A DNA stretch of 32,971 nt from Thermotogae bacterium (lineage in GTDB: Bacteria > Thermotogota > Thermotogae > Petrotogales > Petrotogaceae): contig JAKJGQ010000006.1 of the NCBI GenBank assembly GCA_022704305.1, positions 10,894 to 43,864 of the forward strand. Reading direction: 5' to 3'. Both the position numbers and the translations under genes were made by a program. Under the pieces are notes generated by a model. That model worked only from the letters and a program-made list of their open reading frames with translations, did not search any database and was not told the origin of the DNA. Of this stretch, positions 1 through 32,971 are shown in pieces. How positions within the stretch are numbered: the stretch's first letter is position 1; the number at the start of each line of letters is the position of its first letter.

Positions 1-382
1 GGTTTTTCTTCTTTATCATGCTTTTTCGTCCTCGTCTTTCCTTCAGAAGGGCTTGTGGTCCTTCTTCATAATATATGTGCTCCCATTTTGCCACTGTAGG
101 GGCACTGGGAATACAGAAATAGTTAGCTGTTTCTCTTAATGACATTTCTTTCATGTGCATATATTCTACAACATAGATTTTAAATTTTCCACTATATGTT
201 CCCAAAGAACTACATAAGCCTTCAGAACCATGAGTTTCATAAAGACGAACCCACCGTTCAAGAATGGAGTGATTTATACCATATTTCTTTGTAATAGTTT
301 TAAATCCTCCATTTTTACCAGAGAGATACTCATCAACTAACATTAGTCTAAACTCATCTGAATACTTTCTTTTTCTTGACAT
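1..382 (-). CDS. IS150-group transposase orfA, copy 1 (3' end outside window)
   Basis: This is the first 127 codons of the helix-turn-helix protein of the IS; the rest lies beyond position 1. It begins MSRKRKYSDEFRLMLVDEYL, the same start as the complete orfA at 4037-4555. The N-terminal part carries helix-turn-helix segments typical of IS3-family OrfA, which bind the terminal inverted repeats. The start ATG is at 382, about 50 bases inside the end of the element, as in copy 2. Only the orfA part is visible, so activity cannot be judged. Confidence 0.9.
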   Translation of the reverse strand, partial: MSRKRKYSDEFRLMLVDEYLSGKNGGFKTITKKYGINHSILERWVRLYETHGSEGLCSSLGTYSGKFKIYVVEYMHMKEMSLRETANYFCIPSAPTVAKWEHIYYEEGPQALLKERRGRKSMIKKKN

Positions 383-406
383 AACAAAACCCCTTTCGTC
401 AGATTC

Positions 407-431
407 TGTCTAACTAAAGGGGTTCACTTCA
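407..431 (-). repeat. Terminal inverted repeat of IS copy 1
   Basis: Read on the minus strand this begins TGAAGTGAACCCC and ends GTTAGACA. It matches the end of copy 2 at 4580-4604 at every position except 406/4579, which lies just inside. The bases immediately outside are AAA (432-434). Confidence 0.85.
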
Positions 432-632
432 AAATATAGTATCATCATGAATCATACCGATTCAAAAGGTGCAAAACTATACAAAAAAACTGTCTGGCAA
501 GCAGAGCCATGCGAACCGCCTCCCATGGAGACACAGGTTAGCATTTTTAATACTACTGTAATTAAAAATACTCTGTATTTAACATATCAATGTTAGTATA
601 TAATTAATCTTTCTGTTAAAGGAGTTATAAAA
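432..632 (+). other. Intergenic stretch after IS copy 1, with a 49-codon remnant-like ORF
   Basis: An open frame runs from the IS junction through an ATG at 447 to a TAG at 594-596 (49 codons from the ATG). The ATG has no ribosome binding site. The middle, around 490-540, is visibly richer in G and C than the cargo genes that follow. The C-terminal peptide contains two Cys and the run EPCEPPPMETQ. I do not recognise it. The open frame continues upstream into the IS, so it may be the 3' end of a gene cut by the insertion. A functional small peptide cannot be excluded. Confidence 0.35.
578..604 (+). promoter_or_regulatory. Probable promoter and palindrome upstream of the nucleotidyltransferase gene
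   Basis: A perfect -10 TATAAT lies at 599-604, 29 bases before the start codon. A weak -35-like TTTAAC at 578-583 has a short 15-base spacer. An inverted repeat TAACAT-ATCA-ATGTTA (580-595) covers the spacer and part of the -35 region, where a repressor could bind. The ribosome binding site AAAGGAG at 618-624 is 8 bases from the ATG at 633. The operator role is inference. Confidence 0.4.
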
Positions 633-1520
633 ATGGTTAATACGGTTGATATGTGTTTGTTTTTTACAAAAAATCATGATATTTGTAGTGTTGAAGGATG
701 GTGGCATCCAAATAATAAGGTTATTTCTAACATCATATATTTGAACGATGATAACGGAAACTACATAATATATGATAAAAATTATATTAAACTTACAAGA
801 AAAGATGACGGGAAATGGAGAACTTTTGAAGAACAAGAAAATATTGTAAATAATAAACGGATTTTAGAAGATGCTCTATTTATAAAATATAAAAAATTTA
901 TAAATAAAGAAGATATTAATTATTTTACAAATCCTTTTGAAGTATTTTTAAAATTTAAAATTCAAAGACCTGAAGCGTATAAAATAACTAAAAAAGTATT
1001 AGATATTTTAAAGGTGGAAGAAAAAGAAAGTAATATTGGTATTGTAGGTTCATATCAAATTGGAATATACAATGAACATAGTGACATTGATATAATGTTT
1101 AAAAACGATATTAAAACCAATCTTGAAATATTTAAAAATATTAAAAAATTATCAGAAAAGTATCCTGTTTATGATAGGAATAAAAAACTACCTTTAAGAT
1201 TTTTTTATAATAACGTTTTATTTTGTTGTCATTTTGCATATGAAAATGATAGTGAAATATTTAAAGGTTTTTCTACTAATTATATAAAAAAATGTGCTTA
1301 TAAAGGAACCGTTGAAATAACTGATATTACACATAGTATTTATACTCCGACTGTATTAAAAGCTAAAGAAATAAATAATAAAGAAGAATTATGGCTTGTA
1401 ATATATCATGGCGGAGAAAAAGGAGAATTTAATATTGGAGACACATTAAAAATAGATGGAGAATTGATTGAAAATGAGAAAATACGTTTTATAAATCTTG
1501 TAAAAACATCAAAAATATAA
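633..1520 (+). CDS. Nucleotidyltransferase-domain protein (pol-beta superfamily), cargo gene 1
   Basis: This is a 295-residue protein, lysine-rich and AT-rich. At about residue 138 it has GSYQIGIYNEHSDIDIMF, the GS...DxD signature of pol-beta-type nucleotidyltransferases; the paired Asp residues would bind metal. About 135 residues precede the motif and do not resemble anything I can name. The C-terminal 45 residues (LWLVIYHGGEKGEFNIGDTL) are beta-rich and could be a small OB- or SH3-like domain. The start ATG has a good AAAGGAG site. It is the first of three closely spaced + strand genes flanked by IS copies. The base composition is clearly lower in GC than the genes right of 4633, which suggests transfer. 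The substrate is unknown; antibiotic, nucleotide or RNA targets are all possible. Confidence 0.7.
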   Translation: MVNTVDMCLFFTKNHDICSVEGWWHPNNKVISNIIYLNDDNGNYIIYDKNYIKLTRKDDGKWRTFEEQENIVNNKRILEDALFIKYKKFINKEDINYFTNPFEVFLKFKIQRPEAYKITKKVLDILKVEEKESNIGIVGSYQIGIYNEHSDIDIMFKNDIKTNLEIFKNIKKLSEKYPVYDRNKKLPLRFFYNNVLFCCHFAYENDSEIFKGFSTNYIKKCAYKGTVEITDITHSIYTPTVLKAKEINNKEELWLVIYHGGEKGEFNIGDTLKIDGELIENEKIRFINLVKTSKI

Positions 1521-1530
1521 AAACGAGTTG

Positions 1531-2259
1531 ATGAACATGAGTTGGAATAATGTATGGAAAGGAAATAATTTATATTCAAATGATACAGTACGGAATTTTA
1601 TAACTAATGTAAAGATGAATCATATATCAAATTTACTTAATCAGAATTATAAATTTCAAAATATAGTAGAAATAGGATGTGGAGATGGAAAAATGCTTTT
1701 TGAATTATCAAAAAAATATAATTCAAAAAGCATTATTGGTATAGATATTTCAACAGAAGCTTTAAAACTTGCTAATCAGAGTGCACGAACTCTGAATATT
1801 GAATCAAATTTTTTAATAGGAACAGCTGATAATATTCCTTTACCAGAGTGCTCAGCAGATTTTTGCTTTTCATTAGGAGTTATAGAGCATTATAATGAAA
1901 CCCAAAAAATTTTTAATTCTATAAAAGAAATGAAAAGAATTCTTAAACCAGGTGGAATTGCAGTGGTTATGGTACCTAATTATTATTCAATAGGAGTAAT
2001 TGACAGAAAGTATCAACAAAGAAAAGGAACGTGGATTTTTGGATTCCAGCAGGAGTTAAAAAGGAAGTTTATTTTAGAATGTTTTAATAAATCTGAATTT
2101 AGTGGCATCAAGAGTAATATAGAAGAATTTGTAATTATACCTGGAATTAGAAAACCGATAAATTATTATATTATACATGGGTTAGACAAATTTATGAGGT
2201 TATTTTCAAAAGAGTTTGGTTTTTACTTATATACAATGGGGATAAAAGGAGAAAATTAA
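1531..2259 (+). CDS. Class I SAM-dependent methyltransferase, cargo gene 2
   Basis: This is a protein of about 242 residues with the Rossmann-type methyltransferase fold. Motif I is VEIGCGDGKMLFEL (about residues 46-59), followed by the acidic end of strand 2 in GIDIS. FSLGVIEHY and the post-motif RILKPGGIAVVMVPNYY come later, as in UbiE/Methyltransf_11-type enzymes. The C-terminus (NYYIIHGLDKFMRLF) is hydrophobic and aromatic. A TTG at 1528 is also in frame, but ATG at 1531 or 1537 is more likely; GAG at 1525-1527 favours 1537. It starts about 10 bases after the nucleotidyltransferase gene and overlaps the transporter by one base (TAATG), so the three genes are probably translationally coupled. 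The substrate is unknown. Confidence 0.82.
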   Translation: MNMSWNNVWKGNNLYSNDTVRNFITNVKMNHISNLLNQNYKFQNIVEIGCGDGKMLFELSKKYNSKSIIGIDISTEALKLANQSARTLNIESNFLIGTADNIPLPECSADFCFSLGVIEHYNETQKIFNSIKEMKRILKPGGIAVVMVPNYYSIGVIDRKYQQRKGTWIFGFQQELKRKFILECFNKSEFSGIKSNIEEFVIIPGIRKPINYYIIHGLDKFMRLFSKEFGFYLYTMGIKGEN

Positions 2260-3098
2260 TGATATATGCTATATTTTCAGCGGTAATAATGGGTTTTATA
2301 CCTATTTTAAACAAATTTGGAGTAACCGGGTTATCTCCGGTATATGCAACTTTTTTAAATTCTTTTGTTGCTTTTTTAATAGCTTTTATCACGATCAACA
2401 TTAAAAAAACAATATTGGTAAAGCCTGATTTATACTCATTTTTAGTTGGAATTTTAAATTCATGTGGATTACTATTTATGTATTTTGGATTAGAATTTTT
2501 AAATCCTGCATTAGCTTCGGTGTTAGGAAAAAGTTATTTTATTTTTATTCTACTCATCGGTTGTTTGATATTTAAAGAGAGATTTAATAAAAAAATGTGG
2601 TTATTGATTTTAATTAGCTTATCAGGTATATTGTTGATAACAAATCCTTTAAACATAAAGATTGAGGGAAGTTCTTCCAAAGGGTTTTTATTTGTAATTT
2701 TATCGTCGTGTTCATTTGCATTTAGTAATACAATGGCTAAAAAGGCTCAATTAAAGAGTACAGAATTAGTATTATTTAATAATTTTATAACTATGATAGT
2801 TATGTTAGTAGTTATGCTGATTACAAACCAAAGTTTCTCGGCGAATTTAACAAATATAGCTTACATATCAATAGCTGCTTTTTTTGGTTCATACCTTGGA
2901 CTTGTTTTTTATTATAAGGCAATCAAAACAATTTCTTTTACGATTTCAAATCTTGTAAGAGAAATCAGCCCTATTATAACGATTTTAGTTACTTTGATTA
3001 TTTTACCCTCCAAAATTGAATTGATTCAATGGATTGGAATGTTTATTATTTTAGTATGTTCGATATTGATGGTAAAAAATTATAATAATCAAAAGTAA
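2259..3098 (+). CDS. EamA/DMT-superfamily permease, cargo gene 3
   Basis: This is a 279-residue, very hydrophobic protein with about ten predicted membrane segments arranged as two EamA halves (about 1-135 and 140-275). Typical family features are visible: a first helix ending in PILNKFG, LASVLGKSYFIFILLIG at the end of the first half, and YYKAIKTISFTISNLVREISP in the second. Such drug/metabolite transporters move small molecules or metabolites across the inner membrane. The start overlaps the methyltransferase stop and has AGGAG about 7 bases upstream. Next to a nucleotidyltransferase and a methyltransferase, export of a modified small molecule is a reasonable but unproven idea. Confidence 0.85.
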   Translation: MIYAIFSAVIMGFIPILNKFGVTGLSPVYATFLNSFVAFLIAFITINIKKTILVKPDLYSFLVGILNSCGLLFMYFGLEFLNPALASVLGKSYFIFILLIGCLIFKERFNKKMWLLILISLSGILLITNPLNIKIEGSSSKGFLFVILSSCSFAFSNTMAKKAQLKSTELVLFNNFITMIVMLVVMLITNQSFSANLTNIAYISIAAFFGSYLGLVFYYKAIKTISFTISNLVREISPIITILVTLIILPSKIELIQWIGMFIILVCSILMVKNYNNQK

Positions 3099-3238
3099 AA
3101 ACAAATTAGAACTATTGTTATTAAAAAAGGCAATTGCTACTAACTTTAAGCTTGGTACAAAATTTGGAGTAAGGTCAAACTGATTAAAGTTGAAAGTGTT
3201 TCCGGAGACTTTATAATTGAATGAAAACATGCCGTAAA
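3099..3238. other. AT-rich intergenic stretch between cargo and IS copy 2
   Basis: I see no gene or terminator here. A short + strand frame ending at an in-frame TGA near 3223 could be the tail of a broken gene, but it is too short to support. The last three bases (AAA, 3236-3238) abut the left end of the IS. Confidence 0.3.
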
Positions 3239-3263
3239 TGAACTGACCCCAAAAAGTTAGACA
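3239..3263 (+). repeat. Left terminal inverted repeat of IS copy 2
   Basis: It starts TGAACTGACCCC and ends GTTAGACA. It pairs with 4580-4604 at 19 of 25 positions, with mismatches clustered in the middle. Confidence 0.85.
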
Positions 3264-3278
3264 CAAATTGGTAAGACA

Positions 3279-4043
3279 TTAAGCTATTAACAAGGACTGA
3301 GTTCTGTATTGAACAGGGCTCAGTCCTTTTAGCTTGCCCTTGATCCTATGATGATTGTAGTAGTATATGTATTTTTCAAGTTCCTCACGGAACTCTTCAA
3401 AACTTTCAAACTCCCGAAGATACAGTAGCTCAGATTTAAGTATGCCAAAGAAGTTCTCCATTACAGCATTATCCAGACAGTTGCCTTTCATGGACATACT
3501 CTGTCGGATACCTTTTTCTTTTAGGCGGTGCTGATACATTTTGTGCTGGTACTGCCACCCTTGATCGGAGTGAAAAATCAGATTAGTACCATCCGCATAC
3601 ATATCCAAGATTGGAGATAAATAAAGCTTCCTGCTAAAGAGAGAGAACTCTGTTATATCGGTTGTCCATTTCTGGTTAGGTGCGTTTGCATGGAAATTTC
3701 TATTGATTAGGTTAGGCGCTACTTTTCCAATATCTCCTTTGTATGAACGATACTTCCTAATCCTTACTCTGCACTTCAAACCAAGGATATTCATTAACCG
3801 ACTCACGGTCTTATGGTTGATGATATATCCACGGTTTCGTATCTCAAGAGTTATCCTTCGATAACCATACCTGCCTTGATTTTCATGGTAGATAGCAGTT
3901 ATCTCTTCCTTTTCGATACGATACTTATCCAGCCGTTGCATTCGTTTTAGATAGTAGTAATATGTGCTTCTTGGTAGACCTGCGATAACTAACAGAGCCT
4001 TAAGCGGATATTTCTGCCTTAGTTCTGAAATGACTGTTACTTT
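3279..4043 (-). CDS. IS150-group transposase orfB (DDE integrase domain) with internal deletion
   Basis: This frame supplies the catalytic half of the transposase. From the frameshift zone it reads VTVISELRQKYPLKALL, then the HTH_21 segment (YGYRRITLEIRNRGY), then the rve core. The three acidic residues are visible: D in WTTDITEF, D in FHSDQGWQYQ and E in NAVMENFFG, with 35 residues between the second D and E. Only 30 residues separate the first and second D; IS150-like proteins have about 59. About 29 residues are therefore missing in frame at LDMY/ADGTNL (near 3600). The first ATG in this frame is at 3941, but family practice is a -1 frameshift from orfA. With the deletion, this copy is probably inactive. 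Confidence 0.85.
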   Translation of the reverse strand, partial: KVTVISELRQKYPLKALLVIAGLPRSTYYYYLKRMQRLDKYRIEKEEITAIYHENQGRYGYRRITLEIRNRGYIINHKTVSRLMNILGLKCRVRIRKYRSYKGDIGKVAPNLINRNFHANAPNQKWTTDITEFSLFSRKLYLSPILDMYADGTNLIFHSDQGWQYQHKMYQHRLKEKGIRQSMSMKGNCLDNAVMENFFGILKSELLYLREFESFEEFREELEKYIYYYNHHRIKGKLKGLSPVQYRTQSLLIA

Positions 4044-4555
4044 TTCTTCTGTTCTGATTTTTCCCGCTCGAGAACTAAGGCGTTCAATTTTTTTAAGTAT
4101 TCATTCTCCATGCGAAGACGCTGGACTTCTGCCAGAAGATCTTCGTTCTCATTGACATTTTTCTTTGGTTTGAGGTTTTTCTTCTTTATCATGCTTTTTC
4201 GTCCTCGTCTTTCCTTCAGAAGGGCTTGTGGTCCTTCTTCATAATATATGTGCTCCCATTTTGCCACTGTAGGGGCACTGGGAATACAGAAATAGTTAGC
4301 TGTTTCTCTTAATGACATTTCTTTCATGTGCATATATTCTACAACATAGATTTTAAATTTTCCACTATATGTTCCTAAAGAACTACATAAGCCTTCAGAA
4401 CCATGAGTTTCATAAAGACGAACCCACCGTTCAAGAATGGAGTGATTTATACCATATTTCTTTGTAATAGTTTTAAATCCTCCATTTTTACCAGAGAGAT
4501 ACTCATCAACTAACATTAGTCTAAATTCATCTGAATACTTTCTTTTTCTTGACAT
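4037..4555 (-). CDS. IS150-group transposase orfA (helix-turn-helix protein)
   Basis: This is a 172-residue basic protein. The N-terminal helix-turn-helix region contains SDEFRLMLVDEYLSG, and a second one follows (MSLRETANYFCIPSAPTVAKW). The C-terminus is a leucine-zipper-like coiled coil (ENEDLLAEVQRLRMENEYLKK), as in IS3-family OrfA. It ends in a lysine-rich tail coded by an A-rich run, where a -1 slip would join it to orfB to make the full transposase. The start ATG at 4555 lies 49 bases from the element end. It is intact here, and its N-terminal portion is nearly identical in copy 1. Confidence 0.9.
   Translation of the reverse strand: MSRKRKYSDEFRLMLVDEYLSGKNGGFKTITKKYGINHSILERWVRLYETHGSEGLCSSLGTYSGKFKIYVVEYMHMKEMSLRETANYFCIPSAPTVAKWEHIYYEEGPQALLKERRGRKSMIKKKNLKPKKNVNENEDLLAEVQRLRMENEYLKKLNALVLEREKSEQKKK
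4040..4051 (-). promoter_or_regulatory. Probable -1 programmed frameshift site joining orfA and orfB
   Basis: On the minus strand the end of orfA reads CAG-AAG-AAA-AAG-TAA. A -1 slip on the final A-AAG gives GTA-ACA-GTC, which continues without a stop into the orfB frame. IS3-family elements normally make their transposase this way. The heptamer is not a perfect A-AAA-AAG, because G precedes the last AAA codon. Confidence 0.6.
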
Positions 4556-4579
4556 AACAAAACCCCTTTCGTCAGATTT

Positions 4580-4604
4580 TGTCTAACTAAAGGGGTTCAC
4601 TTCA
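4580..4604 (-). repeat. Right terminal inverted repeat of IS copy 2
   Basis: On the minus strand it begins TGAAGTGAACCCC and ends GTTAGACA. It is the partner of 3239-3263 and identical to 407-431 of copy 1. Confidence 0.85.
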
Positions 4605-4632
4605 TTTTCATAAAGGCCCGGTTTTTTTATTC
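4605..4632 (-). terminator. Half of a broken terminator after oraE
   Basis: After the oraE stop the minus strand reads an A-run followed by CCGGGCC, the usual left arm of a bidirectional terminator. The expected GGCCCGG plus T-run is missing because the IS begins 14 bases further on. I infer that the IS inserted in or near the loop. Confidence 0.35.
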
Positions 4633-6825
4633 CTAAGCTTTTTTCATCATATTTTTTACAATAAAACTAGCAACATGTGCTCCCTTGGTTCCTCTACCAA
4701 AACCTGCATCCATACTGTTCTCTATAGCCATATCATTAGAGATTTGTGTTCCGCCTACGATAAGAAGAAACTTATCTCTTACCCCTTTTTCCACAGCAAT
4801 ATCGTTAAGTTTTTTCATGTTTGCAATATGTATATCATTATGAGTGACTATCATGGAAGCAAGCACGGCATCGGCACCAACTTCTATTGCAGAATCTATC
4901 ATTTTTTCAGGAGGAATACTGGTTCCAAGATAAACATACTTTATACCGTACTTTTCTATTCCGCCATGCTTTATATCAAGAATTTCCCTCAGTCCGACGT
5001 TATGCTCGTCGTTTCCCACAGTACCAGCTACAACTTTTATTACTCTTTTTTTGCAGAAGTCAAAAAGTACATCTTCAGAAAGTGCTTCAGTTTTTTTGGG
5101 AAGTACAAGATCCTTCTTGTTAATGAAAAAAGGCACTTTACCTTTAAGCTCAACATATGTTCCTTCGCTTGGATGTAGAACCTTTATACTAATAACTTCG
5201 GGATCTTCAAGACCCATTTTACGGCATATTTCAATTGCTGCAGCTTCTGCATATTCGGAACTTTCCGGTATGGTCATGTCTATCTGTATCACTCCGTCAT
5301 AACTCCATTCCGTTTCAGGCTTGATAAGATCTTTTTTTCTGTACTCACGTATATCCAGCAATCGTTTCTGTACATTGTCATCTTCATCCAGTTCATTGAG
5401 AAACTTAATTTTGTTATGGTGACAAAGGGTACAACCACCTACCGGATCACAGTCTTTTATGATCCCTGCAGGGAGATTATTGTAACCGAAATGTTCACAT
5501 ACTGGCGCCATATAATCTTGATCTCTGGGAACAACTGTTCCGGCGCCTATTCCCCCGTCTTTCTGCCTTACTATTCCATCTCCCATTCTTTCGGGATAAA
5601 AACCATTGTCTACGAACATTCCCTCTTCAACAGCATTGAAAAATCCACCCATTTCGATGATTTCTTCAAGCATCAGTATAGCTCTTATTTTGAGGTTGCG
5701 TATATCTTCACGGACGTTTGCTTCATCTATCTTTACATACTTCTTTATGCCGTCCATAGATATCAGAGTATGCTTGGCCGTCTCTATACCTCTTATCGAA
5801 TTGATATGCCATGGAACATTCCTGCCTTCATCTGGAGTTATAGTAGACTGCAGATCGGCACTTGTAAGCCTTGAAAGCGCTGCATTAAGTACGTGTATCC
5901 TTGTCGCATCCATAAGATCTGATTCTATATACCGTGTGTTCATCTGTGCCCTGAATCTATAGCCCTTAAAAAGTTCACGTATTGTAAGCGCATAGATCAT
6001 ATTTATTCTCATTTCCGGTGAAGGCGATGTCGTAGGAGGCACGGTTGAAAGAGCAATGTTACCCTTTTTCATTCCTGCCTTTACAGAGTACAAGGAGTTT
6101 ACCGCATGCTGTACCAGAAGCTCAGGCATAACATTCCATGCTTTTTTTGCTGATGCATTGGCATTGTGGGCCCCGTCTATCTGAAGCATATCTGCGCTTG
6201 CCATTATTTTCTTTGCTACGGCTGCATCCACAAAGGAGCGAACCATATTTATTCCCCTGTAAAGAACATTATACTGCGGATCCTGATGTGCACCGTTTAT
6301 ACCTTCTTCGGCAAAAAGAACTGCAACTTCCGGTCCTGCTATTCCGCTTATATAGCTGTGAAGATTTATAGGCCTACCTACTTCATCTTCTATAAGGTCC
6401 AAAGCTTTTCTTGAAGCTCTGATCTGTTTGCGAGTTATAGGAATGCCGCCTATTCCTTCAGGAGTACCTTCAATCAGTCCGTCCATATGACTCTGCCCGA
6501 GAGTCCTGATAACCATTATATGGTCTGCACCATACCATGCTGCCATTCTCATTCTTCTTATATCTTCTTCAAACCTTCCAGAAGCAATTTCAGAAGTTAT
6601 GTTAACTTCTGGCTGTGGATCAATGTTGCCAAAGTAATGGGCAGAAGGAAGTGGCAGTGAGTTTTTAAGAGGTTCACTTATCTGGAAATACTTAAAACCA
6701 TTTATTTCTGTTCCCTCTTTAAGAGGCTTGCGCCAGTGCCAGCCTTTCCTTCTGGGAGCATAATTTTCAAGATCATTGAGTATCTCGTCGATATTTATCT
6801 TTTCATTTATATTCAATTCTTTCAT
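4633..6825 (-). CDS. oraE: D-ornithine 4,5-aminomutase, large (E) subunit, adenosyl-B12 and PLP dependent
   Basis: This is the catalytic subunit that moves the terminal amino group of ornithine to form 2,4-diaminopentanoate. The 730 residues consist of a long N-terminal TIM-barrel/PLP region (to about residue 500) and a C-terminal cobalamin-binding Rossmann domain. The B12 motif DxHxxG is seen as DEHNVG at residues 606-611, followed by YVYLGTS and the later IVGGTQ typical of base-off/His-on cobalamin domains. The length is close to the family norm (about 730-750). The start overlaps the oraS stop (ATGA), and GAGGGGG lies about 9 bases upstream. It is the last operon gene before the IS. Lysine 5,6-aminomutase is related but is split differently, and the ord/ort neighbours settle the assignment. 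Confidence 0.95.
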   Translation of the reverse strand: MKELNINEKINIDEILNDLENYAPRRKGWHWRKPLKEGTEINGFKYFQISEPLKNSLPLPSAHYFGNIDPQPEVNITSEIASGRFEEDIRRMRMAAWYGADHIMVIRTLGQSHMDGLIEGTPEGIGGIPITRKQIRASRKALDLIEDEVGRPINLHSYISGIAGPEVAVLFAEEGINGAHQDPQYNVLYRGINMVRSFVDAAVAKKIMASADMLQIDGAHNANASAKKAWNVMPELLVQHAVNSLYSVKAGMKKGNIALSTVPPTTSPSPEMRINMIYALTIRELFKGYRFRAQMNTRYIESDLMDATRIHVLNAALSRLTSADLQSTITPDEGRNVPWHINSIRGIETAKHTLISMDGIKKYVKIDEANVREDIRNLKIRAILMLEEIIEMGGFFNAVEEGMFVDNGFYPERMGDGIVRQKDGGIGAGTVVPRDQDYMAPVCEHFGYNNLPAGIIKDCDPVGGCTLCHHNKIKFLNELDEDDNVQKRLLDIREYRKKDLIKPETEWSYDGVIQIDMTIPESSEYAEAAAIEICRKMGLEDPEVISIKVLHPSEGTYVELKGKVPFFINKKDLVLPKKTEALSEDVLFDFCKKRVIKVVAGTVGNDEHNVGLREILDIKHGGIEKYGIKYVYLGTSIPPEKMIDSAIEVGADAVLASMIVTHNDIHIANMKKLNDIAVEKGVRDKFLLIVGGTQISNDMAIENSMDAGFGRGTKGAHVASFIVKNMMKKA

Positions 6826-7193
6826 GCTTTATTTACCCCCTCAAAAATCCTCTGCACAACATCCCAGAGCCTTCCCTGTATAAGTTCGGTTCCGGCCTGC
6901 TCCATGCTGATATTCTGATCCTTTGAGACTCTATATACTATATTTCCTGCGCCTTTGCCCAAAAGACCTTTTTCAAATATCTTGTCAACAAGTGCTTTAG
7001 CCTGAAGAGAACTGAACCCCATTCGTAAAAGAACAGATCTTTCTATTGAAGGGGATGTGTTCTTATATGCAAGATCTATGAGAGGATCAACTATCTTTTC
7101 GGTAAGATTCCAAAAGTATTTTTCCAGTTCCTCATCACTCATTTTTTCAAATCTCTTAGCTTTTACTTCAAAATCATCTTTCCTAGGAATCAT
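6822..7193 (-). CDS. oraS: D-ornithine 4,5-aminomutase, small (S) subunit
   Basis: This is the small partner of OraE, needed for an active aminomutase. From the ATG at 7193 it is 123 residues, close to the roughly 121 of clostridial OraS. An in-frame TTG at 7214 would add seven residues, but the G-run GGGGGG six bases before ATG 7193 favours the internal start (MIPRKDDFEVKAKRF). The protein is mostly helical, with SIERSVLLRMGFSSLQAKAL in the middle and DQNISMEQAGTELIQGRLW near the end. Its TGA overlaps the oraE ATG, consistent with equal production of the two subunits. Confidence 0.92.
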   Translation of the reverse strand: MIPRKDDFEVKAKRFEKMSDEELEKYFWNLTEKIVDPLIDLAYKNTSPSIERSVLLRMGFSSLQAKALVDKIFEKGLLGKGAGNIVYRVSKDQNISMEQAGTELIQGRLWDVVQRIFEGVNKA

Positions 7194-7210
7194 TTTTTCC
7201 CCCCGAAATC

Positions 7211-8623
7211 TCAAAGAGCTATCTCTTTTAAGTATTCTTTAACTTTTTCAACCCCGATATTTATATCCTCGGATATAAATTCAAGCTCTATATCAGAAAA
7301 GTCTTTTGTCCCGTATTTGTTCACAGCCTGCTTCAGATAAGATTTCCTTATAGATTGCAGAGGATACTCTGTAAATCCCATAAGACCAGGCGATGACGGA
7401 ATTACAATGTTTTTACCGGGAATATCTTCTTTTAACGGATCACCTGTTCTTATTTCAATACCGTTATGCCTTGCAAATGTAAGCTGTGCAGACGGAAGCT
7501 TGCCAGCTCCGGTATACTCTGTCTCGTTTACAACAATTATCTGGTCCTCGTTCATCTCTGTCGCAAGAGCAATTGCCCCGGCAAGGGAAGTGTTGCCGGC
7601 CGGTCCTCTTAAAAGACCTTCCATATTTGCAAGCATTTCTGTTACATAAAAAACTTCTCCCTGAGTAACCAAAATATACCTGTCCATATATCTTAGAGAT
7701 CTTGCCGCATTCCTTGGCACGTCCGCCCTGTCGGGAAATACTGCAAAAGGTACACCAAACCCTGTATGTCCCGTGGTAAAGGATTTTTTGTTAAAATCTC
7801 TGTCACTGGCCATATGAAGACCCTTAAGATCAACACTTACACCTATTATCTTTGTATCCTTAGCTCCTGCTTTTTTAAGTCCCCTGGCTGTTCCGGTAAG
7901 ATTCCCACCGCCTGCATGAGTTATCGCCACAGCATCGGGATATCTGCCAAACTGCCGTATAGACTGCTCAGCTATCTCATAACCGAGAGTTTCCACACCG
8001 GCAATTCCAAAAGGTGTGTAAAGTGAAGCGTTAAAGTAACCTGTATCTTCCAGAAGACGAAGAAAATAATAAAAAAGTTCTGGTCCAACCGAAAGCTGAA
8101 GTACTTCCGCTCCATATGCCTCACATGCCCTTTGCTTTTCTAAAATTTCAGGCTGTCCTACTCCTCTTGAATCATAGCATTCCTGCACTATAATAGACTT
8201 AAGCCCTTTTTTTGCGGCTTGGGAAGCCACCGCTGCACCATAGTTGCCGCTTGTGGCAGCTATTACTCCTTTAAAGCCAAGTTCCTTGGCTCTATATACA
8301 CTTACAGATGCTCTTCTATCTTTAAAAGATCCCGATGGATTGGTTGCTTCATCCTTTACGTAGATTCGCGCCCCTTTTCCTTTAGGAGATATTTTTTTAA
8401 TCAGTCTGTTTATATTTTTAAGTTCTACAAGCTGAGTATTCCCTACTCCTGTCTCAAGCTGTATTTGCCTTATCTTTTCAATGGGATATCCGCTGTCTGA
8501 AAGCATTTTTTCATAATCAAAAGCTATCCCGTGGATTTCATATTTCTGATAATCGACTCCCACAGATTTTTTCATTATTTCATTTTTTCTGGACATTACA
8601 GCTTCATATGAGTTATCAATCAT
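7211..8623 (-). CDS. ortB: 2-amino-4-oxopentanoate thiolase, beta subunit (PLP fold type II)
   Basis: With OrtA it cleaves 2-amino-4-oxopentanoate with CoA to alanine and acetyl-CoA. The sequence is threonine-synthase-like. The PLP lysine lies in NPSGSFKDRRASV (about residue 101 from the ATG at 8623), followed by an ATSGNYGAAVA phosphate/substrate loop, THAGGGNLTGTARGL, and PAGNTSLAGAIA near the C-terminal third. About 470 residues matches the family. A GTG at 8632 is also in frame, but ATG 8623 has AAGGTG 7 bases upstream. The gene overlaps the end of ortA by 8 bases. Confidence 0.93.
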   Translation of the reverse strand: MIDNSYEAVMSRKNEIMKKSVGVDYQKYEIHGIAFDYEKMLSDSGYPIEKIRQIQLETGVGNTQLVELKNINRLIKKISPKGKGARIYVKDEATNPSGSFKDRRASVSVYRAKELGFKGVIAATSGNYGAAVASQAAKKGLKSIIVQECYDSRGVGQPEILEKQRACEAYGAEVLQLSVGPELFYYFLRLLEDTGYFNASLYTPFGIAGVETLGYEIAEQSIRQFGRYPDAVAITHAGGGNLTGTARGLKKAGAKDTKIIGVSVDLKGLHMASDRDFNKKSFTTGHTGFGVPFAVFPDRADVPRNAARSLRYMDRYILVTQGEVFYVTEMLANMEGLLRGPAGNTSLAGAIALATEMNEDQIIVVNETEYTGAGKLPSAQLTFARHNGIEIRTGDPLKEDIPGKNIVIPSSPGLMGFTEYPLQSIRKSYLKQAVNKYGTKDFSDIELEFISEDINIGVEKVKEYLKEIAL

Positions 8624-8939
8624 CAAAATCACCTTTCATTATCTCCTGAAGCTTATTTACGGCAAGTATTAGTTCAGGGACAGGCTCCCCAAAATTATGT
8701 TCATATTTGGGATTGACTGCTATCATCTTACCCTTTACCTCTCTTCCTGTCACTGTTTCTACAGATACTTCCTGGCCTATACATGCAGATTCATCCTTTA
8801 AAAAACCTTTCACACGTATTTCAAGCGGAACCTTTCTGGTATCCTCCGGAAGATTAGCAGTACGCTCCTCAGGCCTGAGCCCTGTAAAACATATCTGTAC
8901 AAGACTCCCTTTCGGAAAGAATTGTTTTTCATTCTGCAT
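8616..8939 (-). CDS. ortA: 2-amino-4-oxopentanoate thiolase, alpha subunit
   Basis: This is the small partner of OrtB; the 107 residues match the usual size. It begins MQNEKQFFPKGSLVQI and contains the conserved LRPEERTANLPEDTRKVPLE and a closing region with NPKYEHNFGEPVPEL, which I recognise from the OrtA family. It lies one base after ord and overlaps ortB, so it is part of the same transcript. It is too small to have activity alone. The assignment rests on its motifs and on the flanking ord and ortB genes. Confidence 0.9.
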   Translation of the reverse strand: MQNEKQFFPKGSLVQICFTGLRPEERTANLPEDTRKVPLEIRVKGFLKDESACIGQEVSVETVTGREVKGKMIAVNPKYEHNFGEPVPELILAVNKLQEIMKGDFDD

Positions 8940-8940
8940 G

Positions 8941-9957
8941 TTAATTATCCCCCAGTAAAGCTCTGGGCATTGGCATGTCTATCATGCTCTTAAGTCCTGG
9001 GTCGATGTTTTCTATTACAAAAGGTATCATATTAGTAGCAAGAGCTATAGTTCCCTTTCCACCAGGTATCTCCGGCTTGGTTGAAACTGAGATGCTCGGA
9101 TCACCGTCTATCCATATGTAATCTCCGGTATTTACATTTTCAAGCTCCGGCCTTACCTGCTGGGGATGTTCAAGCTCTATAAGTAGCGTATCTCCACAGT
9201 AGGCTTTGGCAATATGCTTGCATCCTGCGACCATTCCGGGTTCAACCCTTACATACTTGGTTTCTCTTAAAACGTTGGATATTATCGGTTCCCTTGTCTG
9301 TTCTATTCTGTCTATCTCCCAACCAAGTGCCTGGGAAATCATATATATTGACTGTTCAAAACCTATGTGTCCGACTATTTTACCGCTTTCAAGGCCTTCT
9401 TTAAACTGCTCGGGACTGGTTCCTACTCCCTGAGTTTCCATTACTGTGGGTCCGAAAGGCGAAAGATCATTTATTCTTGCAGCTTTTATCTTCTTAACGT
9501 TCAGCATGGCCGCTGTCATAGTTATGATCTGGGTATCAAGAACAAAACCAGGATTTATACCGGTTCCTAATACTGTCACTCCATATCTTCTGGCCATATT
9601 ATCTATTTCTTCTGCTTCCTCAGGATTAGTTACAAAAGGATACGCCATTTCTTCTGCAATCGTTATAACATTGATATGTCTCTTTATCGCCTGAATTATC
9701 TGCGATTTAACAACCTTCACGAAAGAGTTGGTGGCAATCACAACCAGGTCAGGATTACTGTCTTCAAGCATTTTAACTGGATCTGAGTATATTACTATTC
9801 CGGTATCTTTTGTTCCGAGAATATTCCCTATATCTTTTCCCATAAAATCTTCCCTGGAATCATATACTCCTACCAAACTTAGATCATACTTGGTCATTAT
9901 GTTCCTGGCTATACCGCTTCCCATAGCTCCGAAACCCCATACTGCAACTCTATACAT
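8941..9957 (-). CDS. ord: 2,4-diaminopentanoate dehydrogenase
   Basis: It oxidatively deaminates 2,4-diaminopentanoate to 2-amino-4-oxopentanoate with NAD(P)+, the step between OraSE and OrtAB. The N-terminal Rossmann motif is GFGAMGSG at residues 8-15. The remainder resembles dihydrodipicolinate-reductase-like amine dehydrogenases ([28 protein letters not shown]). I chose ATG 9957 (MYRVAVWGF) because AAGGAGGGG lies six bases upstream and the next residues are the Rossmann strand. An ATG at 9990 would add 11 residues without a binding site. It is the first gene of the ornithine operon. Confidence 0.93.
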
Positions 9958-10112
9958 GTTATTCCCCTCCTTAAATGAAATTTTTTTCATTCAGTATAAT
10001 ATATGATACAATTTTCATTAAAAAAAATCCATTCAGATTAAAGCTGTTAATATAAGACTATCTGCTATTAAGGCTGAATTAAGCATTGTAAACTTTATAA
10101 AACGCATTCATA
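9958..10112 (-). promoter_or_regulatory. Leader and promoter region of the ornithine operon
   Basis: This AT-rich leader separates the alaS terminator from ord. On the minus strand a TATTAT/TATACT -10-like element lies near 9996-10003 with only a weak -35. An inverted repeat AATGAAA-TTTT-TTTCATT (9974-9991) lies just downstream and could be an operator or an RNA hairpin. I see no clear -24/-12 promoter and no recognisable riboswitch. Confidence 0.35.
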
Positions 10113-10145
10113 CAAAAAAATCACTCTTGAAAGAGTGATCTTTTT
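10113..10145 (-). terminator. Rho-independent terminator of alaS
   Basis: ATCACTCTT (10120-10128) pairs perfectly with AAGAGTGAT (10131-10139), and in the minus direction it is followed by seven T. A run of five T lies on the other side, so it could work both ways. It isolates alaS from ord. Confidence 0.85.
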
Positions 10146-10163
10146 GATACGTGTTTTTTATTA

Positions 10164-10180
10164 ATATTATGGCATAATAT
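10164..10180. repeat. 17-base palindrome between alaS and its terminator
   Basis: ATATTATG-G-CATAATAT is a perfect 8-base inverted repeat around one base. It is AT-rich, so chance or RNA processing is possible. No gene starts nearby. Confidence 0.4.
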
Positions 10181-10220
10181 GAACTTTATACTATGAATAG
10201 AATATGAGTTTATATTCTTC

Positions 10221-12839
10221 TCAGAATATAAATCTTTCTATTTCCGAAATAACCTGAGCTACTTTCGCTATATCCTTTCCTCCTGCCTGTGCAAAATCAG
10301 GTTTTCCTCCTCCGCCTCCACCAAGAAACTGAGCTATTTTTTTGGCTATACCACCGGCATTGTGTGCTTTAGTCATAAAAGAAGGAACTTTCACGCAGAA
10401 TATTACCTTATCGCTCCTGCTGAAAAGTACAATCAGAGCTTCTCCTTCTTTCTGTGCAATTATATCGATACTGTTTCTGAGCACATCTGGTTCAACATTT
10501 TCAAAAACACCGCAGATAACTTTTATGTTATTTATCATCCGTGCATTTTTAATGAACCCGTCCAGAGACTGTCCGGCAAGTTTTTCTTCCAGCCTTTTTA
10601 TCTCCTTGGTAAGGTTTCTTGTAAGTTCTAAAGTCTGAAAAGCTTTTTCTTCAATGTTTTCAGACGATGCATCCAAAATTTTTGATGTGTTCGTAACCTT
10701 TTTTGAAAGCTCGTTAACGTACTCATATGAGTTTATTCCAGTAAATGCTTCTATTCTTCGTATTCCCGAAGAGACAGAAACTTCGGATATTATTTTAAAA
10801 AGTCCTATCTCGCCAGTATTGGAAACATGAGTTCCGCCGCAAAGCTCACTTGAAAATCCTCCGGCTTTTACAACCCGTACGGTATTGCCGTACTTCTCCT
10901 GGAAAAGGGCAATTACATTCTCATTTTTTGTTTCTTCAAGTGATTTTATCTCAGTAATTACAGGATAAGCTTTAAGAATTTCAGTATTTACAATTCTTTC
11001 TATCTGAGCTATCTGTTCCTGGCTCAGAGCCTGAAAATGAGTAAAGTCAAACCGTAACCTTTTAGAATCAACAAAAGACCCTGCCTGTTTTACATGGGAA
11101 CCTGCTACTATTCTCAAAGCACTGTGCAGAAGATGTGTGGCGGTATGATTGCGCTTTATAGCAGCTCTGTTTTCTTCATTAATATGAAGTGAAAGGATGT
11201 CCCCTTTTTTTATAGTACCCTTGGTAACAGAAACTTTATGGGATACAACTTCATTATAAATGACTTTGACTTCATCTACAAGTGCAACAGCACTCTCTGA
11301 AAGTATCTCACCGGTATCGGAAATCTGTCCGCCTTTTTCAGCATAGAAGGGTGTACTTGCAAATATCAGTTCAGCCTGTTCACCCTCTGAAACTGTTTCT
11401 GAAAGTTCAGAACCTTTGATTATATATATAAGTTTTTGAACATCATGATTTTTTTCATATCCGGTAAATACTGTATTTTTAAGCTCTTCACCGACAATTT
11501 TATATGCCTGGTTAGCTTTGTCGTATTCTTTTTCTCCGGCTGCATTTCTGGCTCTTTCTCTCTGTTCCTTCATAAATGTCTCAAAACTTTGCACATCTAC
11601 ATCAAAACCTTTTTCCTGGGCAATCTCTATTGTAATATCAATCGGAAAGCCATACGTATCATAAAGCTCGAATGCAACAGCTCCCGGTATGGTTTTATCG
11701 GATAAGGCATTTGTAATGTCATTGAGTTTATCTATACCTTTTTCAAGAGTCTGCAGAAATCTGTCTTCTTCTGCTTTGACTATTTTTTTTACAAATTCTT
11801 TTTTTTCAGAGAGCTCAGGATATATTTTTTCCATCCTCTCTACTAAGGAGTCTATTATCTCGGACATAAAAGGCTCTTTTTTCCCAAGAAGATTTCCATG
11901 CCTTAATGCCCTGCGTAGAACTCTGCGCAGAACATAGCCTCTCCCCTCGTTTGAAGGAAGAACTCCTTCGGCTACTGTAAACGTAACAGCCCTGGTATGA
12001 TCGGCAATTACTTTTATAGACACATCTGCTTTTTCAGACTCACCATACTTTATACCGAAACTTTTTTCTATCACCTTTATAGTCGGCTGGAAAAGATCAC
12101 TGTCAAAGTTGTTGTATACTCCCTGCATAGCTGCTGAAATTCTTTCAAGCCCCGCACCGGTATCTATATTTTTTCTTGCCAGAGGCTCGAGTTTTCCGTT
12201 TTCATCCTGGTAATACTCAGTAAAAACTATATTCCATATTTCAACAAATCTTCCGCACTCGCAAGCCGGACTGCAATTCTGAGGATCCTCACATTTTGAT
12301 TTATTGCCTGTATCAATATATATTTCAGAACAGGGACCGCATGGACCGGTTGGACCGACAGGTCCCCACCAATTTTCTTTTTTATCAAACCTCATTATTT
12401 TTGATTCTTTTACTCCTATCTTATCTCTCCATATTCTGTATGCTTCGTCATCTTCGAGATAAACCGACGGCCACAGCCTGTCAGGATCTATCTTCAGTTC
12501 TTTGGTCAGAAACTCCCATGCCCATTCTATAGACTCGTTTTTAAAGTAATCTCCGAAAGAAAAATTTCCGAGCATCTCAAAGAAAGTATGATGCCTCGGA
12601 GTTCTTCCAACATTTTCTATATCGTTGGTTCTTATACATTTTTGGCATGTGGTAACCCTTGTATACGTCGGCTCAACCTTTCCCCAAAAAATAGGTTTAA
12701 ATGGAACCATACCTGCAACGGTAAAAAGAAGCTGTGGATCATTAGGAACCAAAGGAGAACTTGCAAGTCTTTTATGTCCTTTGGATTCAAAAAAAGCTAA
12801 GAACCTTTCACGTATTTCATCAGCACTCATCCAGCTCAT
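10221..12839 (-). CDS. alaS: Alanine--tRNA ligase
   Basis: It charges tRNA-Ala. The 872 residues cover all domains. The class II catalytic core contains LLFTVAGMVPFKPIFWG, TPRHHTFFEMLGNFSFGDYF and GAGLERISA. The editing domain carries the zinc-binding HTATH and CGGTH motifs. The C-Ala domain ends with the glycine-rich FLGGGGGGKPDFAQAGG. A TTG at 12854 is in frame but lies inside the GGAGG binding site; the ATG at 12839 (MSWMSADEI) is 8 bases after it and is the real start. No T-box leader is present; only 104 bases separate it from the pilin gene. A hairpin with a GAGA loop (10211-10234) overlaps the stop codon. Confidence 0.97.
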   Translation of the reverse strand: MSWMSADEIRERFLAFFESKGHKRLASSPLVPNDPQLLFTVAGMVPFKPIFWGKVEPTYTRVTTCQKCIRTNDIENVGRTPRHHTFFEMLGNFSFGDYFKNESIEWAWEFLTKELKIDPDRLWPSVYLEDDEAYRIWRDKIGVKESKIMRFDKKENWWGPVGPTGPCGPCSEIYIDTGNKSKCEDPQNCSPACECGRFVEIWNIVFTEYYQDENGKLEPLARKNIDTGAGLERISAAMQGVYNNFDSDLFQPTIKVIEKSFGIKYGESEKADVSIKVIADHTRAVTFTVAEGVLPSNEGRGYVLRRVLRRALRHGNLLGKKEPFMSEIIDSLVERMEKIYPELSEKKEFVKKIVKAEEDRFLQTLEKGIDKLNDITNALSDKTIPGAVAFELYDTYGFPIDITIEIAQEKGFDVDVQSFETFMKEQRERARNAAGEKEYDKANQAYKIVGEELKNTVFTGYEKNHDVQKLIYIIKGSELSETVSEGEQAELIFASTPFYAEKGGQISDTGEILSESAVALVDEVKVIYNEVVSHKVSVTKGTIKKGDILSLHINEENRAAIKRNHTATHLLHSALRIVAGSHVKQAGSFVDSKRLRFDFTHFQALSQEQIAQIERIVNTEILKAYPVITEIKSLEETKNENVIALFQEKYGNTVRVVKAGGFSSELCGGTHVSNTGEIGLFKIISEVSVSSGIRRIEAFTGINSYEYVNELSKKVTNTSKILDASSENIEEKAFQTLELTRNLTKEIKRLEEKLAGQSLDGFIKNARMINNIKVICGVFENVEPDVLRNSIDIIAQKEGEALIVLFSRSDKVIFCVKVPSFMTKAHNAGGIAKKIAQFLGGGGGGKPDFAQAGGKDIAKVAQVISEIERFIF

Positions 12840-12888
12840 ACCTATAACCTCCAAGACAGTTTAAAAATCGTTCCTTTCTTTTCCAGCA

Positions 12889-12894
12889 ATTATA
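12889..12894 (-). promoter_or_regulatory. Possible -10 element for alaS
   Basis: TATAAT on the minus strand, 50 bases before the alaS ATG and just after the hairpin at 12899-12927. I see no good -35, so it is tentative. Confidence 0.35.
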
Positions 12895-12898
12895 TCAT

Positions 12899-12927
12899 AA
12901 GAAAGGTATGCCAGGCATACCTTTCTT
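12899..12927. terminator. Strong hairpin between the prepilin gene and alaS
   Basis: AAGAAAGGTATGCC (12899-12912) and GGCATACCTTTCTT (12914-12927) are perfect complements separated by one base. It probably terminates the prepilin transcript. The T-tail in the minus direction is poor (it runs into ATGATATAAT), so termination may be partial and leave some read-through into alaS. Confidence 0.6.
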
Positions 12928-12943
12928 GTTTTAATAGTAAAAG

Positions 12944-13351
12944 CTAATTTTTCATTATTCTAAGCATCGGTTTTTCATCAGAGTCTTTTTCTATGTTGGG
13001 ATCAACTTTGATGAACTTATCGTGCTTAGGGTCGGCTTTGGTGTAAACAATATGTATTTCAGAGTCACTTAAAGCAGAACTTACTGATATATCTAACGGT
13101 TTACTACCAATGAAACCGCCATCATAGAGCTTTTCCAGACTTATGTCCGAAGTATCGCTATTGTAAATAAGATACTGCACCACAGCTGTCTGAACCGTCC
13201 TCATATCGTTTATCGCCTTTGTAACTTTAGCCTGAGAGACCATATTGCTGAACCCAGGAATAGCCGCTGCTGTAATTATTGCAATAATAACAAGAACAAC
13301 AACAACTTCAAGCACAGTAAAACCTTCACGAAATTTTGTGAACTTTTTCAT
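12944..13351 (-). CDS. Type IV prepilin-like protein, orphan
   Basis: This is a 135-residue protein with a class III (prepilin peptidase) leader: a short basic start MKKFTKFREG, cleavage expected after G10, then FTVLEVVVVLVIIAIITAAA with the conserved Glu at mature position 5, and the long hydrophobic helix that packs in pilus fibres. The C-terminal globular part (residues 50-135) is hydrophilic, lacks Cys, and ends in DPNIEKDSDEKPMLRIMKN. The size and layout resemble pseudopilin GspG or PilA. The start has GGGGGG upstream. It lies 15 bases after cdsA among housekeeping genes; no assembly ATPase, platform protein or peptidase is present in the window. Its role (pilus, secretion, DNA uptake) cannot be told. 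Confidence 0.85.
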   Translation of the reverse strand: MKKFTKFREGFTVLEVVVVLVIIAIITAAAIPGFSNMVSQAKVTKAINDMRTVQTAVVQYLIYNSDTSDISLEKLYDGGFIGSKPLDISVSSALSDSEIHIVYTKADPKHDKFIKVDPNIEKDSDEKPMLRIMKN

Positions 13352-13366
13352 CCTACCCCCCGTTTT

Positions 13367-14215
13367 TCAGATGCCAAGGATCCTCAAAAACAGATACCAC
13401 ATGGGTGTAACTACGAGAAGACCATCTATTCTGTCAAGCATCCCTCCGTGACCCGGAAGGACTTCGCCTGAATCCTTAACACCATAAAATCTTTTAAATA
13501 TTGATTCGGTGAGATCCCCAACTGTATCAAAACAGGCAACCATGACTGCAAATATCAAGGCGTAGAATATATCAAGCTTGGCAAAACCGTAAAGTTCTCT
13601 GAAAAACTCATAGATAAGGATATATACAAAAGTTCCAAGTACTCCGCCGAAAAAACCTTCCCAGGTTTTTTTTGGAGAAAATTTAGGAGACAGTTTGTGT
13701 TTTCCGAAATTGAGCCCGAAGAAGTACGCGCAAGCATCATAGGCCCATACGGAGGTTAAAGCTAAAATTCCCATAGTTCCGCCATAACCTATATGTATGT
13801 TATAGAAAATAGAAAGAAAAAAAGATATATACATTATCGCAAATACAGACGAGGTTATAAGATTTTTAGCCTCATTCTGATCCTTTGCAGTAAAAAGACT
13901 TACCGAAGCTATAAAAACAAAAGCTATAAAAAATATTATCTCAGCTTCAAATGGCAGTATTCCGGCATATTCGGTCTTCAGTGAAAAACCGTACAGAAGG
14001 CTTGCTACACCAATTACAAAAGCATAAAGCAACTTTATAAAATTATTTTTTATTTCTTTATTGGACATCTCAATAAACTCATAAGAAGCTAAAATTATTA
14101 TAGTCGTAACCAGACCGAGCAAACTCTGATAAGTCAGGAATGAAAAGACCACTATCGGACCTATTATCACACCTGACAGAGTCCTGAACGCTAAATCTTT
14201 TTTGTTAACCGGCAT
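13367..14215 (-). CDS. cdsA: Phosphatidate cytidylyltransferase (CDP-diglyceride synthase)
   Basis: This membrane enzyme makes CDP-diacylglycerol from phosphatidate and CTP for phospholipid synthesis. The roughly 282-residue protein has about seven or eight hydrophobic segments. Near the C-terminus it shows the family signature S-x2-KR-x4-KD...PGHGG-x-LDR (SIFKRFYGVKDSGE, PGHGGMLDRIDG). A TTG at 14224 is in frame, but ATG 14215 lies 9 bases after GGGGAG and is preferred. It follows uppS directly, the common bacterial order frr-uppS-cdsA. Confidence 0.95.
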   Translation of the reverse strand: MPVNKKDLAFRTLSGVIIGPIVVFSFLTYQSLLGLVTTIIILASYEFIEMSNKEIKNNFIKLLYAFVIGVASLLYGFSLKTEYAGILPFEAEIIFFIAFVFIASVSLFTAKDQNEAKNLITSSVFAIMYISFFLSIFYNIHIGYGGTMGILALTSVWAYDACAYFFGLNFGKHKLSPKFSPKKTWEGFFGGVLGTFVYILIYEFFRELYGFAKLDIFYALIFAVMVACFDTVGDLTESIFKRFYGVKDSGEVLPGHGGMLDRIDGLLVVTPMWYLFLRILGI

Positions 14216-14220
14216 ATTAT

Positions 14221-14916
14221 TCAACTCCCCGTCCCGCCATACCTTCTCTGCCTTTTAGAATAACTTTCCAAAGCTCTGATATACTCTTCGTAAGAAAAAT
14301 CAGGCCACAGAACCTTGCTGAAGTAAAGTTCAGAATATGCAGACTGCCAGAGAAGAAAGTTGCTTATTCTCTCTTCTGCTGATGTTCTTATTATCAGATC
14401 TGGATCAGGAACATCCGCAAGGTAAAGATTCTTTGCAATATCCTCTTCTGAAATATCTTTTTTCCCGTTATTTAAAGCTTTATTAACAGCATCGGCTATT
14501 TCTTGCCTACCACCGTAGTTAAGAGCCATTATTAACTGAAGCTTTGTGTTACCGGCACTCTTGGTTTCAATATTCCGGATAGCTTTTATCAGGGAGTCAG
14601 GTAATTCATTTATTCTTCCGGAAAACCTCATTTTTACACCTTTTGATACTATCTTACCCATTCTGCTTTCAAGATATCTTACAAAAAGATCAAAAAGATA
14701 GTTAACCTCTTCTTTCGGCCTTTTCCAGTTCTCATAAGAAAACGAGTACAGTGTAAGATATTTTATTCCTATATCTGCCGACCATTGAATAACTTCTTCC
14801 GCTACTTGAGCACCCTTTTCGTGTCCTAAGTTTCTGCTGAGCCCTTTGCCTATTGCCCAGCGTCCGTTGCCGTCCATTATTATAGCAACATGTTCAGGCA
14901 GTTTTAATCCTGTCAA
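14221..14916 (-). CDS. uppS: Isoprenyl (undecaprenyl) diphosphate synthase
   Basis: This cis-prenyltransferase makes the C55 lipid carrier for cell wall precursors. The conserved start HVAIIMDGNGRWA holds the catalytic Asp (D15). The other family blocks are YLTLYSFSYENWKRP, ALNYGGRQEI and the C-terminal DLIIRTSAEERISNFLLWQ. The 231-residue length is usual. The start appears to be TTG at 14916, overlapping the frr stop (TTGA) and preceded by GGAG; no ATG precedes the conserved block. Confidence 0.95.
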   Translation of the reverse strand: MTGLKLPEHVAIIMDGNGRWAIGKGLSRNLGHEKGAQVAEEVIQWSADIGIKYLTLYSFSYENWKRPKEEVNYLFDLFVRYLESRMGKIVSKGVKMRFSGRINELPDSLIKAIRNIETKSAGNTKLQLIMALNYGGRQEIADAVNKALNNGKKDISEEDIAKNLYLADVPDPDLIIRTSAEERISNFLLWQSAYSELYFSKVLWPDFSYEEYIRALESYSKRQRRYGGTGS

Positions 14917-15476
14917 GACTCCATTATCTCCTTTTCTTTTTTAGTAAACAAAAGATCACATTTATCCTCGTATTCCTTAAGTACCTTGGTTATATCTTCT
15001 TCGGCTTTTTTGGACTCATCTTCCGTTATTTTGGAGTTTTTCTGATCATCTTTTATTTTTTTCAGGTCATCTCTTCTTATATTTCTAAGAGCGATCTTTG
15101 TTTCCTCAACCTGTTCTTTAGCTTTTTTAACCCATTTTTTCCTGTCTTCACCTGTTGGCGTAGGAAAGGAGACTCTAATGACTATTCCGTCATTTATAGC
15201 ATGCAATCCGATATCGGAAGCATTGATAGCTTTTTCTATCTTGGAAAGCATCGACCTGTCATATGGGGTAATGACCAGAGTCCTGTCCTCGGTAAGGTTA
15301 AGAGATCCCACCTGATTTATAGGTGAAGGGTTACCGTAAAATTCTACTTTGATATTTTCAAAGATGGTAGTAGAAGGTCTTCCTGTCCGCAACCCCTTTA
15401 ACTCCTCCTCCAAGTGTTTAAATGTCTTTTCTAATTTTTCCTGAACGGTCTTTCCATAAGCTGTTTTTGCTGGCAT
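14913..15476 (-). CDS. frr: Ribosome recycling factor
   Basis: It splits post-termination ribosomes together with EF-G. The 187 residues are mainly a long three-helix bundle with an inserted beta domain (NIKVEFYGNPSPINQVGSL, TLVITPYD), and the C-terminal helices include ALRNIRRDDLKKIK, all typical. The start ATG 15476 has GGAGGTGGG upstream. It is the first gene of the minus-strand set. The usual partner pyrH is not next to it; instead the flagellar operon diverges from here. Confidence 0.97.
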   Translation of the reverse strand: MPAKTAYGKTVQEKLEKTFKHLEEELKGLRTGRPSTTIFENIKVEFYGNPSPINQVGSLNLTEDRTLVITPYDRSMLSKIEKAINASDIGLHAINDGIVIRVSFPTPTGEDRKKWVKKAKEQVEETKIALRNIRRDDLKKIKDDQKNSKITEDESKKAEEDITKVLKEYEDKCDLLFTKKEKEIMES

Positions 15477-15514
15477 CTAAACCCACCTCCATCATTTATG
15501 TTCATTTGAACTCA

Positions 15515-15520
15515 ATTATA
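15515..15520 (-). promoter_or_regulatory. Probable -10 of the frr operon promoter
   Basis: TATAAT on the minus strand within TGATATAATTG, about 40 bases before the frr start. The -35 region is a T-run (about 15537-15543) rather than TTGACA. Confidence 0.45.
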
Positions 15521-15599
15521 TCACAATTGCCGGATTAAAAAAACATATGAATCTGATAGGCCTCTTTAGCCTTTCGAAGAAAATTATAACAGAATATAC

Positions 15600-15626
15600 T
15601 CAATTTTTTGTCGTAACAGACGATAA
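15600..15626 (+). promoter_or_regulatory. Sigma-28 (FliA/SigD)-type promoter for the flagellar operon
   Basis: TCAA at 15600-15603, a 15-base spacer and GACGATAA at 15619-15626. The consensus is TAAA-N15-GCCGATAA, so 3 of 4 and 7 of 8 bases match. It lies 34 bases before flgM, itself the anti-sigma-28 gene, which fits late flagellar control. Confidence 0.6.
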
Positions 15627-15659
15627 ATTATTGAAATAATCCAAACGGAGGTATCTACT

Positions 15660-15929
15660 ATGGAAATAAGAGGTCTGGGATCACCCAACTCTTCTCAGTT
15701 AAAGCAAATAAAGAAGGATCCGGTAAAAGATATCAAATCATCTTCTGAAAATGATTTTTCAAAAGAGTTTGAAAAAATTACCGGAGATTCAATGAAGTAT
15801 ATAGAACTTTCAAGAAAGATTCCAAACGTTAGGAATCATCTCGTTCAGTCATATAAGAACTCTATCAACGAAGGCACTTACAGTATTAATATATCAGAAA
15901 TAGTCAAGAAAATGCTGGGCGAGATATGA
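15660..15929 (+). CDS. flgM: Negative regulator of flagellin synthesis (anti-sigma-28 factor)
   Basis: It binds and holds the flagellar sigma factor until the hook is finished, when FlgM is exported. The 89 residues have the FlgM layout: a disordered, polar N-terminal half and a helical C-terminal half with NVRNHLVQSYKNSINEGTYS followed by INISEIVKKMLGEI. GGAGG lies 8 bases before the ATG. The stop overlaps flgN (ATGA). It is the first gene of the operon behind a sigma-28-like promoter, so it would be controlled by the factor it inhibits. Confidence 0.88.
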   Translation: MEIRGLGSPNSSQLKQIKKDPVKDIKSSSENDFSKEFEKITGDSMKYIELSRKIPNVRNHLVQSYKNSINEGTYSINISEIVKKMLGEI

Positions 15930-16411
15930 AGGAAGAAAATAAAGGCCTTGTCGATATTCTTGACAAGGAGTTTGTTTTGATTGACCGACTTATAATAAAG
16001 GTGGATTCTTTCAGGCAATCACTAATAAAAAAAGAATCTACCGAGTACATAAACTCTCTTCTGGCTGAAATTGACTTGCTCTCAAAGGAGTTTCAGGAGG
16101 CAGATATAAAAAGAGACCAGTTTGTAGCGGATATTTCATCTTGTCACAATATTCCTAATGCCATAAAAGATATTGTCGACTTTTTTTCCGTTACAGATAA
16201 GGATGTTGCCTTAAAACTTGCCGGTTTCGTAGAAAAGATGCAGAATCTGACTTTCACATTGGATTGCCTTCATCAGGCCCTTGATTTTGAAAGCAACTAC
16301 AATAATCTATTGCTAAATATGCTTAATATAGATAAAACAGGCAAAAGTACTTATGCTAAAAGCGGTTACAGCAAAAACAACTATCAAAATAAACTGAACT
16401 GGGAGGGATGA
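15926..16411 (+). CDS. flgN: FlgN-family flagellar export chaperone
   Basis: This small helical cytoplasmic chaperone of FlgK and FlgL hands them to the flagellar export gate. The 161 residues are nearly all helical and charged, with LVDILDKEFVLIDRLIIKVD at the start and a long pair of coiled-coil helices, then a Lys/Asn/Tyr-rich tail. Sequence similarity within this family is weak. The call leans on size, helix content and position between flgM and flgK. The start overlaps the flgM stop. Confidence 0.78.
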   Translation: MKEENKGLVDILDKEFVLIDRLIIKVDSFRQSLIKKESTEYINSLLAEIDLLSKEFQEADIKRDQFVADISSCHNIPNAIKDIVDFFSVTDKDVALKLAGFVEKMQNLTFTLDCLHQALDFESNYNNLLLNMLNIDKTGKSTYAKSGYSKNNYQNKLNWEG

Positions 16412-16415
16412 ACTT

Positions 16416-19319
16416 ATGCCTGACGTATCTTTATACGGACTACTCAATACCGGTCTCCTTGGAGTTTACACACATAAAATAGCTATGAGTGTAGTCGGTC
16501 ATAATATAGCAAACACCAATACTCAGGGATTCTCAAGACAGCGTCCGCTCATTGTAACAACATCTCCGATACCAGTAAACAGCCTTACTCAGCCTTCAAT
16601 TCCTTTGCAGTTCGGAACAGGCTCAAAGGTAACGGACATTCAGCGTGTACGGGATGAGTTTCTTGATGTACAGTACAGACAGGTCACTAACAGATATAAT
16701 TATTGGGATACTTTAAATGGAAATATGCATTATATAGAGCAGTTATTCGGTGAACCGGGTGAAACCGGTTTACGAACATTTTTTGATTCGTTCTGGTCTT
16801 CAATGGAGGAAATAAAAACCGATCCTACCAACGAAGCTGCCAAAGGTCAGATTGTATCAAGAGCCACAGAGCTAAAAAATGTTCTCTATGATATTGACTA
16901 TCGTCTGGAGCAGCTTCAGATAGACCTTAATGACGAAATAAAAACCAGAGTTGACCAGTTAAACTCTGCTTTCAAGCAGATAGCCTATCTGAACGATAAA
17001 ATTTCTTCCAGCCAGGTGATGGGTTCTTCACCCAACGATCTTCTTGATGAGCGTGACAGACTTCTTGACCAGATATCGGAGCTTTCAAATGTACGGGTAA
17101 ACTATGATAAAGACTTTCAGATGTCTATTTCCGTTGGTGACAGAACTGTCCTTAACGGAAAGACATTCATCCCGCTTAAAGTAGAAAGAGTTCCGGGAGA
17201 ACAGTATAAATATGCTGTGTTTTCCAATAACACCCAAATATCTTTCAACGATGGAAAGATGAAGGCTATAATGGAACTGAGAGACAGCGTTATAAAAGAT
17301 TACAGAAGTAAGCTGGACGAGTTTGCACTTACTCTAAACGATACTGTTAATCTGGTATACCAGGAAGGCTGGGACTCTACAGGAAACACTACTGGAGCAA
17401 GATTTTTTAAAGATATGTCTGCCAAACTTGATTCCGATAATGCCAGACTTTACAGAATAGCCTCATCATGTTTTTTTAACGGTGGCCCAGTCAATCATAT
17501 TCCCGGAAGCAGAAGCTTTAATGGAATAGACTTTCAGAACTATGAAATAAACATGATAACAAAGGGACAGATTGTATCAGTTGGGGAAGATTTTACAAAT
17601 ACTGATTCAGAAAAACTTTCTCTGGGAACCAAAGAAAAAATTTCAACTATAGCCGATGGACTTAAGAGTCTTGAAATGTCACTTGCATATAATAAAAATA
17701 AAGATCTTACCACTCTGAACAACTACGGCGGAGATTCCCTTAACAACAGACTTATAATAGATTTTAACAGCAACGTATTCAATCAGCTTGGTCTGAAAAC
17801 CAAAGCTATAGAAGCCATAAAACTAAACAAGGCAGAGAGCGGACAGCTTATTCTTAATAAAGGAAGTTCGAAACAGGAAGTTGTAAATATATCTGTAGGC
17901 ACCGGCGAGGGTATTGAAAAAGTTGCGGCGGATATAAATGCCCAATCTTCGATGATAAAGGCCTTTACATTAAATGACTCGCTTTACATTGTTCCTACCA
18001 AAAACGTTGAAGATTTCAACATAAACAATGTCGTTTTTGACGATAAGGACGGAATAATGACCAAGATGGGAGCGGCAAAAACCAGGCTTAACGTTTTGGA
18101 TACATCAGAACCTACCCTGCAGAATGTTTTCAACATGAGCGTTTTTAGAACCAAAACCTACGATGTAAAATCCTTTGATGCAGCATCCTCCTTTGAAGTA
18201 AGCATGGAGTACGCTGACGGAACCGTATCTTCAATACCGCTTACGGATCTGGGACTTTTTACCGAAGACTCCATAGGCAAGTCCGGTGAGTTCAAAGTCA
18301 GAAAAAACGGGGATAAAATTGAAATAATACCAACCAAATCAGATTTTAACTTTGAACAGATCATAGATCTTCAGGTAAAGGTAAACGGCACAACGCTTTA
18401 TTCAAAGGATAAACTCTTTGACTTGCAGTCTGCGAAGGAGTTTTTTGCCGCAGAAGGAATGGATTACAACGCACTTATGAACGATCCTGAAATAACGTGG
18501 AAATCAGATTTTATAAAATACGGGATAAATCTTGAGATAAACGGAATAAACATCAATATAGATCCTACACGAGATACTTTTCAAAGCATGATAGATAAAA
18601 TAAATTCCACCGGTTCAGGTCTCAGTGCTTTTCAGACACCAAACGGCAGATTCGCATTAAAAGCCAACAGCAGTGTAAACTTTGATATGCGTAATATCAC
18701 CATAAAAGGACATGAAAAGTTTTTTGAGCTTCTTGGACTTAAAAATTCATCGGAACCTCCTTACAAAACAAATTATGTCTTTATGGGACCTGACAGAACC
18801 GCCAGAGAACTTGAGGTTGACCTGCAGAACTCATCTGTTCTTAAACTTGATAAAAATGTAAGTCTTGTAAGACAGCTTGAAATTGTAGATACTTTGAAAA
18901 GTAATCCATCTTCGCTTTCAATAGACCTTGGCAAAGGCATTGATTCCAACGGGGACTGGAAAGCTGATTATTTCATTCCTATAGGAAAACACAGCACCAC
19001 AGTTTGGAACTATCTCTCAAAGATAAAGGAACTTCCTCTGCTGAGTGAAGGAAAGGTAGGCTTCTCAGGTTATCTTGCCAGTCTTGTGGCAGAGATGGGG
19101 ATCTCCGGAGAAAATGCCAGCAAGATGAAAACCAACAGCCAGTATCTTAAAGAACAGATAGACGGAGAGCGCGAACGAGTAAAGGGAGTCTCAATAGACG
19201 AAGAAGTATCTAATATGATAAAGTATCAGCAAGCATTCAATGCTTCCGCAAGAGTCATAACTGCTGCAGATGAAATGATAAACAAAGTAGTCAACGGTTT
19301 GGGGCTTGTGGGCAGATAG
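16416..19319 (+). CDS. flgK: Flagellar hook-associated protein 1, unusually long
   Basis: It joins the hook to the filament. The N-terminal D0/D1 region is canonical (GLLNTGLLGVYTHKIAMSVV, GHNIANTNTQGFSRQRP), as is the C-terminus (SIDEEVSNMIKYQQAFNASA, RVITAADEMINKVV). The total is 967 residues, against roughly 450-650 in most bacteria. The extra material lies between about residues 330 and 870. It is exposed in the assembled junction and contains repeated beta-rich stretches with IDF, GIN and NIN-type segments. The start ATG has GGGAGGG upstream. Some Thermotogota, as I recall, also have a long FlgK. Confidence 0.95.
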   Translation: MPDVSLYGLLNTGLLGVYTHKIAMSVVGHNIANTNTQGFSRQRPLIVTTSPIPVNSLTQPSIPLQFGTGSKVTDIQRVRDEFLDVQYRQVTNRYNYWDTLNGNMHYIEQLFGEPGETGLRTFFDSFWSSMEEIKTDPTNEAAKGQIVSRATELKNVLYDIDYRLEQLQIDLNDEIKTRVDQLNSAFKQIAYLNDKISSSQVMGSSPNDLLDERDRLLDQISELSNVRVNYDKDFQMSISVGDRTVLNGKTFIPLKVERVPGEQYKYAVFSNNTQISFNDGKMKAIMELRDSVIKDYRSKLDEFALTLNDTVNLVYQEGWDSTGNTTGARFFKDMSAKLDSDNARLYRIASSCFFNGGPVNHIPGSRSFNGIDFQNYEINMITKGQIVSVGEDFTNTDSEKLSLGTKEKISTIADGLKSLEMSLAYNKNKDLTTLNNYGGDSLNNRLIIDFNSNVFNQLGLKTKAIEAIKLNKAESGQLILNKGSSKQEVVNISVGTGEGIEKVAADINAQSSMIKAFTLNDSLYIVPTKNVEDFNINNVVFDDKDGIMTKMGAAKTRLNVLDTSEPTLQNVFNMSVFRTKTYDVKSFDAASSFEVSMEYADGTVSSIPLTDLGLFTEDSIGKSGEFKVRKNGDKIEIIPTKSDFNFEQIIDLQVKVNGTTLYSKDKLFDLQSAKEFFAAEGMDYNALMNDPEITWKSDFIKYGINLEINGININIDPTRDTFQSMIDKINSTGSGLSAFQTPNGRFALKANSSVNFDMRNITIKGHEKFFELLGLKNSSEPPYKTNYVFMGPDRTARELEVDLQNSSVLKLDKNVSLVRQLEIVDTLKSNPSSLSIDLGKGIDSNGDWKADYFIPIGKHSTTVWNYLSKIKELPLLSEGKVGFSGYLASLVAEMGISGENASKMKTNSQYLKEQIDGERERVKGVSIDEEVSNMIKYQQAFNASARVITAADEMINKVVNGLGLVGR

Positions 19320-19329
19320 GAGGAATAAA

Positions 19330-20502
19330 ATGAGAATTACAGAGATAATGATAAATAATTCGGCACTAAGCGATCTTCAGAGCACCATGCGAAAGTTCAG
19401 TAAGCTAAATGAACAGCTCACTTCAGGCAAAAAAGTTAATTTCCCTTCGGACAATGCAGCCATTGCTTCAAGAATGTCAAACCTCGATAGCAGGCTTAGG
19501 GAAATAGAGCGCTATCAGAGCAATGCAAGTATTGTAGAAAACTTTTCCAAGATGTATGATCAGATACTTCAGGATGTATCGTCAGTCTATACCAGAGTGA
19601 AATCACTTGCCGTTCAGGGAGCCAACTCTGGAACCCTTGACAGCAACCTTGACAGAAAAAGCATTGCAGACGAACTGGAAAAAATTAACGATCATCTCAT
19701 TTCTCTTGCCAATACAAGCGTATCTGGAAAGTTTATTTTCGGAGGTGCTGAGTCTGATAAAACCCCTGTTAGTGATTCAGGAGACATCATGACAGATCCG
19801 AAAGCAAATATCAAGCATAAAATATCAGTTGGCGGATACGAGCTTGAGTATGGAGTAACTGTATACGATGCTTTCGGAACCAAAAGCGGAACCTCTATAT
19901 TTAAGATAGTCGACAGACTTAAAGATGCCTTTATTAAATCTGACGAGATAACCAAAGACCTAAAGGATGCCATAAAAACCAAGGATAATCTGAGCATGCA
20001 GAATGTAACGTTAAAAAATGAAATAAAAGAGATTGAAAAAAGAAAGCTCCAGGCTGAAGCTGCCGGCAATACTGCTTTGGCTGCTTCTCTCCAGACTCAG
20101 ATCGATGAAAAAAACAGCTCGATAGCAACTAATGAAACCAAAATCAAAGAACTCCAGGGTGATCCTTCCGCCGCAACTCCTGTGAAAGGATTAATTGAAA
20201 GCAAATCTGAACTCCTCAAAAAAGCTGCCGAAAGCATTCAAAATGAACTCGGAGCCATAGATGAAATTCAGGAGTCCTCCAGCAGAACAATTTCTCAGGT
20301 AGGCGGAACTCAAAGACTCCTTGAACTTACCAACAGCAGGATGGAGAACTTCAAAACTTTTTCGGAGGAGTTTCTTGCTACTGAGACAGATGCTGACCCA
20401 GCAAAGGTTTATACCGATATGGCTATGCAAAAATCAGTAATGGACGCAGCTTTAAAAGCTTTGGCACAGATAGTCCCCAAAACCATCCTTGACTTTATGT
20501 GA
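19330..20502 (+). CDS. flgL: Flagellar hook-associated protein 3, with coiled-coil insertion
   Basis: This is the second hook-filament junction protein. The N-terminus is flagellin-like (MRITEIMINNSALSDLQSTM, LNEQLTSGKKVNFPSDNAA), followed by SVSGKFIFGG and a C-terminal helix ending ALAQIVPKTILDFM. At about residues 205-300 a strongly predicted coiled coil is inserted (LKNEIKEIEKRKLQAEA, AASLQTQIDEKNSSIA), giving 390 residues against about 300 in many bacteria. ATG 19330 follows AGGAGG by five bases; an earlier in-frame start at 19306 is inside flgK and has no binding site. Confidence 0.93.
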   Translation: MRITEIMINNSALSDLQSTMRKFSKLNEQLTSGKKVNFPSDNAAIASRMSNLDSRLREIERYQSNASIVENFSKMYDQILQDVSSVYTRVKSLAVQGANSGTLDSNLDRKSIADELEKINDHLISLANTSVSGKFIFGGAESDKTPVSDSGDIMTDPKANIKHKISVGGYELEYGVTVYDAFGTKSGTSIFKIVDRLKDAFIKSDEITKDLKDAIKTKDNLSMQNVTLKNEIKEIEKRKLQAEAAGNTALAASLQTQIDEKNSSIATNETKIKELQGDPSAATPVKGLIESKSELLKKAAESIQNELGAIDEIQESSSRTISQVGGTQRLLELTNSRMENFKTFSEEFLATETDADPAKVYTDMAMQKSVMDAALKALAQIVPKTILDFM

Positions 20503-20515
20503 TAGATATATAAAA

Positions 20516-21022
20516 ATGTTCGTTTTCAAAAAAAAATCCCTCCTTCCGATTATTTTTTTCTGTATGCTTTTACTTACAGCTTGCGGACCAGTATATGAGG
20601 AAAAACCGGAAGTGTATACAAAAGAACTCTCCGTCTTTGTGGACGAAGAGTTTTGTTATACTGTTTTCATAAAAAATTTTCCTAATATAAAAAGCTTCAG
20701 TATCCTTATTGATTTTGACAAGAACTATCTGGCTCCTGTTTTTGTTGACGAAAGGTTCTATTATACTCTGAGTCCTCTGGCTGATTCTTCTCTGGTTTTC
20801 ACAAAACACAGTTACAACTCTTTGGTTGTGGGAGTGACTATGACAGAAGCTTTTTCAGCCGGCGCAGAGGAAATGGTGTTGTTGGTTTTCAAGTTCAAAG
20901 CCAAATCACCTGGCGATACAGCCATACACATTGTGCAAACAGATACGACTTTTTTTTCCGAAAACTTAAACACTCCTTTTTCAGGTTATTCGGTTATCAA
21001 TTCATCAATACATATAAGATAG
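20516..21022 (+). CDS. Small lipoprotein with a cohesin-like beta domain, in the flagellar operon
   Basis: This protein has about 168 residues. A lipoprotein signal peptide is clear: basic MFVFKKK, a hydrophobic core, and lipobox LLTAC with Cys at about residue 23. The mature part is a single beta-sandwich-like domain. The pattern VFIKNFPNIKSFSILIDFDKNYLAP, then SLVVGVTMTEAFSAG, then VLLVFKFKAKSPGDTAIHIV follows that of cohesin/CBM-type domains. The ATG at 20516 is 13 bases after the flgL stop but has a poor ribosome binding site; a TTG at 20489 would overlap flgL. It and the next lipoprotein sit between flgL and fliW. The cohesin-like call is from pattern recognition only. Confidence 0.7.
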   Translation: MFVFKKKSLLPIIFFCMLLLTACGPVYEEKPEVYTKELSVFVDEEFCYTVFIKNFPNIKSFSILIDFDKNYLAPVFVDERFYYTLSPLADSSLVFTKHSYNSLVVGVTMTEAFSAGAEEMVLLVFKFKAKSPGDTAIHIVQTDTTFFSENLNTPFSGYSVINSSIHIR

Positions 21023-21035
21023 TCAGAGGTGTTTT

Positions 21036-23711
21036 ATGAAAAATGCATATTTGGTTACTGTTCTGTTTATTATAGTTTTTTTATTTTCAGCGTGCACTTC
21101 GAAAAGTTCTGCGTTTCAGCCGATAAATTCCAAAAATATTTCCATATCAGACAGCGATCATGGAGCAGTTCTTTCAACATCGCGTGATATATACGGTATA
21201 CAGTTACATATAAAAACTCCTGAAGGTACTAACCGTGAAGATCTAGTTTTTTCAGGAGACATTATTCATATTATACAGCAGATAAATCCTGCAGAGTACA
21301 AAGTTGTACTGGCAGGTAAAAACGGATTCATAAAACCTTCAGAACCTTTTCTTACCATAAAAAAAGCAAAATCCAAAGATATACATATAATAAACGAGGA
21401 GCTGCCGCTTTCAGAGAAGGCTCTTACTGTACGAAGCTTTATAGACCGCAACGATACGGACTACTCTAAATATGGACTTTATATCAAGAAAAGCTTTACT
21501 CTCAAGGGCGATGAGCTTTTGTGCGATCTATATGCCGTAAATAGGAAAGGAAAAGAAAAGCTCTATGCTTTTGGCCTAGAATTCACATTTGCCAGTACCG
21601 CTCTCACACTTAATGATTTCACATTTTCCCCTTCGATAAACACAGATTTCATATCTCTTAAATCAGATGCTTCTTCTATGCCTTTTATAATTGCAAGTTC
21701 GGCACGTTCAAAGGAAAAAGCACTGGACTTTACTTCACCTTTAAAAATAGGAACCTTCAGATTCAGTGTAATCGGTGAGAACCTTGCGGCTGCACTTGAT
21801 ATAAACGTAGACAGTTTAAAAGTAATCGATACCCTGGACAGTTCAATTAAAGACCTGCCTGTGATTGTTCCTGCAAAAGGAACGCCTGTGGTGATGATAC
21901 AATCCTTTGTGGGAGATTTTAATAAAGATGGATCCATAGACGGAACAGATCTTTCAATTTTTCAGGCTGCATACTTTGCCAATAATACGGCAGTTGATAT
22001 ATACCCGGCACAGGATACTGACAAAGACGGTTTTTATGATATAAGTACAGGTGACATGAAAATCACGGTTGACGACCTTATAGTCTTTGCCGCAAATTAC
22101 AGTAAAAAAATGGGCTTTCCAACATATCCATATCCTGAAAATCTGACTGTAAAAACTCCTCTTGATACCAAATTGAAATGGGAGTATTTTGGTACCGCTT
22201 CTCCCTCATCTTTAAGAATTCATTATGGAAACAGCATTTCATCAATGACAAATGAAGTTCCCGCATCAGACATAGACCTTGCTTCAAAAACTGCTACCCT
22301 GCCTCTACTGTCCGAGGATAAATCCTATTATTGGCAGGTTTCTGCAACTTACCCTGCCGGAGAGGTTCACAGTGAAATATGGAAGTTCAGCACAAACGGA
22401 CTTCCTAAAATATCAGTAAACAGGCTGGGCAGTAAGGAAGGTACGGCAATTCCTTCCGGATTAACCGATGTGGCCATAAGCAATATTCCTATATACTGGT
22501 CGGCACCTGATTCTGACGGAGATACTGTAACTTGCACAATCAAGCTTTTCAATTCATCAGACTATCTTGAATCTTCGGAAATATCCGGTGCTTTTTCAGA
22601 AACAACTCAGTCATCGGCAACCATAAAAGGACCTCTTCTGTACAACAAAGATTACTTCATTCAGATAAGAGCAGAAGACAGTTCTCTGGGAGTTTCGGTT
22701 CTGGGAAATGCTGCTTCGCCGTATTTTTTCAGAACCAAAGAAGGAATTTCTCTGGACAGCAGTACTTTCCCGCTTAAGAAAGCTTATGTGTCTGCGCGCT
22801 TTAACGGACTTTACGAAGTAGACTATTCTGCTCTCATATCCTCCGGGACTGTTTCATCCTCGTGCGCTTTTAACACTCCTGGCTTATTCCCTATAGTGGA
22901 ATCAGAGTACTTTCAAAACAATAAAACAGACCCTCAATACATGATAAGCGTTATAGGCAACTATAATAAAGATCCAAAGTTCTACATCGGACAGAGTCAT
23001 GTTCTTGGAGCGTTTGACACTATCCCTGCCTCCTTCACGGGACTTAAGGAAGAATGGTCTGTCTGTGCCCTGACAATGGAGTCTGAAGGCGCAACCAAGC
23101 TCTTTATAGGCACTTCTTCAAATATTTATAAATTCCCTGATATAACTGACCTTTCAAACTTTAAGAAGCTTAAGGTTCCAGGTATAGACGACATGGAAAA
23201 GAAAGGAAATTACCTTTATCTCGCCTGCAAGTCAGCTAATAGGCTCCTAGTAGTCGACACTTCAGGAGATATGATGATCAAGGCTTCCAAGGCTATAGGT
23301 AGTCCCATCGACCTTAAGGTAAACGGAGACTTCCTTTATGTCCTTACAGAAGGCAAAACCCTTTTTAAGTATAGTATAGTTTCTCCTGAGCTTCTCATAG
23401 ATAAGGGAAATATAACTTCGGTCGGCGGACTTTCCGCAGTTTACAAACTAGCCGTATACTCTGATAGCTCAGCTAAAGCTGGATATGTGTGTTGTGGATC
23501 AGGTGGACTTAAAGTTATAGACCTCGAAAAAATGACAGAAGCAAAGGCTTTAAAGGACATTGAAGCCAAGGATGCTGTTGTGAGGGGAAAGCTTTTATTT
23601 GTAATTTCCGAAAATTCAATATACTTTTATTCACTTATGGAACCCATGAATCCTCAGCTTATAAAATCTTGGCCGGTTACTTCAAACTTATCCACCATAA
23701 AAGTATGGTAG
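21036..23711 (+). CDS. Large multidomain lipoprotein: cohesin-like, dockerin, FnIII-like and propeller-like segments
   Basis: The protein has 891 residues and a lipobox FLFSAC (Cys at residue 20). In order: a beta-rich N-terminal part (about 25-120); a cohesin-like domain (about 145-265); a dockerin type I module with two calcium loops (GDFNKDGSIDGTDLSIF at about 293-309 and DTDKDGFYD...ITVDDLIVFAANY at about 327-355); two fibronectin-III-like domains (about 363-455 and 456-567), the second with a DSDGDTV calcium-type loop; and a C-terminal part (about 580-891) with repeated short motifs such as KLFIGTSSNIYKF, YLYLACKSANRLLVVD and AGYVCCGSGGLKVIDL, typical of LVIVD/propeller repeats. Its start is preceded by AGAGGTG. 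Presumably it is anchored at the cell surface or in the periplasm. Function unknown. Confidence 0.75.
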   Translation: MKNAYLVTVLFIIVFLFSACTSKSSAFQPINSKNISISDSDHGAVLSTSRDIYGIQLHIKTPEGTNREDLVFSGDIIHIIQQINPAEYKVVLAGKNGFIKPSEPFLTIKKAKSKDIHIINEELPLSEKALTVRSFIDRNDTDYSKYGLYIKKSFTLKGDELLCDLYAVNRKGKEKLYAFGLEFTFASTALTLNDFTFSPSINTDFISLKSDASSMPFIIASSARSKEKALDFTSPLKIGTFRFSVIGENLAAALDINVDSLKVIDTLDSSIKDLPVIVPAKGTPVVMIQSFVGDFNKDGSIDGTDLSIFQAAYFANNTAVDIYPAQDTDKDGFYDISTGDMKITVDDLIVFAANYSKKMGFPTYPYPENLTVKTPLDTKLKWEYFGTASPSSLRIHYGNSISSMTNEVPASDIDLASKTATLPLLSEDKSYYWQVSATYPAGEVHSEIWKFSTNGLPKISVNRLGSKEGTAIPSGLTDVAISNIPIYWSAPDSDGDTVTCTIKLFNSSDYLESSEISGAFSETTQSSATIKGPLLYNKDYFIQIRAEDSSLGVSVLGNAASPYFFRTKEGISLDSSTFPLKKAYVSARFNGLYEVDYSALISSGTVSSSCAFNTPGLFPIVESEYFQNNKTDPQYMISVIGNYNKDPKFYIGQSHVLGAFDTIPASFTGLKEEWSVCALTMESEGATKLFIGTSSNIYKFPDITDLSNFKKLKVPGIDDMEKKGNYLYLACKSANRLLVVDTSGDMMIKASKAIGSPIDLKVNGDFLYVLTEGKTLFKYSIVSPELLIDKGNITSVGGLSAVYKLAVYSDSSAKAGYVCCGSGGLKVIDLEKMTEAKALKDIEAKDAVVRGKLLFVISENSIYFYSLMEPMNPQLIKSWPVTSNLSTIKVW

Positions 23712-23730
23712 TTTTATAGTATAATAGCAG

Positions 23731-23754
23731 GGAGGGGATTTTCTCCTCCCTTTC
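23731..23754 (+). terminator. Terminator-like hairpin between the large lipoprotein gene and fliW
   Basis: GGGAGGGGA (23731-23739) pairs with TCTCCTCCC (23743-23751), eight standard pairs and one G-T, loop TTT, with only a short T-tail. TATAAT lies just upstream at 23721-23726 but has no -35. The hairpin may reduce read-through to fliW-csrA. Confidence 0.55.
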
Positions 23755-23777
23755 ATACTCATAAAGGAGGCTCGGCA

Positions 23778-24275
23778 ATGAATATTATACAGACCAAAAT
23801 CGGAACAATCGACATTGAAAAGCATCAGATAATAACTTTTGAAAGTGGTCTCCCTGGTTTTGAAAATCTTAGCAAATTCATAGTCTATACAGACGATTCC
23901 ATAGCCCCCATACTCTGGCTGGTAAGTATAGAAGATTCTGAAATTGCCTTTCCGGTCATTCCGCCTAAAAATGTTCGTATTGATTACTCCTTCTTTATTC
24001 CGCAGGAAGTAGTTGACTATCTGGAAATATCCAAAGAGGAAGATCTAGTTATTCTTTCCGTTCTGACTATTCCGCAGCAGTCACAGGAGATCTCCCTTAA
24101 TCTTATAGCTCCGATGCTCATATCGCTCATAAATAAGAAAGGTATTCAGCTTATACTGGACAATACTCAGTACAAGTCCAAACATCTGCTGAAAGAAGAA
24201 CTGGAAAGATCTCAAAATCTTCTTAAACAAAGTGCAGGTGAGGATAATGCTGGTTCTGACGAGAAAAACCAATGA
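23778..24275 (+). CDS. fliW: Flagellar assembly factor, CsrA antagonist
   Basis: FliW binds CsrA and prevents it from blocking flagellin translation; flagellin in turn binds FliW, so filament growth is tied to flagellin supply. The 165 residues contain family blocks IITFESGLPGFENLSKFIVY, PILWLVSIEDSEIAFPVI, LVILSVLTIP and ISLNLIAPMLI. AAAGGAGG lies upstream of the ATG. It overlaps the csrA start, the usual fliW-csrA arrangement. The C-terminal 30 residues are polar and variable. Confidence 0.95.
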   Translation: MNIIQTKIGTIDIEKHQIITFESGLPGFENLSKFIVYTDDSIAPILWLVSIEDSEIAFPVIPPKNVRIDYSFFIPQEVVDYLEISKEEDLVILSVLTIPQQSQEISLNLIAPMLISLINKKGIQLILDNTQYKSKHLLKEELERSQNLLKQSAGEDNAGSDEKNQ

Positions 24276-24501
24276 GTATGTTGAGATAATTGCTGGTGAT
24301 AGACATATAAAAATCACCATTCTGGACTCTAACAGAGGTACTGTGAAAATAGGTTTTGACGCTGAAAAGGATATAAAGATATACCGTGGTGAGGTTTACG
24401 ATGAAATAGTTTCACAGAATATTTCATCGGTAAATACAGATATTAAATCCCTTAAAGACATATCAAGGATTTTTCCGGGAGGAAAAAAGGGTGAGAATTG
24501 A
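24247..24501 (+). CDS. csrA: Carbon storage regulator, RNA-binding translational regulator
   Basis: This is a small dimeric protein that binds GGA motifs in mRNA leaders. MLVLTRKTNEYVEI at the start and VKIGFDAEKDIKIYRGEVYDE are diagnostic. From ATG 24247 it is 84 residues, a little longer than the usual 60-75; the C-terminal extension ends DISRIFPGGKKGEN. It starts inside the fliW 3' end (GTGAGG just upstream), so the two are probably coupled. The stop is overlapped by the next gene. Confidence 0.96.
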   Translation: MLVLTRKTNEYVEIIAGDRHIKITILDSNRGTVKIGFDAEKDIKIYRGEVYDEIVSQNISSVNTDIKSLKDISRIFPGGKKGEN

Positions 24502-25309
24502 TCCATATATTAAGGAACAGCTTTCTCCTTTGTTTTCTGAGGTCAAGCCGCCTGATGTGGCAATACTGGGCGGCATAGAAGTTGAACACACAATTAAAAA
24601 GTGCTCAGACAACTACTCGATAGAAACGTTTATAGGAGGTAACGGGACACGTACGGCTCTGGAACTTAAAGGGCTGGGTATAGTACCTTCTATTTTAGCT
24701 TTTTTGGGACAGGATGAGTTTCTGAACATGGTTCTTAATTTTTTTGATTCCAGAAACATTTCCGTACGTTGGACTCCCAATAATTTGAAAACCCAACGCA
24801 GGCTTACATTTACCGATACCGGAGAAGTTATACTTCAGCGCAATGACTACATCATAACCATCAACCCCATATTTATAGAAGAGTTTATATATAATGTCAA
24901 AGCCGTGCTTGTAAACGTTGAGAGATGGAACGTTGATATAATCGATTTTCTCAGCTATGAGAAAAAGATGACCTTTGTCCATGCGGATCTTGATATTATT
25001 GATTCTTTTTCTTTTTCATGTAAAGTGTTATTTATTAAATCAAACGATATCCCCAAGGCACTTGAGACTGCTTCAAAGGCTAACTATGAAAGCTTGATCA
25101 TTTTCAACGCTGACGGAATATACTTTGACGGTCTGACCATAAAACCAGATGTATGCTCAAAAGAGTACAGAGATCAGGCTGTATCTGTTTATGAAGCGGT
25201 ATTTATTGAAGCCGTTCTGCACAGTATGTCTTATGCACAGGCACATGATTATGCTTTCAGATACTTCGCTTATGTACTTGCAAACGGCAGTAAAATAGAA
25301 AACATTTAA
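24491..25309 (+). CDS. PfkB-fold (ribokinase-like) protein, probably catalytically degenerate
   Basis: This 272-residue protein resembles PfkB carbohydrate kinases: a first strand VAILGGIEVEHTI, the N-terminal signature-like block IGGNGTRTALELKGLG, then FLGQDEFLNMVLNFF and the sugar-pocket edge. In the C-terminal half, where active kinases carry (D)TxGAGD, this one reads DQAVSVYEAVFIEAV, so the Gly-rich anion hole is gone and the catalytic Asp is at best a Glu. The C-terminus YAQAHDYAFRYFAYVLANGS keeps the usual helix layout. The start is GTG at 24491, 8 bases after GGAGG, overlapping csrA. Placement as the last flagellar operon gene suggests a binding or regulatory role. That is inference. 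Confidence 0.7.
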   Translation: MRIDPYIKEQLSPLFSEVKPPDVAILGGIEVEHTIKKCSDNYSIETFIGGNGTRTALELKGLGIVPSILAFLGQDEFLNMVLNFFDSRNISVRWTPNNLKTQRRLTFTDTGEVILQRNDYIITINPIFIEEFIYNVKAVLVNVERWNVDIIDFLSYEKKMTFVHADLDIIDSFSFSCKVLFIKSNDIPKALETASKANYESLIIFNADGIYFDGLTIKPDVCSKEYRDQAVSVYEAVFIEAVLHSMSYAQAHDYAFRYFAYVLANGSKIENI

Positions 25310-25318
25310 TCAGCAAAC

Positions 25319-25347
25319 TTGACAAATATGTTTATACGTGGTATAAT
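25319..25347 (+). promoter_or_regulatory. Perfect consensus housekeeping promoter
   Basis: TTGACA (25319-25324), a 17-base spacer, TATAAT (25342-25347): both hexamers match exactly and the spacing is optimal. Transcription should start near 25354. The only product before the terminator at 25456-25494 is the candidate small RNA. Confidence 0.85.
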
Positions 25348-25353
25348 TTTTTT

Positions 25354-25494
25354 GTTAATGTAAACAGCTTAATTATTTCTGTTACGCCTGTAATTTTCAA
25401 AGTAACATAATAATGAAAAAGCTCAAGGGGTTCTCGGGGGGACTATATGTCCAAGTTGATGCTTGTATTGTACAAGCATCAATTTTATTTTTTC
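25354..25494 (+). ncRNA. Candidate small RNA of about 140 nt, unrecognised family
   Basis: This unit is defined by a perfect promoter upstream and a strong terminator at its end. It includes hairpins GTAA(A)CAG/CTGTTAC, an alternative pairing TGTTAC/GTAACA that shares the same strand, and GGAC-TATAT-GTCC around 25438-25452. A 31-codon frame (ATG 25413) has no ribosome binding site and runs through the terminator, so coding is unlikely. I do not recognise SRP RNA, 6S, tmRNA, RNase P RNA or a known riboswitch. Only one GGA occurs, so a CsrA-sponge role is not favoured. Confidence 0.55.
25456..25494 (+). terminator. Strong intrinsic terminator of the candidate small RNA
   Basis: TTGATGCTTGTA (25456-25467) pairs perfectly with TACAAGCATCAA (25471-25482), loop TTG, followed by TTTTATTTTTT. 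Confidence 0.92.
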
Positions 25495-25504
25495 TACTAT
25501 ACTA

Positions 25505-25533
25505 TTGACTAGTTCTTTCTTCTATGATATAAT
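25505..25533 (+). promoter_or_regulatory. Promoter of tRNA-Ser
   Basis: TTGACT (25505-25510), 17-base spacer, TATAAT (25528-25533), 19 bases before the mature tRNA 5' end. Eleven of twelve consensus bases match. Confidence 0.85.
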
Positions 25534-25552
25534 ATATAAGGTTTTAAGATAC

Positions 25553-25641
25553 GGAGAGATGGCCGAGTGGTCGAAGGCGCACGCCTGGAGAGCGTGTTAC
25601 GGCAAAACCGTACGTGGGTTCAAATCTCACTCTCTCCGCCA
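25553..25641 (+). tRNA. tRNA-Ser (anticodon GGA)
   Basis: This is an 89-base class II tRNA with an encoded CCA end. The acceptor stem GGAGAGA pairs with TCTCTCC. The anticodon loop CTGGAGA gives GGA, reading UCC and UCU. A long variable arm (TGTTACGGCAAAACCGTACG) is typical of serine tRNAs. The T-arm GTGGGTTCAAATCTCAC is regular. Confidence 0.97.
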
Positions 25642-25643
25642 TA

Positions 25644-25673
25644 AAAAAATCTGCTCATAAGAGCAGATTTTTT
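25644..25673. terminator. Bidirectional terminator between tRNA-Ser and the VOR operon
   Basis: AAAAAATCTGCTC (25644-25656), loop ATAA, GAGCAGATTTTTT (25661-25673), with a T-run in both directions. It ends the tRNA on the plus strand and the vorC-distal operon on the minus strand. Confidence 0.92.
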
Positions 25674-25681
25674 GTTTTTAC

Positions 25682-26224
25682 TTACTTTCCTGCAGCAACC
25701 ATTCCACTTTCAATAGCTTTCATATTCAAATCGATAAGCTTGGCTTTCGTGCCGGTGAGCTTATGCTCAAAAGCATGTTGTACAGCATCCATGGAGACAA
25801 TGTTGCTTACATGAAGGAAAGCTCCCATCATAACCATATTCTGTACTTTTATGTTCCCAAGCTTTTCAGCAATATCGTTTGCTGGAATTCTAAAAATTTT
25901 TATATCCTTTCTTTCTGGCACACTCTCAACAACCGAGGAATTTATTATGAGACTTCCGCCTTTAATGACCTGAGATACAAACTTGTTCATAGAAGGCAGG
26001 TTAAATGCAAGAAGCTCGGTAGGTGCATCTATAACCGGTGAAGCAATATACTCATCAGATATTACCACTGTACAGTTGGCTGTTCCGCCTCTCATCTCAG
26101 GACCATAAGAAGGAAGCCATGTCGTGAACTTACCGTCAAGCATAGCGGCATAAGAAAGAAGCTGTCCCAGAAGCATAACTCCCTGTCCTCCAAAACCTGC
26201 TGCAATTAATCCACTGTACTTCAT
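25682..26224 (-). CDS. vorC: 2-oxoacid:ferredoxin oxidoreductase, gamma subunit
   Basis: This is the gamma subunit of a CoA-dependent 2-oxoacid oxidoreductase. The 180 residues have the characteristic start GFGGQGVMLLGQLLSYAAM and SYGPEMRGGTANCTVVIS, the family's nucleotide/CoA-region motif. It is the last gene of the operon; its ATG overlaps the beta subunit's stop. Four separate subunits (D, B, A, C order) are present, as in VOR and KOR enzymes. Neighbouring ptb/buk genes make branched-chain 2-oxoacids the likely substrates, but 2-oxoglutarate cannot be excluded. Confidence 0.88.
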   Translation of the reverse strand: MKYSGLIAAGFGGQGVMLLGQLLSYAAMLDGKFTTWLPSYGPEMRGGTANCTVVISDEYIASPVIDAPTELLAFNLPSMNKFVSQVIKGGSLIINSSVVESVPERKDIKIFRIPANDIAEKLGNIKVQNMVMMGAFLHVSNIVSMDAVQHAFEHKLTGTKAKLIDLNMKAIESGMVAAGK

Positions 26225-26976
26225 TTAATATCACCTACCTTGTCTACATATACACCCAACGGAAACTCCTTGGTCATATTTTCTTCAAGCCACTTGAGCG
26301 ATTCAACAGGAGTGAGTCCCCAGTTTGTCGGACAAGTTGAAAGAACTTCAACCAAACCGAATCCAACATTGTTTATCTGAGCCATAAAGGCTTTTTTAAT
26401 AAGCTGCTTGGTTTTATTAACGTCCTGAGGAGTACTTACCTTAGTTCGTGCAAGAAATGCAACCCCGGTTATTTCCTTCAGAACTTCCGAAACATGTATC
26501 GGAAAACCTTCATTGGCAGGATTTCTGCCGTAAGGCGTAGTGGTGGTTTTCATTCCAACTAATGTTGTAGGAGCCATCTGACCGCCTGTCATTCCATATA
26601 TCGCGTTGTTGACGAATATAGTTGTTATCTTCTCGCCTCTGTTGGCAGCCTGTATAATCTCACCGGTACCTATTGCCGCAAGATCTCCGTCACCCTGATA
26701 TGTAAAAACAATCCTGTCAGGTCTTGCCCTTTTCATTCCGGTAGCTACAGCAGGTGCCCTTCCGTGTGGAGCTACGGTACCGTCAACATCAAAAAACTCA
26801 TATGAAAAAACCGAGCAGCCTACAGGAGCTACCATAAGTGTTTTTCCCTGTACTCCAAGTTCATCTATTACCTCGGCAACGATTCTGTGTATTATGCCGT
26901 GGTGACAGCCCGGACAGTATGTAAATTCTTTTGGGGTTAAAGATTTTGGACCTTTGTATCTTTCTGTATATGTCAT
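26221..26976 (-). CDS. vorA: 2-oxoacid:ferredoxin oxidoreductase, beta subunit (TPP-binding)
   Basis: This subunit carries the thiamine diphosphate site. The 251 residues contain the N-terminal YCPGCHHGIIHR (Cys motif near the start), YQGDGDLAAIGTGEIIQAA as the GDG start of the TPP motif, and the closing NNAIYGMTGGQMAPTT. The start ATG 26976 follows AAAGGAGGG. It is separated from vorB by 16 bases and overlaps vorC. With the alpha subunit it forms the heterotetramer core that decarboxylates the 2-oxoacid and passes electrons to ferredoxin. Confidence 0.92.
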   Translation of the reverse strand: MTYTERYKGPKSLTPKEFTYCPGCHHGIIHRIVAEVIDELGVQGKTLMVAPVGCSVFSYEFFDVDGTVAPHGRAPAVATGMKRARPDRIVFTYQGDGDLAAIGTGEIIQAANRGEKITTIFVNNAIYGMTGGQMAPTTLVGMKTTTTPYGRNPANEGFPIHVSEVLKEITGVAFLARTKVSTPQDVNKTKQLIKKAFMAQINNVGFGLVEVLSTCPTNWGLTPVESLKWLEENMTKEFPLGVYVDKVGDIK

Positions 26977-26992
26977 ATGAATAATCCCTCCT

Positions 26993-28060
26993 TTAAACCA
27001 GTTCCATCAATTTATCAAATATTTCTGTGGGAGTAGGGACCATTCCGCCCATTCTTCCATAAAACTTAACGGGACATCTTCCCTCTACTGCAAGCCTTAC
27101 GTCCTCAATCATCTGACCTGCGCTCATTTCTACTGTAAAGAAAAGTTTGGTTTCCTTTTTTGCCCACTTTGCTAATTCTGCATATGGAAATGGCCATAAT
27201 GTTATAGGTCTGAATACTCCGGCTTTTATTCCTTTATTTCTTGCCATCTTTGCAACAGACTTTGCTATTCTGCCTATAGTACCGTAGGATACTATGACAA
27301 CTTCGGCATCATCCATCATATACTCTTCATACATTTTTTCATTTTTTTCCATCTCAGCATACTTTTTCTGAAGGTTAAGATTCATCTTTTCAAGCCCTAC
27401 AGGATCTATATTAAAAGAAGTAACCTTATGTGCTTTTCGTTCAAGTTCAGTTCCCTGAAGAGCCCAAGAAGAATGCTTCTCAAGTTTTTCAAGGTTGCTG
27501 AAATCAGGAAATTCAACAGGCTCCATCATCTGTCCCAAAAGACCGTCAGCCAACAGAAGAACCGGATTTCTGTACTTATCAGCCTTATCAAAGGCTTTTA
27601 CAGTAAGCTCAACAGCTTCCTGCAAAGATTCCGGACCGTATACCAAAAGTCTGTAATCTCCGTGTCCGCCACCCTTGGTAGCCTGAAAGTAATCACACTG
27701 TGCGGGCTGTATGTCTCCAAGTCCCGGACCTCCTCTTACAACGTTGACAAAAACTGCCGGAAGTTCAGCTCCTGCTAAATAAGACATCGACTCCTGCATA
27801 AGTGAAAAACCCGGTGATGATGTTGAAGTAAGTGATCTTTTACCGGTACAAGCTGCTCCGTATATCATATTTACAGCAGCAACTTCGCTTTCAGCCTGTA
27901 AAAATACTCCATTAACCTCTTTTTCCGGCATTCTTCTGGCCATATATTCCGGCAACTCACTCTGTGGAGTTATAGGATATCCAAAATATAATCTACAGCC
28001 AGCTCTTATAGCTGCTTCTGCTATCGCTTCTGTTCCTTTGACCATAACTTTTCCGCTCAT
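26993..28060 (-). CDS. vorB: 2-oxoacid:ferredoxin oxidoreductase, alpha subunit
   Basis: This is the alpha subunit with the pyrimidine-binding and transketolase C-like domains. Of 355 residues, the first part (GTEAIAEAAIRAGCRLYFGY, PITPQSELPEYMARR, TSSPGFSLMQESMSYL) is highly conserved. The C-terminal part has DAEVVIVSYGTIGRIAKSV and a GVFRPITLWPFPYAEL motif. It is of the type usually annotated as 3-methyl-2-oxobutanoate dehydrogenase subunit VorB; substrate specificity is inferred from the ptb/buk context. The start follows AAGGGGG. The gap to vorD is 16 bases. Confidence 0.9.
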   Translation of the reverse strand: MSGKVMVKGTEAIAEAAIRAGCRLYFGYPITPQSELPEYMARRMPEKEVNGVFLQAESEVAAVNMIYGAACTGKRSLTSTSSPGFSLMQESMSYLAGAELPAVFVNVVRGGPGLGDIQPAQCDYFQATKGGGHGDYRLLVYGPESLQEAVELTVKAFDKADKYRNPVLLLADGLLGQMMEPVEFPDFSNLEKLEKHSSWALQGTELERKAHKVTSFNIDPVGLEKMNLNLQKKYAEMEKNEKMYEEYMMDDAEVVIVSYGTIGRIAKSVAKMARNKGIKAGVFRPITLWPFPYAELAKWAKKETKLFFTVEMSAGQMIEDVRLAVEGRCPVKFYGRMGGMVPTPTEIFDKLMELV

Positions 28061-28076
28061 TTTAGTACCCCCTTGA

Positions 28077-28295
28077 TTACGCGCTGGTTTTTACAACTAT
28101 ACATACATCAGGACACATTCTGTAACAAAAGCCGCATCCTATACATTCCTCCGGTTTTACAACTTCAGAGTAATGGTAGCCTTTGCTGTTATAGTTTTTT
28201 GAAAACTCCAAAACTTTTTTCGGGCATACATTTATGCAGAGCCCGCAGCCCTTGCATCTCTCCTGGTCAATGATTGTCAGGTTTTTATACTCCAT
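28077..28295 (-). CDS. vorD: 2-oxoacid:ferredoxin oxidoreductase, delta subunit (2[4Fe-4S] ferredoxin)
   Basis: This 72-residue ferredoxin-like protein has two complete 4Fe-4S motifs, CKGCGLCINVCP and CIGCGFCYRMCP. It serves as the internal electron carrier of the oxidoreductase. AAAGGAGG lies 9 bases before the ATG. It is the first gene of the vorDBAC block and follows the P-loop gene with a 43-base gap. Confidence 0.93.
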   Translation of the reverse strand: MEYKNLTIIDQERCKGCGLCINVCPKKVLEFSKNYNSKGYHYSEVVKPEECIGCGFCYRMCPDVCIVVKTSA

Positions 28296-28338
28296 GGGCC
28301 AATACCTCCTTTATAAAAGTATCTGATTTGTCCTTAAA

Positions 28339-29007
28339 TTACCATTCTGTCTTCATAAATCTTTTTATTTCGAACCTTTCGTTCAGGGTCTGAAGATCCT
28401 TTCGATCTTCGTTAACCATAGTAAAGGCAACAGGTATGTTTTTGTTCTGTGATACCCTCATTACCATCTTTTCACCAAGAGTGAGGTCGCCCTGACTGGT
28501 TTGTTCTACAATGTTTGTGTTACATATAAGATAATTTACATTTATTCTAGCTTTCTGCGATAATCTGTCTATATGCGAGGAGATTTTTTCCTCACTGTCC
28601 GTAAACGGTCTCATGGTATTGATTACAAAATAAACAGCTGCATCAGCATTTTGCAGGAAATTATTAAGTGAGCCGATGACCATTATTCCATCGTCATTCC
28701 CCCCTACGTCAAGAATTATCTTATACTCAGGATTACTTATGTATCCTCCCACTGCTGGTGAGATGATAGGAAGATCCGCATTAAGATAGATCTTGGGGGG
28801 AAGAATAACCTTGATATCTTTGTTTTCAAGGAACTCCGCTTTGTCTCTGGTTCGGAAATAAGGACTTATGATATCTATATCGGCTATAGATACTTTATCA
28901 AAAATATTTCTCATTCTTATGGAAAAGTTTATAGCAGCTTCTGTTTTTCCTGAGCCAAACATTCCAACAAAGATATGAACCTTATGATCAGTTATTCTGT
29001 TTCCCAT
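28339..29007 (-). CDS. P-loop ATPase of unknown function between buk and VOR genes
   Basis: This 222-residue cytoplasmic protein has Walker A GMFGSGKT at residues 15-22, a Walker-B-like IILDVGGNDDG and a later VNYLICNTNI, resembling the SIMIBI/CobQ-like P-loop fold. TRDKAEFLENKDIKVILPP and AVGGYISNP are further conserved-looking blocks. I cannot name the family. A TTG start at 29013 overlaps the buk stop; ATG 29007 is preferred. From memory, an uncharacterised gene holds the same place in Thermotoga maritima. Because of its place between butyrate kinase and the oxidoreductase, a maturation, insertion or regulatory role for the complex is a guess. Confidence 0.65.
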   Translation of the reverse strand: MGNRITDHKVHIFVGMFGSGKTEAAINFSIRMRNIFDKVSIADIDIISPYFRTRDKAEFLENKDIKVILPPKIYLNADLPIISPAVGGYISNPEYKIILDVGGNDDGIMVIGSLNNFLQNADAAVYFVINTMRPFTDSEEKISSHIDRLSQKARINVNYLICNTNIVEQTSQGDLTLGEKMVMRVSQNKNIPVAFTMVNEDRKDLQTLNERFEIKRFMKTEW

Positions 29008-29009
29008 AA

Positions 29010-30981
<1,972 letters not shown>

Positions 30982-30985
30982 ATCT

Positions 30986-32047
30986 TCACCTCTTCCATTC
31001 CATAGGCTTTTCTTTCCCGTTAAGAACCCTGAGGGCACCTGACGCAAGCGCCTGCATTTCATACGAACCTGGAAAAACCATCACAAGTCCCAGTTTTGAA
31101 ATACGCTTCTTGATTTTTTCCATAAACGTCTGACTGTACGCAAGACCACCAGTAATTACAATGGCATCAACATCACCTTTAAGAACTGTTGCCATTGCAC
31201 CTATTTCCTTGCATATCTGATACGCCATGGCATCAATAACCAGTCCGGCATTTTTATCGTTCTGCGCCATTTTAAAAGCTTCTCTCAGATCGTTGGTGCC
31301 AAGATATCCTATAAGACCACCATTGCCGACAAACCTTTTTTTAAGGGTTCTTCGATCGTATTTTCCAGAAAAAGCTATCTTGGCGACATCGCCTACCGGT
31401 AGCTCGCCGCTTCTTTCCGGACTGAATGGGCCTTCGTCATTAGCGTTGTTAACATCGATAATTCTGCCTTTATACTGTGCGGCTATTGATATTCCTCCGC
31501 CCAGATGGGCTATGATGAGATTAGACTGCAAGTAGTCTTTGCCTATCTCCTCGCATGCCTTACGGGCCACCATCTTTATATTAAGTGCATGCACCATGCT
31601 TTTTCTGGTTATTTCCTGCATTCCTGAGATTCTTGACTCATCTATAAACTCATCTACTGAAATAGGATCCGTTATATAGACAGGAACCTTATTTTCGGCT
31701 ATTTCCCATGCTATAACAGCGGCAAGATTCGAGGCATGATCCACAGGACACTCTTGTTCAAGATACTCGACCATGCTTTGGCTCACCGCATAGGTACCAC
31801 TGCAGAGCGGGGGGAGAATCCCCCCTCTTGCTGCAATTGCAGAAAGATCCTGAATATTTATATTATTTTCTCTCATGAACCTTAATACAGAATTTCTTCT
31901 GAGTTCTCTCTGTTCCATAATAGTTTTGTACTGTGCCAGTTCACTCAGCGGATGCTCAAGTGCTGATTCCCGGCTGAGAATATCATCAGTAAACAAAGAA
32001 ACCTTGGTTGATGTGGAACCGGGATTTATAACCAATATTTTTTTCAT
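30986..32047 (-). CDS. buk: Butyrate/branched-chain fatty acid kinase, copy 2
   Basis: This is a second ASKHA-fold kinase of 353 residues: [15 protein letters not shown] at the start, AHLGGGISIAAQYKGRIIDV in the centre, and GDVDAIVITGGLAYSQTF near the end. Like copy 1 it should phosphorylate ADP from an acyl-phosphate. The N-terminal region and many loops differ from copy 1, so they are not recent duplicates; different chain-length preferences are possible. AGGAGG lies upstream of the ATG. It is the second gene visible in the operon, after the aminotransferase. Confidence 0.92.
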   Translation of the reverse strand: MKKILVINPGSTSTKVSLFTDDILSRESALEHPLSELAQYKTIMEQRELRRNSVLRFMRENNINIQDLSAIAARGGILPPLCSGTYAVSQSMVEYLEQECPVDHASNLAAVIAWEIAENKVPVYITDPISVDEFIDESRISGMQEITRKSMVHALNIKMVARKACEEIGKDYLQSNLIIAHLGGGISIAAQYKGRIIDVNNANDEGPFSPERSGELPVGDVAKIAFSGKYDRRTLKKRFVGNGGLIGYLGTNDLREAFKMAQNDKNAGLVIDAMAYQICKEIGAMATVLKGDVDAIVITGGLAYSQTFMEKIKKRISKLGLVMVFPGSYEMQALASGALRVLNGKEKPMEWKR

Positions 32048-32061
32048 GTGTACTCCTCCTG

Positions 32062-32971
32062 TTACAGTTTTATTCCCTTGGCAGCACAGTACTTATCTAT
32101 AGTTCTCCTCAGCCTTTTCATTCCTTCTACAAGCTGTTCTTCAGTCGGGAGACAGAAAGAAAGCCTCATAGTATTTTTAAGAGGATTATCCACAAAGAAA
32201 GCTTCGCCAGGTATATAAAGGACTTTTTCCTTCTTGGCCATTTCAAACATTTCCATAGTATCTATCTGCTGCGGAAGCGTAAGCCATGTAAAAAGACCGC
32301 CCTCGGCTTTAGTCCAGCTGACGCCTTTTATATCTCCGAGATTGTCCTGCATGGCTTTCATAAATACATCCTTTTTATGTTTATAAAGTTCAATTGTGGG
32401 TTTTATCTGTTCAAAGAGATCATAACGCTCAAGAAATCTTGCTGTAAGCCTCTGGGTAACTGGAGAACAGCATAGATCAACAGCCTGTTTTGCCATAGCC
32501 ATTCTTCTTATTGCCTGGGTATTTCCTATTATTACGCCTATTCTCATGCCGGGTGAAAGAATCTTTGAGAATGTATTGAGCATTATAACTCTTTCACTGT
32601 TCATTGAGAATATACTCGGTACTTTGGTGCCTTCAAATCTCAATGCTCCGTAAGGATCATCTTCAAGTATTATAAAATCGTACTTTTCAGCAAGCTCAAT
32701 AAGCTTTTTCCTGTTATCAAGAGGCATTGTTATTCCGGCAGGGTTATGGAAGTTGGTTACGACATACATGAATTTAAACTTATGTAGCTCGTTTCTTTCT
32801 CTTAGCTTTATAAGTTCAGATTCCAGATAATCTGTATCTATACCTTTTTCACTCAGATTAACACTTATAAACTTTGGATTTCTCTGTGCAAAAGCACTTG
32901 CTGCTGCAAGATAAACCGGTCTTGTAACACCGCAATAACTCTCCTCATCAAGAAATGTAAGTCCGGCAAGA
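32062..32971 (-). CDS. Class I/II PLP-dependent aminotransferase (2-aminoadipate type), 5' end outside window
   Basis: The reading frame stays open from the stop at 32062 to the right edge, giving about 302 C-terminal residues; the real start lies beyond. Family motifs are clear: YVVTNFHNPAGITM, LEDDPYGALRFEG, and the PLP-lysine region NTFSKILSPGMRIG. The sequence resembles LysN-type (2-aminoadipate/multi-substrate) aminotransferases. Its place first in an operon with a 2-oxoacid oxidoreductase, ptb and buk suggests it makes branched-chain 2-oxoacids. The start is not visible, and the internal Met at 32769 should not be taken as one. Confidence 0.88.
   Translation of the reverse strand, partial: LAGLTFLDEESYCGVTRPVYLAAASAFAQRNPKFISVNLSEKGIDTDYLESELIKLRERNELHKFKFMYVVTNFHNPAGITMPLDNRKKLIELAEKYDFIILEDDPYGALRFEGTKVPSIFSMNSERVIMLNTFSKILSPGMRIGVIIGNTQAIRRMAMAKQAVDLCCSPVTQRLTARFLERYDLFEQIKPTIELYKHKKDVFMKAMQDNLGDIKGVSWTKAEGGLFTWLTLPQQIDTMEMFEMAKKEKVLYIPGEAFFVDNPLKNTMRLSFCLPTEEQLVEGMKRLRRTIDKYCAAKGIKL

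Follow-up and report, generated by a model that had tools for sequence, protein, structure and literature searches.

A diverged putative member of a Thermotogota family of adjacent cohesin/dockerin gene pairs, encoded between flgL and fliW

Two lipoprotein genes between flgL and fliW

The window analysed here is a stretch of 32,971 nucleotides from a Thermotogae bacterium (GenBank assembly GCA_022704305.1, contig JAKJGQ010000006.1), and all coordinates below are positions in it. The source genome is a draft of 2.04 Mb in 244 contigs that is 80% complete. Within the window the local gene order is flgM-flgN-flgK-flgL-LpS-LpL-fliW-csrA-PfkB-like gene, and LpS (168 aa) and LpL (891 aa) are both intact open reading frames. 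A preliminary description of this DNA placed two lipoproteins on one strand between flgL and fliW and read a lipobox in each, and this is what we find: the gaps are 13 bp from flgL to LpS, 13 bp from LpS to LpL and 66 bp from LpL to fliW, and the lipoboxes, LTA/C23 in LpS and FSA/C20 in LpL, can be read directly from the sequence. The features of the locus are as follows:

19330..20502, + strand: flgL, hook-filament junction protein (Flagellin_N 1.8e-17; ~37-60% identity to relatives' FlgL)
20516..21022, +: LpS, small lipoprotein with a signal peptide and one predicted cohesin
20516..20584, +: LpS lipoprotein signal peptide (Cys23 codon 20582-20584)
20603..21016, +: LpS predicted cohesin domain
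21036..23711, +: LpL, large multidomain lipoprotein
21036..21095, +: LpL lipoprotein signal peptide (Cys20 codon 21093-21095)
21096..21437, +: LpL N-terminal domain, common to the Thermotogota family by alignment (a six-relative profile aligns from here through the dockerin)
21438..21902, +: LpL cohesin-like domain, the weakest assignment
21909..22109, +: LpL dockerin
21915..21950, +: LpL calcium loop 1, canonical (D294-D305)
21996..22076, +: LpL second loop, split by an insertion (D321...D347)
22014-22040, +: DTDKDGFYD, inside the insertion of the second loop
22128..22733, +: two LpL Fn3-like domains
22743..23708, +: LpL C-terminal beta-propeller-like region (LVIVD type)
23730..23750, +: GC-rich hairpin between LpL and fliW (the region folds at -26.7 kcal/mol, z -2.8)
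23778..24275, +: fliW (PF02623 1.6e-34)
24247..24501, +: csrA (PF02599 3.2e-18)

The hairpin at 23730-23750 is absent from the list of predicted terminators; it is possibly an attenuator or a weak terminator, and it might set fliW-csrA apart from the genes before.

Domains of LpS and LpL

LpS scores 17.0 bits (E 0.0071) against the Pfam Cohesin family PF00963, below the curated cut-off of 24.1 bits, which one family member exceeds. A cohesin profile of relatives that was built without LpS retrieves it at 3.5e-7, and the best PDB matches of the family cohesin profile are solved cohesins (best 2.3e-10). The model of mature LpS (pLDDT 80.8, pTM 0.78) points the same way: its top 50 PDB matches in Foldseek are all cohesins, with TM values up to 0.77, and the best of them is 2xdh (E 9.4e-9, TM 0.76/0.80), a non-cellulosomal cohesin of Archaeoglobus fulgidus with 13% identity to LpS in the structural alignment. 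The cohesin beta-sandwich fold is predicted for LpS with good confidence, and LpS is, by this model, a lipoprotein that consists essentially of one cohesin.

In LpL, likewise a lipoprotein, the signal peptide is followed by an N-terminal domain, by a cohesin-like domain that is less well supported, and by a dockerin; behind these come two Fn3-like domains, and the C-terminus resembles a beta-propeller. Searches of Pfam, NCBIfam and the PDB with single sequences all stayed below threshold, so family profiles were used. A profile of the N-terminal block of six relatives, built without LpL and comprising the N-domain, cohesin and dockerin, is matched by LpL over its whole length (positions 6-354, 2e-17), so that LpL, as the Thermotogota pair family does, carries lipobox, N-domain, cohesin-like domain and dockerin in one protein. 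The cohesin-like domain lies within this match; it is absent from the Pfam Cohesin matches and is not retrieved by a cohesin-only profile built without LpL. A model of the cohesin-dockerin segment has low overall confidence; in it the cohesin-like domain resembles cohesins (E 1.3e-4) and the dockerin is not confidently folded. This domain is LpL's weakest assignment and, judged from these matches, seems a more degenerate cohesin than that of LpS. The cohesin-like folds proposed for both proteins in the preliminary description are thus well supported in LpS and less so in LpL.

The dockerin that had been proposed for LpL is recovered more firmly. It remains below the cut-offs of Pfam (PF00404, Dockerin_1: 15.1 bits, E 0.028, cut-off 22.9 bits; the dockerin of relative L129 scores 23.0 bits) and NCBIfam (E 0.012), though a profile of 13 relatives built without LpL retrieves it at 1.9e-10 over 76/76 positions, and the best PDB matches of the family dockerin profile are solved dockerins (best 3.6e-6). 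Its first calcium loop, D294-N296-D298-S300-D302-D305, is canonical, and D294 and D305 are invariant in 14 dockerins. The second loop is built otherwise: in the 14-sequence family alignment it starts at an invariant aspartate (D321 in LpL), is interrupted by an insertion that occurs throughout the dockerin family, and then resumes as (P)DGxIxxxD. The LpL version of this resumption is D340-M-K-I343-T-V-D-D347, in which I343 and D347 are invariant in the family and the usual DG is changed to DM (PDG to GDM). The motif DTDKDGFYD (LpL residues 327-335), which had been taken for the second of two calcium loops, sits inside the insertion; of that earlier reading loop 1 stands, and the second calcium loop of LpL is, on alignment, atypical and split by an insertion as in its relatives.

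Could these domains be relics that are decaying in this lineage and bind nothing, so that LpL works through its Fn3/propeller half only? The LpL branch is very long (3.5 changes per site), its second loop has the PDG to GDM change and the Pfam scores are sub-threshold, all of which fit such a decay. Against it, both reading frames are intact, the family-invariant dockerin positions are all kept, the first calcium loop is canonical, and LpS, which is nothing but cohesin, has been retained; we consider decay to this extent quite unlikely.

The C-terminal part of LpL has two sections. Residues 365-566 are similar to lipoproteins with Fn3 repeats in relatives (E values for the whole protein as low as 2e-20). 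Residues 570-891 resemble LVIVD-type propellers with a sub-threshold LVIVD E of 0.025 and match, at 1.4e-6, a sequence that follows a broken family member at locus L185. This Fn3-like and propeller-like half did not figure in the preliminary description. A Pfam scan of both proteins gave no enzyme domain, in agreement with what had been noted before, and no CBM, and neither LpS nor LpL carries a flagellar domain.

A gene-pair family in Thermotogota and its flagellar exception

A scan of genome contigs with LpL alone as query found no relative. Profile A1, which comprises the N-domain, cohesin and dockerin (LpL's first 365 residues), matches 43/103 Thermotogota genomes and 18/38 genera, and the surroundings of the profile matches were scanned with dockerin and cohesin profiles. 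This gave, for the Petrotogaceae (f1, the family of the source genome) and three further families (f2, f4 and f5), 39 dockerin genes in all, 32 of which have a cohesin gene no more than 300 bp away, where the 39 include LpL's own locus and one broken gene (locus L185), come from nine genera with non-independent species, and were counted with dockerin and cohesin profiles that had been enlarged with hits from these same loci. The cohesin neighbour is on the same strand in 31 cases of the 32 and is mostly upstream, with its cohesin C-terminal. Of the seven dockerin genes left, four follow a cohesin-dockerin pair as its second dockerin gene, at L115 the neighbouring gene encodes a cohesin by Pfam at 1e-4, and at L168 and L178 no cohesin neighbour was detected. 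A set of 77 flagellar loci served as a rough control; among its 860 ORFs of at least 100 aa there is no cohesin or dockerin outside LpS-LpL. Dockerin genes are also present in other Thermotogota families (13 loci, L193-L205), where no cohesin neighbour was detected; in families f9-f11 the dockerin forms the C-terminal part of proteins that mostly measure 840-935 aa, and a conserved ~200-aa lipoprotein that adjoins the Thermotogaceae-type dockerins does not match the cohesin profile.

Several family members resemble the two proteins closely. At L117 an LpS-like cohesin lipoprotein of 167 aa adjoins a dockerin-bearing secreted protein, and L116 (genome G013) has LpL's order of parts, including an LVIVD propeller (LVIVD 1e-20). 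The cargo varies across the family and includes propellers, Fn3, solute-binding protein, caspase and peptidase; in Kosmotoga pacifica the cohesin-dockerin block is fused to SBP_bac_5. Because of the profile matches and the gene adjacency in relatives, we assign LpS-LpL to this family: sequence comparison places it as a diverged member among pairs of neighbouring cohesin and dockerin genes that are spread over Thermotogota and many of which encode lipoproteins. The source genome has a single detected dockerin gene, and the family profile matches only LpL and LpS in it, so each is the obvious partner of the other.

It might instead be that LpL binds itself, its cohesin-like domain taking either the molecule's own dockerin or that of the next LpL to give a closed form or chains that LpS only caps or competes with. 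Many LpL relatives do have the cohesin directly before the dockerin. However, the dockerin proteins at L182, L184 and L188 have no cohesin of their own and yet keep a neighbouring cohesin gene, so pairing with a neighbouring gene occurs more widely; with LpL's cohesin also being the more degenerate of the two, self-binding seems unlikely to us.

The preliminary description also raised a tie of the pair to motility or to the flagellum and counted absence of the genes from this locus in all relatives as evidence against its reading; the comparison came out that way, and the flagellar tie is not supported. In 55 other Thermotogota genomes flgL lies directly before fliW and the gap never exceeds 110 bp (3,278 bp here); none of these 55 has an insert between the two genes, and the LpS-LpL location is unique among the 56. 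LpS and LpL can thus be rejected as conserved genes of the flagellar operon. Some families do not have flgL and fliW side by side. No fliW is present in any of the Kosmotogaceae-type (f2) genomes examined, and many of them carry the pair family, which is present in Kosmotoga pacifica and in Mesotoga-like genomes that lack FliW. The published record describes Kosmotoga pacifica as non-motile and as having a typical toga (PMC5217533).

The GC content and codon use of LpS and LpL are those of the flanking flagellar operon, so by that measure the insertion is not recent or came from a similar genome. A recent foreign insertion is not supported by these values, though the long branch of LpL leaves its origin unplaced. 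The GC and codon values, the common strand, the two 13-bp gaps and a search of the LpS-LpL operon stretch that gave no strong internal promoter would all suit a pair dedicated to the flagellum, one that anchors the flagellum, or the site where it leaves the cell, to the outer sheath (toga), or that senses calcium for motility. The unique location among genomes in which flgL adjoins fliW, the presence of the family in genomes without fliW and in a non-motile species, and the want of a flagellar domain in either protein make such a dedicated role, including the outer-sheath attachment suggested earlier, very unlikely.

An assembly artefact, in which a foreign fragment was joined into the flagellar operon of a metagenome-type draft, would be in keeping with the fragmented, incomplete assembly and with the uniqueness of the insertion, on which the same-genus genome G001 is uninformative (flgK, fliW and the PfkB-like gene are missing from its assembly). 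The match of GC and codon use to the flanking genes, the operon-like 13-bp spacing and the completeness of both neighbour genes argue against an artefact, which we regard as extremely improbable. The insertion between flgL and fliW is probably a lineage-specific event that entails at most co-expression with late flagellar genes.

A putative envelope complex and its likeness to known systems

A cohesin-bearing lipoprotein encoded beside a cohesin-plus-dockerin lipoprotein makes a calcium-dependent envelope complex plausible, a reading that the family as a whole now backs, and this part of the earlier proposal survives on sequence grounds without its tie to motility. We think it probable that LpS and LpL form a cohesin/dockerin pair of lipoproteins of the non-cellulosomal kind, with the LpS cohesin holding the LpL dockerin. 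Such a complex might form as follows: both proteins, judging by their lipoboxes, would be exported and lipid-anchored; the LpS cohesin would bind the calcium-loaded LpL dockerin; and the result would be a stable heterodimer with two lipid anchors that presents the Fn3-like and propeller-like domains of LpL in the envelope, where it would probably serve in adhesion, in ligand binding or as a scaffold. A further dockerin could be taken up by the cohesin-like domain of LpL itself. Several points speak against this reading: neither the LpS cohesin nor the LpL dockerin reaches its Pfam cut-off, the LpL branch is very long, the second calcium loop has lost the usual DG, the modelled dockerin is not confidently folded, the dockerin genes of other Thermotogota families (L193-L205) have no detected cohesin neighbour, and other partners could be missing from a draft that is 80% complete. 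A more elaborate arrangement, in which one protein is anchored in the cell membrane and the other in the toga, a calcium-dependent clasp between them ties the two layers together, and in this lineage the clasp has come under flagellar control so as to hold the toga around the flagellar exit site, strikes us as exceedingly doubtful.

Little is understood of the cohesins and dockerins known from outside cellulosomes, which recur across the Thermotogota as compact, self-contained gene pairs. A search of the open-access literature gave no description of such pairs for Thermotogota, and within that searchable literature the gene-pair family with its split-loop dockerin appears to be undescribed. 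If the pairs bind, they would represent a modular way of attaching envelope proteins in an early-branching, toga-bearing phylum and would supply heat-stable, orthogonal cohesin-dockerin pairs.

The cellulosomes of Clostridium and Acetivibrio use the same two interacting module types, and the family profiles are closest to type II-like cellulosomal dockerins and to ScaB type II cohesins, respectively. LpS-LpL differs from them in having one cohesin per protein, no scaffoldin array, cellulose-binding module or glycoside hydrolase, and two partners that are both lipoproteins; a cellulosome was rejected, with no scaffoldin, enzyme or CBM in Pfam and one dockerin gene in the genome. Some Thermotogota LVIVD/Fn3 lipoproteins (for example that at 1951-3975 of locus L092, and L116) share LpL's Fn3 and propeller cargo, and in some of them, such as the L092 protein, no cohesin or dockerin was detected, unlike in LpL. 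Non-cellulolytic dockerin/cohesin proteins are also known from ANME archaea, where dockerins occur on OppA-type solute-binding proteins (PMC9012536) that are similar to the SBP_bac_5 fusion of Kosmotoga pacifica; the ANME proteins with up to five cohesins and the S-layer dockerin proteins (PMC9012536) have no counterpart seen in LpS-LpL.

The A. fulgidus cohesin/dockerin proteins are, like LpS-LpL, non-cellulosomal with few modules, and include 2xdh, the best structural match of LpS. Their genes are presumably neighbours, one coding for a cohesin and the other for a cohesin plus a dockerin, as in LpS-LpL. The A. fulgidus system differs in being archaeal and very distant in sequence (the 13% structural alignment above), and the Thermotogota family is set apart from it by Fn3/propeller cargo, bacterial lipoboxes and the split-loop dockerin. 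Strong binding of the A. fulgidus modules, a precedent for the binding proposed here, has been reported (PMC9012536, PMC9705933).

Low-GC genes, the ornithine cluster and the hairpin before fliW

Features of the window that lie outside the lipoprotein genes themselves:

633-3095: nucleotidyltransferase, methyltransferase and EamA transporter genes (three genes), GC 22-27%
3282-4555: IS3-like transposase pair, adjoining these low-GC genes
4636-9990: gene cluster for ornithine breakdown, encoding subunits of ornithine 4,5-aminomutase together with OrtA, a PLP enzyme and 2,4-diaminopentanoate dehydrogenase
23730-23750: GC-rich hairpin GGGAGGGGATTTTCTCCTCCC, between the large lipoprotein gene and fliW, immediately 5' of the fliW ribosome-binding site

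The surroundings of the three-gene group have a GC content of about 39%, compared with only 22-27% within it, and the group was possibly acquired.

Variation at fliW in other Thermotogota

In genus g7 a single protein of ~326 aa is a tandem fusion of two FliW domains (L067:1995-2975, L071, L073, L075 and L077). Among genomes in which flgL does not adjoin fliW, two of family f4 carry a gene for a 242-aa secreted protein directly 5' of fliW (L080:2446-3171 and L237:731-1456), whereas in family f9 a hydrolase-like gene occupies that place.

Dockerin proteins with and without cohesin neighbors

In other Thermotogota families (L193-L205) a dockerin ends a secreted protein, mostly of 840-935 aa, and most of these loci have a lipoprotein-like gene (~200 aa) 3' of it; no cohesin was detected in them. 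At L115:3458-6297 and L117:5184-7750, cohesin lipoprotein genes immediately adjoin genes for secreted proteins with a dockerin, which by eye look like peptidases (papain-like and metalloprotease-like); the 167-aa cohesin lipoprotein of L117 has the same layout as the small lipoprotein of the window (LpS). In Thermotogae bacterium ADurb.Bin062 one cohesin-dockerin lipoprotein (L129:10001-14740) forms a fusion with Fn3 domains and with a caspase domain of the Peptidase_C14 family (4.7e-14). Kosmotoga pacifica (L114:1961-14105) has two cohesin-dockerin lipoproteins in tandem, each with an SBP_bac_5-type solute-binding domain at the C-terminus (confirmed by Pfam for the 1120-aa copy); permease-like genes adjoin them. 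These are putative dockerin-bearing transporter receptors, and in this they resemble those reported in ANME archaea, where dockerins occur on OppA-type solute-binding proteins (PMC9012536).

Follow-up and report, generated by a model that had tools for sequence, protein, structure and literature searches.

A predicted G-rich small RNA beside tRNA-Ser(GGA) in the Petrotogaceae, a candidate sponge for a C-rich small RNA of the Thermotogota

The window, the whole stretch of 32,971 nucleotides analysed here from a Petrotogaceae genome (assembly GCA_022704305.1, contig JAKJGQ010000006.1), carries fliW, csrA and an uncharacterised gene, followed by a short stretch bounded by a promoter and a terminator and then by a tRNA-Ser(GGA) gene (Table 1). 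The tRNA gene has a separate promoter of its own, and is therefore independent of the promoter that precedes it. The uncharacterised gene, which adjoins csrA, has no match in Pfam or NCBIfam, and relatives with 30-34% identity to it are present in most of the family's genomes. Elsewhere in the window (3279-4555, minus strand), two adjacent frames resemble an IS3-type transposase pair, as judged by eye from their translations.

Table 1. Features of the small RNA locus and its neighbourhood (window coordinates)
Feature	Position	Strand	Remarks
fliW	23778-24275	+	Pfam FliW; neighbourhood 23778..24501
csrA	24232-24501	+	Pfam CsrA
Uncharacterised gene upstream of the sRNA	24491..25309	+	Synteny marker
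Sigma-70 promoter of the sRNA, TTGACA-N17-TATAAT	25319..25347	+	12/12 consensus; TG before the -10
Predicted G-rich small RNA, ~138 nt	25354..25491	+	Promoter-to-terminator span; both ends are predictions
G block 1, CTCAAGGGG	25422..25430	+	Exact complement of CCCCTTGAG in the C-rich locus L128 of the same genome
G block 2, GGGGGG	25436..25441	+	Opposite the first C block of L128 in the co-fold; kept as GGGG or GGGGG by the relatives
Third pairing block, TATATGT	25444..25450	+	7 co-fold pairs with ACATGTA of L128
Intrinsic terminator and T-rich tail	25453..25491	+	Stem 25453-25485; terminators at the equivalent place in relatives
Promoter of the tRNA gene (separate), TTGACT-N17-TATAAT	25505..25533	+	11/12 consensus
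tRNA-Ser(GGA)	25553..25641	+	Synteny marker

The small RNA (sRNA) gene is delimited by its own promoter and an intrinsic terminator with no intervening gene. Its promoter is the sole 12/12 match among 37 promoter-like sites in positions 20000-32971, and the only perfect promoter of the whole window, for which 0.035 are expected per first-order Markov copy. The terminator stem comprises 15 pairs, including G-U pairs, with a loop of 3, and is followed by TATTTTTTCT. Folding of the predicted RNA is beaten by only 1 of 200 dinucleotide shuffles (z -3.5), with a large share of this advantage attributable to the terminator hairpin. A scan of the whole window against Rfam returned the tRNA only, with no family at or above its gathering threshold for the sRNA, and a permissive search of the sRNA stretch yielded only eukaryotic snoRNA and miRNA noise. 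An exact consensus promoter and a strong terminator with a T-tail had been claimed in a preliminary description of this stretch, and both are confirmed; the orphan sRNA gene of about 140 nt proposed there, to be checked against Rfam, is supported, with its strong promoter and the negative Rfam result. Judged from the promoter sequence alone, the RNA would be abundant.

A BLAST search with the 161-nt stretch against 41 genomes gave short low-complexity matches only, and counterparts were instead located by synteny, using the upstream gene and tRNA-Ser(GGA). In representatives of three other genera (genomes G002, G005 and G006) the same tRNA gene is immediately preceded by a promoter, a short stretch and a terminator. 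Counting the window, the cassette occupies this site in four of the family's eight genera; it was not seen at the tRNA site in the four remaining genera. The only other genome of the genus (G001) is uninformative, its assembly lacking both the upstream gene and tRNA-Ser(GGA). The promoters of the relatives stand in the equivalent place and match 11-12 of 12 consensus positions (TTGACA-N17-TATAAT in G002, TTGACA-N17-TAAAAT in G005 and G006), and the order fliW, csrA, uncharacterised gene, sRNA, tRNA is also found in G002. The RNA bodies vary (73, 96 and 87 nt in G002, G005 and G006, respectively), and none of these three RNAs reaches an Rfam gathering threshold. The four RNAs share mainly a G-rich box, CAAGGGGTTCTCGGGGGGA in the window and CAGGGGGAATGGGGGA, CAGGGGGATTTTAGGGGA and CAGGGGGAATTTGGGGA in the relatives; outside this G-box, sequence conservation among them is poor. 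The comparison with related genomes suggested in the preliminary description thus finds the cassette kept in three further genera, and it alters one part of that account. The mutually exclusive pairings of a GTTAC strand described there do exist (GTTAC at 25381, GTAAC at 25402, GTTAA at 25354), but they are not conserved, since the counterpart RNAs of two genera measure only 73 and 87 nt and do not include that part. These alternative pairings were accordingly dropped as the key feature, and the element conserved among the four RNAs is the G-box.

The pattern TCAAGGGGN{1,9}GGGGR has a single match in the genome of the window, the sRNA itself, and other G-box matches in the class fall within long open frames or on the complement of C-rich genes. 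These last came to light in a G-box pattern search of 21 family genomes, which returned, besides the sRNA loci and some coding sequence, the string CAGGGGG(G)(G)ATAGGGGGA, with a single occurrence in most of the genomes. The opposite strand of this match reads as a promoter-like stretch, GATCCCCCTATCCCCC(CC)TGAGATAAACC and a terminator, that is, as a second unannotated RNA, with the core CCCCCTATCCCCCTTGAGATA placed before its terminator. Searched with a covariance model of this C-rich RNA, 54 of 61 Thermotogota genomes of the class gave a match at E<=1e-3, the E-values being rough and some of the 61 genomes having supplied sequences for training. Beyond the family, the usual core is CCCCCTATCCCCCTTGAGATACACCCCCCAC. 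The genome of the window has two C-rich genes, the class-like L128 (CCCCTATCCCCCTTGAG) and L127, in which the first C block is degenerate. A pattern scan of genome contigs gave 17 stretches. Most belong to Thermotogota (Fervidobacterium, Thermosipho, Marinitoga, Pseudothermotoga, Thermotoga and unnamed Thermotogota), and the others to Kribbella, an unclassified bacterium and a Bacillota bin; by this distribution, the class to which the window belongs falls within the Thermotogota. The Bacillota-labelled contig (JAMOAB010000007.1, L163) carries a C-rich RNA scoring 94.8 bits, like the copies of the window's family, and is probably misbinned. None of the C-rich copies scanned attained an Rfam gathering score; a permissive search gave one copy a match to SorX far below threshold, which was rejected. 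An additional C-rich RNA-like stretch, GAAGATATCCCCCTTCACCC followed by a terminator, occurs in G002 (L216, 5050-5230, complement), and several C-rich RNAs may therefore occur in some genomes.

TAAC boxes are frequent upstream of the C-rich RNA. In 21 regions, each of 150 bp upstream of C-rich loci (L077-L104, L130-L146), 56 boxes were counted against 21 expected, with 11 pairs spaced at 21 bp and 7 at 42, counts that come from related and not independent sequences. As a lead only, this arrangement suggests a regulated gene, as with a regulator using tandem sites. Control by Rex was considered from TTAACA boxes and from RoxS and set aside, no source for the motif having been found.

In each of the four genomes with a G-rich RNA, its G-box is complementary to a C-rich RNA encoded in the same genome. 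In the window, G block 1 forms 9 contiguous pairs with L128, and in G002, G005 and G006 the CAGGGGG of the G-rich RNA is the complement of CCCCCTG in the respective C-rich RNA, giving 7-8 contiguous pairs. The predicted co-fold of the window sRNA with L128 contains three blocks of 7, 5 and 10 pairs, and L128 is the best partner among 8 C-rich RNAs (-33.8 kcal/mol, with L127 at -25.4). The G-rich RNA is thus complementary to the seed of a trans-acting sRNA from its own genome, with moderate support from shuffle controls. Dinucleotide shuffles of the G-rich RNA paired at least as strongly as observed in 4, 4, 44 and 12 of 1000 cases (G000, the genome of the window, and G002, G005 and G006, in this order here and below). 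When the G runs were held in place the evidence was weaker (27, 172, 233 and 73 of 1000), and when the C runs were kept and the remaining C-rich RNA permuted, 69, 37, 201 and 32 of 2000 permutations did as well. Fisher combination of the four gives p ~ 0.0006 for the C-run set and ~0.015 for the G-run set, on an assumption of independence that is untrue for related sequences. In 800 kb of G002, a third of the genome, not one of 79,336 windows equals the strength with which that genome's G-rich RNA pairs with the C-rich RNA; this G-rich RNA favours the C-rich RNA designated A over two others seen there. In about 50 kb of the window's own genome, an unrelated stretch (complement of ~6822-6881) matches the duplex energy of the window sRNA, and the specific feature there is consequently the contiguous 9-nt match and not the energy. 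For the G-rich RNAs of G005 and G006, a non-cognate C-rich RNA (from G004) is a stronger partner than their own, and for that of G005 the reversed C-rich sequence pairs equally well. Pairing of the two RNAs is a prediction with moderate statistical support.

The locus is taken, with reasonable though limited confidence, to encode a stand-alone and probably strongly transcribed G-rich sponge (anti-sRNA) for the class-wide C-rich sRNA. The C blocks of the C-rich RNA would be bound by the two G blocks and their flanks, so that the C-rich RNA would no longer reach its targets and might, in addition, be marked for decay; the strong promoter of the G-rich RNA would suit such a titrator. This reading draws on features found in the sequences, namely the promoter and terminator, their retention across four genera, the gene of the partner, the partner-fitting complementarity and the Hfq genes, and from these it infers transcription, a duplex in the cell, titration and regulation of mRNAs by the C-rich RNA. 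An Hfq gene was found in all 41 genomes searched. There are two in the window's own genome (G000:C111:11502-11693 and G000:C189:11763-11951) and in G001, and one in nearly all others searched. A point against the sponge reading is that the G-box of the window sRNA is partly paired in its predicted fold. Against 668 predicted start regions of G002, the C-rich RNA paired no better than its reversed sequence did, and in view of this lack of start-codon preference the mRNA targets that a sponge presupposes are hypothetical.

An unlikely alternative to the sponge is a base-pairing sRNA that would use its G-rich box on mRNAs or other RNAs directly, in which case the match to the C-rich RNA would be an effect of composition. 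Any C run pairs with G runs, and when the G runs are kept, complementarity exceeds chance only moderately; on the other hand, the sequences flanking the G runs suit the C-rich RNA of their own genome, and in the third of G002 that was sampled no other stretch is as good a partner for the C-rich RNA. An RNA sequestering CsrA, like CsrB or RsmZ, is brought to mind by a small RNA lying near csrA, with csrA and fliW just upstream, and by the GGA within the G runs of the relatives' RNAs. Known CsrA sponges carry several GGA motifs, whereas the window sRNA has a single one, predicted to be paired and outside any loop; moreover, the constant neighbour is the tRNA, with csrA otherwise arranged in G005 and G006, which leaves this reading improbable. 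Still less credit is given to a chance promoter and terminator without a functional RNA, or to a mere insulator before the tRNA gene: the poor conservation outside the G-box would fit either, but promoter, G-box and terminator are retained in four genera despite divergence elsewhere, and a perfect promoter is improbable by chance. A short translated frame or leader peptide, suggested by the only reading frame noted within the RNA, where an ATG at 25413 opens 31 codons over the G-box (TGA 25506-25508), and by an ATG likewise just before the G-box in G006, was rejected as barely credible, for the frame has no evident Shine-Dalgarno sequence or ribosome-binding site, crosses the terminator and is out of frame or stopped in the corresponding stretches of relatives, in keeping with the earlier claim that no credible gene lies within.

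The sponge reading has a close parallel in RosA of Bacillus subtilis, a sponge of RoxS and FsrA of ~229 nt with three G-rich regions (PMC8216469). RosA and the window RNA are both G-rich and stand alone, each between a promoter and a terminator of its own; both are complementary to the C-rich parts of an sRNA acting in trans, and both are restricted to part of their partner's range. The window RNA differs in belonging to another phylum, in length (73-138 nt for RNAs of the window type) and in having one two-block G-box in place of three G-rich regions; the likeness to RosA and RoxS is one of design, and the pairing of the window RNA is a prediction. RsaI of Staphylococcus aureus (PMC8216469) is likewise stand-alone and binds C-rich sRNAs through two G-rich regions, but it also has a C-rich region for mRNA targets, which was not seen in the window sRNA. 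The C-rich partner resembles RoxS/RsaE and FsrA of Firmicutes as a short RNA with C blocks and a terminator, and differs from them in its own core sequence and promoter boxes, its scanned copies lying below Rfam gathering scores.

Neither RNA is in Rfam, and neither is described in the open-access literature searched; novelty is meant relative to Rfam and open-access text. For Thermotoga maritima, one study (PMC3636130) reports few putative non-coding RNAs and refers for them to a supplementary table, among whose entries the C-rich RNA may figure as an unnamed transcript. A wider and more tentative proposal, held with somewhat less than even confidence, is a two-RNA circuit of the Thermotogota, in which certain lineages would keep the class-wide C-rich sRNA in check with a G-rich sponge, strongly expressed and altered in step with its partner, and in which the C-rich sRNA itself would probably be switched by a regulator reading the TAAC boxes spaced at 21 bp. 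If true, a C-rich sRNA present throughout the class, joined in some lineages by a complementary RNA, would mean that a deep-branching phylum has a network of regulatory sRNAs, and would provide a natural example of a sponge and its partner changing together.
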